Of a DNA stretch of 34,092 bases, positions 1 to 34,092 are shown piece after piece. The position numbers were made by a program, and so were the translations under genes. The notes beneath the pieces are model-generated. The model was not told the origin of the DNA. It was given only the letters and a program-made list of their open reading frames with translations, and did not search any database. Source of the stretch: a virus. The stretch lies in IMG/VR virus record IMGVR_UViG_3300033143_001890, positions 1,231-35,322 of that record; one strand, given 5' to 3'. The first letter of the stretch is position 1. Every line of letters begins with the position of its first letter.

Positions 1-146
1 CAGCCGTGATCATGCTGGCCCATGGCACGGCGGCGAGTGGCCTCTCTTCGCTGGCCCATGGCACGGCGGCGACCAGCCGTGATCATGCTGGCCCATGGCA
101 CGGCGGCGAGTGGCTTCTCTTCGCTGGCCCATGCATCGAGCACGAC
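1..146. repeat. 73-bp tandem direct repeat, nearly two copies
   Basis: Bases 1-60 recur at 74-133 with a single difference (c at 42, t at 115), giving a period of 73 bp. Inside each unit a shorter block, gctggcccatggcacggcgg and flanking bases, appears at about 15-37, 50-72 and 88-110, with a decayed copy from 123. The array may continue to the left of the window. It is GC-rich and shows no convincing ORF, because the short ORFs here appear in every frame only through the repeat. It could be an origin-type iteron array, a packaging or terminal region, or a recombination scar; the sequence does not decide. Confidence 0.85.
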
Positions 147-298
147 GAGACCAACCCAAAAAAATTCCGTCGCCTCGTGCCTCGGCTCCCCCACGGGGTG
201 GCTGTCGCCCACGCACCAAGGGGCCATGCCCCCGTGGCGCTGAGGCTCCACAAGACCCGTTGATCACGATCACGCAGCGTTTTGAGATTTAGAGTCGC

Positions 299-312
299 TT
301 GACAGCCGTCAA
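299..312. promoter_or_regulatory. Operator-like inverted repeat O1
   Basis: TTGACAGCCGTCAA is an inverted repeat of TTGAC around four bases. The same element (consensus TTGACAnnCGTCAA) occurs at 1588-1601 and 6543-6556, where it overlaps the -35 box. Here no convincing -10 lies 17 bp downstream, so it looks like an isolated operator upstream of the promoter at 382. Confidence 0.6.
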
Positions 313-345
313 ATACAAAAAACACCCCCAAAACCCAACAAAAAT

Positions 346-359
346 TTGACAAAAATCAA
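346..359. promoter_or_regulatory. Degenerate operator-like site O2
   Basis: TTGACAAAAATCAA keeps both outer half-site cores of the TTGACAnnCGTCAA element but loses CG before TCAA. It lies 47 bp after O1 and 36 bp before the promoter -35 at 382, so the three TTGACA sites form a cluster suited to cooperative binding. Confidence 0.4.
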
Positions 360-381
360 AAAATACCCTCCAAAACCACGC

Positions 382-410
382 TTGACACCCAACAAGCCCC
401 AAGGTACACT
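382..410 (+). promoter_or_regulatory. Sigma70-type early promoter, apparently leaderless
   Basis: A perfect -35 TTGACA (382-387), a 17-bp spacer and a -10 TACACT (405-410) precede the ATG at 417. Transcription starting about 7 nt after the -10 would begin on the A of that ATG, giving a leaderless mRNA for the first gene of the early cassette. The -35 also starts a degenerate operator (TTGACACCCAACAA). Confidence 0.8.
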
Positions 411-416
411 CCCCAA

Positions 417-725
417 ATGGAAAATGAATCCGAGAAGCTCCTACAAGGAGTAATCTCCAAGGCCGCGAATATCGATTGCGACAAACAAGGCCAAATGGAA
501 AAATTCGAGAAAGACCTCACAAATCTGATCAACCACCACTGCCTAGAGAACGGATCAGACACCCCAGACTTCATTTTGGCCAGATACCTCACAAACTGCT
601 TAAAAGCCTTCAACGACGCCACCCAGGACTTCGACAGTGAACGGGCAACCCAGACCCACGCAGACCTAATCGACAACATATTCACCACCGCCTGCGAACG
701 CAGAGAGACCTGGAACGCCCAATGA
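417..725 (+). CDS. Hypothetical early protein (102 aa)
   Basis: First gene of the early cassette, read from ATG 417 directly at the predicted transcription start. The product is acidic, mostly helical by composition and has no signal peptide or membrane segment. It has three scattered cysteines but no paired CxxC motif, unlike its neighbours. Its stop overlaps the next start (ATGA at 722-725), so translation is probably coupled. I do not recognise the family. Its place directly behind the operator cluster suggests that it and the following coupled genes are the first genes expressed or repressed from that control region. Confidence 0.75.
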   Translation: MENESEKLLQGVISKAANIDCDKQGQMEKFEKDLTNLINHHCLENGSDTPDFILARYLTNCLKAFNDATQDFDSERATQTHADLIDNIFTTACERRETWNAQ

Positions 726-1102
726 GCCCAGAACGAGTAAGACGCGACAACAAAACTTATATCCAGATTCCCTGTAGACAGGGAGACTGCGACCGGCAAG
801 ATCAGTTGTATCTGTCTGAGACAGACCTCCTATATCGCCTGTACTGTGAAGGTTGTAACACCCACCAGGGCCAAGATAAGATCATAGACGCCCAAAACCA
901 AGTCTACACCGCCGCCGACATCAAACAAGCCATCTCCCCAACCCTCCCACCCTGCGAAAATTGCCAATCCCAGAACATGCTCGCAGTCCGCAGAACCGAT
1001 ATCCTCTACGCAGTAACCGCCTGCATCGACTGCAACCACCGCAGACAACTAACCGAGGCCGAGTACCAAGCTGAGTGGCCGGAGAGCGACAATGCCGGGT
1101 GA
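722..1102 (+). CDS. Double zinc-ribbon protein (126 aa)
   Basis: The protein has two apparent zinc ribbons in tandem. The first uses C18, C23, C42 and C45; the second uses C78, C81, C101 and C104, with CxxC knuckles at the ends of each. Such ribbons usually bind nucleic acid or protein partners, but no enzyme domain is present, so the role is unknown. ATG 722 overlaps the upstream stop by 4 nt. The 3' end overlaps the start of the membrane peptide gene by 11 nt. This is the largest member of the zinc-ribbon family in the cassette. Confidence 0.75.
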   Translation: MSPERVRRDNKTYIQIPCRQGDCDRQDQLYLSETDLLYRLYCEGCNTHQGQDKIIDAQNQVYTAADIKQAISPTLPPCENCQSQNMLAVRRTDILYAVTACIDCNHRRQLTEAEYQAEWPESDNAG

Positions 1103-1295
1103 CCGATACACCCGACTAGCAGGCCTATTAGTTGGGGTCTATGTAGTTTGTTTTGTGGTCTCTATAACCCTCCTGATGACAGATTGTGTAAACCTGTTGG
1201 AGTATTTTGGAATCTTCTTCTTCATTGATAAGGTCAGCTACAGCGGTCTCGACTACCTACAGAAACTGCAACGTAAGAACTTCAAGGACCAATGA
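1092..1295 (+). CDS. Small single-pass membrane protein (67 aa)
   Basis: Residues of about 9-29 form one hydrophobic span, followed by a second shorter aromatic hydrophobic stretch (LEYFGIFFF) and a basic C-terminus ending QRKNFKDQ. There is no signal peptidase site. It is the only membrane protein in the early cassette. The start overlaps the preceding gene by 11 nt and the stop overlaps the next ATG (ATGA at 1292-1295). Small phage membrane proteins encoded early can act in superinfection exclusion or host membrane modulation, but nothing in the sequence shows which applies here. Confidence 0.65.
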   Translation: MPGDRYTRLAGLLVGVYVVCFVVSITLLMTDCVNLLEYFGIFFFIDKVSYSGLDYLQKLQRKNFKDQ

Positions 1296-1591
1296 TCGAA
1301 ACCCCAAAAGACCCAACGAACCCCAAAGCCTGCTTTCAGTGCGGGCAACCAGCCGCCAAAAAAGCCCCAGGCTACGCCGCACTATGTGATCCGTGCATAA
1401 AAGCATCCGACACAAGCCTCCCAAGAGACCTTACACTCCTCGAAACCCTCGCGGACATAGCCGCCCAGCACCCCTCAATCCGCATTGGGCAGATCCTAGA
1501 AAACGTGGCAACCACAAACAACGGGCTTTTCTACATGAGTGACAGCGAGCTGCACAATAGGCTCAGGAAGTTCCTCCGCGACAACGCTTGA
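1292..1591 (+). CDS. Zinc-ribbon hypothetical protein (99 aa)
   Basis: An N-terminal four-cysteine ribbon (C14xxC17 and C32xxC35) is followed by a helical region of about 60 residues with a basic end (NRLRKFLRDN). The architecture resembles small phage zinc-ribbon proteins with a helical partner-binding tail; no named family is recognised. The ATG overlaps the upstream stop. The gene is the last of the first coupled block, since the next gene has its own promoter region at 1588. Confidence 0.7.
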   Translation: MIETPKDPTNPKACFQCGQPAAKKAPGYAALCDPCIKASDTSLPRDLTLLETLADIAAQHPSIRIGQILENVATTNNGLFYMSDSELHNRLRKFLRDNA

Positions 1592-1635
1592 CATTCGTCA
1601 ACAAACCCACTACTCTCAACCTGAGAGGCTACAAT
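1588..1635 (+). promoter_or_regulatory. Operator-overlapped promoter region
   Basis: TTGACATTCGTCAA (1588-1601) is an exact match to the operator consensus, and its TTGACA serves as -35 for TACTCT (1611-1616) with a 17-bp spacer. A second possible -10, TACAAT (1630-1635), lies 7 nt before ATG 1643 and would make a leaderless transcript, but it has no good -35. Between them CTCTCA-acc-TGAGAG (1613-1627) is a perfect 6-bp inverted repeat, a further candidate binding site or small hairpin. Confidence 0.65.
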
Positions 1636-1642
1636 TCCTACC

Positions 1643-1822
1643 ATGATAGACAGCCTAAAAAAGAACGACGCCCGTCACGAGGTATGTAGCAACTGCGAAA
1701 AGCTTCAAGCACCAATGCTTGAGATACAGACCTGCCAAGATGCGGGTGGTTGGAACATCGGGGATACCATCTACCTCTGCCTACCCTGCATCGCCAACGC
1801 GCTCACGGAGGACCTCCCATGA
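1643..1822 (+). CDS. Small zinc-ribbon protein (59 aa)
   Basis: An ORF of 59 codons read from ATG 1643, starting MIDSLKKNDARHEVCSNC. C15xxC18 and C46xxC49 are placed as in a minimal zinc ribbon. It sits at the expected distance from the TACAAT box for a leaderless start and overlaps the next gene by ATGA at 1819-1822. The cysteine pairs and the coupling argue that it is real. Function is unknown. Confidence 0.7.
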   Translation: MIDSLKKNDARHEVCSNCEKLQAPMLEIQTCQDAGGWNIGDTIYLCLPCIANALTEDLP

Positions 1823-2037
1823 AATCAGCCCCACCCTCAAAAGTCCTCGAACTTCTCGAAGAAGTGATCGATGATGGCCATGACAAAGAGCAGTGCTGGG
1901 CTGTAAACAGCCCCCTCTACTACGCCGAGCGACGGAAACTCCCAGTGCAGAGAGATCCAAATCGGGAAGATGCGGAGTGTGACTGCCACGTACACCTTGT
2001 CAAAGAAGCCCTGGCCCTACTACAAACAGATAAATAA
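1819..2037 (+). CDS. Hypothetical protein (72 aa)
   Basis: I start it at ATG 1819, which overlaps the preceding stop, rather than at the upstream ATG 1750 that would run through the zinc-ribbon gene in another frame. The product is acidic in its first half and ends with a C54xC56xH58xH-like cluster (ECDCHVH) and a helical tail. Metal binding is possible but the cysteines are not in ribbon pairs. Its stop TAA shares a base with the next ATG (TAATG at 2035-2039). The family is not recognised. Confidence 0.65.
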   Translation: MKSAPPSKVLELLEEVIDDGHDKEQCWAVNSPLYYAERRKLPVQRDPNREDAECDCHVHLVKEALALLQTDK

Positions 2038-2240
2038 TGACCAACCATAAATCACCCATGGAGACAGCTCTGATTGAGGAGGCCCAAGAGAAAGGCTTCC
2101 GAGAGCAGGTCAAGCAAATCGCTGGGTACGACTACAAGGGACAACGCCCCCACAATTGCAACTGGTGGCAGGTAAGTGATCTGCACATGCTTGCCCTGAC
2201 CGGCGAGTGCGAACAACGAGAGTACAACGAGCCCTCATAA
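2037..2240 (+). CDS. Hypothetical protein (67 aa)
   Basis: Coupled at both ends by TAATG junctions (2035-2039 and 2238-2242). The product is soluble and begins with a helix rich in E and K, followed by a tryptophan pair (NCNWWQVSDLHMLA). No metal ligand set or known motif is seen. It is supported mainly by its exact fit between two overlapping junctions. Confidence 0.6.
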   Translation: MTNHKSPMETALIEEAQEKGFREQVKQIAGYDYKGQRPHNCNWWQVSDLHMLALTGECEQREYNEPS

Positions 2241-2506
2241 TGCCCCGCCCAGTCCCAATAGCCAATACGTCCTGCGACGGTTGCGGCGCCTCCGAAGAAG
2301 ACGATGTGGTTGTCTACGACTATACCAATACCCTGGGCGAATCCCTCTGTGGCGAGTGCGCCGACGACGAGCCCCCCGAATGCTCCCTATGCGAAACCGA
2401 TGACAAGACCAAGCTCCACGAATGCCGACCCTGCGGAATAATCATGTGCCACAGATGCCTTGACACCTACGGCGATCATTGCCCAGGCTGTGGGTTACAC
2501 CGATGA
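2240..2506 (+). CDS. RING/treble-clef-like multi-zinc protein (88 aa)
   Basis: Six CxxC pairs occur in 88 residues: C12/C15, C37/C40, C48/C51, C62/C65, C70/C73 and C81/C84. Their spacing would allow one ribbon followed by a cross-brace resembling RING or PHD fingers, ending in a CPGCG knuckle. RING-like folds in phages could mediate protein interaction; ubiquitin-type activity cannot be claimed. The start is ATG 2240 within TAATG, and the stop overlaps ATG 2503. It is the densest zinc-binding protein in the cassette. Confidence 0.7.
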   Translation: MPRPVPIANTSCDGCGASEEDDVVVYDYTNTLGESLCGECADDEPPECSLCETDDKTKLHECRPCGIIMCHRCLDTYGDHCPGCGLHR

Positions 2507-2721
2507 TCCCCATCCCAATGATAACTTGCCTCCACCCCGACTGCCCCATGAACGGTCTGCACCACACTGGGTCAAAGCGATTCGACGAAAAGCAACTCCA
2601 ACGCAGACAGGACGAGCAAGATCTCAAGAACAAGATAATCACCCCAAAGCAAATGCGTGAGCGCAATGGCTACTTCGCCGTCGATGCCACCCTCCTCAAC
2701 CTGACCGAGATCGAGTTTTAG
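2503..2721 (+). CDS. Small Cys/His protein (72 aa)
   Basis: Starting at ATG 2503 (ATGA overlap), the product opens with C9-H11-C14 and H20/H21, a possible zinc site, then a charged helix rich in K, Q, R and D (residues of about 25-50). ATG 2518 is an alternative start that would keep the metal site. The TAG stop shares its G with the GTG start of the next small gene. No family is recognised. Confidence 0.6.
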   Translation: MIPIPMITCLHPDCPMNGLHHTGSKRFDEKQLQRRQDEQDLKNKIITPKQMRERNGYFAVDATLLNLTEIEF

Positions 2722-2861
2722 TGACCACCCCCTGCCGCCACCTCTTCGTAAAGCAGACCACACCCACAACCGCCGTGTGCCAGCACTGTCATAAGGTGGC
2801 CGACACGGAGTCCTGGTTTGACGAGTGTAAGAAGCTCGTGAAGTACATCCGAGCATGGTAG
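2721..2861 (+). CDS. Very small Cys-rich protein (46 aa), GTG start
   Basis: The 46-codon frame from GTG 2721 to TAG 2861 begins MTTPCRHLFVKQ, with C5, H7, C20xxC23 and C36, and ends in a basic-aromatic tail (KYIRAW). It shares one base with the upstream stop and overlaps the next ATG (2855) by 7 nt. The junctions and the CxxC pair suggest a genuine zinc-binding microprotein. A chance ORF cannot be excluded at this length. Confidence 0.5.
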   Translation: MTTPCRHLFVKQTTPTTAVCQHCHKVADTESWFDECKKLVKYIRAW

Positions 2862-3172
2862 GCCCAGACACAACCACCACCACCACTGACACCATACAAT
2901 GCCCCGGTCCATGGTGCCTGGGAGGAGCCAGCTGCAACTGCGCCGCCCCTGTAGAGAAGCTCCGTGCCATGCTGCAAATAGCCAATGCACTAGATGATGA
3001 GCTACGCTCCTTCATCAATCTCCTAAGCCTAATCCCAAGCAAAGGCCACTCAGGTATTCTCCCACCCATACAACGACTCGCCCCTCCAACCACAACTGCA
3101 GCGCCCGCACCGGATGATCGACGCCGGGCCATTTGGGCCTTCATGACTGTTCGACCCCTCCGAGTCCCCTAG
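2855..3172 (+). CDS. Hypothetical protein with N-terminal Cys cluster (105 aa)
   Basis: The N-terminus has a threonine run, then C16, C21, C27 and C29, a compact possible metal site. A helical middle (EKLRAMLQIANALDDELRSF) is followed by a Pro/Ala-rich tail. Longer reverse-strand ORFs over the same bases have low-complexity serine and valine runs and no upstream context. It ends the coupled block; about 100 nt of non-coding sequence follow. Confidence 0.55.
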   Translation: MVGPDTTTTTTDTIQCPGPWCLGGASCNCAAPVEKLRAMLQIANALDDELRSFINLLSLIPSKGHSGILPPIQRLAPPTTTAAPAPDDRRRAIWAFMTVRPLRVP

Positions 3173-3197
3173 AGATCACAGGGTGGCAAGCACCAAC

Positions 3198-3257
3198 AAG
3201 CTCGGCCCAAAGTGATCGAATAACGTACCCCCGAGGACCGAGCTTACCCGCTACACT
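3198..3257. promoter_or_regulatory. Inverted repeat and possible -10 in intergenic gap
   Basis: AAGCTCGG (3198-3205) and CCGAGCTT (3238-3245) are perfect 8-bp inverted arms 32 nt apart. TACACT at 3252-3257 matches the -10 used at 405, and ATG 3273 follows. No TTGACA lies 17 bp upstream, so any promoter would need an activator or another sigma factor. Confidence 0.3.
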
Positions 3258-3272
3258 CCTCAGTTTCCCGCT

Positions 3273-3614
3273 ATGAGTAGAATGAACCACACCAACACAA
3301 GACGCTACGCAGTCAAATCCAGCACCAAGTTCTACGCAAGGATACTAGGCTCCCACTGCACGCTGGGCGAAGCCTACAAGACCCTCGTGAAGGTTCACAA
3401 GGCCCACTATCGGCATCACCGTTTCGCAATGGCCCAGCAGGTCATTGCGATCATAGCCACAGAGGCCAAGAGCGACGTGATCCAGCGCGACATCGCCCTC
3501 TGGGCGAACCAAGACTCAGGCCCGCCCTCAAAGAAGCGACTCCCCTTGCCTATTGTGGTGCATCAGTGGGATCCAGAAGCCGACCTATACACCAGAATCG
3601 AGGAAATAAAATGA
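3273..3614 (+). CDS. Hypothetical basic protein (113 aa)
   Basis: Read from ATG 3273. The product is rich in H, K and R, with a helical core (GEAYKTLVKVHKAHYRHHRFAM and following) and no cysteine ribbon. It is unlike the zinc proteins upstream and has no recognised domain. The stop overlaps the next start by ATGA at 3611-3614. The preceding 100-nt gap with an inverted repeat suggests that this gene opens a new transcription or translation unit. Confidence 0.65.
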   Translation: MSRMNHTNTRRYAVKSSTKFYARILGSHCTLGEAYKTLVKVHKAHYRHHRFAMAQQVIAIIATEAKSDVIQRDIALWANQDSGPPSKKRLPLPIVVHQWDPEADLYTRIEEIK

Positions 3615-3913
3615 CATCAATGAGCAACAAAGAACGCCACGAGAAGATGAACACCGCCGTAACCCAGATTGGGCGACTCATCTACAAATGCGCAGAGCAT
3701 GGGCTAGATCAGGGTGATATTGTCATCTCAATGCAGACAGCCACCAGCCTGCTCTGTGAGGTGAACGAAATTGACATCATCCACTACATGGAGTTCCTCT
3801 ACGTCCTGCACAGCCGCCGTACCAACCCCGACTACGATGGTAGCGACGAGAGTGTCGTCAGAGCAGAGTTGGCAGCCCTCTTCACACCGACTCCAAAGGA
3901 CGCCCAGCATTGA
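3611..3913 (+). CDS. Hypothetical protein (100 aa)
   Basis: I prefer ATG 3611, which overlaps the upstream stop, over the earlier in-frame ATG 3566 inside the previous gene. The protein is predicted helical and acidic at the C-terminus (DYDGSDESVVRAEL). No motif is recognised. The TGA stop at 3911-3913 lies inside the -35 of the following promoter, so the next gene can be expressed separately. Confidence 0.6.
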   Translation: MTSMSNKERHEKMNTAVTQIGRLIYKCAEHGLDQGDIVISMQTATSLLCEVNEIDIIHYMEFLYVLHSRRTNPDYDGSDESVVRAELAALFTPTPKDAQH

Positions 3914-3938
3914 CCTGCACGGACGATCAAGATATATA
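3910..3938 (+). promoter_or_regulatory. Promoter for ribbon-helix-helix gene
   Basis: TTGACC (3910-3915), a 17-bp spacer and TATATA (3933-3938) are followed by ATG 3951, giving a leader of only about 6 nt. The AT-rich stretch ATATATAAC-CTATAG around the -10 has partial dyad symmetry and could be bound by the regulator encoded just downstream. Confidence 0.65.
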
Positions 3939-3950
3939 ACCTATAGGCCA

Positions 3951-4145
3951 ATGGGGACACCTAACATCAAACGACACAAGACAGTCTGCATCTCAATGTA
4001 CCTGGAAGATATCGAGATGGTGGAAAAGGTGGTTGAGCAACTGAAGAGTGAAGGCATTTCGGGTATGAACCGCTCGAAACTGATCCGCATCGCATTAAGG
4101 CAATTCAAACGATCAGATATGACAATAGAGGACGACTACAGATAG
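3951..4145 (+). CDS. Ribbon-helix-helix (CopG/MetJ-type) regulator (64 aa)
   Basis: The product fits a ribbon-helix-helix DNA-binding protein: a short beta strand (KTVCISMYL, residues of about 9-18), helix A with an EDIEMVEKVVEQLK core, a turn, and helix B with the SKLIRIALRQF pattern that typically follows in the family. Members bind DNA as dimers through the antiparallel ribbon and often repress their own promoter. It has its own strong promoter 13 nt upstream. I start at ATG 3951 rather than at ATG 3771 inside the preceding gene. It may regulate this promoter or the TTGAC operators elsewhere; the target is inference. Confidence 0.75.
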   Translation: MGTPNIKRHKTVCISMYLEDIEMVEKVVEQLKSEGISGMNRSKLIRIALRQFKRSDMTIEDDYR

Positions 4146-4375
4146 TGATAACCAAAAGAGTGATCAAAGCGTTCGATGCAGCCTGCTCCCCTTGCAAATG
4201 CCAAGGAACACCATACAAGAACACAGGACTGGAGGTACTACCAGTCGAGTGGCGCATGGCCACCAAGGACCAGGCAGGCAAGGTCCGATTCAAATGTCTG
4301 CGGTGCAAACACCGTTGGACCCAGGCCAATGTCCAATGGCAAGGCGACGAGATGGTCTTGGAGGCCGTCCGATGA
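4145..4375 (+). CDS. Zinc-ribbon protein (76 aa), GTG start
   Basis: GTG 4145 shares one base with the upstream TAG. The protein carries C14xxC17xC19 and C51xxC54, with the second knuckle inside FKCLRCKHRWTQ, a pattern typical of nucleic-acid-binding zinc ribbons. The stop overlaps the ATG of the deoxyribonucleotidase gene (4372-4375). Its coupling to the regulator and a nucleotide enzyme makes it part of the same operon; the exact role is unknown. Confidence 0.7.
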   Translation: MITKRVIKAFDAACSPCKCQGTPYKNTGLEVLPVEWRMATKDQAGKVRFKCLRCKHRWTQANVQWQGDEMVLEAVR

Positions 4376-4944
4376 GCGAAAAGAAACGCATTTTATGGGA
4401 TATGGACGGGATTTTGGTGAACCTGCTCAAGCACTGGCTCGACGTCTACAACTCAGAGCATAATGATGACGTACGCATGAAGGACGTGACCACCTGGGAG
4501 ATGCACGACCACGTAAAGATCGGAAAGGCTATCTACAGCATTCCCGCCAGGGCCGGGTTCTTCGATAGTGCCCCTCCAATGGCTGGTGCCATCGGGGCGT
4601 TCAATGCCAGCCAGAAGTATGGGCACGAGAACCTGATCTGCAGCAGCCCATACTACAACCCAGACAGTGCTCGGGCTAAGCACTCATGGTGCCAGCGCTA
4701 TCTAAATACCAAAGCAAAGGACCTGACGCTCACGCACAAGAAGGATTGGCTCGCCCCATCTGTGGACATGATCATTGACGACAAGCCCGAGACCATCCAA
4801 CAGTTCCATGCGCTGGGCAAAGAGGTTGTAACTATCGCCTACCCATACAACGAGCCACAAGCCGACCTATGCACGCTCCGGGCACAGAACATGATCAAGT
4901 CCCAGGACGCCTGGGAAGAGATCACGGAGTTCCTCACCTCATGA
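4372..4944 (+). CDS. HAD-family 5'(3')-deoxyribonucleotidase-like protein (190 aa)
   Basis: The protein has the HAD phosphatase motif order. Motif I is DMDG (nucleophile D10, acid D12), a serine-containing ICSSPYYNP region supplies motif II, a lysine in THKKDW motif III, and IIDDKPE motif IV. Length and the DMDGILVNLL opening match the cytosolic 5'(3')-deoxyribonucleotidase (NT5C) family often found in phages, which removes phosphate from dNMPs. I choose ATG 4372 (ATGA overlap) because the upstream in-frame ATG 4192 would add 60 residues that merely reread the zinc-ribbon gene. It probably tunes deoxynucleotide pools during infection. Confidence 0.8.
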   Translation: MSEKKRILWDMDGILVNLLKHWLDVYNSEHNDDVRMKDVTTWEMHDHVKIGKAIYSIPARAGFFDSAPPMAGAIGAFNASQKYGHENLICSSPYYNPDSARAKHSWCQRYLNTKAKDLTLTHKKDWLAPSVDMIIDDKPETIQQFHALGKEVVTIAYPYNEPQADLCTLRAQNMIKSQDAWEEITEFLTS

Positions 4945-5180
4945 GCGCCGTGTCAGTACGAACGCCTGGTGCACATAAGCACCACGTCAAGAAGCCCACC
5001 ACAACCTGCGGCTGCGCTACCAAAGAAAACACCACCAAGGACACCCCCACGAGCAGGTGCCCCTGCGGAGCCCTCTACCTGCGGGACGTGGTCACAAAGC
5101 TCATCGGATTCACCTGCTACGACTGCCAGCGTGCCGTCAACGTTTGGGTCTCTCTCCGAGCGCTACCTAGGTTAGACTGA
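4941..5180 (+). CDS. Zinc-ribbon protein (79 aa)
   Basis: ATG 4941 overlaps the upstream stop (ATGA). Cysteines occur as C23xC25, C40xC42 and C59xxC62, with CPCGALYLRD and FTCYDCQRA forming a likely ribbon. An N-terminal His/Lys-rich segment precedes it. It is the last gene of the early cassette and ends 3 nt before the J-domain gene, whose putative -10 lies inside its final codons. Confidence 0.65.
   Translation: MSAVSVRTPGAHKHHVKKPTTTCGCATKENTTKDTPTSRCPCGALYLRDVVTKLIGFTCYDCQRAVNVWVSLRALPRLD
5173..5178 (+). promoter_or_regulatory. Possible -10 box for J-domain gene
   Basis: TAGACT ends 5 nt before GTG 5184, which would again give a leaderless transcript. The same hexamer is at 5582-5587 before the tmRNA. 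No -35 is visible at 17 bp, so confidence is low. Confidence 0.35.
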
Positions 5181-5183
5181 GCT

Positions 5184-5576
5184 GTGGCAAGAAATCCGAT
5201 ACAGTTCCTGCGGCAAGGTGGCAATCAACATCTGGCCGAGCTATTGGGCATGGGACCAAAGGGTATCCAGGTGGTGAACAACTGCAGGACGCCCCAGGAG
5301 GCACAGCAGCGCTTCAAGGAGCTACAAGCGCGGGTACCAAAGCTCTTTAAAGAGCTGGCCTTCACCATGCACCCTGATCGCAGCAAAGACCCCGATGCAA
5401 CAAAGAAGTTCGCAGCGTTGAGCGCCGTGAAGGATGCCCTGCTAGAGCTTCGTATGCAGATCAAGCAGCCACAGCCACAAGCGAGAAGAGTTGTGATCAT
5501 TAGGCAGACGGCGAACACCTCATGGACAAACGCCTCAACAACTACGAGCACTACAACTGGCGGCTGGGGTTGGTAG
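5184..5576 (+). CDS. J-domain (DnaJ-like) protein (130 aa)
   Basis: A J-domain core is visible at residues of about 50-95: helix II (VPKLFKELAFTM) is followed by the invariant HPD tripeptide at 63-65 and then helix III (KKFAALSAVKDALLEL). J-domains stimulate the ATPase of DnaK/Hsp70, so this protein probably recruits the host chaperone. The first 40 residues (FLRQGGNQHLAELLGMG) are unlike bacterial DnaJ, and the C-terminus is a Thr/Ser-rich tail ending GGWGW. No zinc finger or Gly/Phe region of full DnaJ is present. It starts at GTG and lies directly upstream of the phage tmRNA, so two proteostasis functions are adjacent. Confidence 0.8.
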   Translation: MARNPIQFLRQGGNQHLAELLGMGPKGIQVVNNCRTPQEAQQRFKELQARVPKLFKELAFTMHPDRSKDPDATKKFAALSAVKDALLELRMQIKQPQPQARRVVIIRQTANTSWTNASTTTSTTTGGWGW

Positions 5577-5578
5577 TG

Positions 5579-5587
5579 TGCTAGACT
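5579..5587 (+). promoter_or_regulatory. Extended -10 promoter for tmRNA
   Basis: TGC-TAGACT is an extended -10 element (TG at 5579-5580, hexamer 5582-5587) located 11 nt before the mature tmRNA 5' end. A start near 5594 would leave a short leader for RNase P to remove. No good -35 is seen. Confidence 0.5.
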
Positions 5588-5598
5588 GCAACCTCTTA

Positions 5599-5958
5599 GG
5601 GAATGAAACAGTTTCGACGGAGGGACAAAGAGACAAGAATGCGTGCTCTGGTTTGTCGAATGGTCAGGTAAAAAATCGACAACTCGTAATTGCAAACGAT
5701 AATACGTTCGCACCTCAAGCTCTCGCAGCCGCGTAAGCTTGACGGGCTGCCTGGAGCCTTGGAACAGAATCCTTGAGCAAGCCGATGGTGGTAAGGTAAA
5801 TATGTCCACCAAGGTCAACTGCCAGTACGACCTCCCAAAAACACTGGCTGGTGGAGGTGCCGTAAAACGCGCCCTAGTTGCCGGACTCAAACCGGATACG
5901 CACGTAGACTTCTTGACTGGATGCTTTTCGGACTCGGGTGCAACTCCCGACATTTCCA
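5599..5958 (+). ncRNA. ssrA: Phage-encoded tmRNA
   Basis: The tRNA-like domain is complete. The 5' arm GGGAATG (5599-5605) pairs all seven positions with CATTTCC (5951-5957), including the G3-U70 wobble that specifies alanine, and A5958 is the discriminator. The signature TTTCGACGG lies at 5613-5621. The T arm is TCGGG-TGCAACT-CCCGA before 5951. Helix P2 forms between 5634-5646 and 5900-5915 (CAAGAA with TTCTTG, GCGTGC with GCACGT). TTGTCGA and TCGACAA fit the first pseudoknot. The reading frame GCA at 5692 to TAA at 5734-5736 encodes the tag ANDNTFAPQALAAA, ending in the hydrophobic ALAAA expected of a degron. CCA is not encoded. Length of 360 nt is normal for bacterial tmRNA. Confidence 0.96.
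5692..5736 (+). other. tmRNA tag reading frame
   Basis: The resume codon is GCA (Ala) and the frame ends with TAA. With the alanine delivered by the tmRNA itself the added peptide would be A-ANDNTFAPQALAAA. The AND start resembles the proteobacterial ANDENYALAA tag, but the tail ends LAAA instead of LAA, which could alter recognition by ClpXP/SspB-type systems. Confidence 0.9.
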
Positions 5959-5979
5959 CTTTGAGCCAAGCGCCTGTAG

Positions 5980-6031
5980 TTGGGGCGGTCCCCATGGGGA
6001 CGTGGTTAAACCCCCACCAGTGCTCTTTTTT
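5980..6031 (+). terminator. Possible terminator downstream of tmRNA
   Basis: GTCCCC-at-GGGGAC type pairing near 5987-6002 is nested within TGGGG/CCCCA pairing, and a T6 run sits at 6026-6031. The T-run is about 8 nt beyond the nearest stem, so the structure is not ideal. It would end the tmRNA transcript before it reaches the opposite-strand tRNAs. Confidence 0.4.
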
Positions 6032-6040
6032 CATTAGGGG

Positions 6041-6113
6041 CGGACCAAGAAGGAGTTGAACCCTCGACTCCCACGGGATTAAGGTGGGCGCGATACCGTT
6101 TCGCCATTGGTCC
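6041..6113 (-). tRNA. tRNA-like gene with 9-nt anticodon loop (Leu-TAA or Ile-AAT)
   Basis: Reverse strand. The acceptor GGACCAA/TTGGTCC, D-stem GCGA/TCGC with AACGGTA loop, and T arm GAGGG-TTCAACT-CCTTC are all well formed, with a 4-nt variable loop and G discriminator. The anticodon stem is CCCAC/GTGGG, but its loop is nine bases, CTTAATCCC, instead of seven. Taking U33 as the second base gives anticodon TAA (Leu); trimming one base per side gives AAT (Ile). No CCA is encoded. It is one of two adjacent tRNAs opposite to every protein gene. Confidence 0.8.
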
Positions 6114-6117
6114 TTGG

Positions 6118-6192
6118 TGCGGAGGGATGGAATCGAACCACCGAGAATTGCAGCCGAAACACACAATTGCCCTACCATTAGGCGACCTCCGC
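6118..6192 (-). tRNA. tRNA-like gene with enlarged anticodon arm (possibly Glu-TTC)
   Basis: Reverse strand, 4 nt from the other tRNA. The acceptor GCGGAGG/CCTCCGC is perfect, the D arm is GCCT-AATGGTA-GGGC, the T arm is GGTGG-TTCGATT-CCATC, and A is the discriminator. The anticodon arm is anomalous: the best fold extends the stem to 6 bp (ATTGTG/TGCAAT) and leaves a 9-nt loop TGTTTCGGC; forcing a 5-bp stem gives an 11-nt loop. The central triplet would be TTC (Glu). Elbow and acceptor domains look functional, so the molecule may be a modified tRNA or a tRNA mimic. Confidence 0.75.
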
Positions 6193-6201
6193 GTAAACTG
6201 C

Positions 6202-6207
6202 TATGCT
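6202..6207 (+). promoter_or_regulatory. Possible -10 before the 97-aa ORF
   Basis: TATGCT ends 7 nt before ATG 6215, giving another leaderless arrangement. The upstream hexamer (ttaggc at 18 bp) is a poor -35 and lies inside the reverse-strand tRNA. Confidence 0.35.
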
Positions 6208-6214
6208 CTGATCT

Positions 6215-6508
6215 ATGCGCAAACCTCCAAACGGGACGAAGAGGCCACCGGGTGTACCGTTGACGCCCGAAGAAGAGGAAGAGACGACAGCACCTGGTTC
6301 AAGGAACGCCGGTCTCGCACTAACTCAAGTCCTACAGACATGGCCTGTGACATGTAGGGAGGATCAGACTCCACCACCAGGGTGGGACTCAACCCAGCGT
6401 CAAATAATCGACAATATGTTTGTCGAAGAGTCCGAGAGGATTCCGCTGCCAGAACCACAACGTGGACGTGTCGCACGCTTCCTGCGCCGCCTGCGAAACT
6501 TATCGTAG
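6215..6508 (+). CDS. Hypothetical protein (97 aa)
   Basis: A small protein with a basic, proline-rich N-terminus (MRKPPNGTKRPPG), an EEEEE run near residue 20 and a basic C-terminus (GRVARFLRRLRNLS). No domain is recognised and it is predicted largely disordered. A reverse-strand ORF of similar length covers the same bases; I prefer this strand because it agrees with all neighbours and has a TATGCT box at the right distance. It is isolated between the RNA genes and the morphogenesis operon. Confidence 0.5.
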   Translation: MRKPPNGTKRPPGVPLTPEEEEETTAPGSRNAGLALTQVLQTWPVTCREDQTPPPGWDSTQRQIIDNMFVEESERIPLPEPQRGRVARFLRRLRNLS

Positions 6509-6542
6509 CTCGTAGCGACATCTTATCACATCGGCTAAAGGC

Positions 6543-6571
6543 TTGACATCCGTCAAAAATTAGTTTGAAAT
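6543..6571 (+). promoter_or_regulatory. Operator-overlapped promoter of the packaging operon
   Basis: TTGACATCCGTCAA (6543-6556) is the third exact copy of the TTGACAnnCGTCAA element. Its TTGACA is a -35 and TGAAAT (6566-6571), 17 bp away, is a weak -10 with 4 of 6 matches. GTG 6582 lies 11 nt after the -10, so the leader is only a few bases and has no Shine-Dalgarno sequence. Confidence 0.6.
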
Positions 6572-6581
6572 TGAGCGCTAC

Positions 6582-7094
6582 GTGGAGAGAAAAAGAAAAT
6601 TTATTTTCGACGACACTGTGAAGCAGACGTTCCTTGAGTCTGTGAGGCGTACAGGTCTGGTGGCCAAGTCAGCTAGGGCGGCGGGCACGAGCAGCGTACG
6701 AGTCAGGGCTGAGTGTGAGCACGATGATGAATTCGCTGCGGACATGCAGGAGTCCCTGCTCGTGTACGCCGAGTCTGTCCAAGAGGAACTGCACCGCCGC
6801 GCCGTCGATGGTGTGGAGGAGACGGTGTACTTCCAAGGAACCCCCTGTGGGACTAAGACCAACTACAGTGATGCGCTTCTCACCACACTGGTGAAGGCCA
6901 AGAGCCCCGAGTTCCGCGAGAAGCTCTCCGTGGACACCACCATCCATGGGGGGGTGCTGCTACTGCCAGCAGCAGCGCCGACAAGAGAAGCGTGGCTAGA
7001 GGCCACCAAACCCGCCGAGCTTCCTGCCCCAAGTGAGGAAGAAGAAGAGAATATTATCGATGTCGAAGAAGCCGAGCCAGCCCCCATCGGATGA
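6582..7094 (+). CDS. terS: Terminase small subunit (170 aa)
   Basis: The N-terminal half fits a TerS helix-turn-helix: FLESVRRTGLVAKSARAAG followed by a recognition segment (residues of about 15-45), then a helical oligomerisation region with HDDEFAADMQESL. The C-terminus is acidic (EEEEENIIDVEEAEP), as is common for the region contacting TerL. TerS rings bind the packaging site and regulate the large subunit. It starts at GTG with almost no leader behind the operator-bearing promoter, and its 3' end overlaps terL. The order TerS-TerL-portal supports the assignment more strongly than the primary sequence does. Confidence 0.75.
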   Translation: MERKRKFIFDDTVKQTFLESVRRTGLVAKSARAAGTSSVRVRAECEHDDEFAADMQESLLVYAESVQEELHRRAVDGVEETVYFQGTPCGTKTNYSDALLTTLVKAKSPEFREKLSVDTTIHGGVLLLPAAAPTREAWLEATKPAELPAPSEEEEENIIDVEEAEPAPIG

Positions 7095-8571
7095 GATCAT
7101 ATGGAAGGTTGACGAAGATGGCAACCTCCGAGCGTACCACAGTAACGAACCGAACAAGCCGGTCGTCTGGGCACCTCAACCAGGACCTCAAGAATTGTTC
7201 TTACAATGCCCTCTTCCAGAGGCTTTATTTTCTGGGACGCGAGGAAATGGTAAGACAGACTGCCTACTCATGGACTTTGTACAACATGTTGGCAAAGGTC
7301 TAGGAGAGGATTGGAGGGGCATACTGTTCAGACGTACCTTCCCTGAACTGAAGGATGTCATAGCGAAGGCCAACAAGTGGTTCCCGCAGATCTTCCCTAC
7401 CGCGAAGTATAACAAGTCAGAGCACTGTTGGACGTTCAGGGAGGGAGAGCAACTGATCTTTGGGTTCATAGAGAAGGAAGAAGATTACTGGAAGTATCAC
7501 GGCCACGGGTTCCCGTGGATAGGTTGGGAAGAATTAACAAACTGGCCAACCGATGTCCTTTTCAAAAGGATGATGTCTACCAACAGATCTTCTAACAATA
7601 AGGTCCCGAGGAAGATCAGAGCCACATGCAACCCCCATGGGTCAGGTCACAACTGGGTAAAGGCCCGGTATGAACTACCAGTCCTACCCGGACACTCTGT
7701 AACAAAGATCATAGACAATGGTGAGGAGCCTGCAAGGGTCGCGATCCACGGAACTGTTCACCAAAACAAGATCTTGCTACATGCAGACCCTGACTACATC
7801 ATGAAGCTGAAAGCCTCCTGCTCCAGCCCTGCAGAGGAGGCAGCCTGGATTGATGGTTCCTGGGACATCACCAGCGGCGGAATGTTCGACGATATTTGGG
7901 ATCGTAATATTCACATCTTACAAGGGATCACACCCCAAATGATCCCGCGACGTTGGATGATGGACCGAAGCTACGATCATGGACAAAGCAAACCATTTTC
8001 AGTAGGTTGGTGGGCTCAGAGCAACGGTGAACCTCTCACCCTACCATCTGGACAGGTAGTTGGACAAGTCCGTGGGGACCTGATACGCATCCAAGAATGG
8101 TATGGATGGGACGGCACCCCCGACAAGGGCCTTCGAATGACGTCATCTGAGATCGCAATTGGGATTCGAGAACGACAGAGAGAAATGGGCATTGATGGGC
8201 GCGTCCGTCCTGGCGTTGCTGATGGCTCTATATTCGATCAGTGGGAGCCCGGTAAATCCGTGCAGGGGGACATGCGCAAAAAGGGTGTTAGATGGCTCAG
8301 GGCAGACAAAGGACCTGGTACCCGCATCCAAGGATGGCAGCAATGCCGCAAGCTCCTCAAGCAGGCCATCCCAACAGATGGACCCAGAGAACTCCCTGGG
8401 CTCTTTGTGTCCGACCTATGCACCCAGTTCCTTAGAACCTTCCCAGTCCTATCCCGAGATAAAAAGGACCCGGATGACGTTGATACCAAAATCGAGGACC
8501 ATATCGCTGATGAGGTAAGGTATCGTTGCCGCGCCAAGCAGGCGAAGCGTACTAAGATGATTCAAGGATAG
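7060..8571 (+). CDS. terL: Terminase large subunit (503 aa)
   Basis: The ATPase domain has a Walker A-type P-loop SGTRGNGKT (about residues 58-66 from this start), a hydrophobic strand ending in acidic residues, PWIGWEEL, as Walker B, and a coupling-type ATCNPHG motif. The C-terminal nuclease region contains DRSYDHGQSKPFSVGW and DLCTQFLRTFP. Length is normal for TerL. I prefer ATG 7060; GTG 7033 in the same frame would add nine basic residues and increase the overlap with terS from 35 to 62 nt. The protein cuts concatemeric DNA and pumps it through the portal. The next gene begins 2 nt after its stop. Confidence 0.92.
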   Translation: MSKKPSQPPSDEIIWKVDEDGNLRAYHSNEPNKPVVWAPQPGPQELFLQCPLPEALFSGTRGNGKTDCLLMDFVQHVGKGLGEDWRGILFRRTFPELKDVIAKANKWFPQIFPTAKYNKSEHCWTFREGEQLIFGFIEKEEDYWKYHGHGFPWIGWEELTNWPTDVLFKRMMSTNRSSNNKVPRKIRATCNPHGSGHNWVKARYELPVLPGHSVTKIIDNGEEPARVAIHGTVHQNKILLHADPDYIMKLKASCSSPAEEAAWIDGSWDITSGGMFDDIWDRNIHILQGITPQMIPRRWMMDRSYDHGQSKPFSVGWWAQSNGEPLTLPSGQVVGQVRGDLIRIQEWYGWDGTPDKGLRMTSSEIAIGIRERQREMGIDGRVRPGVADGSIFDQWEPGKSVQGDMRKKGVRWLRADKGPGTRIQGWQQCRKLLKQAIPTDGPRELPGLFVSDLCTQFLRTFPVLSRDKKDPDDVDTKIEDHIADEVRYRCRAKQAKRTKMIQG

Positions 8572-8573
8572 TC

Positions 8574-10193
8574 ATGGGCACCGATAAATCTAAAGGACCA
8601 GCGAACCCATCAGCAGCGAGGCAGCGAATGCTTCCGATGTGGCGCTTGATGGATGCCCTACTCGGTGGCACCGAGACCATGCGAAACTCTGGCAAGGAGT
8701 ACCTCACCCAGCACACTGGCGAGGTAGAGGACAGATACACCGAGCGCCTCGCAGGGGCCACTTTGTGGAACCAACTTGAGATCACACTAGGTGGCTGGGT
8801 TGGTCGCCCCTTCCGTGACCCACTAAAGCTCAACGACGATGTACCAAAAGAGATCGTTGATATATCAGATGACATTGATCAACTCGGTACGAACATGGAC
8901 ACGTTCGCCAGGAGTTGGTTCCGGTGTGGCGTGTCCAAAGCATTCTGCCACGTCTTGATCGAGTCCCCCACGGTCCAAGAGAATGAGGACGGAAGCCCTC
9001 TCTCAAAGGCGCAGGCCAGTGAACAAAATCTACGGCCTTATTGGTGTCTCATAGAGCCCGATGAGATCATTGCAGCACGATCAGAAGTTATCGATGGTCG
9101 AGAAGTCTATACACACCTGCGGATCCACGAGCGTACACTGGAGAGAGATCCGGAGGATGAGTTCAATGAAATCTGGTCGGAGAAGATTCGTGTCTACGAC
9201 CGACATGCAGATACGGTGACTGTAACCGTATACAGACGTGACAAAGAGAAGGACGTGGAGTCTGTGGATGGTTGGCCAATCGATGGGCCCCCAATCGATC
9301 TGGGGATCAATGAGATCCCTTTGGTGACGTTCTACGCAGATCGCCAAGGCTTCCTCCTGGGTAAAAGCCCACTACAAGATCTGGCCGAGTTGAACAAGAA
9401 GCACTGGAATAGCCAGTCTGACCAGGACAACATTCTCACGATTGCCAGGTTCCCTATTCTTGCAGCCAGTGGTGTAAGCAATATCGATGGGAGCGATGCA
9501 CTCAGTGCCGACCCACAAGTTGGCAAAGACTTTAGTGGTACCAATGGTACAGTCATAGGCCCATTCAACGTCTTGGTAAGTGAAGAGGTTGGGTCGAAGT
9601 TCTACTATGTGGAGCACAGCGGCAAGGCGATCAAGACCGGGCAGGACAGCCTTGAAACGCTAGAGGCCAAGATGGCGGCCTATGGTAGTGAGTTCCTCAA
9701 AAAGTCACCCGATAGGCAGACTGCCACAGCGCGTGCGATGGATTCCCAAGAGAGTGTGAGCCCTCTGCAGGCGATCACACTGAACTTCATGGATGCCATG
9801 CAGACCGCTCTTGCGCTCACTGCGAAGTGGATGAGCCTATCCACGAATGAGGGGGAGGTAGACGAGAAATACCATGGCGGTACAATCACCATCGTCACCG
9901 ACTTTGGGCCAGAGGACGCCAGTGGAGTTGACCTAGCCGCCCTTACAGCAATGCGACAGGCCAGGGACATCAGCGGCAAGCAGATGCGACGAGAGGCCAA
10001 GCGCCGAGGTATCCTCGCGGACGACTTTGACGAGAAGGCCAACGACAAGGAGCTTGAGGAAGAAGCCCTTGACCTGATGAAGACGCAACTTCCAGCTCCG
10101 GGGCAGGACCTAGACCCACCAGAAGAGAAGCCAGAGAAGAAGAAGAACGAAGATAAGAAGAAAGAGGAGAAAGATAAAGATGGCGATGAATAG
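8574..10193 (+). CDS. Portal protein, DUF4055 type (539 aa)
   Basis: Size, position after TerL and the opening (MLPMWRLMDALLGGTETMR with the KEYLTQHTGE segment soon after) match the DUF4055 portal family. The mid-region has the NEIPLVTFYADRQG and LAELNKKHWNSQSDQDN segments typical of these portals. A very charged low-complexity tail of about 30 residues (K, E and D, from residue 505) ends the protein. Portals form the dodecameric DNA channel and docking site for the terminase and connector. The 3' end overlaps the next small gene by 14 nt. Confidence 0.88.
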   Translation: MGTDKSKGPANPSAARQRMLPMWRLMDALLGGTETMRNSGKEYLTQHTGEVEDRYTERLAGATLWNQLEITLGGWVGRPFRDPLKLNDDVPKEIVDISDDIDQLGTNMDTFARSWFRCGVSKAFCHVLIESPTVQENEDGSPLSKAQASEQNLRPYWCLIEPDEIIAARSEVIDGREVYTHLRIHERTLERDPEDEFNEIWSEKIRVYDRHADTVTVTVYRRDKEKDVESVDGWPIDGPPIDLGINEIPLVTFYADRQGFLLGKSPLQDLAELNKKHWNSQSDQDNILTIARFPILAASGVSNIDGSDALSADPQVGKDFSGTNGTVIGPFNVLVSEEVGSKFYYVEHSGKAIKTGQDSLETLEAKMAAYGSEFLKKSPDRQTATARAMDSQESVSPLQAITLNFMDAMQTALALTAKWMSLSTNEGEVDEKYHGGTITIVTDFGPEDASGVDLAALTAMRQARDISGKQMRREAKRRGILADDFDEKANDKELEEEALDLMKTQLPAPGQDLDPPEEKPEKKKNEDKKKEEKDKDGDE

Positions 10194-10467
10194 AGATCAG
10201 AAAGAAGCTTCAAAGATCATAGCGGAGAGTGCAGAGATGTCAAAAACCATGGCACTCATGATCTTCGGCTTCGGGCGCACCATGACCATGCTCACGTTCA
10301 AGCCCAAGCAGGCTGCCGCGCACTGCGCACAGGCAGTGGATGAGTTGACTCTAATGGCCGACCAAATGACAGCGCTCGCTGAGCGGATCATTGAGTGGGA
10401 CGAGCAGAAATTGATCGTCCCTGGGAAGACCCTTGTGGACACGAACAACAAACCGCTCGCCCAATGA
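10180..10467 (+). CDS. Small helical protein (95 aa)
   Basis: Starts at ATG 10180 inside the portal tail (ATG 10186 is an alternative). It is helical, rich in A and M with several methionine-containing segments (SKTMALMIFGFGRTMTML), and has no recognised domain. Its stop overlaps the next gene by ATGA at 10464-10467. Its place between portal and minor head genes suggests a virion or assembly role, but an accessory insertion together with the following enzyme gene is equally possible. Confidence 0.6.
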   Translation: MAMNRDQKEASKIIAESAEMSKTMALMIFGFGRTMTMLTFKPKQAAAHCAQAVDELTLMADQMTALAERIIEWDEQKLIVPGKTLVDTNNKPLAQ

Positions 10468-10886
10468 CCATGGGTAAGAAAGAGAGTTTGTTCGTGAAGA
10501 AGGAATTGACCCCGGATACCAACGGGTTTGTAAAAGGGGACGTAGGTAAAAAATACCGCCCCGAGCTTGTGCCAGTAGAGTTCCGATCAGGTATGGCAGA
10601 GATCCTCGCTGAGGGTGCTGTTGAGTACGGGGACAACAACTGGAAGAAATGCACTGACCCAAAGCGGTACATCGGTGCGTTCATGCGGCACGTCGAGTCC
10701 TACGAGCGTGGAGAGAAGATCGACCCCAAGAGCGGGCATCATACGTTGCTACACGCAGCCTGCTGCATCATGATGCTGCATGGAATCGATCTAATCATGA
10801 GTCCAGAAAAGTCCAATGTGGAGATCCTACAGGATGCACTGGCGGCGAGCGCGTCACAAATGCCAGACCCAGGTGGCCTCTACTAG
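10464..10886 (+). CDS. dATP/dGTP diphosphohydrolase-like protein (140 aa)
   Basis: The segment from about residue 30 to 110 matches the phage family annotated as dATP/dGTP diphosphohydrolase N-terminal domain, an all-helical MazG-like fold: YRPELVPVEF, AEGAVEYGDNNWKK, YIGAFMRHVESYERGEKIDP, and SGHHTLLHAACC. Acidic and histidine residues in EGAVEYG and HHTLLHAA are candidate metal or substrate ligands. Such enzymes hydrolyse purine dNTPs and can bias nucleotide pools. ATG 10464 overlaps the upstream stop; an earlier in-frame ATG at 10395 would reread the preceding gene. A nucleotide enzyme inside the head operon is unusual. Confidence 0.7.
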   Translation: MTMGKKESLFVKKELTPDTNGFVKGDVGKKYRPELVPVEFRSGMAEILAEGAVEYGDNNWKKCTDPKRYIGAFMRHVESYERGEKIDPKSGHHTLLHAACCIMMLHGIDLIMSPEKSNVEILQDALAASASQMPDPGGLY

Positions 10887-10889
10887 TAG

Positions 10890-11690
10890 ATGAGCGACCA
10901 CGACATCATAGACGGATCAATCCGCAACGAGATTAGTCTCCAGCGGTACATCCGTCGTGAGGTGCGACTCATGCTTGAACTCTTTGAGAGCTACGACGTC
11001 AAGCTCGCTAAGATCATACGCACCATGTACCGCGAGAAGATGGGGACCAACAGCTTCCAGTACAAGGCCATGATTGCAGCCATCATGGCTAAGCGATCAG
11101 AGATGATGGATAAGGCCAAGGTGATCATCCACAAGACCCTTGGGGACGTGGGAGCTGTAGAGTACGAGAAAGAGTGGGCACTGCTCGTCGCCGCACTAAA
11201 CCTCGGTACCAAGATGCCAAAGCCCCCGAAGACGACTGGTGCGCTCAACGAACCGTTCAGCTCTGGGGCAGCAAGCGCATCCACCCTGGGCGTATGGCTC
11301 GCGGCCCTGAAGGCTGTGGACTTTGCCAGGATCAGAGATGCGCTGGCACTGGCGGCATCTCAGCAGGAGTCAGTAGACTCTGCGGTAGCCCGCACTGTAG
11401 GTACAAAGGACCAAAAATTCCGCGACGGTGTGGCCGCGTTCAGCAGGAATAACGTCAGAGCGCTTGTGGCCACGTCCATAGCCCATGTGGCTCAGTGGAT
11501 GCGGGAGAAGCTTTGGGGCAGGGTCCCGCAGGTGGCCGGGATGCTCTGGTCTGCGATCTTAGATGCCGCGACCACTGCGATCTGCCGATCACGCGATAAC
11601 AAAGTTGTCATGTTTGACAACAATCAAGCACCAGACGGTGCTACGCTCCTGTCCCCACAGGGGGCAAGACCACCGGCACACCCCAATTGA
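10890..11690 (+). CDS. MuF-type minor head protein, N-terminal part ending at in-frame TGA (266 aa)
   Basis: The C-terminal part matches the MuF/SPP1 gp7-like minor head family: TSIAHVAQWMREKLW, a W-SAILDAATTAICRSRD segment, then PPAHPN. In the family that motif normally reads HxNCRS or HxNCRC and the protein continues. Here the codon after HPN is TGA (11688-11690), exactly at the expected cysteine, and the frame stays open to 11900 with RSRMVALV and further family-like sequence. Possibilities are a nonsense mutation or sequencing error, readthrough, or recoding as cysteine or selenocysteine. Nearby genes use TGA as a true stop. The N-terminal half is helical and unassigned. MuF proteins sit at the portal vertex inside the capsid. 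Confidence 0.8.
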   Translation: MSDHDIIDGSIRNEISLQRYIRREVRLMLELFESYDVKLAKIIRTMYREKMGTNSFQYKAMIAAIMAKRSEMMDKAKVIIHKTLGDVGAVEYEKEWALLVAALNLGTKMPKPPKTTGALNEPFSSGAASASTLGVWLAALKAVDFARIRDALALAASQQESVDSAVARTVGTKDQKFRDGVAAFSRNNVRALVATSIAHVAQWMREKLWGRVPQVAGMLWSAILDAATTAICRSRDNKVVMFDNNQAPDGATLLSPQGARPPAHPN

Positions 11691-11900
11691 CGATCTAGAA
11701 TGGTCGCCCTAGTTAGGGGACAAGGGATGCCAACACGAGAGACCTTTGACGAATTCTTACGAGCACAGACACCTGCGAACCAGAACATAATTTTAGGGGA
11801 TGCCAAGGCCGAAATGTTTCGGCGTGGCGAAGTAACCCTGGATGGCTTTGTGGACGACACAGGCCAGGAACTAACACTTCAACAGCTACAAGCAGCATAA
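11691..11900 (+). CDS. C-terminal part of MuF protein in the same frame (or separate 66-aa ORF from ATG 11700)
   Basis: This stretch continues the 10890 frame without a shift. It reads RSRMVALVRGQG, then a TFDEFLRAQTPANQNIILGD segment, AEMFRRGEVTLDGFVD and a LTLQQLQ end. This is the pattern seen after the HxNCRS motif in phage minor head proteins (a single-domain WLxxQ...iLG..R..LFR.G.ltl.d.vd tail). It could be translated by readthrough of TGA 11688, or separately from ATG 11700 or ATG 11727. The conservation of this tail argues that the break is recent or that the two parts are still joined. Confidence 0.75.
   Translation, partial: RSRMVALVRGQGMPTRETFDEFLRAQTPANQNIILGDAKAEMFRRGEVTLDGFVDDTGQELTLQQLQAA
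11703..11721 (+). other. Stem-loop 13 nt after the in-frame TGA
   Basis: GTC-(G)-CCCT-AGTT-AGGG-GAC forms a 7-bp stem with one bulged G and a 4-nt loop. Its distance from the TGA is in the range where bacterial SECIS hairpins or readthrough-stimulating structures are found, but the loop does not match the well-known E. coli SECIS loop. It may be coincidental. Confidence 0.4.
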
Positions 11901-11910
11901 GGAAGACGCG

Positions 11911-12690
11911 ATGCCTTTCATATTTGGACAGAACGAAACAGTAACCGACCTGGAGTCAGTAGACGAAAATCTACGAACCTTCTACACCGCGAACGAAGCG
12001 GAAGACGGCTTTGTGATCAAGCCAGAGCTAGTCGAGGTATCAAAAGCCTGGGATGGGATCAACAACGCGAATGTAGCCATTCGCAAAGAGAACAAAGGTC
12101 TCAAAGGTGGGAAGGTGGACCTCTCCGGCCTTTCTGAGTATGGGACCACACCAGCCGAGATCCTCGAAGCTTTCAACGGTAAGACCAAGGAACTCAGTGA
12201 TGCTCTCGATAAGAAAGAGGGGCATGTCAATCCTGAGAAGATCAGAGTTGAGATGAAGAAGGCCCACACGGTGGAGATGGACACCGCCAACAAGCGAGCG
12301 GACAGCTACAAGGGGCAGCTGTACGACACCCTCGTCACCAACGTGGCCATGGCTGCGATCAATGAGCACAAGGGAAATACAAAACTACTCTTGAAATTCG
12401 TCACCGAGCAGATCGAGATGAAGGACGTTGATGGCAAACTTGAGCCTCACGTCATGGACGAAGATGGTGATCGAAAGATGGGTGGGGCTGGTTCTTATAT
12501 GACTGTCCCCGAGCTGGTGAAGAACATGAAGGGCAACAAGGATTTTGCCGCGTTGTTCGATGCCGACGTGAATAATGGATCAGGGCCTCCGAACAATCGG
12601 TCGTCTCAAGGTGGCCCAGCTCCCAAAGGTGCCAAGCTCAGCAGCCAGCAGCGGATCCAAGCTGCTTTGGACAAACGAGCCCGAGGGTAG
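11911..12690 (+). CDS. Capsid scaffolding protein (259 aa)
   Basis: Directly upstream of the capsid gene. The product is hydrophilic and mostly helical, with charged coiled-coil-like segments (residues of about 55-140: KENKGLKGGKVDL and VEMKKAHTVEMDTANKRADSY), a DTLVTNVAMAAINEH segment seen in phage scaffold proteins, and a disordered Gly/Pro/Ser stretch before a basic C-terminal helix (SSQQRIQAALDKRARG) of the sort that contacts coat protein. Scaffolds guide procapsid assembly and leave before packaging. A strong terminator follows, so capsid and scaffold are on separate transcripts. Confidence 0.8.
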   Translation: MPFIFGQNETVTDLESVDENLRTFYTANEAEDGFVIKPELVEVSKAWDGINNANVAIRKENKGLKGGKVDLSGLSEYGTTPAEILEAFNGKTKELSDALDKKEGHVNPEKIRVEMKKAHTVEMDTANKRADSYKGQLYDTLVTNVAMAAINEHKGNTKLLLKFVTEQIEMKDVDGKLEPHVMDEDGDRKMGGAGSYMTVPELVKNMKGNKDFAALFDADVNNGSGPPNNRSSQGGPAPKGAKLSSQQRIQAALDKRARG

Positions 12691-12719
12691 TACATACACC
12701 CACACGTACACACAGGATC

Positions 12720-12751
12720 AAAAGGCCATCTCTGGAAAGAGGTGGCCTTTT
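12720..12751 (+). terminator. Rho-independent terminator after scaffold gene
   Basis: AAAGGCCATCTC and GAGGTGGCCTTTT form a long stem (one non-Watson-Crick T/G position) around the loop TGGAAA, with the T-run at the 3' base. It closes the packaging and scaffold transcript just before the capsid promoter. Confidence 0.9.
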
Positions 12752-12763
12752 CATCATAAACGG

Positions 12764-12793
12764 TTGACAATTATAAACAACTAGGCGTAGGTT
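12764..12793 (+). promoter_or_regulatory. Capsid gene promoter
   Basis: A perfect -35 TTGACA (12764-12769) is followed, 18 bp later, by TAGGTT (12788-12793), a weak -10; a GTAGGT register with 17 bp is the alternative. It lies between the upstream terminator and the capsid gene. It lacks the GTCAA second half of the operator, so it should escape that control. Confidence 0.6.
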
Positions 12794-12802
12794 TAAGACA
12801 CT

Positions 12803-12827
12803 GATCACAAGGGCGACCCTGGTGATC
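12803..12827 (+). promoter_or_regulatory. 5'-UTR stem-loop of the capsid mRNA
   Basis: GATCAC pairs with GTGATC and, after one A-G mismatch, AGGG pairs with CCCT around the loop CGA. It begins within a few bases of the expected transcript start. A second small hairpin (CCGA/TCGG near 12838-12850) and an A/T-rich stretch follow before the Shine-Dalgarno AGGAGG at 12883-12888. Such 5' hairpins commonly stabilise abundant capsid mRNAs. Confidence 0.6.
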
Positions 12828-12895
12828 GACAACCAATCCGAGCGATTCGGTAACTCGATCAAACCCTTTTTTAATTCAAACCAGGAGGCCCTATC

Positions 12896-13861
12896 ATGGC
12901 CAGCGTTACCCTTGCAGAATCTGCAAAACTCTCTCAAGACGATATGGTCATCGGGCTCATTGAGTCGATTGTTACCGTAGACAAATTTTTCCAGATGGTC
13001 CCTTTCGACGGACTTGAAGGCAACGCGATTGCTTACAATCGTGAGTTGACCGCTGGCACGGTTGCCACTGTCGCCACTGGCGAGGACATTGGTCCTGACG
13101 TTGCCGCTGGCAACAACCAGGCAGAGCGAACAGCTGCCAAAGACGCCGCGACCTTCACACAGGTCACTAGCGCACTCACCACGATCATGGGTGATGCAGA
13201 AGTCAACCAGCTCATTCAACAGACTCGTTCTGATAAGAATGACCAAACTGGTGTCCAGATCGCATCGAAGGCCAAGAGCGCTGGACGCAAGTACCAGAAC
13301 CTCTTGATCAACGGCGTGGCTGGCGCGAACAACGAGTTCGCTGGATTGCTCACTCTGGTCCCTGCCGCCCAGAAGGTCGGCACCGCTGCGAACGGAGAGG
13401 CTCTCTCTTTCGCTATCCTCGACGAGCTGATGGATCTCCCCATCGACAAGGATGGTCAAGTTGACTATTTCATGATGCCTCGACGAACTCTCCGTGCCTA
13501 CCAAGCTCTGCTTCGTGGCCTCGGTGGAGCGAGCATCGGTGATGTTCAAACTCTTCCTGATGGAACCCAGGTTCCAGCGTACCGTGGTGTTCCGATCTTC
13601 GTGAACGACTACATCCCGGTCGATCAGGTCAAGGGTGGCTCTGGTGCTGTCTGCACCACGATCTTAGCTGGTACGTTCGATGATGGTTCTCGAACCATCG
13701 GTATCGCTGGCCTCACCGCCACGAACCAGAACGGCCTCCACGTTGAAGACGTCGGCATCCACTTTACTCGTGATGAGCGAGTGTGGCGTGTCAAGTGGTA
13801 CTGCGGACTCGCACTCTTCAGCGAGCTGGGTATCGCCAGCGCTGACGGCATCACCAACTAG
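12896..13861 (+). CDS. Major capsid protein, HK97-like fold (321 aa)
   Basis: It follows scaffold and has the strongest ribosome binding site in the window (AGGAGG, 7-nt spacing). The sequence fits an HK97-type coat protein: N-terminal arm, an extended beta-rich E-loop region (LEGNAIAYNRELTAGTVATV, residues of about 40-60), a spine helix zone with ASKAKSAGRKYQNLLINGVAG, the P-domain pattern MMPRRTLRAYQALLRG, and a C-terminal A-domain segment with PVPAYRGVPIFVNDYIP-like residues (QVPAYRGVPIFVNDYIP). At 321 residues it is of normal size. It is flanked by a terminator on each side and forms its own unit for high expression. Confidence 0.9.
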   Translation: MASVTLAESAKLSQDDMVIGLIESIVTVDKFFQMVPFDGLEGNAIAYNRELTAGTVATVATGEDIGPDVAAGNNQAERTAAKDAATFTQVTSALTTIMGDAEVNQLIQQTRSDKNDQTGVQIASKAKSAGRKYQNLLINGVAGANNEFAGLLTLVPAAQKVGTAANGEALSFAILDELMDLPIDKDGQVDYFMMPRRTLRAYQALLRGLGGASIGDVQTLPDGTQVPAYRGVPIFVNDYIPVDQVKGGSGAVCTTILAGTFDDGSRTIGIAGLTATNQNGLHVEDVGIHFTRDERVWRVKWYCGLALFSELGIASADGITN

Positions 13862-13881
13862 GTTCTGCCCCAAGCATTCTC

Positions 13882-13912
13882 AGCCCCCTTCGTGCCAACG
13901 TTGGGGGGCTTT
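13882..13912 (+). terminator. Terminator after capsid gene
   Basis: AGCCCCC (13882-13888) pairs with GGGGGGCT, followed by TTT. The 14-nt loop contains the small dyad AACGTT. The T-run is short, so termination may be partial and allow readthrough into the decoration genes. Confidence 0.75.
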
Positions 13913-13956
13913 GGACGTGAGACCCTAGAACGAATTTCAAACACAAGAAAGATCAC

Positions 13957-14460
13957 ATGCAAATCCCACTTCAAATGGTAGGCCATCACCGCAACAACAC
14001 GATCAACATCAAGGGCGTGCAGTTCAAGAATGGCAAGGCCATTGTTACTGGTGCCGACGAGCTTGTCGGCAACATCTGCCGATACCTCGAAACCTACGGT
14101 GCATACCCTCCACACATCGCAGAGGCCAAGCAGGCCGAGATCGACGGAGAGGGAGACCTCCTAGGCATTCGTGCAGCTCGCCGCAAGAAGGAGAAGGCCG
14201 ACGAGATGAATCGTGAGGCAGACGCCGAGATTCTCCGCGCTCAGGAAGCTGTCGAAGCTCGACTGCAGGAAGAGGCTCAACAGGAGCGAGAGGCTGCAGC
14301 AGCTGCCGCACTGGCCGCTCAAGAGAGGCAAGCAGTGGCAGAAGCGAAAGCAGAGGCACTCAATGGCACAGTGGAAGATCAATCGTCTACCGAAGGACGG
14401 GGCAGTCAGCAGACTTCAAGTTCAAAAAGTTCCAAATCAAACCGGAGCAAGCACGGGTAA
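13957..14460 (+). CDS. Head-associated coiled-coil protein (167 aa)
   Basis: The first 60 residues are compact with beta character (NTINIKGVQFKNGKAIVTGADEL, then VGNICRYLETYGAYPP). Residues of about 75-135 are a highly charged Ala/Glu/Arg helix suited to a coiled coil. The end is Ser/Lys-rich and disordered. It lies next to the capsid gene, where head decoration or fibre proteins are often encoded. In the +1 frame an open reading frame continues to 14569, so a frameshifted extension is conceivable. No named family is recognised. Confidence 0.7.
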   Translation: MQIPLQMVGHHRNNTINIKGVQFKNGKAIVTGADELVGNICRYLETYGAYPPHIAEAKQAEIDGEGDLLGIRAARRKKEKADEMNREADAEILRAQEAVEARLQEEAQQEREAAAAAALAAQERQAVAEAKAEALNGTVEDQSSTEGRGSQQTSSSKSSKSNRSKHG

Positions 14461-14580
14461 CGACCAGACTTCATTGGGTCCACCTAAGACCGAGATTCAA
14501 GGCGACGAAAACAGCGATCATGGAATGCCATTAGGTATTGACCGCAACACCACAGCGAACCGACAATAGGACCCAATCAC

Positions 14581-15147
14581 ATGCCAACCTACAAAGCAGA
14601 ACTTCCATCCGGCCTTCCAGGGCTATCCCTCAAGAACGGTACGAACGTCCTGCTTGTAGAAGCAGTGGACGCCACCGACGCAGCAGCACTCGTCGCTGGG
14701 CACCAGATCGCCCAGGACGATGCGCTCTGGGCAAATGCCACGATCACTGAGCTGACTGTCGGTACTGATCTTTCTCCAGTCGTCAATCCCGACACAGGTC
14801 AGACGAACAGCTACGTCTTCACTCTTGTGGTCACAGGCGCGCACGTCGGAACGTACACCCACACAGCTGTCGCTGGCGAAGACCTCGATGCTGTCATGGC
14901 AGCCATGGTTATTCTCCTCAACGCTGACGCAGCAATCGCAGGAGCCGCCTGGGCATCTCCAACGCTCACGCTCTCCGACATCGGTGACAACATCGGTGAC
15001 GCCATCGTCGCACCAACAGTTACCTACGGTGGTACGACCATCGTGAGCTTCTCTGGAGCAACCACTGATGGAGGCATTGCTGGAGCAACGCTGGAGCAAG
15101 TGTACAGCGTCATCAACCCAACCATCTCTCACCTGTCTGCATCGTAG
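14581..15147 (+). CDS. Structural paralogue A, probable decoration protein (188 aa)
   Basis: The protein is beta-rich and small-residue-rich, starting MPTYKAELPSGLPGLSLKNG. It is clearly related along its length to the next gene: shared features include LKNGxNV, AW-AT-TE--VGTDL-PVV, HTA-A-E, AAMV-LLN-A-IAGAA and a TDGG turn. The repeated pattern of a calcium-free beta-sandwich with a short helix (LDAVMAAMVILLNADA) is consistent with a capsid or tail decoration subunit, but no named family is recognised. Confidence 0.7.
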   Translation: MPTYKAELPSGLPGLSLKNGTNVLLVEAVDATDAAALVAGHQIAQDDALWANATITELTVGTDLSPVVNPDTGQTNSYVFTLVVTGAHVGTYTHTAVAGEDLDAVMAAMVILLNADAAIAGAAWASPTLTLSDIGDNIGDAIVAPTVTYGGTTIVSFSGATTDGGIAGATLEQVYSVINPTISHLSAS

Positions 15148-15193
15148 TAGACGATCAGCGTAACGACACCAACACACCAACAAGGATCATACG

Positions 15194-15763
15194 ATGCCAG
15201 CATATAGAGTAGAACTTACCGACCCAACCGGAGCCACATTGAAAAATGGCTTCAACGTCATGTGCGTCTTTGCAGAAGATGGCCCCGACGCTATCGCAGC
15301 TGCCGGTGGGCAGAACGACGGCGACGGCGCATGGTCGGGTGCAACTGCAACCGAGATCGCAGTTGGTACTGATCTCACTCCAGTAGTTGATGCACAGGGC
15401 ATCACTCGGAACTTCGTCCTCGACATTCTTATCGCTGGCCCTGACACCACGGCTGCATTCAAGCACACAGCTGCCGCCGCAGAGAGTTATGCCGACGTAT
15501 TCGCGGCCATGGTGGTTCTTCTGAACCTTCACGCTGACATCGCTGGTGCAGCATTCGGTGGCAACGTGCTCACTGTAGCTGAGACTACGGATACTCTCGG
15601 GGATCACACTGTTACAGCAGCCTTTTCATTCGGTGGCGTGGCCATCCCAAGCTTCCTAAGCACCGTGACTGACGGAGGGGCTGATAGTGCAGCTCTTTCC
15701 ATCGCCACCAACGCCACCGTCGAGATCCCACAGGTCATCGGCGGCGGATCTCGAAGCCAGTAA
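15194..15763 (+). CDS. Structural paralogue B, probable decoration protein (189 aa)
   Basis: Tandem paralogue of the preceding gene with equal length and the same block order (MPAYRVEL, ATLKNGFNVMCV, GTDLTPVVD, FKHTAAAAES, FAAMVVLLNLHADIAGAAFGG, TVTDGGAD). Divergence is high, so the duplication is old or the copies have specialised. Each gene has its own intergenic leader (46 nt before this one). The C-terminus ends in a Gly-rich tail, QVIGGGSRSQ. Two related subunits could occupy different capsid or tail positions. Confidence 0.7.
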   Translation: MPAYRVELTDPTGATLKNGFNVMCVFAEDGPDAIAAAGGQNDGDGAWSGATATEIAVGTDLTPVVDAQGITRNFVLDILIAGPDTTAAFKHTAAAAESYADVFAAMVVLLNLHADIAGAAFGGNVLTVAETTDTLGDHTVTAAFSFGGVAIPSFLSTVTDGGADSAALSIATNATVEIPQVIGGGSRSQ

Positions 15764-15773
15764 CTATCAACAC

Positions 15774-15799
15774 CGGGGCATCCTTCACGGGGTGCCCCG
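15774..15799 (+). other. Strong GC stem-loop without T-run
   Basis: CGGGGCATCC and GGGGTGCCCCG pair around TTCAC, giving about ten base pairs with one G-T. There is no downstream T-run, so it is more likely an RNA processing or stability element than a complete terminator. Confidence 0.5.
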
Positions 15800-15870
15800 T
15801 GCTACATTCACCCCACAACCAGGGGGCTGGCAGAAGCGATTTCAGAGCCTCTACAATCAAGGAGCTTTTC

Positions 15871-16338
15871 GTGCCAGGTCTGGCCATACACTTCGAGCGC
15901 AACGACATCGACGTTTGGTCGGGTCGCCAGATCGATCTGGATGCCTACAGGTACGCCTGCAAGGCATTCGGTTTCGACAAGCTCGTGGTCATCAACCTCA
16001 CTGGTGAGAAGATCACAGTTGGGGATTCGGCGTTCGACTGGCGCGAGTTCAAGTCCGTCGAGGAGTTCCTAGAGACCACAACTGACCGTGTACTCTGGTT
16101 TGATCTTCCACACCGCATCCCCCCTGGGTGTACCCCAAGGATCATTGGGAAGCAGCCACACCCAAAAGCTGAGTGCTGGTACATGTTTGGACCAGCAGCC
16201 GGGTGGGCTCCTGCCCCGACCAAAGGCGACGACAAGCAGTGGGCTACCATGCCCCAACTAGGCAGTGGCGCACTGCATGGTACGCACGTCGCGTCCATCG
16301 TCATGTTCGATGCGTTCCGATGGAGAGGTCTGCAGTAG
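15871..16338 (+). CDS. Enzyme-like protein, possible SPOUT/TrmL-type methyltransferase (155 aa)
   Basis: I start at GTG 15871 because AAGGAG lies 6 nt upstream (about 15859-15864); the in-frame ATG 15799 is outside good RBS context. The order of segments recalls the small TrmH/TrmL knot methyltransferases of about 155 residues: an N-terminal AYRYACKAFGFDKLVVI, a WYMFGPAAGW segment where the family has a GxE/GxxG motif, and a C-terminal LGSGALHGTHVASIVMFDAFRW where the family has SLNVAxxxxIxLyE. The catalytic residues are not clearly conserved, so this is a fold-level guess. It does not look like a structural protein and sits oddly among decoration genes. Confidence 0.6.
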   Translation: MPGLAIHFERNDIDVWSGRQIDLDAYRYACKAFGFDKLVVINLTGEKITVGDSAFDWREFKSVEEFLETTTDRVLWFDLPHRIPPGCTPRIIGKQPHPKAECWYMFGPAAGWAPAPTKGDDKQWATMPQLGSGALHGTHVASIVMFDAFRWRGLQ

Positions 16339-17964
16339 ATGGCTGTAGTAGCCGTAACATTCGTTGGCACTGGTGTGATCTCCAGTGCTGACTCTGCCAC
16401 CAACTGGTCTGGTGGATCACTCGATACCGACTCCGAGGTACAGAACACAGGTTGTATTGGGGCGAAGGTTGCCAACGCGACGGTGGACTTTTTATATGAC
16501 AGCTCTGGGGCAGGAGTCCAGGACTATAGCTCAGGCGGTGCAGAGGAAGGGGAGCACATGTTCGCCTGGGTCAACTGCCTCACACCTACTCTCGACACGC
16601 TGACCAACGGCGGCATCGGGATGCTAATGGGCAACGGCACTGACCAGGGTGTGTGGTACGTCGGCGGCGACGGCACTGTTGTTGGCGACCCCTACAAAGG
16701 GGGTTGGAAGTCTTTTGTTGTGGATCCGGCATCAGACTTCGATGCGATTGTCGCAGGTACGTGGACAACGGGTGGAAACCCTGCGCAGCTTGATGACGTT
16801 GATGAGTATGGGGGTCGTGTCAAGACCATCTCAACCATCATGGGTAACTTCAACAATGGTCTTGTGGATCAAATCTCTGTTGGGTTTGGACTTAGGGTCA
16901 CAGACGCAACTGTTCCACTACCCGCCGTGTTCTCAGACATTGCAGACGCAGACGAAGGTACCAAGGCAAACAAATATGGCGTGATCCGATTCATCGACCC
17001 TGCCTACTATGTACAAGGTAAGATCTACATTGGGTATGCGACAGGTTCAGCTATCACAACTTTCGAGGACACCTCACAGGCCATCAACTTTGAGAATGCT
17101 CCTGTGGCCGCCACGTTCTACGAGATCATTGTCGAGGACAATGCCGGTACGGCGCAGACCAACTGTACATGGGGGGCTATCGCATCCGGTGTAACGTCGG
17201 CAGGAATTGATTTCAATGCAGGGGGCACTACCGAGTGGGCACTCACAATAGACTTGCAAAACGCCAGCTCTGATTTCAATGCGTATGCCTGCAAGTTTCT
17301 TCGGTGCCGAACAGCGATTCTCGATAGCGAAGTCACGATGCAGGACTGTGCGTTCGTTGACTCAGGAACCGTTGAGGCGAACCTTGCGGTACTGACTGAT
17401 TGTAACTTCCTGGGCGGTACGGATCTGATTCAATTGAAGGTTGAGAGCGTTGCTGAGATGGCCAACATCACAGGCGGGTTCTTCTCCAACTGTGATCGTG
17501 CAATCGAGATCACAGTCGCAGGGACATACACCTTCGACGCTTGCACGTTCTCTGGAAACACCTTTGATGTCCGTAACTCTTCCGCTGGGCTGGTGACTAT
17601 CCAGGTCACGAATGGTGGGGGTACACCAACATTTGAGAATACTGGGGGTGGCAGCGTAGTGGTCGAGAACGCCAAGACGCTGACTGTCACGGTGAAGGAC
17701 ATTGGTGGTGTGGTGATCCAAAATGCCCAGACCGCTATATATGTGAAGGCCGACAATACCCAGCTGATGAACGAGGACACAACAGCTGGTGGAATCGCGA
17801 CCCAAGCCTACGCATACACTGTAGATACTGACGTTTTTGTCAAGGTTCGCAAGAGTTCTACTGGTGCAACCCGCTACAGATCGGTATCATCACCACAGAC
17901 GATCACCACAGATGGTTTGAACGTGACGATCACGCTCGAAGTCGATAACAACGCAGCAGCATAA
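16339..17964 (+). CDS. Large beta-rich structural protein (541 aa)
   Basis: The N-terminal 240 residues are Gly/Asp/Thr-rich, with a lectin-like run including GIGMLMGNGTDQGVWYVGGDG. Residues of about 280-430 are a parallel beta-helix-like ladder of short repeats (CKFLRCRTAILDSEVTMQDC, CNFLGGTDLIQLK, FFSNCDRAIEITV). The last 100 residues resemble an Ig-like or carboxypeptidase-regulatory-like domain (VTVKDIGGVVIQNAQTAIYV). It begins directly after the preceding stop. A role as adsorption or decoration fibre is likely; receptor specificity cannot be read. Confidence 0.75.
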   Translation: MAVVAVTFVGTGVISSADSATNWSGGSLDTDSEVQNTGCIGAKVANATVDFLYDSSGAGVQDYSSGGAEEGEHMFAWVNCLTPTLDTLTNGGIGMLMGNGTDQGVWYVGGDGTVVGDPYKGGWKSFVVDPASDFDAIVAGTWTTGGNPAQLDDVDEYGGRVKTISTIMGNFNNGLVDQISVGFGLRVTDATVPLPAVFSDIADADEGTKANKYGVIRFIDPAYYVQGKIYIGYATGSAITTFEDTSQAINFENAPVAATFYEIIVEDNAGTAQTNCTWGAIASGVTSAGIDFNAGGTTEWALTIDLQNASSDFNAYACKFLRCRTAILDSEVTMQDCAFVDSGTVEANLAVLTDCNFLGGTDLIQLKVESVAEMANITGGFFSNCDRAIEITVAGTYTFDACTFSGNTFDVRNSSAGLVTIQVTNGGGTPTFENTGGGSVVVENAKTLTVTVKDIGGVVIQNAQTAIYVKADNTQLMNEDTTAGGIATQAYAYTVDTDVFVKVRKSSTGATRYRSVSSPQTITTDGLNVTITLEVDNNAAA

Positions 17965-17979
17965 CAGGGAGCACAACTC

Positions 17980-20523
17980 ATGTCAGATACCATCCTCGGC
18001 GGCGATTTCACCGTCTACTACCTCAACGAGAATCGTCAGAAGCGCCTTGAATACACAGGTTCGGGAACGGTCTACACCGCGAACCAAGTCTACTCCGCGC
18101 TGCAAGATCACTTCGATGAATTGAACCAGATGGATGACGGTACTCCGATGAGTGCGCAGACTCCTACCGAGTACACGATTGGCAAGATCGATCCCGGTGA
18201 CAATGAGCCATGGTTCATCGATCACACCACTGCTGAATTCATCAGCACTGGCGCTATCCAAACCGCTGGTTGGGATCGTGTTGAGGGCACCAACGTCGGC
18301 CTCGTCCGAATGGACATCGACTGGACCTCCACTGCTCCACAGCAGTCCGACATCGGCAAGACGGTTGTGATGACCACTGATGGTGACACCGGGACCATCG
18401 TGGACTTCGTTGATCTTGGTGGCACGCTAGGCTACTTCTGGATTCGTCCATCCGACGACCTGATTGGCAACTCGTTCAACGATGCGCCTACTGCTGGTGA
18501 TGCGATGACGATCACTGGCGGCACAGCAACCGACGCACTACAGGTCTCGGGCAACCCGGCCCTCACAGGCGAGATGCTCTGGGCCAACATCTACAACACT
18601 GGCCTCGCTACGCTTGAGCCAGAGACTCACCAGTACATCGATCAGGAGAGCGCACTTCTTGTTGCGTACAAAGACACTTCCGATTGGTGGCTCGACGGAC
18701 AGTTTGACATTCTTGTCCAGGTCAAGCAGCCAGGTGCTATCGGTACAGGCTCCTCTCTGATCGATCATGGTCGAATCAAAGTGCTCGCTCGACAATACAG
18801 CGCGACCTACGCATGGTTCGAGGTTGACCTTTCCGCTGGTGGTCGAAACCCTATTCCGTTGTCGGCTGGCGATGACCTCGACAACACCACAGGCTTCCGA
18901 ACTCTAACAGGTTCGGCAGGCGTCTCCGACTTCGACGTTGAGAGTTGGATCTTCGTAGGTGCCACTTGGGCCACTGCCACTAAGCGAGCAAAGCTCACAC
19001 AAGTGACCGGCACTGTGGCTGATCCGATTCTGGAATACTACCTACTCGGAGATCCGATCTCAGACTTCATCGTCTCAGACGCGATCAAAGAGTACACAGG
19101 GGTTGCTACCGGCGATGGTACTTGTACTGCCGCTGCACCTACCGACGCAGGCCCAGCCAGCCTGGGCACACCCCCAATAATCACGTTCGGCTACAACAAC
19201 ACCGCCGACATTGACGAGGACGGAACACCAGAGGATTACGGCCTAGTCGTAGATGTCAACCAGAACACACTCGCTGATACGTGGGAGTGGATGAAGTATG
19301 TCACGTACCGAGGCTACACTACCGACATCGATGCTGGTGCAGGCACGGTCCCAGGGCGCTTCTACCGAGGCTTCCAAAGGCGAGTGGTCTACGGCACTCA
19401 GTCTGGTACGTGGACCGAGGGATCGGCTATCTACTTCCACGATGTGTCCAGTGTTCTTCAGGCGTATGGAACAATTGGTTCCGACGAGGACAACGGAGCC
19501 GCTGGTGAGTTGATGATCTACAACTGGACCCTCGCTAACGGTGGTGACATCACAACCGTCACAAAGTGTTCAGACGCAGAGATCTACTCTGGAACCAACT
19601 CGGCGCTCGTGACAGGTGCATCCGATGTCTTCTCGATCACACCTATCCAGAAGTGCCCACTGGGTGACTTCGCTGGTGGTACTTTCTTCGGTGCTGATGG
19701 CGTCCTTCTTATCGATTACCAAATCGCAGAGGAGAACAGCTTTCAGCTGAAGACCAACCAAGGCGTTGTTAAGGTTGTTCCAACCAAGGTCAACGCAACG
19801 ATTGGTAACACTCGCGTTGGCGACAAGCTCTCCGTCTTTGTGATCGATGCCAACGGGGACATCATCAAGGACGACTACACCATCGACTCTGGTCAAGGTG
19901 CGGTCAACTCTGAGATCATTAAGGTGGACCCTGCCATCGATACCGACGAGCCTGGTAAGACTGCCGGTGGAATTGTTCGTGTCGTAGATGTCTCCGGTGA
20001 GATCGAAGATCGATACCGATTCGCGACGTGGGGCACTGACGAGTTCGCACTTGCCATCACAGGTGGAACCGACACAGGTACGGGATCCGCAACAGCCCTT
20101 GTTGATACAGGTGGCGGCTTCACAGCTGGCGCTCGTGTCGGTGACATTGTGTACAACGTCACAGAGGACACCTACGCCTATGTCTCGACTGTCACCGATG
20201 ATCAAAACCTTGTGATGACCAACAAAGGATCAGACAAGCCTGTGACCTCATGGGCAGGAGATGTCTACAAGATCAATGGCACTGTTCGAGCGTACACCAC
20301 GTCCGACACCGCCTACGTCCCACTGATCGATATCTACGAGACAACTGGTACTACTGGTTCCCCAGGAACAGAGACAGCCTCTCTCACCTACGTGGCACCT
20401 CTGCTTGTTCGTGCTCGTGCTCGTAACGCTGGCGACATCTTGCCTTACGAGGCAGATGGTACGCTGAACGCCACAGGGTTCTCGGTCAACGTGATTCGTA
20501 CACCAGACAGCATCCACAACTAA
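17980..20523 (+). CDS. Large virion structural protein (847 aa)
   Basis: An SD-like GGGAG precedes ATG 17980. The N-terminus (FTVYYLNENRQKRLEYTG, then TANQVYSALQDHFDELNQM) resembles the virion-attachment domain also seen at the start of the 771-residue protein downstream. The rest is beta-rich, Gly/Thr/Asp-rich, with stretches typical of phage surface proteins (TTDGDTGTIVDF, GGTDTGTGSATALVDTGGGF) and cysteines rare. No catalytic motif is visible. Probably a fibre or large decoration protein in the adsorption cluster. Confidence 0.75.
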   Translation: MSDTILGGDFTVYYLNENRQKRLEYTGSGTVYTANQVYSALQDHFDELNQMDDGTPMSAQTPTEYTIGKIDPGDNEPWFIDHTTAEFISTGAIQTAGWDRVEGTNVGLVRMDIDWTSTAPQQSDIGKTVVMTTDGDTGTIVDFVDLGGTLGYFWIRPSDDLIGNSFNDAPTAGDAMTITGGTATDALQVSGNPALTGEMLWANIYNTGLATLEPETHQYIDQESALLVAYKDTSDWWLDGQFDILVQVKQPGAIGTGSSLIDHGRIKVLARQYSATYAWFEVDLSAGGRNPIPLSAGDDLDNTTGFRTLTGSAGVSDFDVESWIFVGATWATATKRAKLTQVTGTVADPILEYYLLGDPISDFIVSDAIKEYTGVATGDGTCTAAAPTDAGPASLGTPPIITFGYNNTADIDEDGTPEDYGLVVDVNQNTLADTWEWMKYVTYRGYTTDIDAGAGTVPGRFYRGFQRRVVYGTQSGTWTEGSAIYFHDVSSVLQAYGTIGSDEDNGAAGELMIYNWTLANGGDITTVTKCSDAEIYSGTNSALVTGASDVFSITPIQKCPLGDFAGGTFFGADGVLLIDYQIAEENSFQLKTNQGVVKVVPTKVNATIGNTRVGDKLSVFVIDANGDIIKDDYTIDSGQGAVNSEIIKVDPAIDTDEPGKTAGGIVRVVDVSGEIEDRYRFATWGTDEFALAITGGTDTGTGSATALVDTGGGFTAGARVGDIVYNVTEDTYAYVSTVTDDQNLVMTNKGSDKPVTSWAGDVYKINGTVRAYTTSDTAYVPLIDIYETTGTTGSPGTETASLTYVAPLLVRARARNAGDILPYEADGTLNATGFSVNVIRTPDSIHN

Positions 20524-20526
20524 TCA

Positions 20527-20811
20527 ATGATTGACCCGGTACACGCCAACAACTATCCAACTGCCGAGCTTCAAAAAGACATTGAAGCTCGGCGGAAAGA
20601 TGTTGTCTCGCTGGAATGGGCGATCACGGAGAACAACGCAGAGATTGAGAACATGCTTACCCTCCGCGAGCAGTTCGACGCGGCTGCAATCGACAAGGAC
20701 GTAGCGGCGCGGCGCGAGCGTAACGGCAAGCACGCCTGGGAAATCGTCCAGCACAACAAGGCCATTGAGAAGATGTCGATGTTGGTTGCAGCCAAAGAGG
20801 CTGTGAGGTAG
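20527..20811 (+). CDS. Small coiled-coil protein (94 aa)
   Basis: The product is strongly helical with a heptad pattern of about residues 12-90 (TAELQKDIEARRKDVVSLEW, ENNAEIENMLTLREQF and IVQHNKAIEKMSMLVAAKEAV). It has no membrane segment. Lying between two large surface proteins, it could be a trimerisation partner, assembly chaperone or structural linker. It begins 3 nt after the upstream stop and no family is recognised. Confidence 0.65.
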   Translation: MIDPVHANNYPTAELQKDIEARRKDVVSLEWAITENNAEIENMLTLREQFDAAAIDKDVAARRERNGKHAWEIVQHNKAIEKMSMLVAAKEAVR

Positions 20812-20823
20812 TACAGTCGAGTC

Positions 20824-23139
20824 ATGGCTGTTCTGTCAAGCATCACGGTTGACTGGCGCGTATCGCCACGGCTAATCACCGTGGCTGCGCCGGTCACTGC
20901 TGTGTCTGTGCAGGACCTTTACGACACGCTCCGAGACCTGGAGGACGAGCCTGTCAACATGGGCTACAACCACCTGATCTCCGCTGGTGGTAAAGAGGAG
21001 CTTGACGCGTTGCTGGGTACGGCAGTCGGTATCACAGCCACACTGATCAATGCTGTGATTAAGTTTGAGGACCGAGGATCACAAACTGTCTGCAAAGTGA
21101 CAGGTGGGAACATTGTTGCAAAGGATGCAAACGACGTAGGTATTGACCCAATCGTTTATTCAACGAACGTACTGGCCTACATCGCGCAGTCATCGTCATC
21201 AACGATCAACGATGTCTCTTTAACTGCACGCCTGCAACATCTCCTCGCAGGACAGGATGAGACACATTCCCCCTATGGAGAGGTATACTACTGGGATCCG
21301 TACGGAGGCGACGACGCCAACGACGCCCTGCTCCCCACTTCTGGGCGCAAGACGTTTGCATCAATCCACGACGACCTATGCTCTGGGTACACCAGGGACT
21401 CAGTAATCGTCCTGGGTAGAGATCCCTCCGGGCTGACTAACATCAGCGAGAGGATCACTATAACGAAAAGTCATGTCCTGCTCTCAGGTCCTGGTAGGGG
21501 GGTCTGCATGTTTGGCCTCGATGACACCATGGACACGATCACGATAGATGGTGCCTATGGTGTGGAGGTTGATTCTCTACGCATCAACACAGGCCCAGGA
21601 CCAACCCCACGGAATGCAATAACCGTAACGAATGGGGCCGCGCACGCAAAGTTGTCTAACCTCTACATTGATGTAGCAAACCCACTGACTGAGAACATTA
21701 CAGATAAGGCCATCGAGATCGTAGGCGGTGACCACCACATCATTGACAACGTTTTTATCCAAGACCCAGGTGGCCATGCCATTCATCTTGAGGATACAAA
21801 ATCAACACGGGTTGAGAGGTGTAAGATTTTTGGCGCAGTTGGTGCGGGTATTCATATTACTGCAACCAATCCAGGCGACACTGCGAACGTCTCACTGAAC
21901 GACAACGTTGTGCAGCAGTCTACTGTGTATGATCTGAGAATAGACACCGGAGTGGAAAACACAGCCGTACGATTTCTTAATGATCTAACAGATGCCTCTA
22001 GCATCTTAGACAACGGTACGGATACCCAGTGGGAGCGTTTGAACCAGGCCAAGGAGTCGGCATTCTGGAACTGGGAGGAACAGGGGTCAAACCACCTAGT
22101 CCCAGGTTCTACGGGGTTTAACGCAGCTGCCATGTCCTACATGGGTGCTGTCAACATTGACACGTCCAACGGAACTGCGGGAACTGCCTTTGGTACAAAT
22201 GGTACAGTTGGAAATCCTGTAGATAATATCGCGGACGCGATCGTCCTTGATGCCATCCTCAAGTCGAGGACGTATCGACTTCGCGGCAGTGTGACCCTTC
22301 CTGATTCACATGATGATTGGATTTTTATAGGGACTGGCACAGAGACCGTTGTTGCGCTCAACGGGCAGGACACCAACGACAGTTTTTTCCAGGGCTGTGA
22401 GCTTTCCGGGAACGCCGCAAATAGTCATATCCATGCGCATGATTGCACGCTTGATGGAGTGACAAATGTTTCCGGGATATTTGCACAGTGTAGGCTTAGA
22501 AATTCTCTCAGCCTCGCCCCCAACGGGACGATGTTTGCACACTGCTACAGCTACATGCCTGGAGCTGGATCGACGCCGATCATAGATGTACAAGGCGCTG
22601 GCAGGACATTAAACATGCGTGCGTACTCGGGTGGAGTGCGCCTCCAAAACATGAACGACCCAGGGAATGCAACAACGATAGAACTAATCGCGGGACAAGT
22701 GGTTGTTGATGCGTCATGTACAGATGGAGATCTAGCCATCCGTGGAATCGGGTCACTTACGGACAATAGTACTGGGACAACCGTGAATACGGATTCATTG
22801 CTAAACAACTCAAACGATCAGATGCCTGAGATCAAACAGGCTTGGACAAGGGCCGTTGCTGGTGGGAGCAAGATGCGCTCAACAATAGCACTGGAACTTG
22901 ATGGGCAAGTGGTATCGCTCCCCGGAACAGCTACCCTGGACGTGACGGTTCGTGACGCCGCAGGTACAGCAGTGATTGCACAGACCGGACTCACCCCCAA
23001 CGCCGCTGGGTATTTCTCACTCACTGAGGACCCATATACCCCAGCCGCTGGGGTGAACCTGGCAAGCTTCGCTACGATCACAAACGGGTCGGACGTATAC
23101 TCTGGGCTCACACCAATATCATTCCCAGAGTTCTCATGA
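20824..23139 (+). CDS. Beta-helix adhesin or spike protein (771 aa)
   Basis: The first 130 residues form the attachment-type domain (VSVQDLYDTLRDLEDE, NAVIKFEDRGSQTVCKVTGGNIVA) common in phage structural proteins. A right-handed parallel beta-helix follows (residues of about 155-400), introduced by YYWDPYGGDDANDAL and containing pectate-lyase-like rungs (ITITKSHVLLSGPGRGVCMF, HHIIDNVFIQDPGGHAIHLE). A second beta-rich region of about 440-640 precedes a C-terminal Ig-like domain (LDVTVRDAAGTAVIAQTGLT). The repeated rung logic fits a tail spike or fibre that binds or degrades surface glycans; no catalytic triad can be asserted. Confidence 0.8.
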   Translation: MAVLSSITVDWRVSPRLITVAAPVTAVSVQDLYDTLRDLEDEPVNMGYNHLISAGGKEELDALLGTAVGITATLINAVIKFEDRGSQTVCKVTGGNIVAKDANDVGIDPIVYSTNVLAYIAQSSSSTINDVSLTARLQHLLAGQDETHSPYGEVYYWDPYGGDDANDALLPTSGRKTFASIHDDLCSGYTRDSVIVLGRDPSGLTNISERITITKSHVLLSGPGRGVCMFGLDDTMDTITIDGAYGVEVDSLRINTGPGPTPRNAITVTNGAAHAKLSNLYIDVANPLTENITDKAIEIVGGDHHIIDNVFIQDPGGHAIHLEDTKSTRVERCKIFGAVGAGIHITATNPGDTANVSLNDNVVQQSTVYDLRIDTGVENTAVRFLNDLTDASSILDNGTDTQWERLNQAKESAFWNWEEQGSNHLVPGSTGFNAAAMSYMGAVNIDTSNGTAGTAFGTNGTVGNPVDNIADAIVLDAILKSRTYRLRGSVTLPDSHDDWIFIGTGTETVVALNGQDTNDSFFQGCELSGNAANSHIHAHDCTLDGVTNVSGIFAQCRLRNSLSLAPNGTMFAHCYSYMPGAGSTPIIDVQGAGRTLNMRAYSGGVRLQNMNDPGNATTIELIAGQVVVDASCTDGDLAIRGIGSLTDNSTGTTVNTDSLLNNSNDQMPEIKQAWTRAVAGGSKMRSTIALELDGQVVSLPGTATLDVTVRDAAGTAVIAQTGLTPNAAGYFSLTEDPYTPAAGVNLASFATITNGSDVYSGLTPISFPEFS

Positions 23140-23330
23140 GCTTCAACTCAGGAGGGCATGTAGTCTACCTTACGGAGCCCAAGAACACCTCGCAGCACCA
23201 TGCGATAACTCAGGCCAACGGGTCGCTGCTGGTCTTTGGTGCGGTGCCTGCGGACGGTGATCCAGTCGAGCCAGAGGGGGTAGGAACGATTGTCCCAGAG
23301 CCCCTGATTGGTGGTAGAATTGTTGGGTAA
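23136..23330 (+). CDS. Hypothetical protein (64 aa)
   Basis: ATG 23136 overlaps the preceding stop (ATGA). The product has a short beta-type N-terminus (GGHVVYLTEP) and a Pro/Gly/Val-rich C-terminus; it lacks cysteine and has no recognised domain. It is supported mainly by coupling to the spike gene, for which it may be an accessory. Confidence 0.5.
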   Translation: MSFNSGGHVVYLTEPKNTSQHHAITQANGSLLVFGAVPADGDPVEPEGVGTIVPEPLIGGRIVG

Positions 23331-23409
23331 TATAGATCAACATCTCGACACTCCCGCCTGGGTTGTGTATCCTCACCAGAACCTTTCACACCTACACGGG
23401 GACTGAATA

Positions 23410-23793
23410 ATGGCAGCATCAAATTATCTTGAGAACGCGCTTCTCAATTACGTTCTTCGGAACGTCGGCACACCAACCACGGCGACCGTGTATTTGGCCC
23501 TCTTCACCACGAGCCCTACGGACGCGGATACTGGTACGGAGGTTTCCACTGGAGCCTACGCTCGCCAGGCCACCGCTTTTGATGCGGCTGCGGCAGGCGT
23601 GACTCAGAACACTGCGCTCGAATCCTTCACTGCATCGGGGGCGAGTTGGGGTTCGATCACACACATAGGAATTTACGACGCAGCTACAACAGGTAACTTG
23701 CTCTACTGGGCGATCATGACCACTCCGCGTACCATCAACGATGGTGACACACTTGAGTTCGCCGCTGGTTCTGTGACCGTCACTCTCACCTAA
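23410..23793 (+). CDS. Conserved small phage structural (tail-fibre-like) protein (127 aa)
   Basis: The whole sequence matches a widespread phage protein of this length often annotated as tail fibre or structural protein: opening SNYLENALLNYVLRN, then TVYLALFTTSPTDAD, SYGAYARQ-type (STGAYARQATAF), WGSITHIGIYDAATTGNLLYW and a final GDTLEFAAGSVTVTLT. It is beta-rich and likely a virion subunit. A very strong terminator follows, so it ends a transcription unit. The 79-nt gap upstream holds no clear promoter. Confidence 0.8.
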   Translation: MAASNYLENALLNYVLRNVGTPTTATVYLALFTTSPTDADTGTEVSTGAYARQATAFDAAAAGVTQNTALESFTASGASWGSITHIGIYDAATTGNLLYWAIMTTPRTINDGDTLEFAAGSVTVTLT

Positions 23794-23824
23794 TACCAGA
23801 GACATTCTCTCATAGGTCCCACAG

Positions 23825-23867
23825 GGCGTGCGATTCAAGTTCTGTACTTTGAATCGCACGCCTTTTT
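23825..23867 (+). terminator. Strong Rho-independent terminator
   Basis: GGCGTGCGATTCAA (23825-23838) pairs perfectly with TTGAATCGCACGCC (23849-23862), 14 bp, followed by TTTTT (23863-23867). It is the cleanest terminator in the window. Confidence 0.95.
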
Positions 23868-23887
23868 AATTAGGAAGGAATTGGTAA

Positions 23888-26800
23888 GTGGCAACTCTAC
23901 AGGGTGCATCAGATTGCGCGTCCGCTGCAACACTTGTTGGAGCAGGTGTCCTCAATGATGTTGGCAGCCCTGGTGATTACATCACGTACACTGACAGCAC
24001 CACAACACTGACAGCCACGACGACTCCCCAAACGCTCACCTGGGGAAGCCATTACCACACAAAGGGTACAGGGCTTTCCTACTCCGCTGGACAGTTCAGA
24101 GTTCATGCGTCTGTACCTTATCTGATCAATTACTGCCAGGCATGGGAGACCTCCGACAATACGTCTGGAGAGACCATTCAGATACAGTCGGAGATCCTTG
24201 TAAACGGTATAGCTATCGAGGCCGGTAAAGGCTACGGCTACATCTCAAAGGCGGGTGGCGCACAAGAGTGTACGATAGGAGGCAAGGCCATCGTAGAGTT
24301 GCTGGCAGGAGATGTAGTAGAGATCAGTTACTACAGGACTGATGACTCTACGGTAGGTACCGTAACAAGAATGTCCGATTGGGGGACGTTCGGTGTATTG
24401 GAGCTGTCGGACACTGATGAGTATGGAATTTATCATACAGCCGGATCAGATACGACAACCGGATCATTCGTAACGCTACCATTTGACACAGTAGACAGGG
24501 AGGACGCCGCGTTCACGATGAACACCAGCACTGGTGTTCTGACGATCAACACGACTGGTACCTACGTGATGACCGTTGGTGGTGATGCATCGATCTCCAC
24601 AACCAATACTACGGAGGCGTACTTAGAGGTAATACTCAACAGCACTCGCATAGAGGGGGCTAGATCATACTGTTTGATGAATGGTGCGGATGCGTGCCAG
24701 GACGCAGCCTTTTCTCAGATGTTCATGTTTGAGGCGGTTGCCACAGACACAGTTAAAATTCAAATAGCCGATGAGGGTGACACAGTAACGTTTGGCGCCG
24801 GATTCCAATGGGCTTTATGGGAGCTTCCAGTAAACAAGAAGACCATCATCTTAGAGGCGACTGGTGGCAACATGAATGTTGGCTACAACAGCTTCGACTG
24901 GGACACGATCAAACAGATAGATCAGTACGAGTTCTCCCACATAGTGGGGGAGGACGAGATAAAGATGCGTGCGGCAGACAACCATCTTTTCATGCTGAGT
25001 ATTGCCAGGACCACATCATCTACTGCTGCTAACACGCTTCCCAGAGGGGACATACAAGTCAACAACTCCTACACCCGGCGGGCGGTGGATACTTTTTACA
25101 ATGTTGGTACAGGAAACTTCGGAAAGGTTTCGTATAACAACGTTCTGGTAACAACAGATACGGCGGTCTACAACCCACCAGACCTTTCCGTAAGACTAGT
25201 CTGTGTCCCGTGGGGGAGTGGGACATCAGTAGAGGCTTCGACAGGGCAGTTCGCAGCTGTACGTATAATCGACCTCTGGGATGACCTCACTGTTAAATCA
25301 GCCGCTGATGCAACGAGTGCGTTCACAGTCACCGCCGCAGGTACGGTTGCCACAGGTGCAGCACAGGGTGCGTCCACACCAGCTTCCGACTTTGCTGTCA
25401 CGGCTGCAGGTACTCGACACGCTGCCGGTGCGGCGACACCCGCATCAGCCTTCACAGCAACAGCAGATGGGAATGTAGCCGAGGCTACATTCCAAGGTGC
25501 CGCGACACCTGCATCAGACTTCGCAGCCACCGCCGCTGGCCTCATGTTCACGCCAGGCTCCGCGACACCTGCATCAGACTTCGCAGCCACAGCCGCTGGC
25601 CTAATGGTCACACCTGGTGTCGCGACACACGCTTCCGATTTCGCAGTGACCGCTGATGCGATTGCCACAGTACAGGCAGCCGCAGACGCTGCCAGCGATC
25701 ATGCTGCCACCGCAGTGGCTACTCGACACGCTGCGGGTGCTGCCGATGCAGCAAGTGACTTCACTGCGACCGCTGCTGGTACTATAGCAACAGCCACATT
25801 ACAAGGATCGGCCACACCGTCATCCGACTTCACCGCAACCGCCGCAGCGTTGATGGTGACCCCAGGTGCTGCTGATGTAGCAAGTGATCACGACGTCGCC
25901 GCTGCAGCTACGCTCACATCGCAGGGGTCCGCAACCCCATCTTCCGATTTCGTGGCCACGGCTGATGCAACGCTCACGTCCCAGGGCGGTGCAGACGCTA
26001 CCAGCGATCACACGGCCACAGCAGCTGGCCTAATGGTCACACCTGGTGCAGCGACACCTGCATCAGACTTCGCAGCCACCGCAGCTGGCCTAATGGTCAC
26101 TCCGGGTGCTGCAGATACTACCAGCGATCACACGGCCTCAGCCGCTGGCCTAATGGTCACCCCAGGTGCTGCGACACCTGCTTCCGATTTCGTGGCCACG
26201 GCTGATGCAACGCTCACGTCCCAGGGCGTGGCAGACGCTACCAGCGATCACACGGCCACAGCCGACGCGATTGCCACAGTGCAGGCAGCTGCAGACGCTG
26301 TCAGTGATTTTGAAGTCACAGCCGCAGGTATTGCCGGTGGGCAGGGGCAGGCGTTCTGTGTATCTGATCATTCAGTCACGGCGTCCGGCCTAATGGTCGC
26401 TCCGGGTGCTGCAGATGCTACCAGCGATCACACTGCCACCGCCGTAGCCACTCGACACGTAGTCGCTGCCGCCACACCAGCCTCCGACTTCACAGCAACC
26501 GCAGCTGGTACTCGACATGTAGTAGGTGCGGCCACACCAGCATCCGATTTCACAGCAACATCAGTAGCCACGTACCGAGCACAGTCTACAGCAGCCGCCG
26601 CGTCCGACTTTGAAGTCACGGCAAACAACAACGTCACCTTGCAGGCTGGTGCAGATGCCGCATCTGCGTTCACGGCCACAGCTGAGGGTGCGGCAATCGG
26701 TACTGAGGTGGGTGTAGCTGATGCAGTGTCCGCGTTCACGGCCACGTCTACAGCAACCGCGATAATTAGATCGTCATCGAGTCCGACTACGGCATTTGTC

Positions 26801-27121
26801 GCCACGGCGGCCGCGACTAAAAAATCAATCGGTGCAGCCGTAGTACTCACTCAGTCGCAGGCGTCGTTCGTAGGACTGCGAGTGACCCCTGGCCTAGCCG
26901 CGATCATCTCCGATTTTGATGCCACGGCAGTAGGTAACACCGGACAACTCCCTGGAGAGGCCCTCGCGGTCACAGCCTTCCTGCTAACCGCACGCGGTAC
27001 TTATGCAGGTCCCAAGCTGCCCATCGCTGGGCAAATCTCCCCAGGTCTCACGGTCGGTGGTGATGTGGTGGAGGACCTAGGCTACGCAGCAACGATCTCA
27101 GCTGAGGAGACCATTCAGTAA
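23888..27121 (+). CDS. Giant repeat-bearing structural protein (1077 aa)
   Basis: GTG 23888 has the purine-rich AGGAAGGA about 10 nt upstream. The first 470 residues contain three beta-sandwich-like units resembling C1q/TNF-type jelly rolls (for example YHTAGSDTTTGSFVTLPFD followed by NTTGTYVMTVGGDASI). From about residue 470 to 1030 come about 28 tandem copies of a 20-residue unit with core ASDFxATAxGLMVTPGAATP; three units carry a 3-residue insertion. A short conserved tail ends GQISPGLTVGGDVVEDL and ISAEETIQ. There are no signal or membrane segments. It is probably a long fibre or surface-display protein whose length can change by repeat recombination. Confidence 0.8.
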   Translation: MATLQGASDCASAATLVGAGVLNDVGSPGDYITYTDSTTTLTATTTPQTLTWGSHYHTKGTGLSYSAGQFRVHASVPYLINYCQAWETSDNTSGETIQIQSEILVNGIAIEAGKGYGYISKAGGAQECTIGGKAIVELLAGDVVEISYYRTDDSTVGTVTRMSDWGTFGVLELSDTDEYGIYHTAGSDTTTGSFVTLPFDTVDREDAAFTMNTSTGVLTINTTGTYVMTVGGDASISTTNTTEAYLEVILNSTRIEGARSYCLMNGADACQDAAFSQMFMFEAVATDTVKIQIADEGDTVTFGAGFQWALWELPVNKKTIILEATGGNMNVGYNSFDWDTIKQIDQYEFSHIVGEDEIKMRAADNHLFMLSIARTTSSTAANTLPRGDIQVNNSYTRRAVDTFYNVGTGNFGKVSYNNVLVTTDTAVYNPPDLSVRLVCVPWGSGTSVEASTGQFAAVRIIDLWDDLTVKSAADATSAFTVTAAGTVATGAAQGASTPASDFAVTAAGTRHAAGAATPASAFTATADGNVAEATFQGAATPASDFAATAAGLMFTPGSATPASDFAATAAGLMVTPGVATHASDFAVTADAIATVQAAADAASDHAATAVATRHAAGAADAASDFTATAAGTIATATLQGSATPSSDFTATAAALMVTPGAADVASDHDVAAAATLTSQGSATPSSDFVATADATLTSQGGADATSDHTATAAGLMVTPGAATPASDFAATAAGLMVTPGAADTTSDHTASAAGLMVTPGAATPASDFVATADATLTSQGVADATSDHTATADAIATVQAAADAVSDFEVTAAGIAGGQGQAFCVSDHSVTASGLMVAPGAADATSDHTATAVATRHVVAAATPASDFTATAAGTRHVVGAATPASDFTATSVATYRAQSTAAAASDFEVTANNNVTLQAGADAASAFTATAEGAAIGTEVGVADAVSAFTATSTATAIIRSSSSPTTAFVATAAATKKSIGAAVVLTQSQASFVGLRVTPGLAAIISDFDATAVGNTGQLPGEALAVTAFLLTARGTYAGPKLPIAGQISPGLTVGGDVVEDLGYAATISAEETIQ
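25290..26980 (+). repeat. 60-bp coding tandem repeats (about 28 units)
   Basis: The 20-residue repeats are visible in DNA as 60-bp units, some nearly identical (for example around 25500-25610 and 26030-26170). Blocks such as gcagctggcctaatggtcac recur exactly. Units alternate between PASDF and ATSDH types, suggesting that duplication copied pairs. The same repetition creates a spurious ORF on the other strand. Confidence 0.9.
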
Positions 27122-27300
27122 TGGCCGTATTCCAGGGATCAGCCGACGCTCTTTCTACCCACTTAGGGTCATGTTTTGGTAGCATATTGGGGGAGATTCA
27201 ACCTATTGTTGGCACGGTGGTTGACATCGAAACTTTGAGCGCATTGGTCCAGCCCGAGCAAGTTATAGCAGCAAAAATTTCAGCCGAGATCGAAGACTAA
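27121..27300 (+). CDS. Short protein related to the tail of the repeat protein (59 aa)
   Basis: Read from ATG 27121 (TAATG junction) to TAA 27298-27300, which shares its A with the next ATG. It begins MAVFQGSADALSTHLGS and ends IAAKISAEIED. Both ends recall the preceding giant protein, whose N-terminus is MATLQGASDCAS and whose C-terminus contains GQISP and ISAE. It may be a mini-version of the terminal domains or a remnant of duplication. Junctions on both sides support translation. Confidence 0.65.
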   Translation: MAVFQGSADALSTHLGSCFGSILGEIQPIVGTVVDIETLSALVQPEQVIAAKISAEIED

Positions 27301-28004
27301 TGGCATTCAAAGCACCAGGAAAATTACGCATCCCGCAGTGGTCGATTGTCAATCGACTGATCACTGCTGAGGACGTGACGTTTAATCAGTATGGTTCGGA
27401 GGTTAGTCGAGGGAGAACTGATCTTACTGGTGGCGTCGTCTACTTCACTGTACGTGACGAGAACGATGTGATCGTGCTGCAGAAGGACAGCACAGTCACT
27501 GCCGAGATCGAACACAAGAACCAACTCGTCGCTGCCACCACTGGACAAGCAACCCTCAAGTTTGTCTACGCCGACACGGCACCGCTGAGCAGTGATCCCA
27601 AGACCAAATACTGGTTCGACATCTGGGTCATGACGGCTGATGGTCGAGAGGAACCAATCGTTGATCGCGGACGCTTCTACGTGGATAGGTCGGCCACGCA
27701 CATCGCGCTCGGGCCAGCGCCAGCACTGCCAACCTACCCAGCTGCACAGAACCAGCAGGAAAGATCATTCAAGTGGACGGCCCCAACTACGGGGGATACG
27801 TTCACGATCACGATTCCAGGGACTGGCATGGTGGACACAGTGTACACAATCCCACAACCTGGGTTTGCGACCATCCCTTCAGGTGGGTCATGGACACCGA
27901 CACACTGCCCAGAGACTCAGCGGACGTCCACCACGTTCCAGCTACTGTGCAACTCAGCAATCCTCGCCGGTACTGTTCTTGACTTCCAATTGAGAGACGC
28001 ATAA
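27300..28004 (+). CDS. Baseplate/fibre protein with BppU-N-like domain (234 aa)
   Basis: Residues of about 40-130 match the pattern of BppU-like N-terminal domains: DLTGGVVYFTVRDENDVIVL, a T-x-G-x-A-x-L strand (TGQATLKFVYADTAPL), KTKYWFDIWVMTADGREEPIV and GRFYVDRSAT. The C-terminal part has a second beta domain (TFTITIPGTGMVDTVYTI), with WTPTHCPETQ and two cysteines. BppU-type domains attach receptor-binding proteins to distal tail structures, so this is likely an adaptor for the following beta-helix protein. Coupled at both ends by TAATG junctions. Confidence 0.7.
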   Translation: MAFKAPGKLRIPQWSIVNRLITAEDVTFNQYGSEVSRGRTDLTGGVVYFTVRDENDVIVLQKDSTVTAEIEHKNQLVAATTGQATLKFVYADTAPLSSDPKTKYWFDIWVMTADGREEPIVDRGRFYVDRSATHIALGPAPALPTYPAAQNQQERSFKWTAPTTGDTFTITIPGTGMVDTVYTIPQPGFATIPSGGSWTPTHCPETQRTSTTFQLLCNSAILAGTVLDFQLRDA

Positions 28005-29287
28005 TGACTTTCGACACATCCATTAGCAATCTCAAGCAGCCCCGTCAGACAGACGCTGTTACAGAAACCATCTACGTGCGTAATGCAGGCAGTGATGATA
28101 ACGCAGGAGATTTGGCGAACCCACTGCTCACAGTACAAGAGGCGTTCAACCGGCTGAAGCGCAGACCTGGCTCGGCGCTCCGTCAGATCATCGACTTGAC
28201 TGGCTTCACTAACGTGATGACGGAATCGATCTACGACGAGGCACTCAGCGTAGGACCTAAGTATGAACAGTGGATTGGCCGCGCAGGAGGCTTGGATAAT
28301 GGCAGGCTGGACGACTTCGACTACCCACTTGAGGTTAGAGCCGACCCAACTCTTGTTCGTGGCATTACGATCAACTCGTCGGCCAGCAATCCAACTACAG
28401 GCCAGAAGACGTTCACCGTAGACGAGACGCTTGTTGTAGACGTACACGTTGGACAGTGGATCTCAGATGTCAGCCAGCCACAGTACGTGACCCGGATCGA
28501 CTCGAACACTGCAAACACAATAACAGTGCTCGACTCGAAGACACTCGGAGGTGCTTGTAACATCTACACTGAGGGCGGTGCGATGAACTTCGCCACCGCA
28601 GATATGGGCTTTGAGTTGAACGCTGAGTGCCCTGTAGTAGTCAGTGGGCTTAAATTCACCGGTTGGGCTAGCTTCAGCTCGAACGAGAACATCTATGCGC
28701 TTTGCTGTGCCTTCGATGAAGGTCTGTACTTACACAACACTGCAGGCAGGCTTCAGGTCATTTCCTGCACGGTGTCCAGCTGGATTCAGCAAATCAGGGC
28801 GTCGGTATCTATACGTGGGACAAGGTTTGTAGACGTCGGTTTCATGTATCTGTGCTTTGGGCTATTGGCTGATCTAAACAAGTGTATCTTTGATAATTGC
28901 ACGCCAGTTGGCGCGATACAGGCGAATGCCAACACAGAGATAACGCAGTGCATTGTCAGGAACGGAGTTGGTAATGGGATTGAAAAAGACGGGGAAGCTC
29001 AGTTCCTAATCCGCGACACCGTTGTTGAGAACTGTGCGGGGGACGCTATTCACGTCACGGTAGGAGGTGGCAGAGTAACCGTCAACAACGTCACAGGGTC
29101 AGGGAACACGGGCGTTGGGCTACGCTTAGAGCACGGAGCGCAGTGTTTTGTGACAGGGACAGTGCCAACAGTCACTGGCACTGGCGGCGATCTTAAAGTT
29201 GGTGACAGTGTGGTAGGTGCCTGGACCGATTCGAGACCGGCGACTGATGTCGGAGAAACTAACCCACATTTCTGTAGGATATTCTAA
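28004..29287 (+). CDS. Beta-helix tail spike-like protein (427 aa)
   Basis: After a 20-residue leader, IYVRNAGSDDNAGDLANPLL and TVQEAFNRLKRR form the classic entry of phage and polysaccharide-lyase beta-helices (GSDDNxGxxxxPLxTxQxAxxxL). The remainder is a right-handed beta-helix with rungs such as GLKFTGWASFSSNENIYALC and CIVRNGVGNGIEKDG, then NNVTGSGNTGVGLRL, ending in a GDLKVGDSVVGAWTDSRP cap. It probably recognises or degrades surface polysaccharide. No catalytic residues can be assigned by eye. It closes the adsorption cluster; the connector gene begins at the TAATG of its stop. Confidence 0.82.
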   Translation: MTFDTSISNLKQPRQTDAVTETIYVRNAGSDDNAGDLANPLLTVQEAFNRLKRRPGSALRQIIDLTGFTNVMTESIYDEALSVGPKYEQWIGRAGGLDNGRLDDFDYPLEVRADPTLVRGITINSSASNPTTGQKTFTVDETLVVDVHVGQWISDVSQPQYVTRIDSNTANTITVLDSKTLGGACNIYTEGGAMNFATADMGFELNAECPVVVSGLKFTGWASFSSNENIYALCCAFDEGLYLHNTAGRLQVISCTVSSWIQQIRASVSIRGTRFVDVGFMYLCFGLLADLNKCIFDNCTPVGAIQANANTEITQCIVRNGVGNGIEKDGEAQFLIRDTVVENCAGDAIHVTVGGGRVTVNNVTGSGNTGVGLRLEHGAQCFVTGTVPTVTGTGGDLKVGDSVVGAWTDSRPATDVGETNPHFCRIF

Positions 29288-29880
29288 TGGCCTTCACACT
29301 AGAAGACGGTACCGGAGTAGCCGGATCAAACGGATACATCGACGACACGTTCGCCGACACGTACCATACCGACCGAGGACAAACAGCCTGGCTATTCTCG
29401 GACACTGCAGGAACGGTTGCCATCACGCTCGGGCAAAAGCAGGCTGCCATCATCCGTGCAACGGATCATATTGATCGTGTGTATGGATCATTGTTCAAGG
29501 GTTACAAGGGATCAGATGCACAAGGTCTGCAGTGGCCAAGGACCGGAGCATATGGACCCAGTGGTTACACACTCCTTGAAGTCCCGTCGCAGTTGCAGAA
29601 GGCCACTGCAGAGTACGCGCTCCGTGCATTGCTCTACGGTGTGCTCACTCCTGATCCACCCCCCAAGGGACCAAGGCAAGGTCTTACACAGGGTGGCGAC
29701 GTGGCGCTCTACGGTGAAGGAGAAGGTGAGATCGTATCTGTGCGTGAGAAGGTCGGGCCGCTTGAGACCGAGGTGAGGTACAACCCGGCCACCTCCGGGT
29801 CGCTAGCACGACACCCGGCTGCGGACATGATGATTCGAGACTTGCTACTGTCTAGGAATGCGGAGATAGTCAGAGGCTAA
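29287..29880 (+). CDS. Head-tail connector, DnaT-like adaptor (197 aa)
   Basis: The sequence matches the phage family often annotated as DnaT-like ssDNA-binding or head-tail adaptor: LEDGTGVAGSNGYIDDTFAD, KQAAIIRATDHIDRVY, LQWPRTGAYGPSGYTL, QKATAEYALRAL, then EVRYNPATSGSLARHPAADM. Despite the label, members are usually the gp6/gp15-type adaptor that docks under the portal. It is the first of the three coupled joining proteins. Junctions are TAATG at both ends. Confidence 0.8.
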   Translation: MAFTLEDGTGVAGSNGYIDDTFADTYHTDRGQTAWLFSDTAGTVAITLGQKQAAIIRATDHIDRVYGSLFKGYKGSDAQGLQWPRTGAYGPSGYTLLEVPSQLQKATAEYALRALLYGVLTPDPPPKGPRQGLTQGGDVALYGEGEGEIVSVREKVGPLETEVRYNPATSGSLARHPAADMMIRDLLLSRNAEIVRG

Positions 29881-30302
29881 TGGGTATCAACTACGCAAAA
29901 GCTCAGCGCACTGCGTTGAGACTGCTGACCTCCAATGGGAGACCTGTGCAGTTGGTCAAGCTCAGTACAGATCCGCTTGACGACAACAAGCCTTGGCGAG
30001 GATCACAGGAGAACCTCGACACGAAGATCACGGTTACTGCTGTGTTCGTTGATCCTGTGTCCGAGAAGGACCTGGGCTCAGCAGAGATGCTCACCAACGT
30101 TGGGAATGAGACCAGTGTGAAGCACGGGTTTCAGATCGCATTCATCTCGGCCACTGAGAACCTGGATGCCAATGGAGACCCAGAAGATCTATCCCAGTAC
30201 CACCGGATGATCGACGGTGGACGTGTATATAGGATGACTGAGATCCACACGCTCTCTCCTGGCGGCGTGCCACTTATGTATGAAGTGAGGCTTGAGCGAT
30301 GA
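29880..30302 (+). CDS. Head-closure (stopper) protein candidate (140 aa)
   Basis: A protein of 140 residues, beta-rich in its C-terminal two-thirds (RVYRMTEIHTLSPGGVPLMY, TVTAVFVDPVSEKDLGS). Its size and place between adaptor and tail terminator fit a stopper such as SPP1 gp16 or HK97 gp7-type. Primary-sequence motifs are weak, so the assignment relies on synteny. Its stop overlaps the next gene by ATGA (30299-30302). Confidence 0.65.
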   Translation: MGINYAKAQRTALRLLTSNGRPVQLVKLSTDPLDDNKPWRGSQENLDTKITVTAVFVDPVSEKDLGSAEMLTNVGNETSVKHGFQIAFISATENLDANGDPEDLSQYHRMIDGGRVYRMTEIHTLSPGGVPLMYEVRLER

Positions 30303-30745
30303 TCGATACTCACGAACAGGCATTCGATGAGATGAACACCATGCTGCTTGACGCATGGGAGGTCGATTCCGACACTGCCCTGATCCCCATCGTGTGGGGA
30401 AATGTCGCACCTGCCAAGCAGGGTGATGCAGATCTGTTCGATAACCCTCAGCCCTACCTCCGCGTTGAGACCATCCACGAGTCTTCTAGGACGGCATCTC
30501 TCAGAGGCGGCACTGGGTCGAGAAGAGAATACCAAGGCTCTCTGGTGGCTCTCCTGCACATCCAGGCAGACAAGGGATCCATCCACGCACTTCCACTTAT
30601 TTCTGTAGCTGCGGACGCATTTACAGGAACCAAAAGCCCCGGTGGTGTATGGTTCCGCAACCCAAGGATCAGCACCATTGGGCCACAAGGTACTTGGTAC
30701 GTTACGGCTTTGACTGTTACATTCATATACGACCTGATCAGATAG
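30299..30745 (+). CDS. Tail terminator protein candidate (148 aa)
   Basis: The alpha-beta pattern and segments fit the lambda gpU-like/DUF4128 tail terminators: an N-terminal helix (HEQAFDEMNTMLLDAWE), PIVWGNVAPAKQGDADLFDN, PYLRVETIHESSR, a strand (EYQGSLVALLHIQ), then GVWFRNPRISTIGPQGTWYV and a VTFIYDLIR end. Terminators cap the tail tube at the head-proximal end. Synteny immediately before the tail tube gene agrees. Confidence 0.8.
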   Translation: MIDTHEQAFDEMNTMLLDAWEVDSDTALIPIVWGNVAPAKQGDADLFDNPQPYLRVETIHESSRTASLRGGTGSRREYQGSLVALLHIQADKGSIHALPLISVAADAFTGTKSPGGVWFRNPRISTIGPQGTWYVTALTVTFIYDLIR

Positions 30746-30754
30746 GACAGCAAC

Positions 30755-32323
30755 ATGACCCTAGTAAACAAAATTGATTCAAACGTAACTGGCCTCGCCT
30801 ATCAGGAAGAGACATCTCTCGGTGTCGCGAACACAGGCAATCCCTGGAAAGAGCTGGAGCCAAACTCCTACTCCGACTTCGGCCCATCGGTTACGAACGT
30901 TGCTCGCGCACCAATCGTCAATGATCGTCAGCGCAAGAAGGGCGTCCTTACTGATCTTGATGCGTCCGGTGGTTTCAGCGGTGACCTCACACAAGAGGTT
31001 CTGCCCGACATCGGCCAGGGCATCTTCTACGCCGACATCGAAGCCAAGGACGAAGCGAATGCCACCGACGTCACCGTGACCAGTTCGTACACGGTGACGA
31101 CACCCGAGGGAACCCCCTACCTCGTGGACGATCTGATCTGGGTCCAGGGAATGGATGACGCAGCAAACAACGGACTCAAGACCGTCGCGTCTTCTACAGC
31201 GACCACCATCGTAGTTGTTGAGACATTGGTTGACGCTGCTGCACAGACCGGGACCATCCGACGAGTTGGTCACGAGTGGGCAGCTGGTGACATTGATGTC
31301 ACGGCTGGTGCGTCTTACCCGACTATCGACAGTACTCTGAAGGATTGTACAGAGCTTGGACTTATCCCAGGGGAGTGGATCTTCGTTGGTGGGGATGATC
31401 CAACCGCCACCACAGGGGACCAGTTCGCTGGCGCGGGAGCAGCTACTAACAATGGGTGGAAGCGCGTCCGAGCAGTTGTCGCCGCTGGGATCACAATTGA
31501 CAGGTCTGACCTAGGAATGATTACAGAGACTGGTGCAGAGGGTGTCAAGATCTTCTTCGGATCACGCCTCCTCCGCAACCGAGGTGTGGCCGCCGACATC
31601 GTTCGTCGCAGCTATCAGATCGAACGGCAGCTCGGTTACTCCGATACCGATCATGATGTCCCACTTGGATTCCAGCAGGCTGAGTACCTTGAGGGTGCTG
31701 TGCCTTCGACGTTACAGGTCAACATCGCAACTGCCGACAAGATGACCTTCGACATCGGTTTCATGGGGACAACCTTCTCACAGGTTCCTTCACACGCTGA
31801 TACGGATCAGCGCAAGGTTGGCAGCTCACGAGACGCTGTAGTCGAGTCAGAGGCGTACAACTCGTCCTCGGATGTCGCTCGCATCAACATGCAACAGCAC
31901 TCGCTCACCGACGAGGCTCCCACACCAATGTTCGCGTACATCCAAGACCTGAACTTCACCATCGACAACACTCTGACCGCTAACAAGGCAGTTGGCGTCC
32001 TTGGTGCCTTCGACATCACGGCTGGTATCTTCGCCGTCTCTGGGTCACTCAACGCATTCTACGCGGACACCGCAACGACTACGTTGATCCAGACCAACGC
32101 GGACGTGAGCATCGACTTCCACTTGGCCAAGGCCAACCAGGGAATGTCCATCGACTTCCCACTTGTGACTCTTGGTGATGGTCGTCCAGATGTACAATCC
32201 GATGCGCCGATTATGGTGCCTCTCACCTTCGAGGCTGCATCGGGGGCGAAGATCGACACTGCTCTTGATCATACGATAATGATAAGTTGGTACGACTACT
32301 TGCCTGATGCCGCATCAGTCTAG
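30755..32323 (+). CDS. Major tail tube protein (522 aa)
   Basis: Position between the tail terminator and the G/GT chaperones identifies it as tail tube. The sequence is beta-rich and opens with ETSLGVANTGNPWKELEPNS, typical of this family. It is larger than common tail tube proteins (150-350 residues). The middle (residues of about 105-260) contains inserted Ig-like units (VTVTSSYTVTTPEGTPYLVDD, DITAGASYP-type DIDVTAGASYPTID), which may protrude from the tail surface. A hairpin terminator follows, consistent with high and separate expression. Confidence 0.85.
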   Translation: MTLVNKIDSNVTGLAYQEETSLGVANTGNPWKELEPNSYSDFGPSVTNVARAPIVNDRQRKKGVLTDLDASGGFSGDLTQEVLPDIGQGIFYADIEAKDEANATDVTVTSSYTVTTPEGTPYLVDDLIWVQGMDDAANNGLKTVASSTATTIVVVETLVDAAAQTGTIRRVGHEWAAGDIDVTAGASYPTIDSTLKDCTELGLIPGEWIFVGGDDPTATTGDQFAGAGAATNNGWKRVRAVVAAGITIDRSDLGMITETGAEGVKIFFGSRLLRNRGVAADIVRRSYQIERQLGYSDTDHDVPLGFQQAEYLEGAVPSTLQVNIATADKMTFDIGFMGTTFSQVPSHADTDQRKVGSSRDAVVESEAYNSSSDVARINMQQHSLTDEAPTPMFAYIQDLNFTIDNTLTANKAVGVLGAFDITAGIFAVSGSLNAFYADTATTTLIQTNADVSIDFHLAKANQGMSIDFPLVTLGDGRPDVQSDAPIMVPLTFEAASGAKIDTALDHTIMISWYDYLPDAASV

Positions 32324-32350
32324 CCAATAGTGGCAGGTTGATGTAGATTG

Positions 32351-32375
32351 AGGCCCCGACAACCGGGGCCTTTTT
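32351..32375 (+). terminator. Terminator after tail tube gene
   Basis: AGGCCCCG (32351-32358) and CGGGGCCT (32364-32371) pair around ACAAC, followed by a T-run to 32375. It lets tube protein be made in excess over the tail chaperones. Confidence 0.92.
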
Positions 32376-32408
32376 CACAATACACAAAGAACGAAACGAG
32401 AACGAATT

Positions 32409-32870
32409 ATGGGACTATTTGAAGAATTTGGTGCGAACAAGGACTTGCAAAAAGACGGTAAGTGGGTCGATTTCGACGGGTACAAGGTACTGATCGCGTA
32501 TGCCGGTGAAGGTAACGCGCAGTATGAAACTGTCTTGGAGCGAAAGTGTCTTCCATACCAGAAGAAACTTGCTCGTAAGAAGGTCTCAAAAGACACTCGC
32601 AAGAAGGTCCACGAGGCTATCGTCTCCACGTATGCACAGACAATCGTGCTTGGCTGGGAGGGGATCAAACGAGGCAGTAAGGAAGTTGTGTACTCCGCAA
32701 AGGTGTGTGAAGAAATTCTTCTGGAGCTACCCCCATTCTTCCAAGAAGTTCACGACTTCGCGAATGAGCTATCCAACTTTCAGGATGACGCGGATTACGA
32801 GGATGACGACGATGCCGAAGATGGCGAGGACGCCGTCACAGTGGAAGGGGCTGCGGAAAAAAACTCGTAG
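32409..32870 (+). CDS. Tail assembly chaperone G-type (153 aa)
   Basis: Small acidic protein located between tail tube and tape measure, as for lambda gpG. The first 100 residues are mixed (GANKDLQKDGKWVDFDGYKV, EAIVSTYAQTIVLGWEGIKR), and the C-terminus is a run of Asp/Glu (residues of about 130-145). It ends at TAG 32868, just after the slippery A AAA AAC, so a minor fraction of ribosomes should continue in the -1 frame into the T-type domain. Chaperones coat the tape measure during tail assembly and are absent from the virion. Confidence 0.88.
   Translation: MGLFEEFGANKDLQKDGKWVDFDGYKVLIAYAGEGNAQYETVLERKCLPYQKKLARKKVSKDTRKKVHEAIVSTYAQTIVLGWEGIKRGSKEVVYSAKVCEEILLELPPFFQEVHDFANELSNFQDDADYEDDDDAEDGEDAVTVEGAAEKNS
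32858..32864 (+). other. -1 programmed frameshift site A AAA AAC
   Basis: The heptamer lies in the zero frame as GAA-AAA-AAC, the correct X-XXY-YYZ phase, two codons before the TAG stop. Slipping back one base gives CTC-GTA-GCG and opens the whole downstream frame to 33187. Arrangement and position are those of the conserved tail chaperone frameshift. Confidence 0.9.
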
Positions 32871-33187
32871 CGGTCTTGCTGCACCAGCTTAACGGGTCTG
32901 GTGCAGACGAGGCCGTCATAGAGGCTTGCGAACGATCAGGTCGTCCGCTACCAGAACGACTGTTGAACGCACCCTCCCTTAGCCAAGGGCTGGCGTTGTT
33001 CTGGCGAGCATTTGAACAGCTAGCCAGCTGTAGGCAGTTAGGAATGTCCCCCGGGCCGATCCCGTGGACAGCCATCCGTATGTGGTGTGAGGAGAATACC
33101 GTGGTAGGGCGGCAGAGGTGGCGTGTATTTAATCATGTCAGAGCGATGGATAATGCCTACCTGAAGTACCTGGCTGATAAGGTATAG
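32864..33187 (+). CDS. T-type domain of frameshifted tail assembly chaperone
   Basis: Read only after the -1 shift, this segment runs LVAVLLHQLNGSGADEA to the TAG at 33187 and gives a fusion of about 259 residues with the G protein. It contains IPWTAIRMWCEENTV, the IPW-aromatic type motif common near the middle of GT chaperones. A start codon inside (TTG 32876) has no ribosome binding site, so independent translation is unlikely. Confidence 0.85.
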   Translation, partial: LVAVLLHQLNGSGADEAVIEACERSGRPLPERLLNAPSLSQGLALFWRAFEQLASCRQLGMSPGPIPWTAIRMWCEENTVVGRQRWRVFNHVRAMDNAYLKYLADKV

Positions 33188-33201
33188 TAGGGACGTAAGC
33201 C

Positions 33202-33705
33202 ATGAGTGATGATCCACTAAACTTGTTTGCCAAGCGTATGCAGCGCAGAGCTTCCCACCTTCTGAAGACAACTGAGCGCATGGTACCGGCTGCGTTCAAT
33301 GCGATAGCGGATCGAATATTTCTCGCCAGCCCTGTCTGGTCGGCCCAGTCGGTGGTCAACTGGACCGCATCGATTGGGCATAGTCCCAAGTTGCGACTCG
33401 TCAATGTTGCAAAGAGTGGCGACCCTAATCAAGAGGGTAACATCCACAGCGTCGGAAAGAGCATCGACATAGGCATTGCGCAGATGGCAAGGTTCGAGGC
33501 AGCGGCAGCGGCAAAGAGTGTATCCAGTACATACCGAAAGCCGAAGCGTAGCAGCAAAGCCAGTAAGTCGATCTGGTTATCAAATGTTGTTTCGTACACA
33601 CCGGATCTTTGGACAGGGGCATGGCCGACCAATAGAGTGGCACTAGCCGACACTATAGAGGCTGGCGTGAGCGCCACGAAACAGTTCAAAGTCTGGAAAT
33701 TTTAA
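33202..33705 (+). CDS. gp10-like neck/tail-completion protein candidate (167 aa)
   Basis: An N-terminal helix and the segment VPAAFNAIADRIFLASPVWS followed by VVNWTASIG match the HK97 gp10-like pattern (helix, TPVdtGraraNW, strand). Position between chaperones and tape measure is less common for this family, which usually lies before the tail tube, so the role is provisional. The C-terminus contains a beta hairpin with SNVVSYTPDLWTGAWPTNR. ATG 33202 follows the chaperone stop by 14 nt. Confidence 0.65.
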   Translation: MSDDPLNLFAKRMQRRASHLLKTTERMVPAAFNAIADRIFLASPVWSAQSVVNWTASIGHSPKLRLVNVAKSGDPNQEGNIHSVGKSIDIGIAQMARFEAAAAAKSVSSTYRKPKRSSKASKSIWLSNVVSYTPDLWTGAWPTNRVALADTIEAGVSATKQFKVWKF

Positions 33706-33717
33706 GGACCTAAGATC

Positions 33718-34092
33718 ATGCCTCAAAGTGAATCATTAAGCATTAAAGTTACCGAAGTCGGCGCCAGCCATGTAGCGGAAATGTTCGAGGCGATTGCTAG
33801 GGAGGCAAACAAAGCCGCCAAAGCAGTTGCGGCGATGCGCAAGCAGGTTGGCGGTAAGGGTACGATCAAAGAGGGTACGAAAAAAGCTGGTAAGGACAAG
33901 TCTGTTGATGAAGCAAAGAAGTCCGCGAAAGAAGTAGAGAAAATAAAGCTAGCTGGGATCAAGAAGGCCGAGAAGGATGCGCTGAAGGCCACCGAGAAGG
34001 AAAAGAAGGCTCGACTCGCTGCCGAAGAGTCCTATTACAAGGAACGGTACAACGACATCAAACAGCTAGAGGCGGCAGATCTAGCATCTGTC
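33718..34092 (+). CDS. Tape measure protein, N-terminal 125 residues (truncated by window end)
   Basis: The frame from ATG 33718 is open to the last base of the window. After a short beta segment (SLSIKVTEVGASHV) comes a long Lys/Ala/Glu-rich helix of about 90 residues (EAIAREANKAAKAVAAM, then KLAGIKKAEKDALKATEKEK) typical of tape measure N-termini. Position right after the G/GT chaperones supports it. Tape measure length sets tail length; the remainder is beyond the window. AAGGACC is a weak ribosome binding site. Confidence 0.85.
   Translation, partial: MPQSESLSIKVTEVGASHVAEMFEAIAREANKAAKAVAAMRKQVGGKGTIKEGTKKAGKDKSVDEAKKSAKEVEKIKLAGIKKAEKDALKATEKEKKARLAAEESYYKERYNDIKQLEAADLASV

Follow-up and report, generated by a model that had tools for sequence, protein, structure and literature searches.

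A phage-encoded one-piece tmRNA with an AAA-ending tag in a Yuavirus-like genome

The tmRNA locus and its carrier phage

The window, i.e., the whole stretch of 34,092 nucleotides analyzed here, belongs to a viral record of 35,322 bases that is classed as linear and is probably a fragment; named relatives have genomes of ~47–62 kb. It carries a gene for tmRNA, the RNA that releases stalled ribosomes and marks their incomplete products for degradation. This gene lies between a J-domain-like gene and two opposite-strand tRNAs, upstream of the terminase genes. Two viral records served for close comparison: L002, a close relative of the phage with a capsid 94% identical to that of the window, and L077 (IMGVR_UViG_3300033148_008025, a 121 kb viral contig), the tmRNA of which is 72.6% identical over the full gene. 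The features of the locus are as follows.

5184..5576 (+): upstream gene weakly matching the J-domain (Pfam DnaJ, E 1.7e-5, 25.2 bits), absent from L002 along with the tmRNA
5599..5958 (+): tmRNA (ssrA) gene, one-piece, 360 nt, CCA not encoded (ARAGORN; RF00023, 98.3 bits; full-length homologue L077)
5599..5605 (+): 5' strand of the P1 acceptor stem, GGGAAUG, pairing with 5951-5957 and including the G3-U70 alanine identity pair (sequence; identical in L077)
5606..5624 (+): D-loop analogue AAACAGUUUCGACGG and start of P2, with A replacing G18 (A18/G55 co-change)
5634..5646 (+): 5' strand of the P2 helix, partner 5900-5915 (stems of 7 and 6 bp conserved in L077, with one compensatory pair)
5647..5682 (+): PK1 pseudoknot, stem 1 at ~5647-5651/5664-5668 and stem 2 at 5653-5659/5676-5682 (two double compensatory changes per stem compared to L077)
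5692..5736 (+): tag reading frame, GCA...GCG TAA, encoding ANDNTFAPQALAAA and a stop (ARAGORN)
5934..5950 (+): T arm with loop UGCAACU, G replacing U55 (one compensatory change in the stem compared to L077; loop covaries with the D-loop)
5951..5958 (+): 3' strand of P1, CAUUUCC, and discriminator A (sequence)
6041..6113 (-): tRNA (called Ile-AAT) with a 9-nt anticodon loop (RF00005, 53.7 bits; fold)
6118..6192 (-): tRNA with an enlarged anticodon loop, missed by ARAGORN (RF00005, 48.5 bits)
6582..7094 (+): terminase small subunit, start of the downstream packaging genes (phrog_4044, E 5.7e-35)
12896..13861 (+): major capsid protein, 63% identical to Yuavirus (phrog_212; tblastn)

A complete one-piece tmRNA at 5599-5959 (+) with the tag ANDNTFAPQALAAA was the sole tmRNA reported by ARAGORN in the window. 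The Rfam covariance model RF00023 (gathering score 47 bits) matched 5599-5961 over its entire length (positions 1-374 of 374) with 98.3 bits and an E-value of 2.1e-37. Given this score and the full-length homologue in L077, a chance origin of the match is excluded, and the phage-borne tmRNA gene is real. The discriminator A5958 is followed by CUU, so the CCA must be added post-transcriptionally. The first-pass annotation had placed a complete phage-encoded tmRNA at 5599-5958, between a J-domain gene and tRNAs, and had proposed a covariance-model check. The two programs agree with this placement, the reading of P1 and discriminator makes its ends exact, and the flanking genes were found as described, the J-domain match (25.2 bits) being just under the Pfam DnaJ cut-off of 27.8 bits. 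No relative of the J-domain gene was detected by tblastn in named phages. Promoter and terminator scans recognized no such site at the tmRNA gene, and folding of the stretch downstream yielded nothing usable.

Terminase, portal, major capsid, and tail proteins were recognized in the record. The capsid is 63% identical to those of Yuavirus phages, e.g., M6, PAE1, and Sphaerotilus phage SN1, the large terminase is 55–57% identical to those of Mesyanzhinovviridae (Yuavirus and relatives), and the portal matched phrog_145 (E 3e-112). The homologous capsid, portal, and terminase indicate that the carrier phage is related to Yuavirus (Mesyanzhinovviridae); it is termed Yuavirus-like here. No nucleotide similarity to named phages was found. 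By major capsid protein, the closest relatives are viral contigs to which no named host is assigned; hosts of the named relatives include Pseudomonas, Sphaerotilus, and Caulobacter. The record, which is incomplete, contains no SmpB gene, and the phage tmRNA therefore probably needs the SmpB of its host.

Both neighboring tRNAs appear to have enlarged anticodon loops. In the first (6041-6113), the stem CCCAC/GUGGG encloses CUUAAUCCC, a loop of 9 nt, and ARAGORN assigned Ile(AAT). In the second (6118-6192), the stem AUUGU/GCAAU encloses GUGUUUCGGCU, a loop of 11 nt, or of 9 nt after a G-U pair. These tRNAs could be anticodon-nuclease-resistant, frameshifting, or degenerate. Elsewhere in the window, an ORF of 1077 aa (23888-27121) contains 60/120-bp tandem repeats at 24800-27121 that encode ASDFTATA-like units; its product is perhaps a repetitive tail or fiber protein. 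Genes at 4192-4944 and 10395-10886 encode an NT5C-type 5' deoxynucleotidase and a protein with a dATP/dGTP diphosphohydrolase N-terminal domain, respectively; these genes act on the nucleotide pool and may hint at modified DNA.

Fold of the tmRNA and compensatory changes

The tRNA-like domain consists of the G3-U70 acceptor stem (5599-5605/5951-5957) and the T arm (5934-5950). PK1 precedes the alanine resume codon GCA at 5692, and UUUCGACGG is present alongside P2 and PK1. Thus, all of the elements that had been noticed from the letters alone, i.e., paired arms, G3-U70, UUUCGACGG, P2, a pseudoknot, and a tag frame, were recovered.

Comparison with L077 revealed compensatory changes in several helices. 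In PK1 stem 1 (5647-5653/5662-5668), UCUGGUU/GGUCAGG in the window corresponds to CGAGGUU/GGCCUCG in L077, and in stem 2 (5653-5659/5676-5682), UUGUCGA/UCGACAA corresponds to UAAUCGA/UCGAUUA; each stem shows two double compensatory changes. One compensatory change each was found in P2 (5640-5646/5900-5906) and in the T stem (5934-5938/5946-5950). A column-shuffle control, in which stems of ≥5 bp with ≥2 double changes were counted for the two sequences, gave three observed stems compared to a shuffled mean of 0.85 and a maximum of 3. This global two-sequence statistic is weak, and what carries weight is the location of the changes in canonical helices. The region after the tag, where PK2–PK4 are expected, had a low posterior probability in the covariance model, the comparison being again one of two sequences. 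A missing covariance-model match and missing compensatory changes in relatives had been named beforehand as grounds for rejecting the tmRNA; in view of the match and of the changes in PK1, P2, and the T stem, the tmRNA was not refuted.

The T-loop of the window reads UGCAACU, in contrast to the UUCRANU of most tmRNAs, with U55 replaced by G. Likewise, the D-loop has CAG in place of CGG, i.e., A for G18. Among the 266 tmRNAs collected here that could be parsed (78 entries could not, and three further rows arose from a T-loop matched as D-loop), A18 was paired with G55 in 17 of 17 cases and G18 with U55 in 249 of 249. G55 is also present in alphaproteobacterial tmRNAs, with an AAACAG D-loop where readable, and a U-to-G change at T-loop site 55 was reported earlier for Caulobacter (PMC1168896). 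As A18 and G55 always occur together, the odd T-loop of the window appears to retain the tertiary contact with the D-loop through the A18-G55 combination. The paired change is consistent with a working tRNA-like fold. A reading of G55 as the sign of a damaged T-loop was rejected in view of the strict covariation and its occurrence in Alphaproteobacteria.

The compensatory changes and the paired T-loop/D-loop change together show the predicted RNA to be intact and evolutionarily constrained in the phage genome, and not a remnant. This bears on the idea that the gene is a functionless passenger or a decaying host fragment, derived from imprecise prophage excision or from an attachment-site copy of the host ssrA. 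ssrA is a common integration site of phages and islands, which can carry fragments of it (PMC3146451, PMC9004378), and the block containing the tmRNA is absent from L002. Against this, the gene is present in full length instead of as a 3' fragment, with an intact P1 and tag frame, the helices are kept by compensatory changes, and no near-copy was found among the cellular tmRNAs sampled. This origin, already disfavored, is considered very unlikely. Even less probable is a decoy that would titrate host SmpB or alanyl-tRNA synthetase and thereby inhibit host trans-translation: although a molecule like the RNA of phage DS6A, which consists of the tRNA-like domain only, strongly inhibits tmRNA (PMC4131195), the tmRNA of the window differs from that of DS6A in having retained an mRNA-like part, PK1, and a tag frame closed by a stop codon. 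Instead, we estimate a probability of roughly 80% that the tmRNA of the window is a working accessory ribosome-rescue RNA.

Relatives and known tmRNA systems

No RF00023 match was found in five named Mesyanzhinovviridae-type phage records (PAE1, SN1, PAKlein3, AIIMS-Plu-RaNi, and M6), in seven further viral contigs, or in the records L002, L009, L013, and L022; the contigs among these may be fragments. With 0 of 16 other records positive, tmRNA is not a usual gene of Yuavirus or the Mesyanzhinovviridae. In L002, a small zinc-ribbon-like gene is followed almost directly by a partial tRNA matching the second tRNA of the window. The alignment resumes at window position 6167, and L002 lacks the whole J-domain gene, tmRNA, and first tRNA along with half of the second tRNA. 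The partial tRNA (L002:320-400), at the site of the J-domain/tmRNA/tRNA block, is a possible deletion scar and suggests that the block was lost in L002, gain in the lineage of the window being the alternative. Since the relatives checked have no tmRNA and L002 is devoid of the J-domain/tmRNA block, the tmRNA is, judged from these genomes, an accessory gene dispensable to this phage group.

As a separate observation, the large terminase gene of L002 (L002:2253-4808) is interrupted in frame, at its Walker A motif (GPGK...HNT), by an insertion of ~340 aa. The insertion has a LAGLIDADG domain (Pfam, E 6e-13) and is absent from the terminase of the window. It is probably an intein, with an atypical first residue (M) after GPGK.

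L077 carries the only close homologue in the collections searched; two scans of IMG/VR with exact conserved blocks gave no other. The two tmRNAs have an identical P1 and share the unencoded CCA, but L077 differs in its AVA tag tail and the normal G18/U55 combination. The L077 record gave no match to the terminase of the window. In a tree of one-piece tmRNAs, the two were sisters with a support of 0.99. As the deeper placement of the pair, beside Bacteroidota on long branches, was unstable, no donor is claimed. When the entire tmRNA was compared at the DNA level with five cellular genomes, an approach too insensitive for this purpose, nothing was returned.

Compared to the one-piece bacterial tmRNA described by RF00023, the window has the same elements in the same order, namely the tRNA-like domain, P2, PK1, GCA resume codon, tag with UAA stop, and downstream domain. 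It differs in the unencoded CCA and in the T-loop G55 with D-loop A18. Furthermore, its downstream pseudoknot region aligns poorly with the model, and its 98 bits compare to ~104–289 bits for the great majority of full-length cellular hits.

Phage-encoded tmRNAs are also known from mycobacteriophage Bxz1 and relatives, Bacillus phage G, and methylophage Melnitz (PMC4131195, PMC9004378). These belong to other phage groups, and the Melnitz tmRNA is two-piece and riboswitch-linked, whereas that of the window is one-piece and resides in a Yuavirus-like genome. Earlier lists comprised mycobacteriophages and Bacillus phage G (PMC4131195), and huge phages carry tmRNA together with SmpB (PMC7162821). 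tmRNA genes were reported in 402 of 18,146 phage genomes, i.e., 2.3% (PMC9004378), and at least 120 IMG/VR stretches matched one strict tmRNA pattern. The statement in the first-pass annotation that tmRNAs are known in a few phages such as some mycobacteriophages was out of date. Phage tmRNAs are uncommon but not extraordinary, and that of the window is ordinary in kind.

The tag peptide and its proposed role

The tag frame occupies gene positions 94-138, with the UAA stop at 5734-5736, and has a hydrophobic C-terminus, the last three residues being AAA and not LAA. The tag of L077, ANDNSFAPALAAVA, ends in AVA. Both are thus without LAA and both extend an ALAA core. The AAA tail noted in the first reading was confirmed, but the tag start, likened there to the proteobacterial AND tag, is not generically proteobacterial: the core ANDN-x-FAP...A is most like alphaproteobacterial tags such as ANDNFAPVAQAA and ANDNYAPVALAA, which belong to two-piece tmRNAs.

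A scan of a genome collection of 84,980 species with an ...LAAA tag pattern gave 40 stretches, most of which were Halanaerobiales (ANDNNYALAAA) and Magnetococcales (ANDEHYAPALAAA) tmRNAs confirmed by ARAGORN. A second sample added L253, L362, L363, and L378 to the LAAA-tail tmRNAs. The C-terminal LAAA is hence shared between these two orders and the window, and the Magnetococcales tmRNA additionally shares the AP...ALAAA layout and the one-piece form. Both orders differ from the window in the N-terminal halves of the tags and in G18 or C18 with U55, and show no close overall similarity. As LAAA is the clade-wide norm in Halanaerobiales and Magnetococcales, an AAA tail is uncommon yet not foreign to cells, and LAAA by itself does not mark a non-host tag. 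The proposal that the tail steers rescued peptides away from the route of the host degron was therefore unsupported.

A scan for viral LAAA tags by pattern gave 21 matches, none of which was a tmRNA according to ARAGORN. Other viral tags end in AAA, ANA, or MVA. Three viral two-piece tmRNAs (L057, L084, and L123) have tags ending in AANA (ANDSHFLQAANA, ANDAQFLQAANA, and ANDANFKVAANA), an ending absent from the cellular sample.

The proposed mechanism would start with transcription of the tmRNA in the infected cell, trimming by host RNase P, and CCA addition by the host nucleotidyltransferase. Alanine would be charged by virtue of the G3-U70 pair. Together with host SmpB, the tmRNA would free ribosomes that stall on truncated mRNAs in the course of infection, and AANDNTFAPQALAAA would be appended to the incomplete protein. 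Proteins carrying this tag are most likely still targeted to host proteolysis of the ClpXP type, if perhaps less strongly than with an LAA tail.

The E. coli tag is contacted by ClpX at its terminal residues and at the carboxylate; altering the final two residues raises KM for ClpXP, whereas replacement of the antepenultimate leucine causes only a modest rise (PMC7652416). A synthetic AAV variant was degraded more slowly, but not spared (PMC9382460). By analogy with these data, the AAA tail should still act as a degron, if possibly a less effective one.

The tail could instead be an adaptation. AAA, AVA, and ANA ends would weaken recognition by ClpX; ribosomes would still be released, but tagged phage proteins would avoid being rapidly degraded or would reach another protease. 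The missing LAA in both the window and L077 and the KM effects in E. coli agree with this, as does an excess of tags not ending in a non-alanine residue followed by AA (9/89 viral compared to 7/202 cellular outside Magnetococcales; Fisher p 0.046), although these counts ignore phylogeny and host. On distinct tags, the excess is not significant (9/66 compared to 7/118, p 0.10), the same tail is used by whole cellular clades, and the AAV variant argues for slowing and not for escape. The virus-wide bias in tag tails thus seems borderline only, with no viral trend established. We consider an adaptive tail unlikely, and a separate class of phage tmRNAs selected for non-LAA tails (AAA, AVA, ANA) is doubtful to a slightly greater degree; rerouting or altered degradation by the phage tag is hypothetical.

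The tmRNA described here, in our preferred reading a working ribosome-rescue RNA, is an addition to a Yuavirus-like phage group; the 16 other records inspected here show no such gene. The related phage tags ALAAA and ALAAVA, which extend the normal ALAA core, make degradation relative to the host tag testable. If a separate class did exist, ribosome rescue would be uncoupled from fast ClpXP degradation during infection; if the phage tags do not slow degradation compared to the host tag, the phage would perform routine ribosome rescue.
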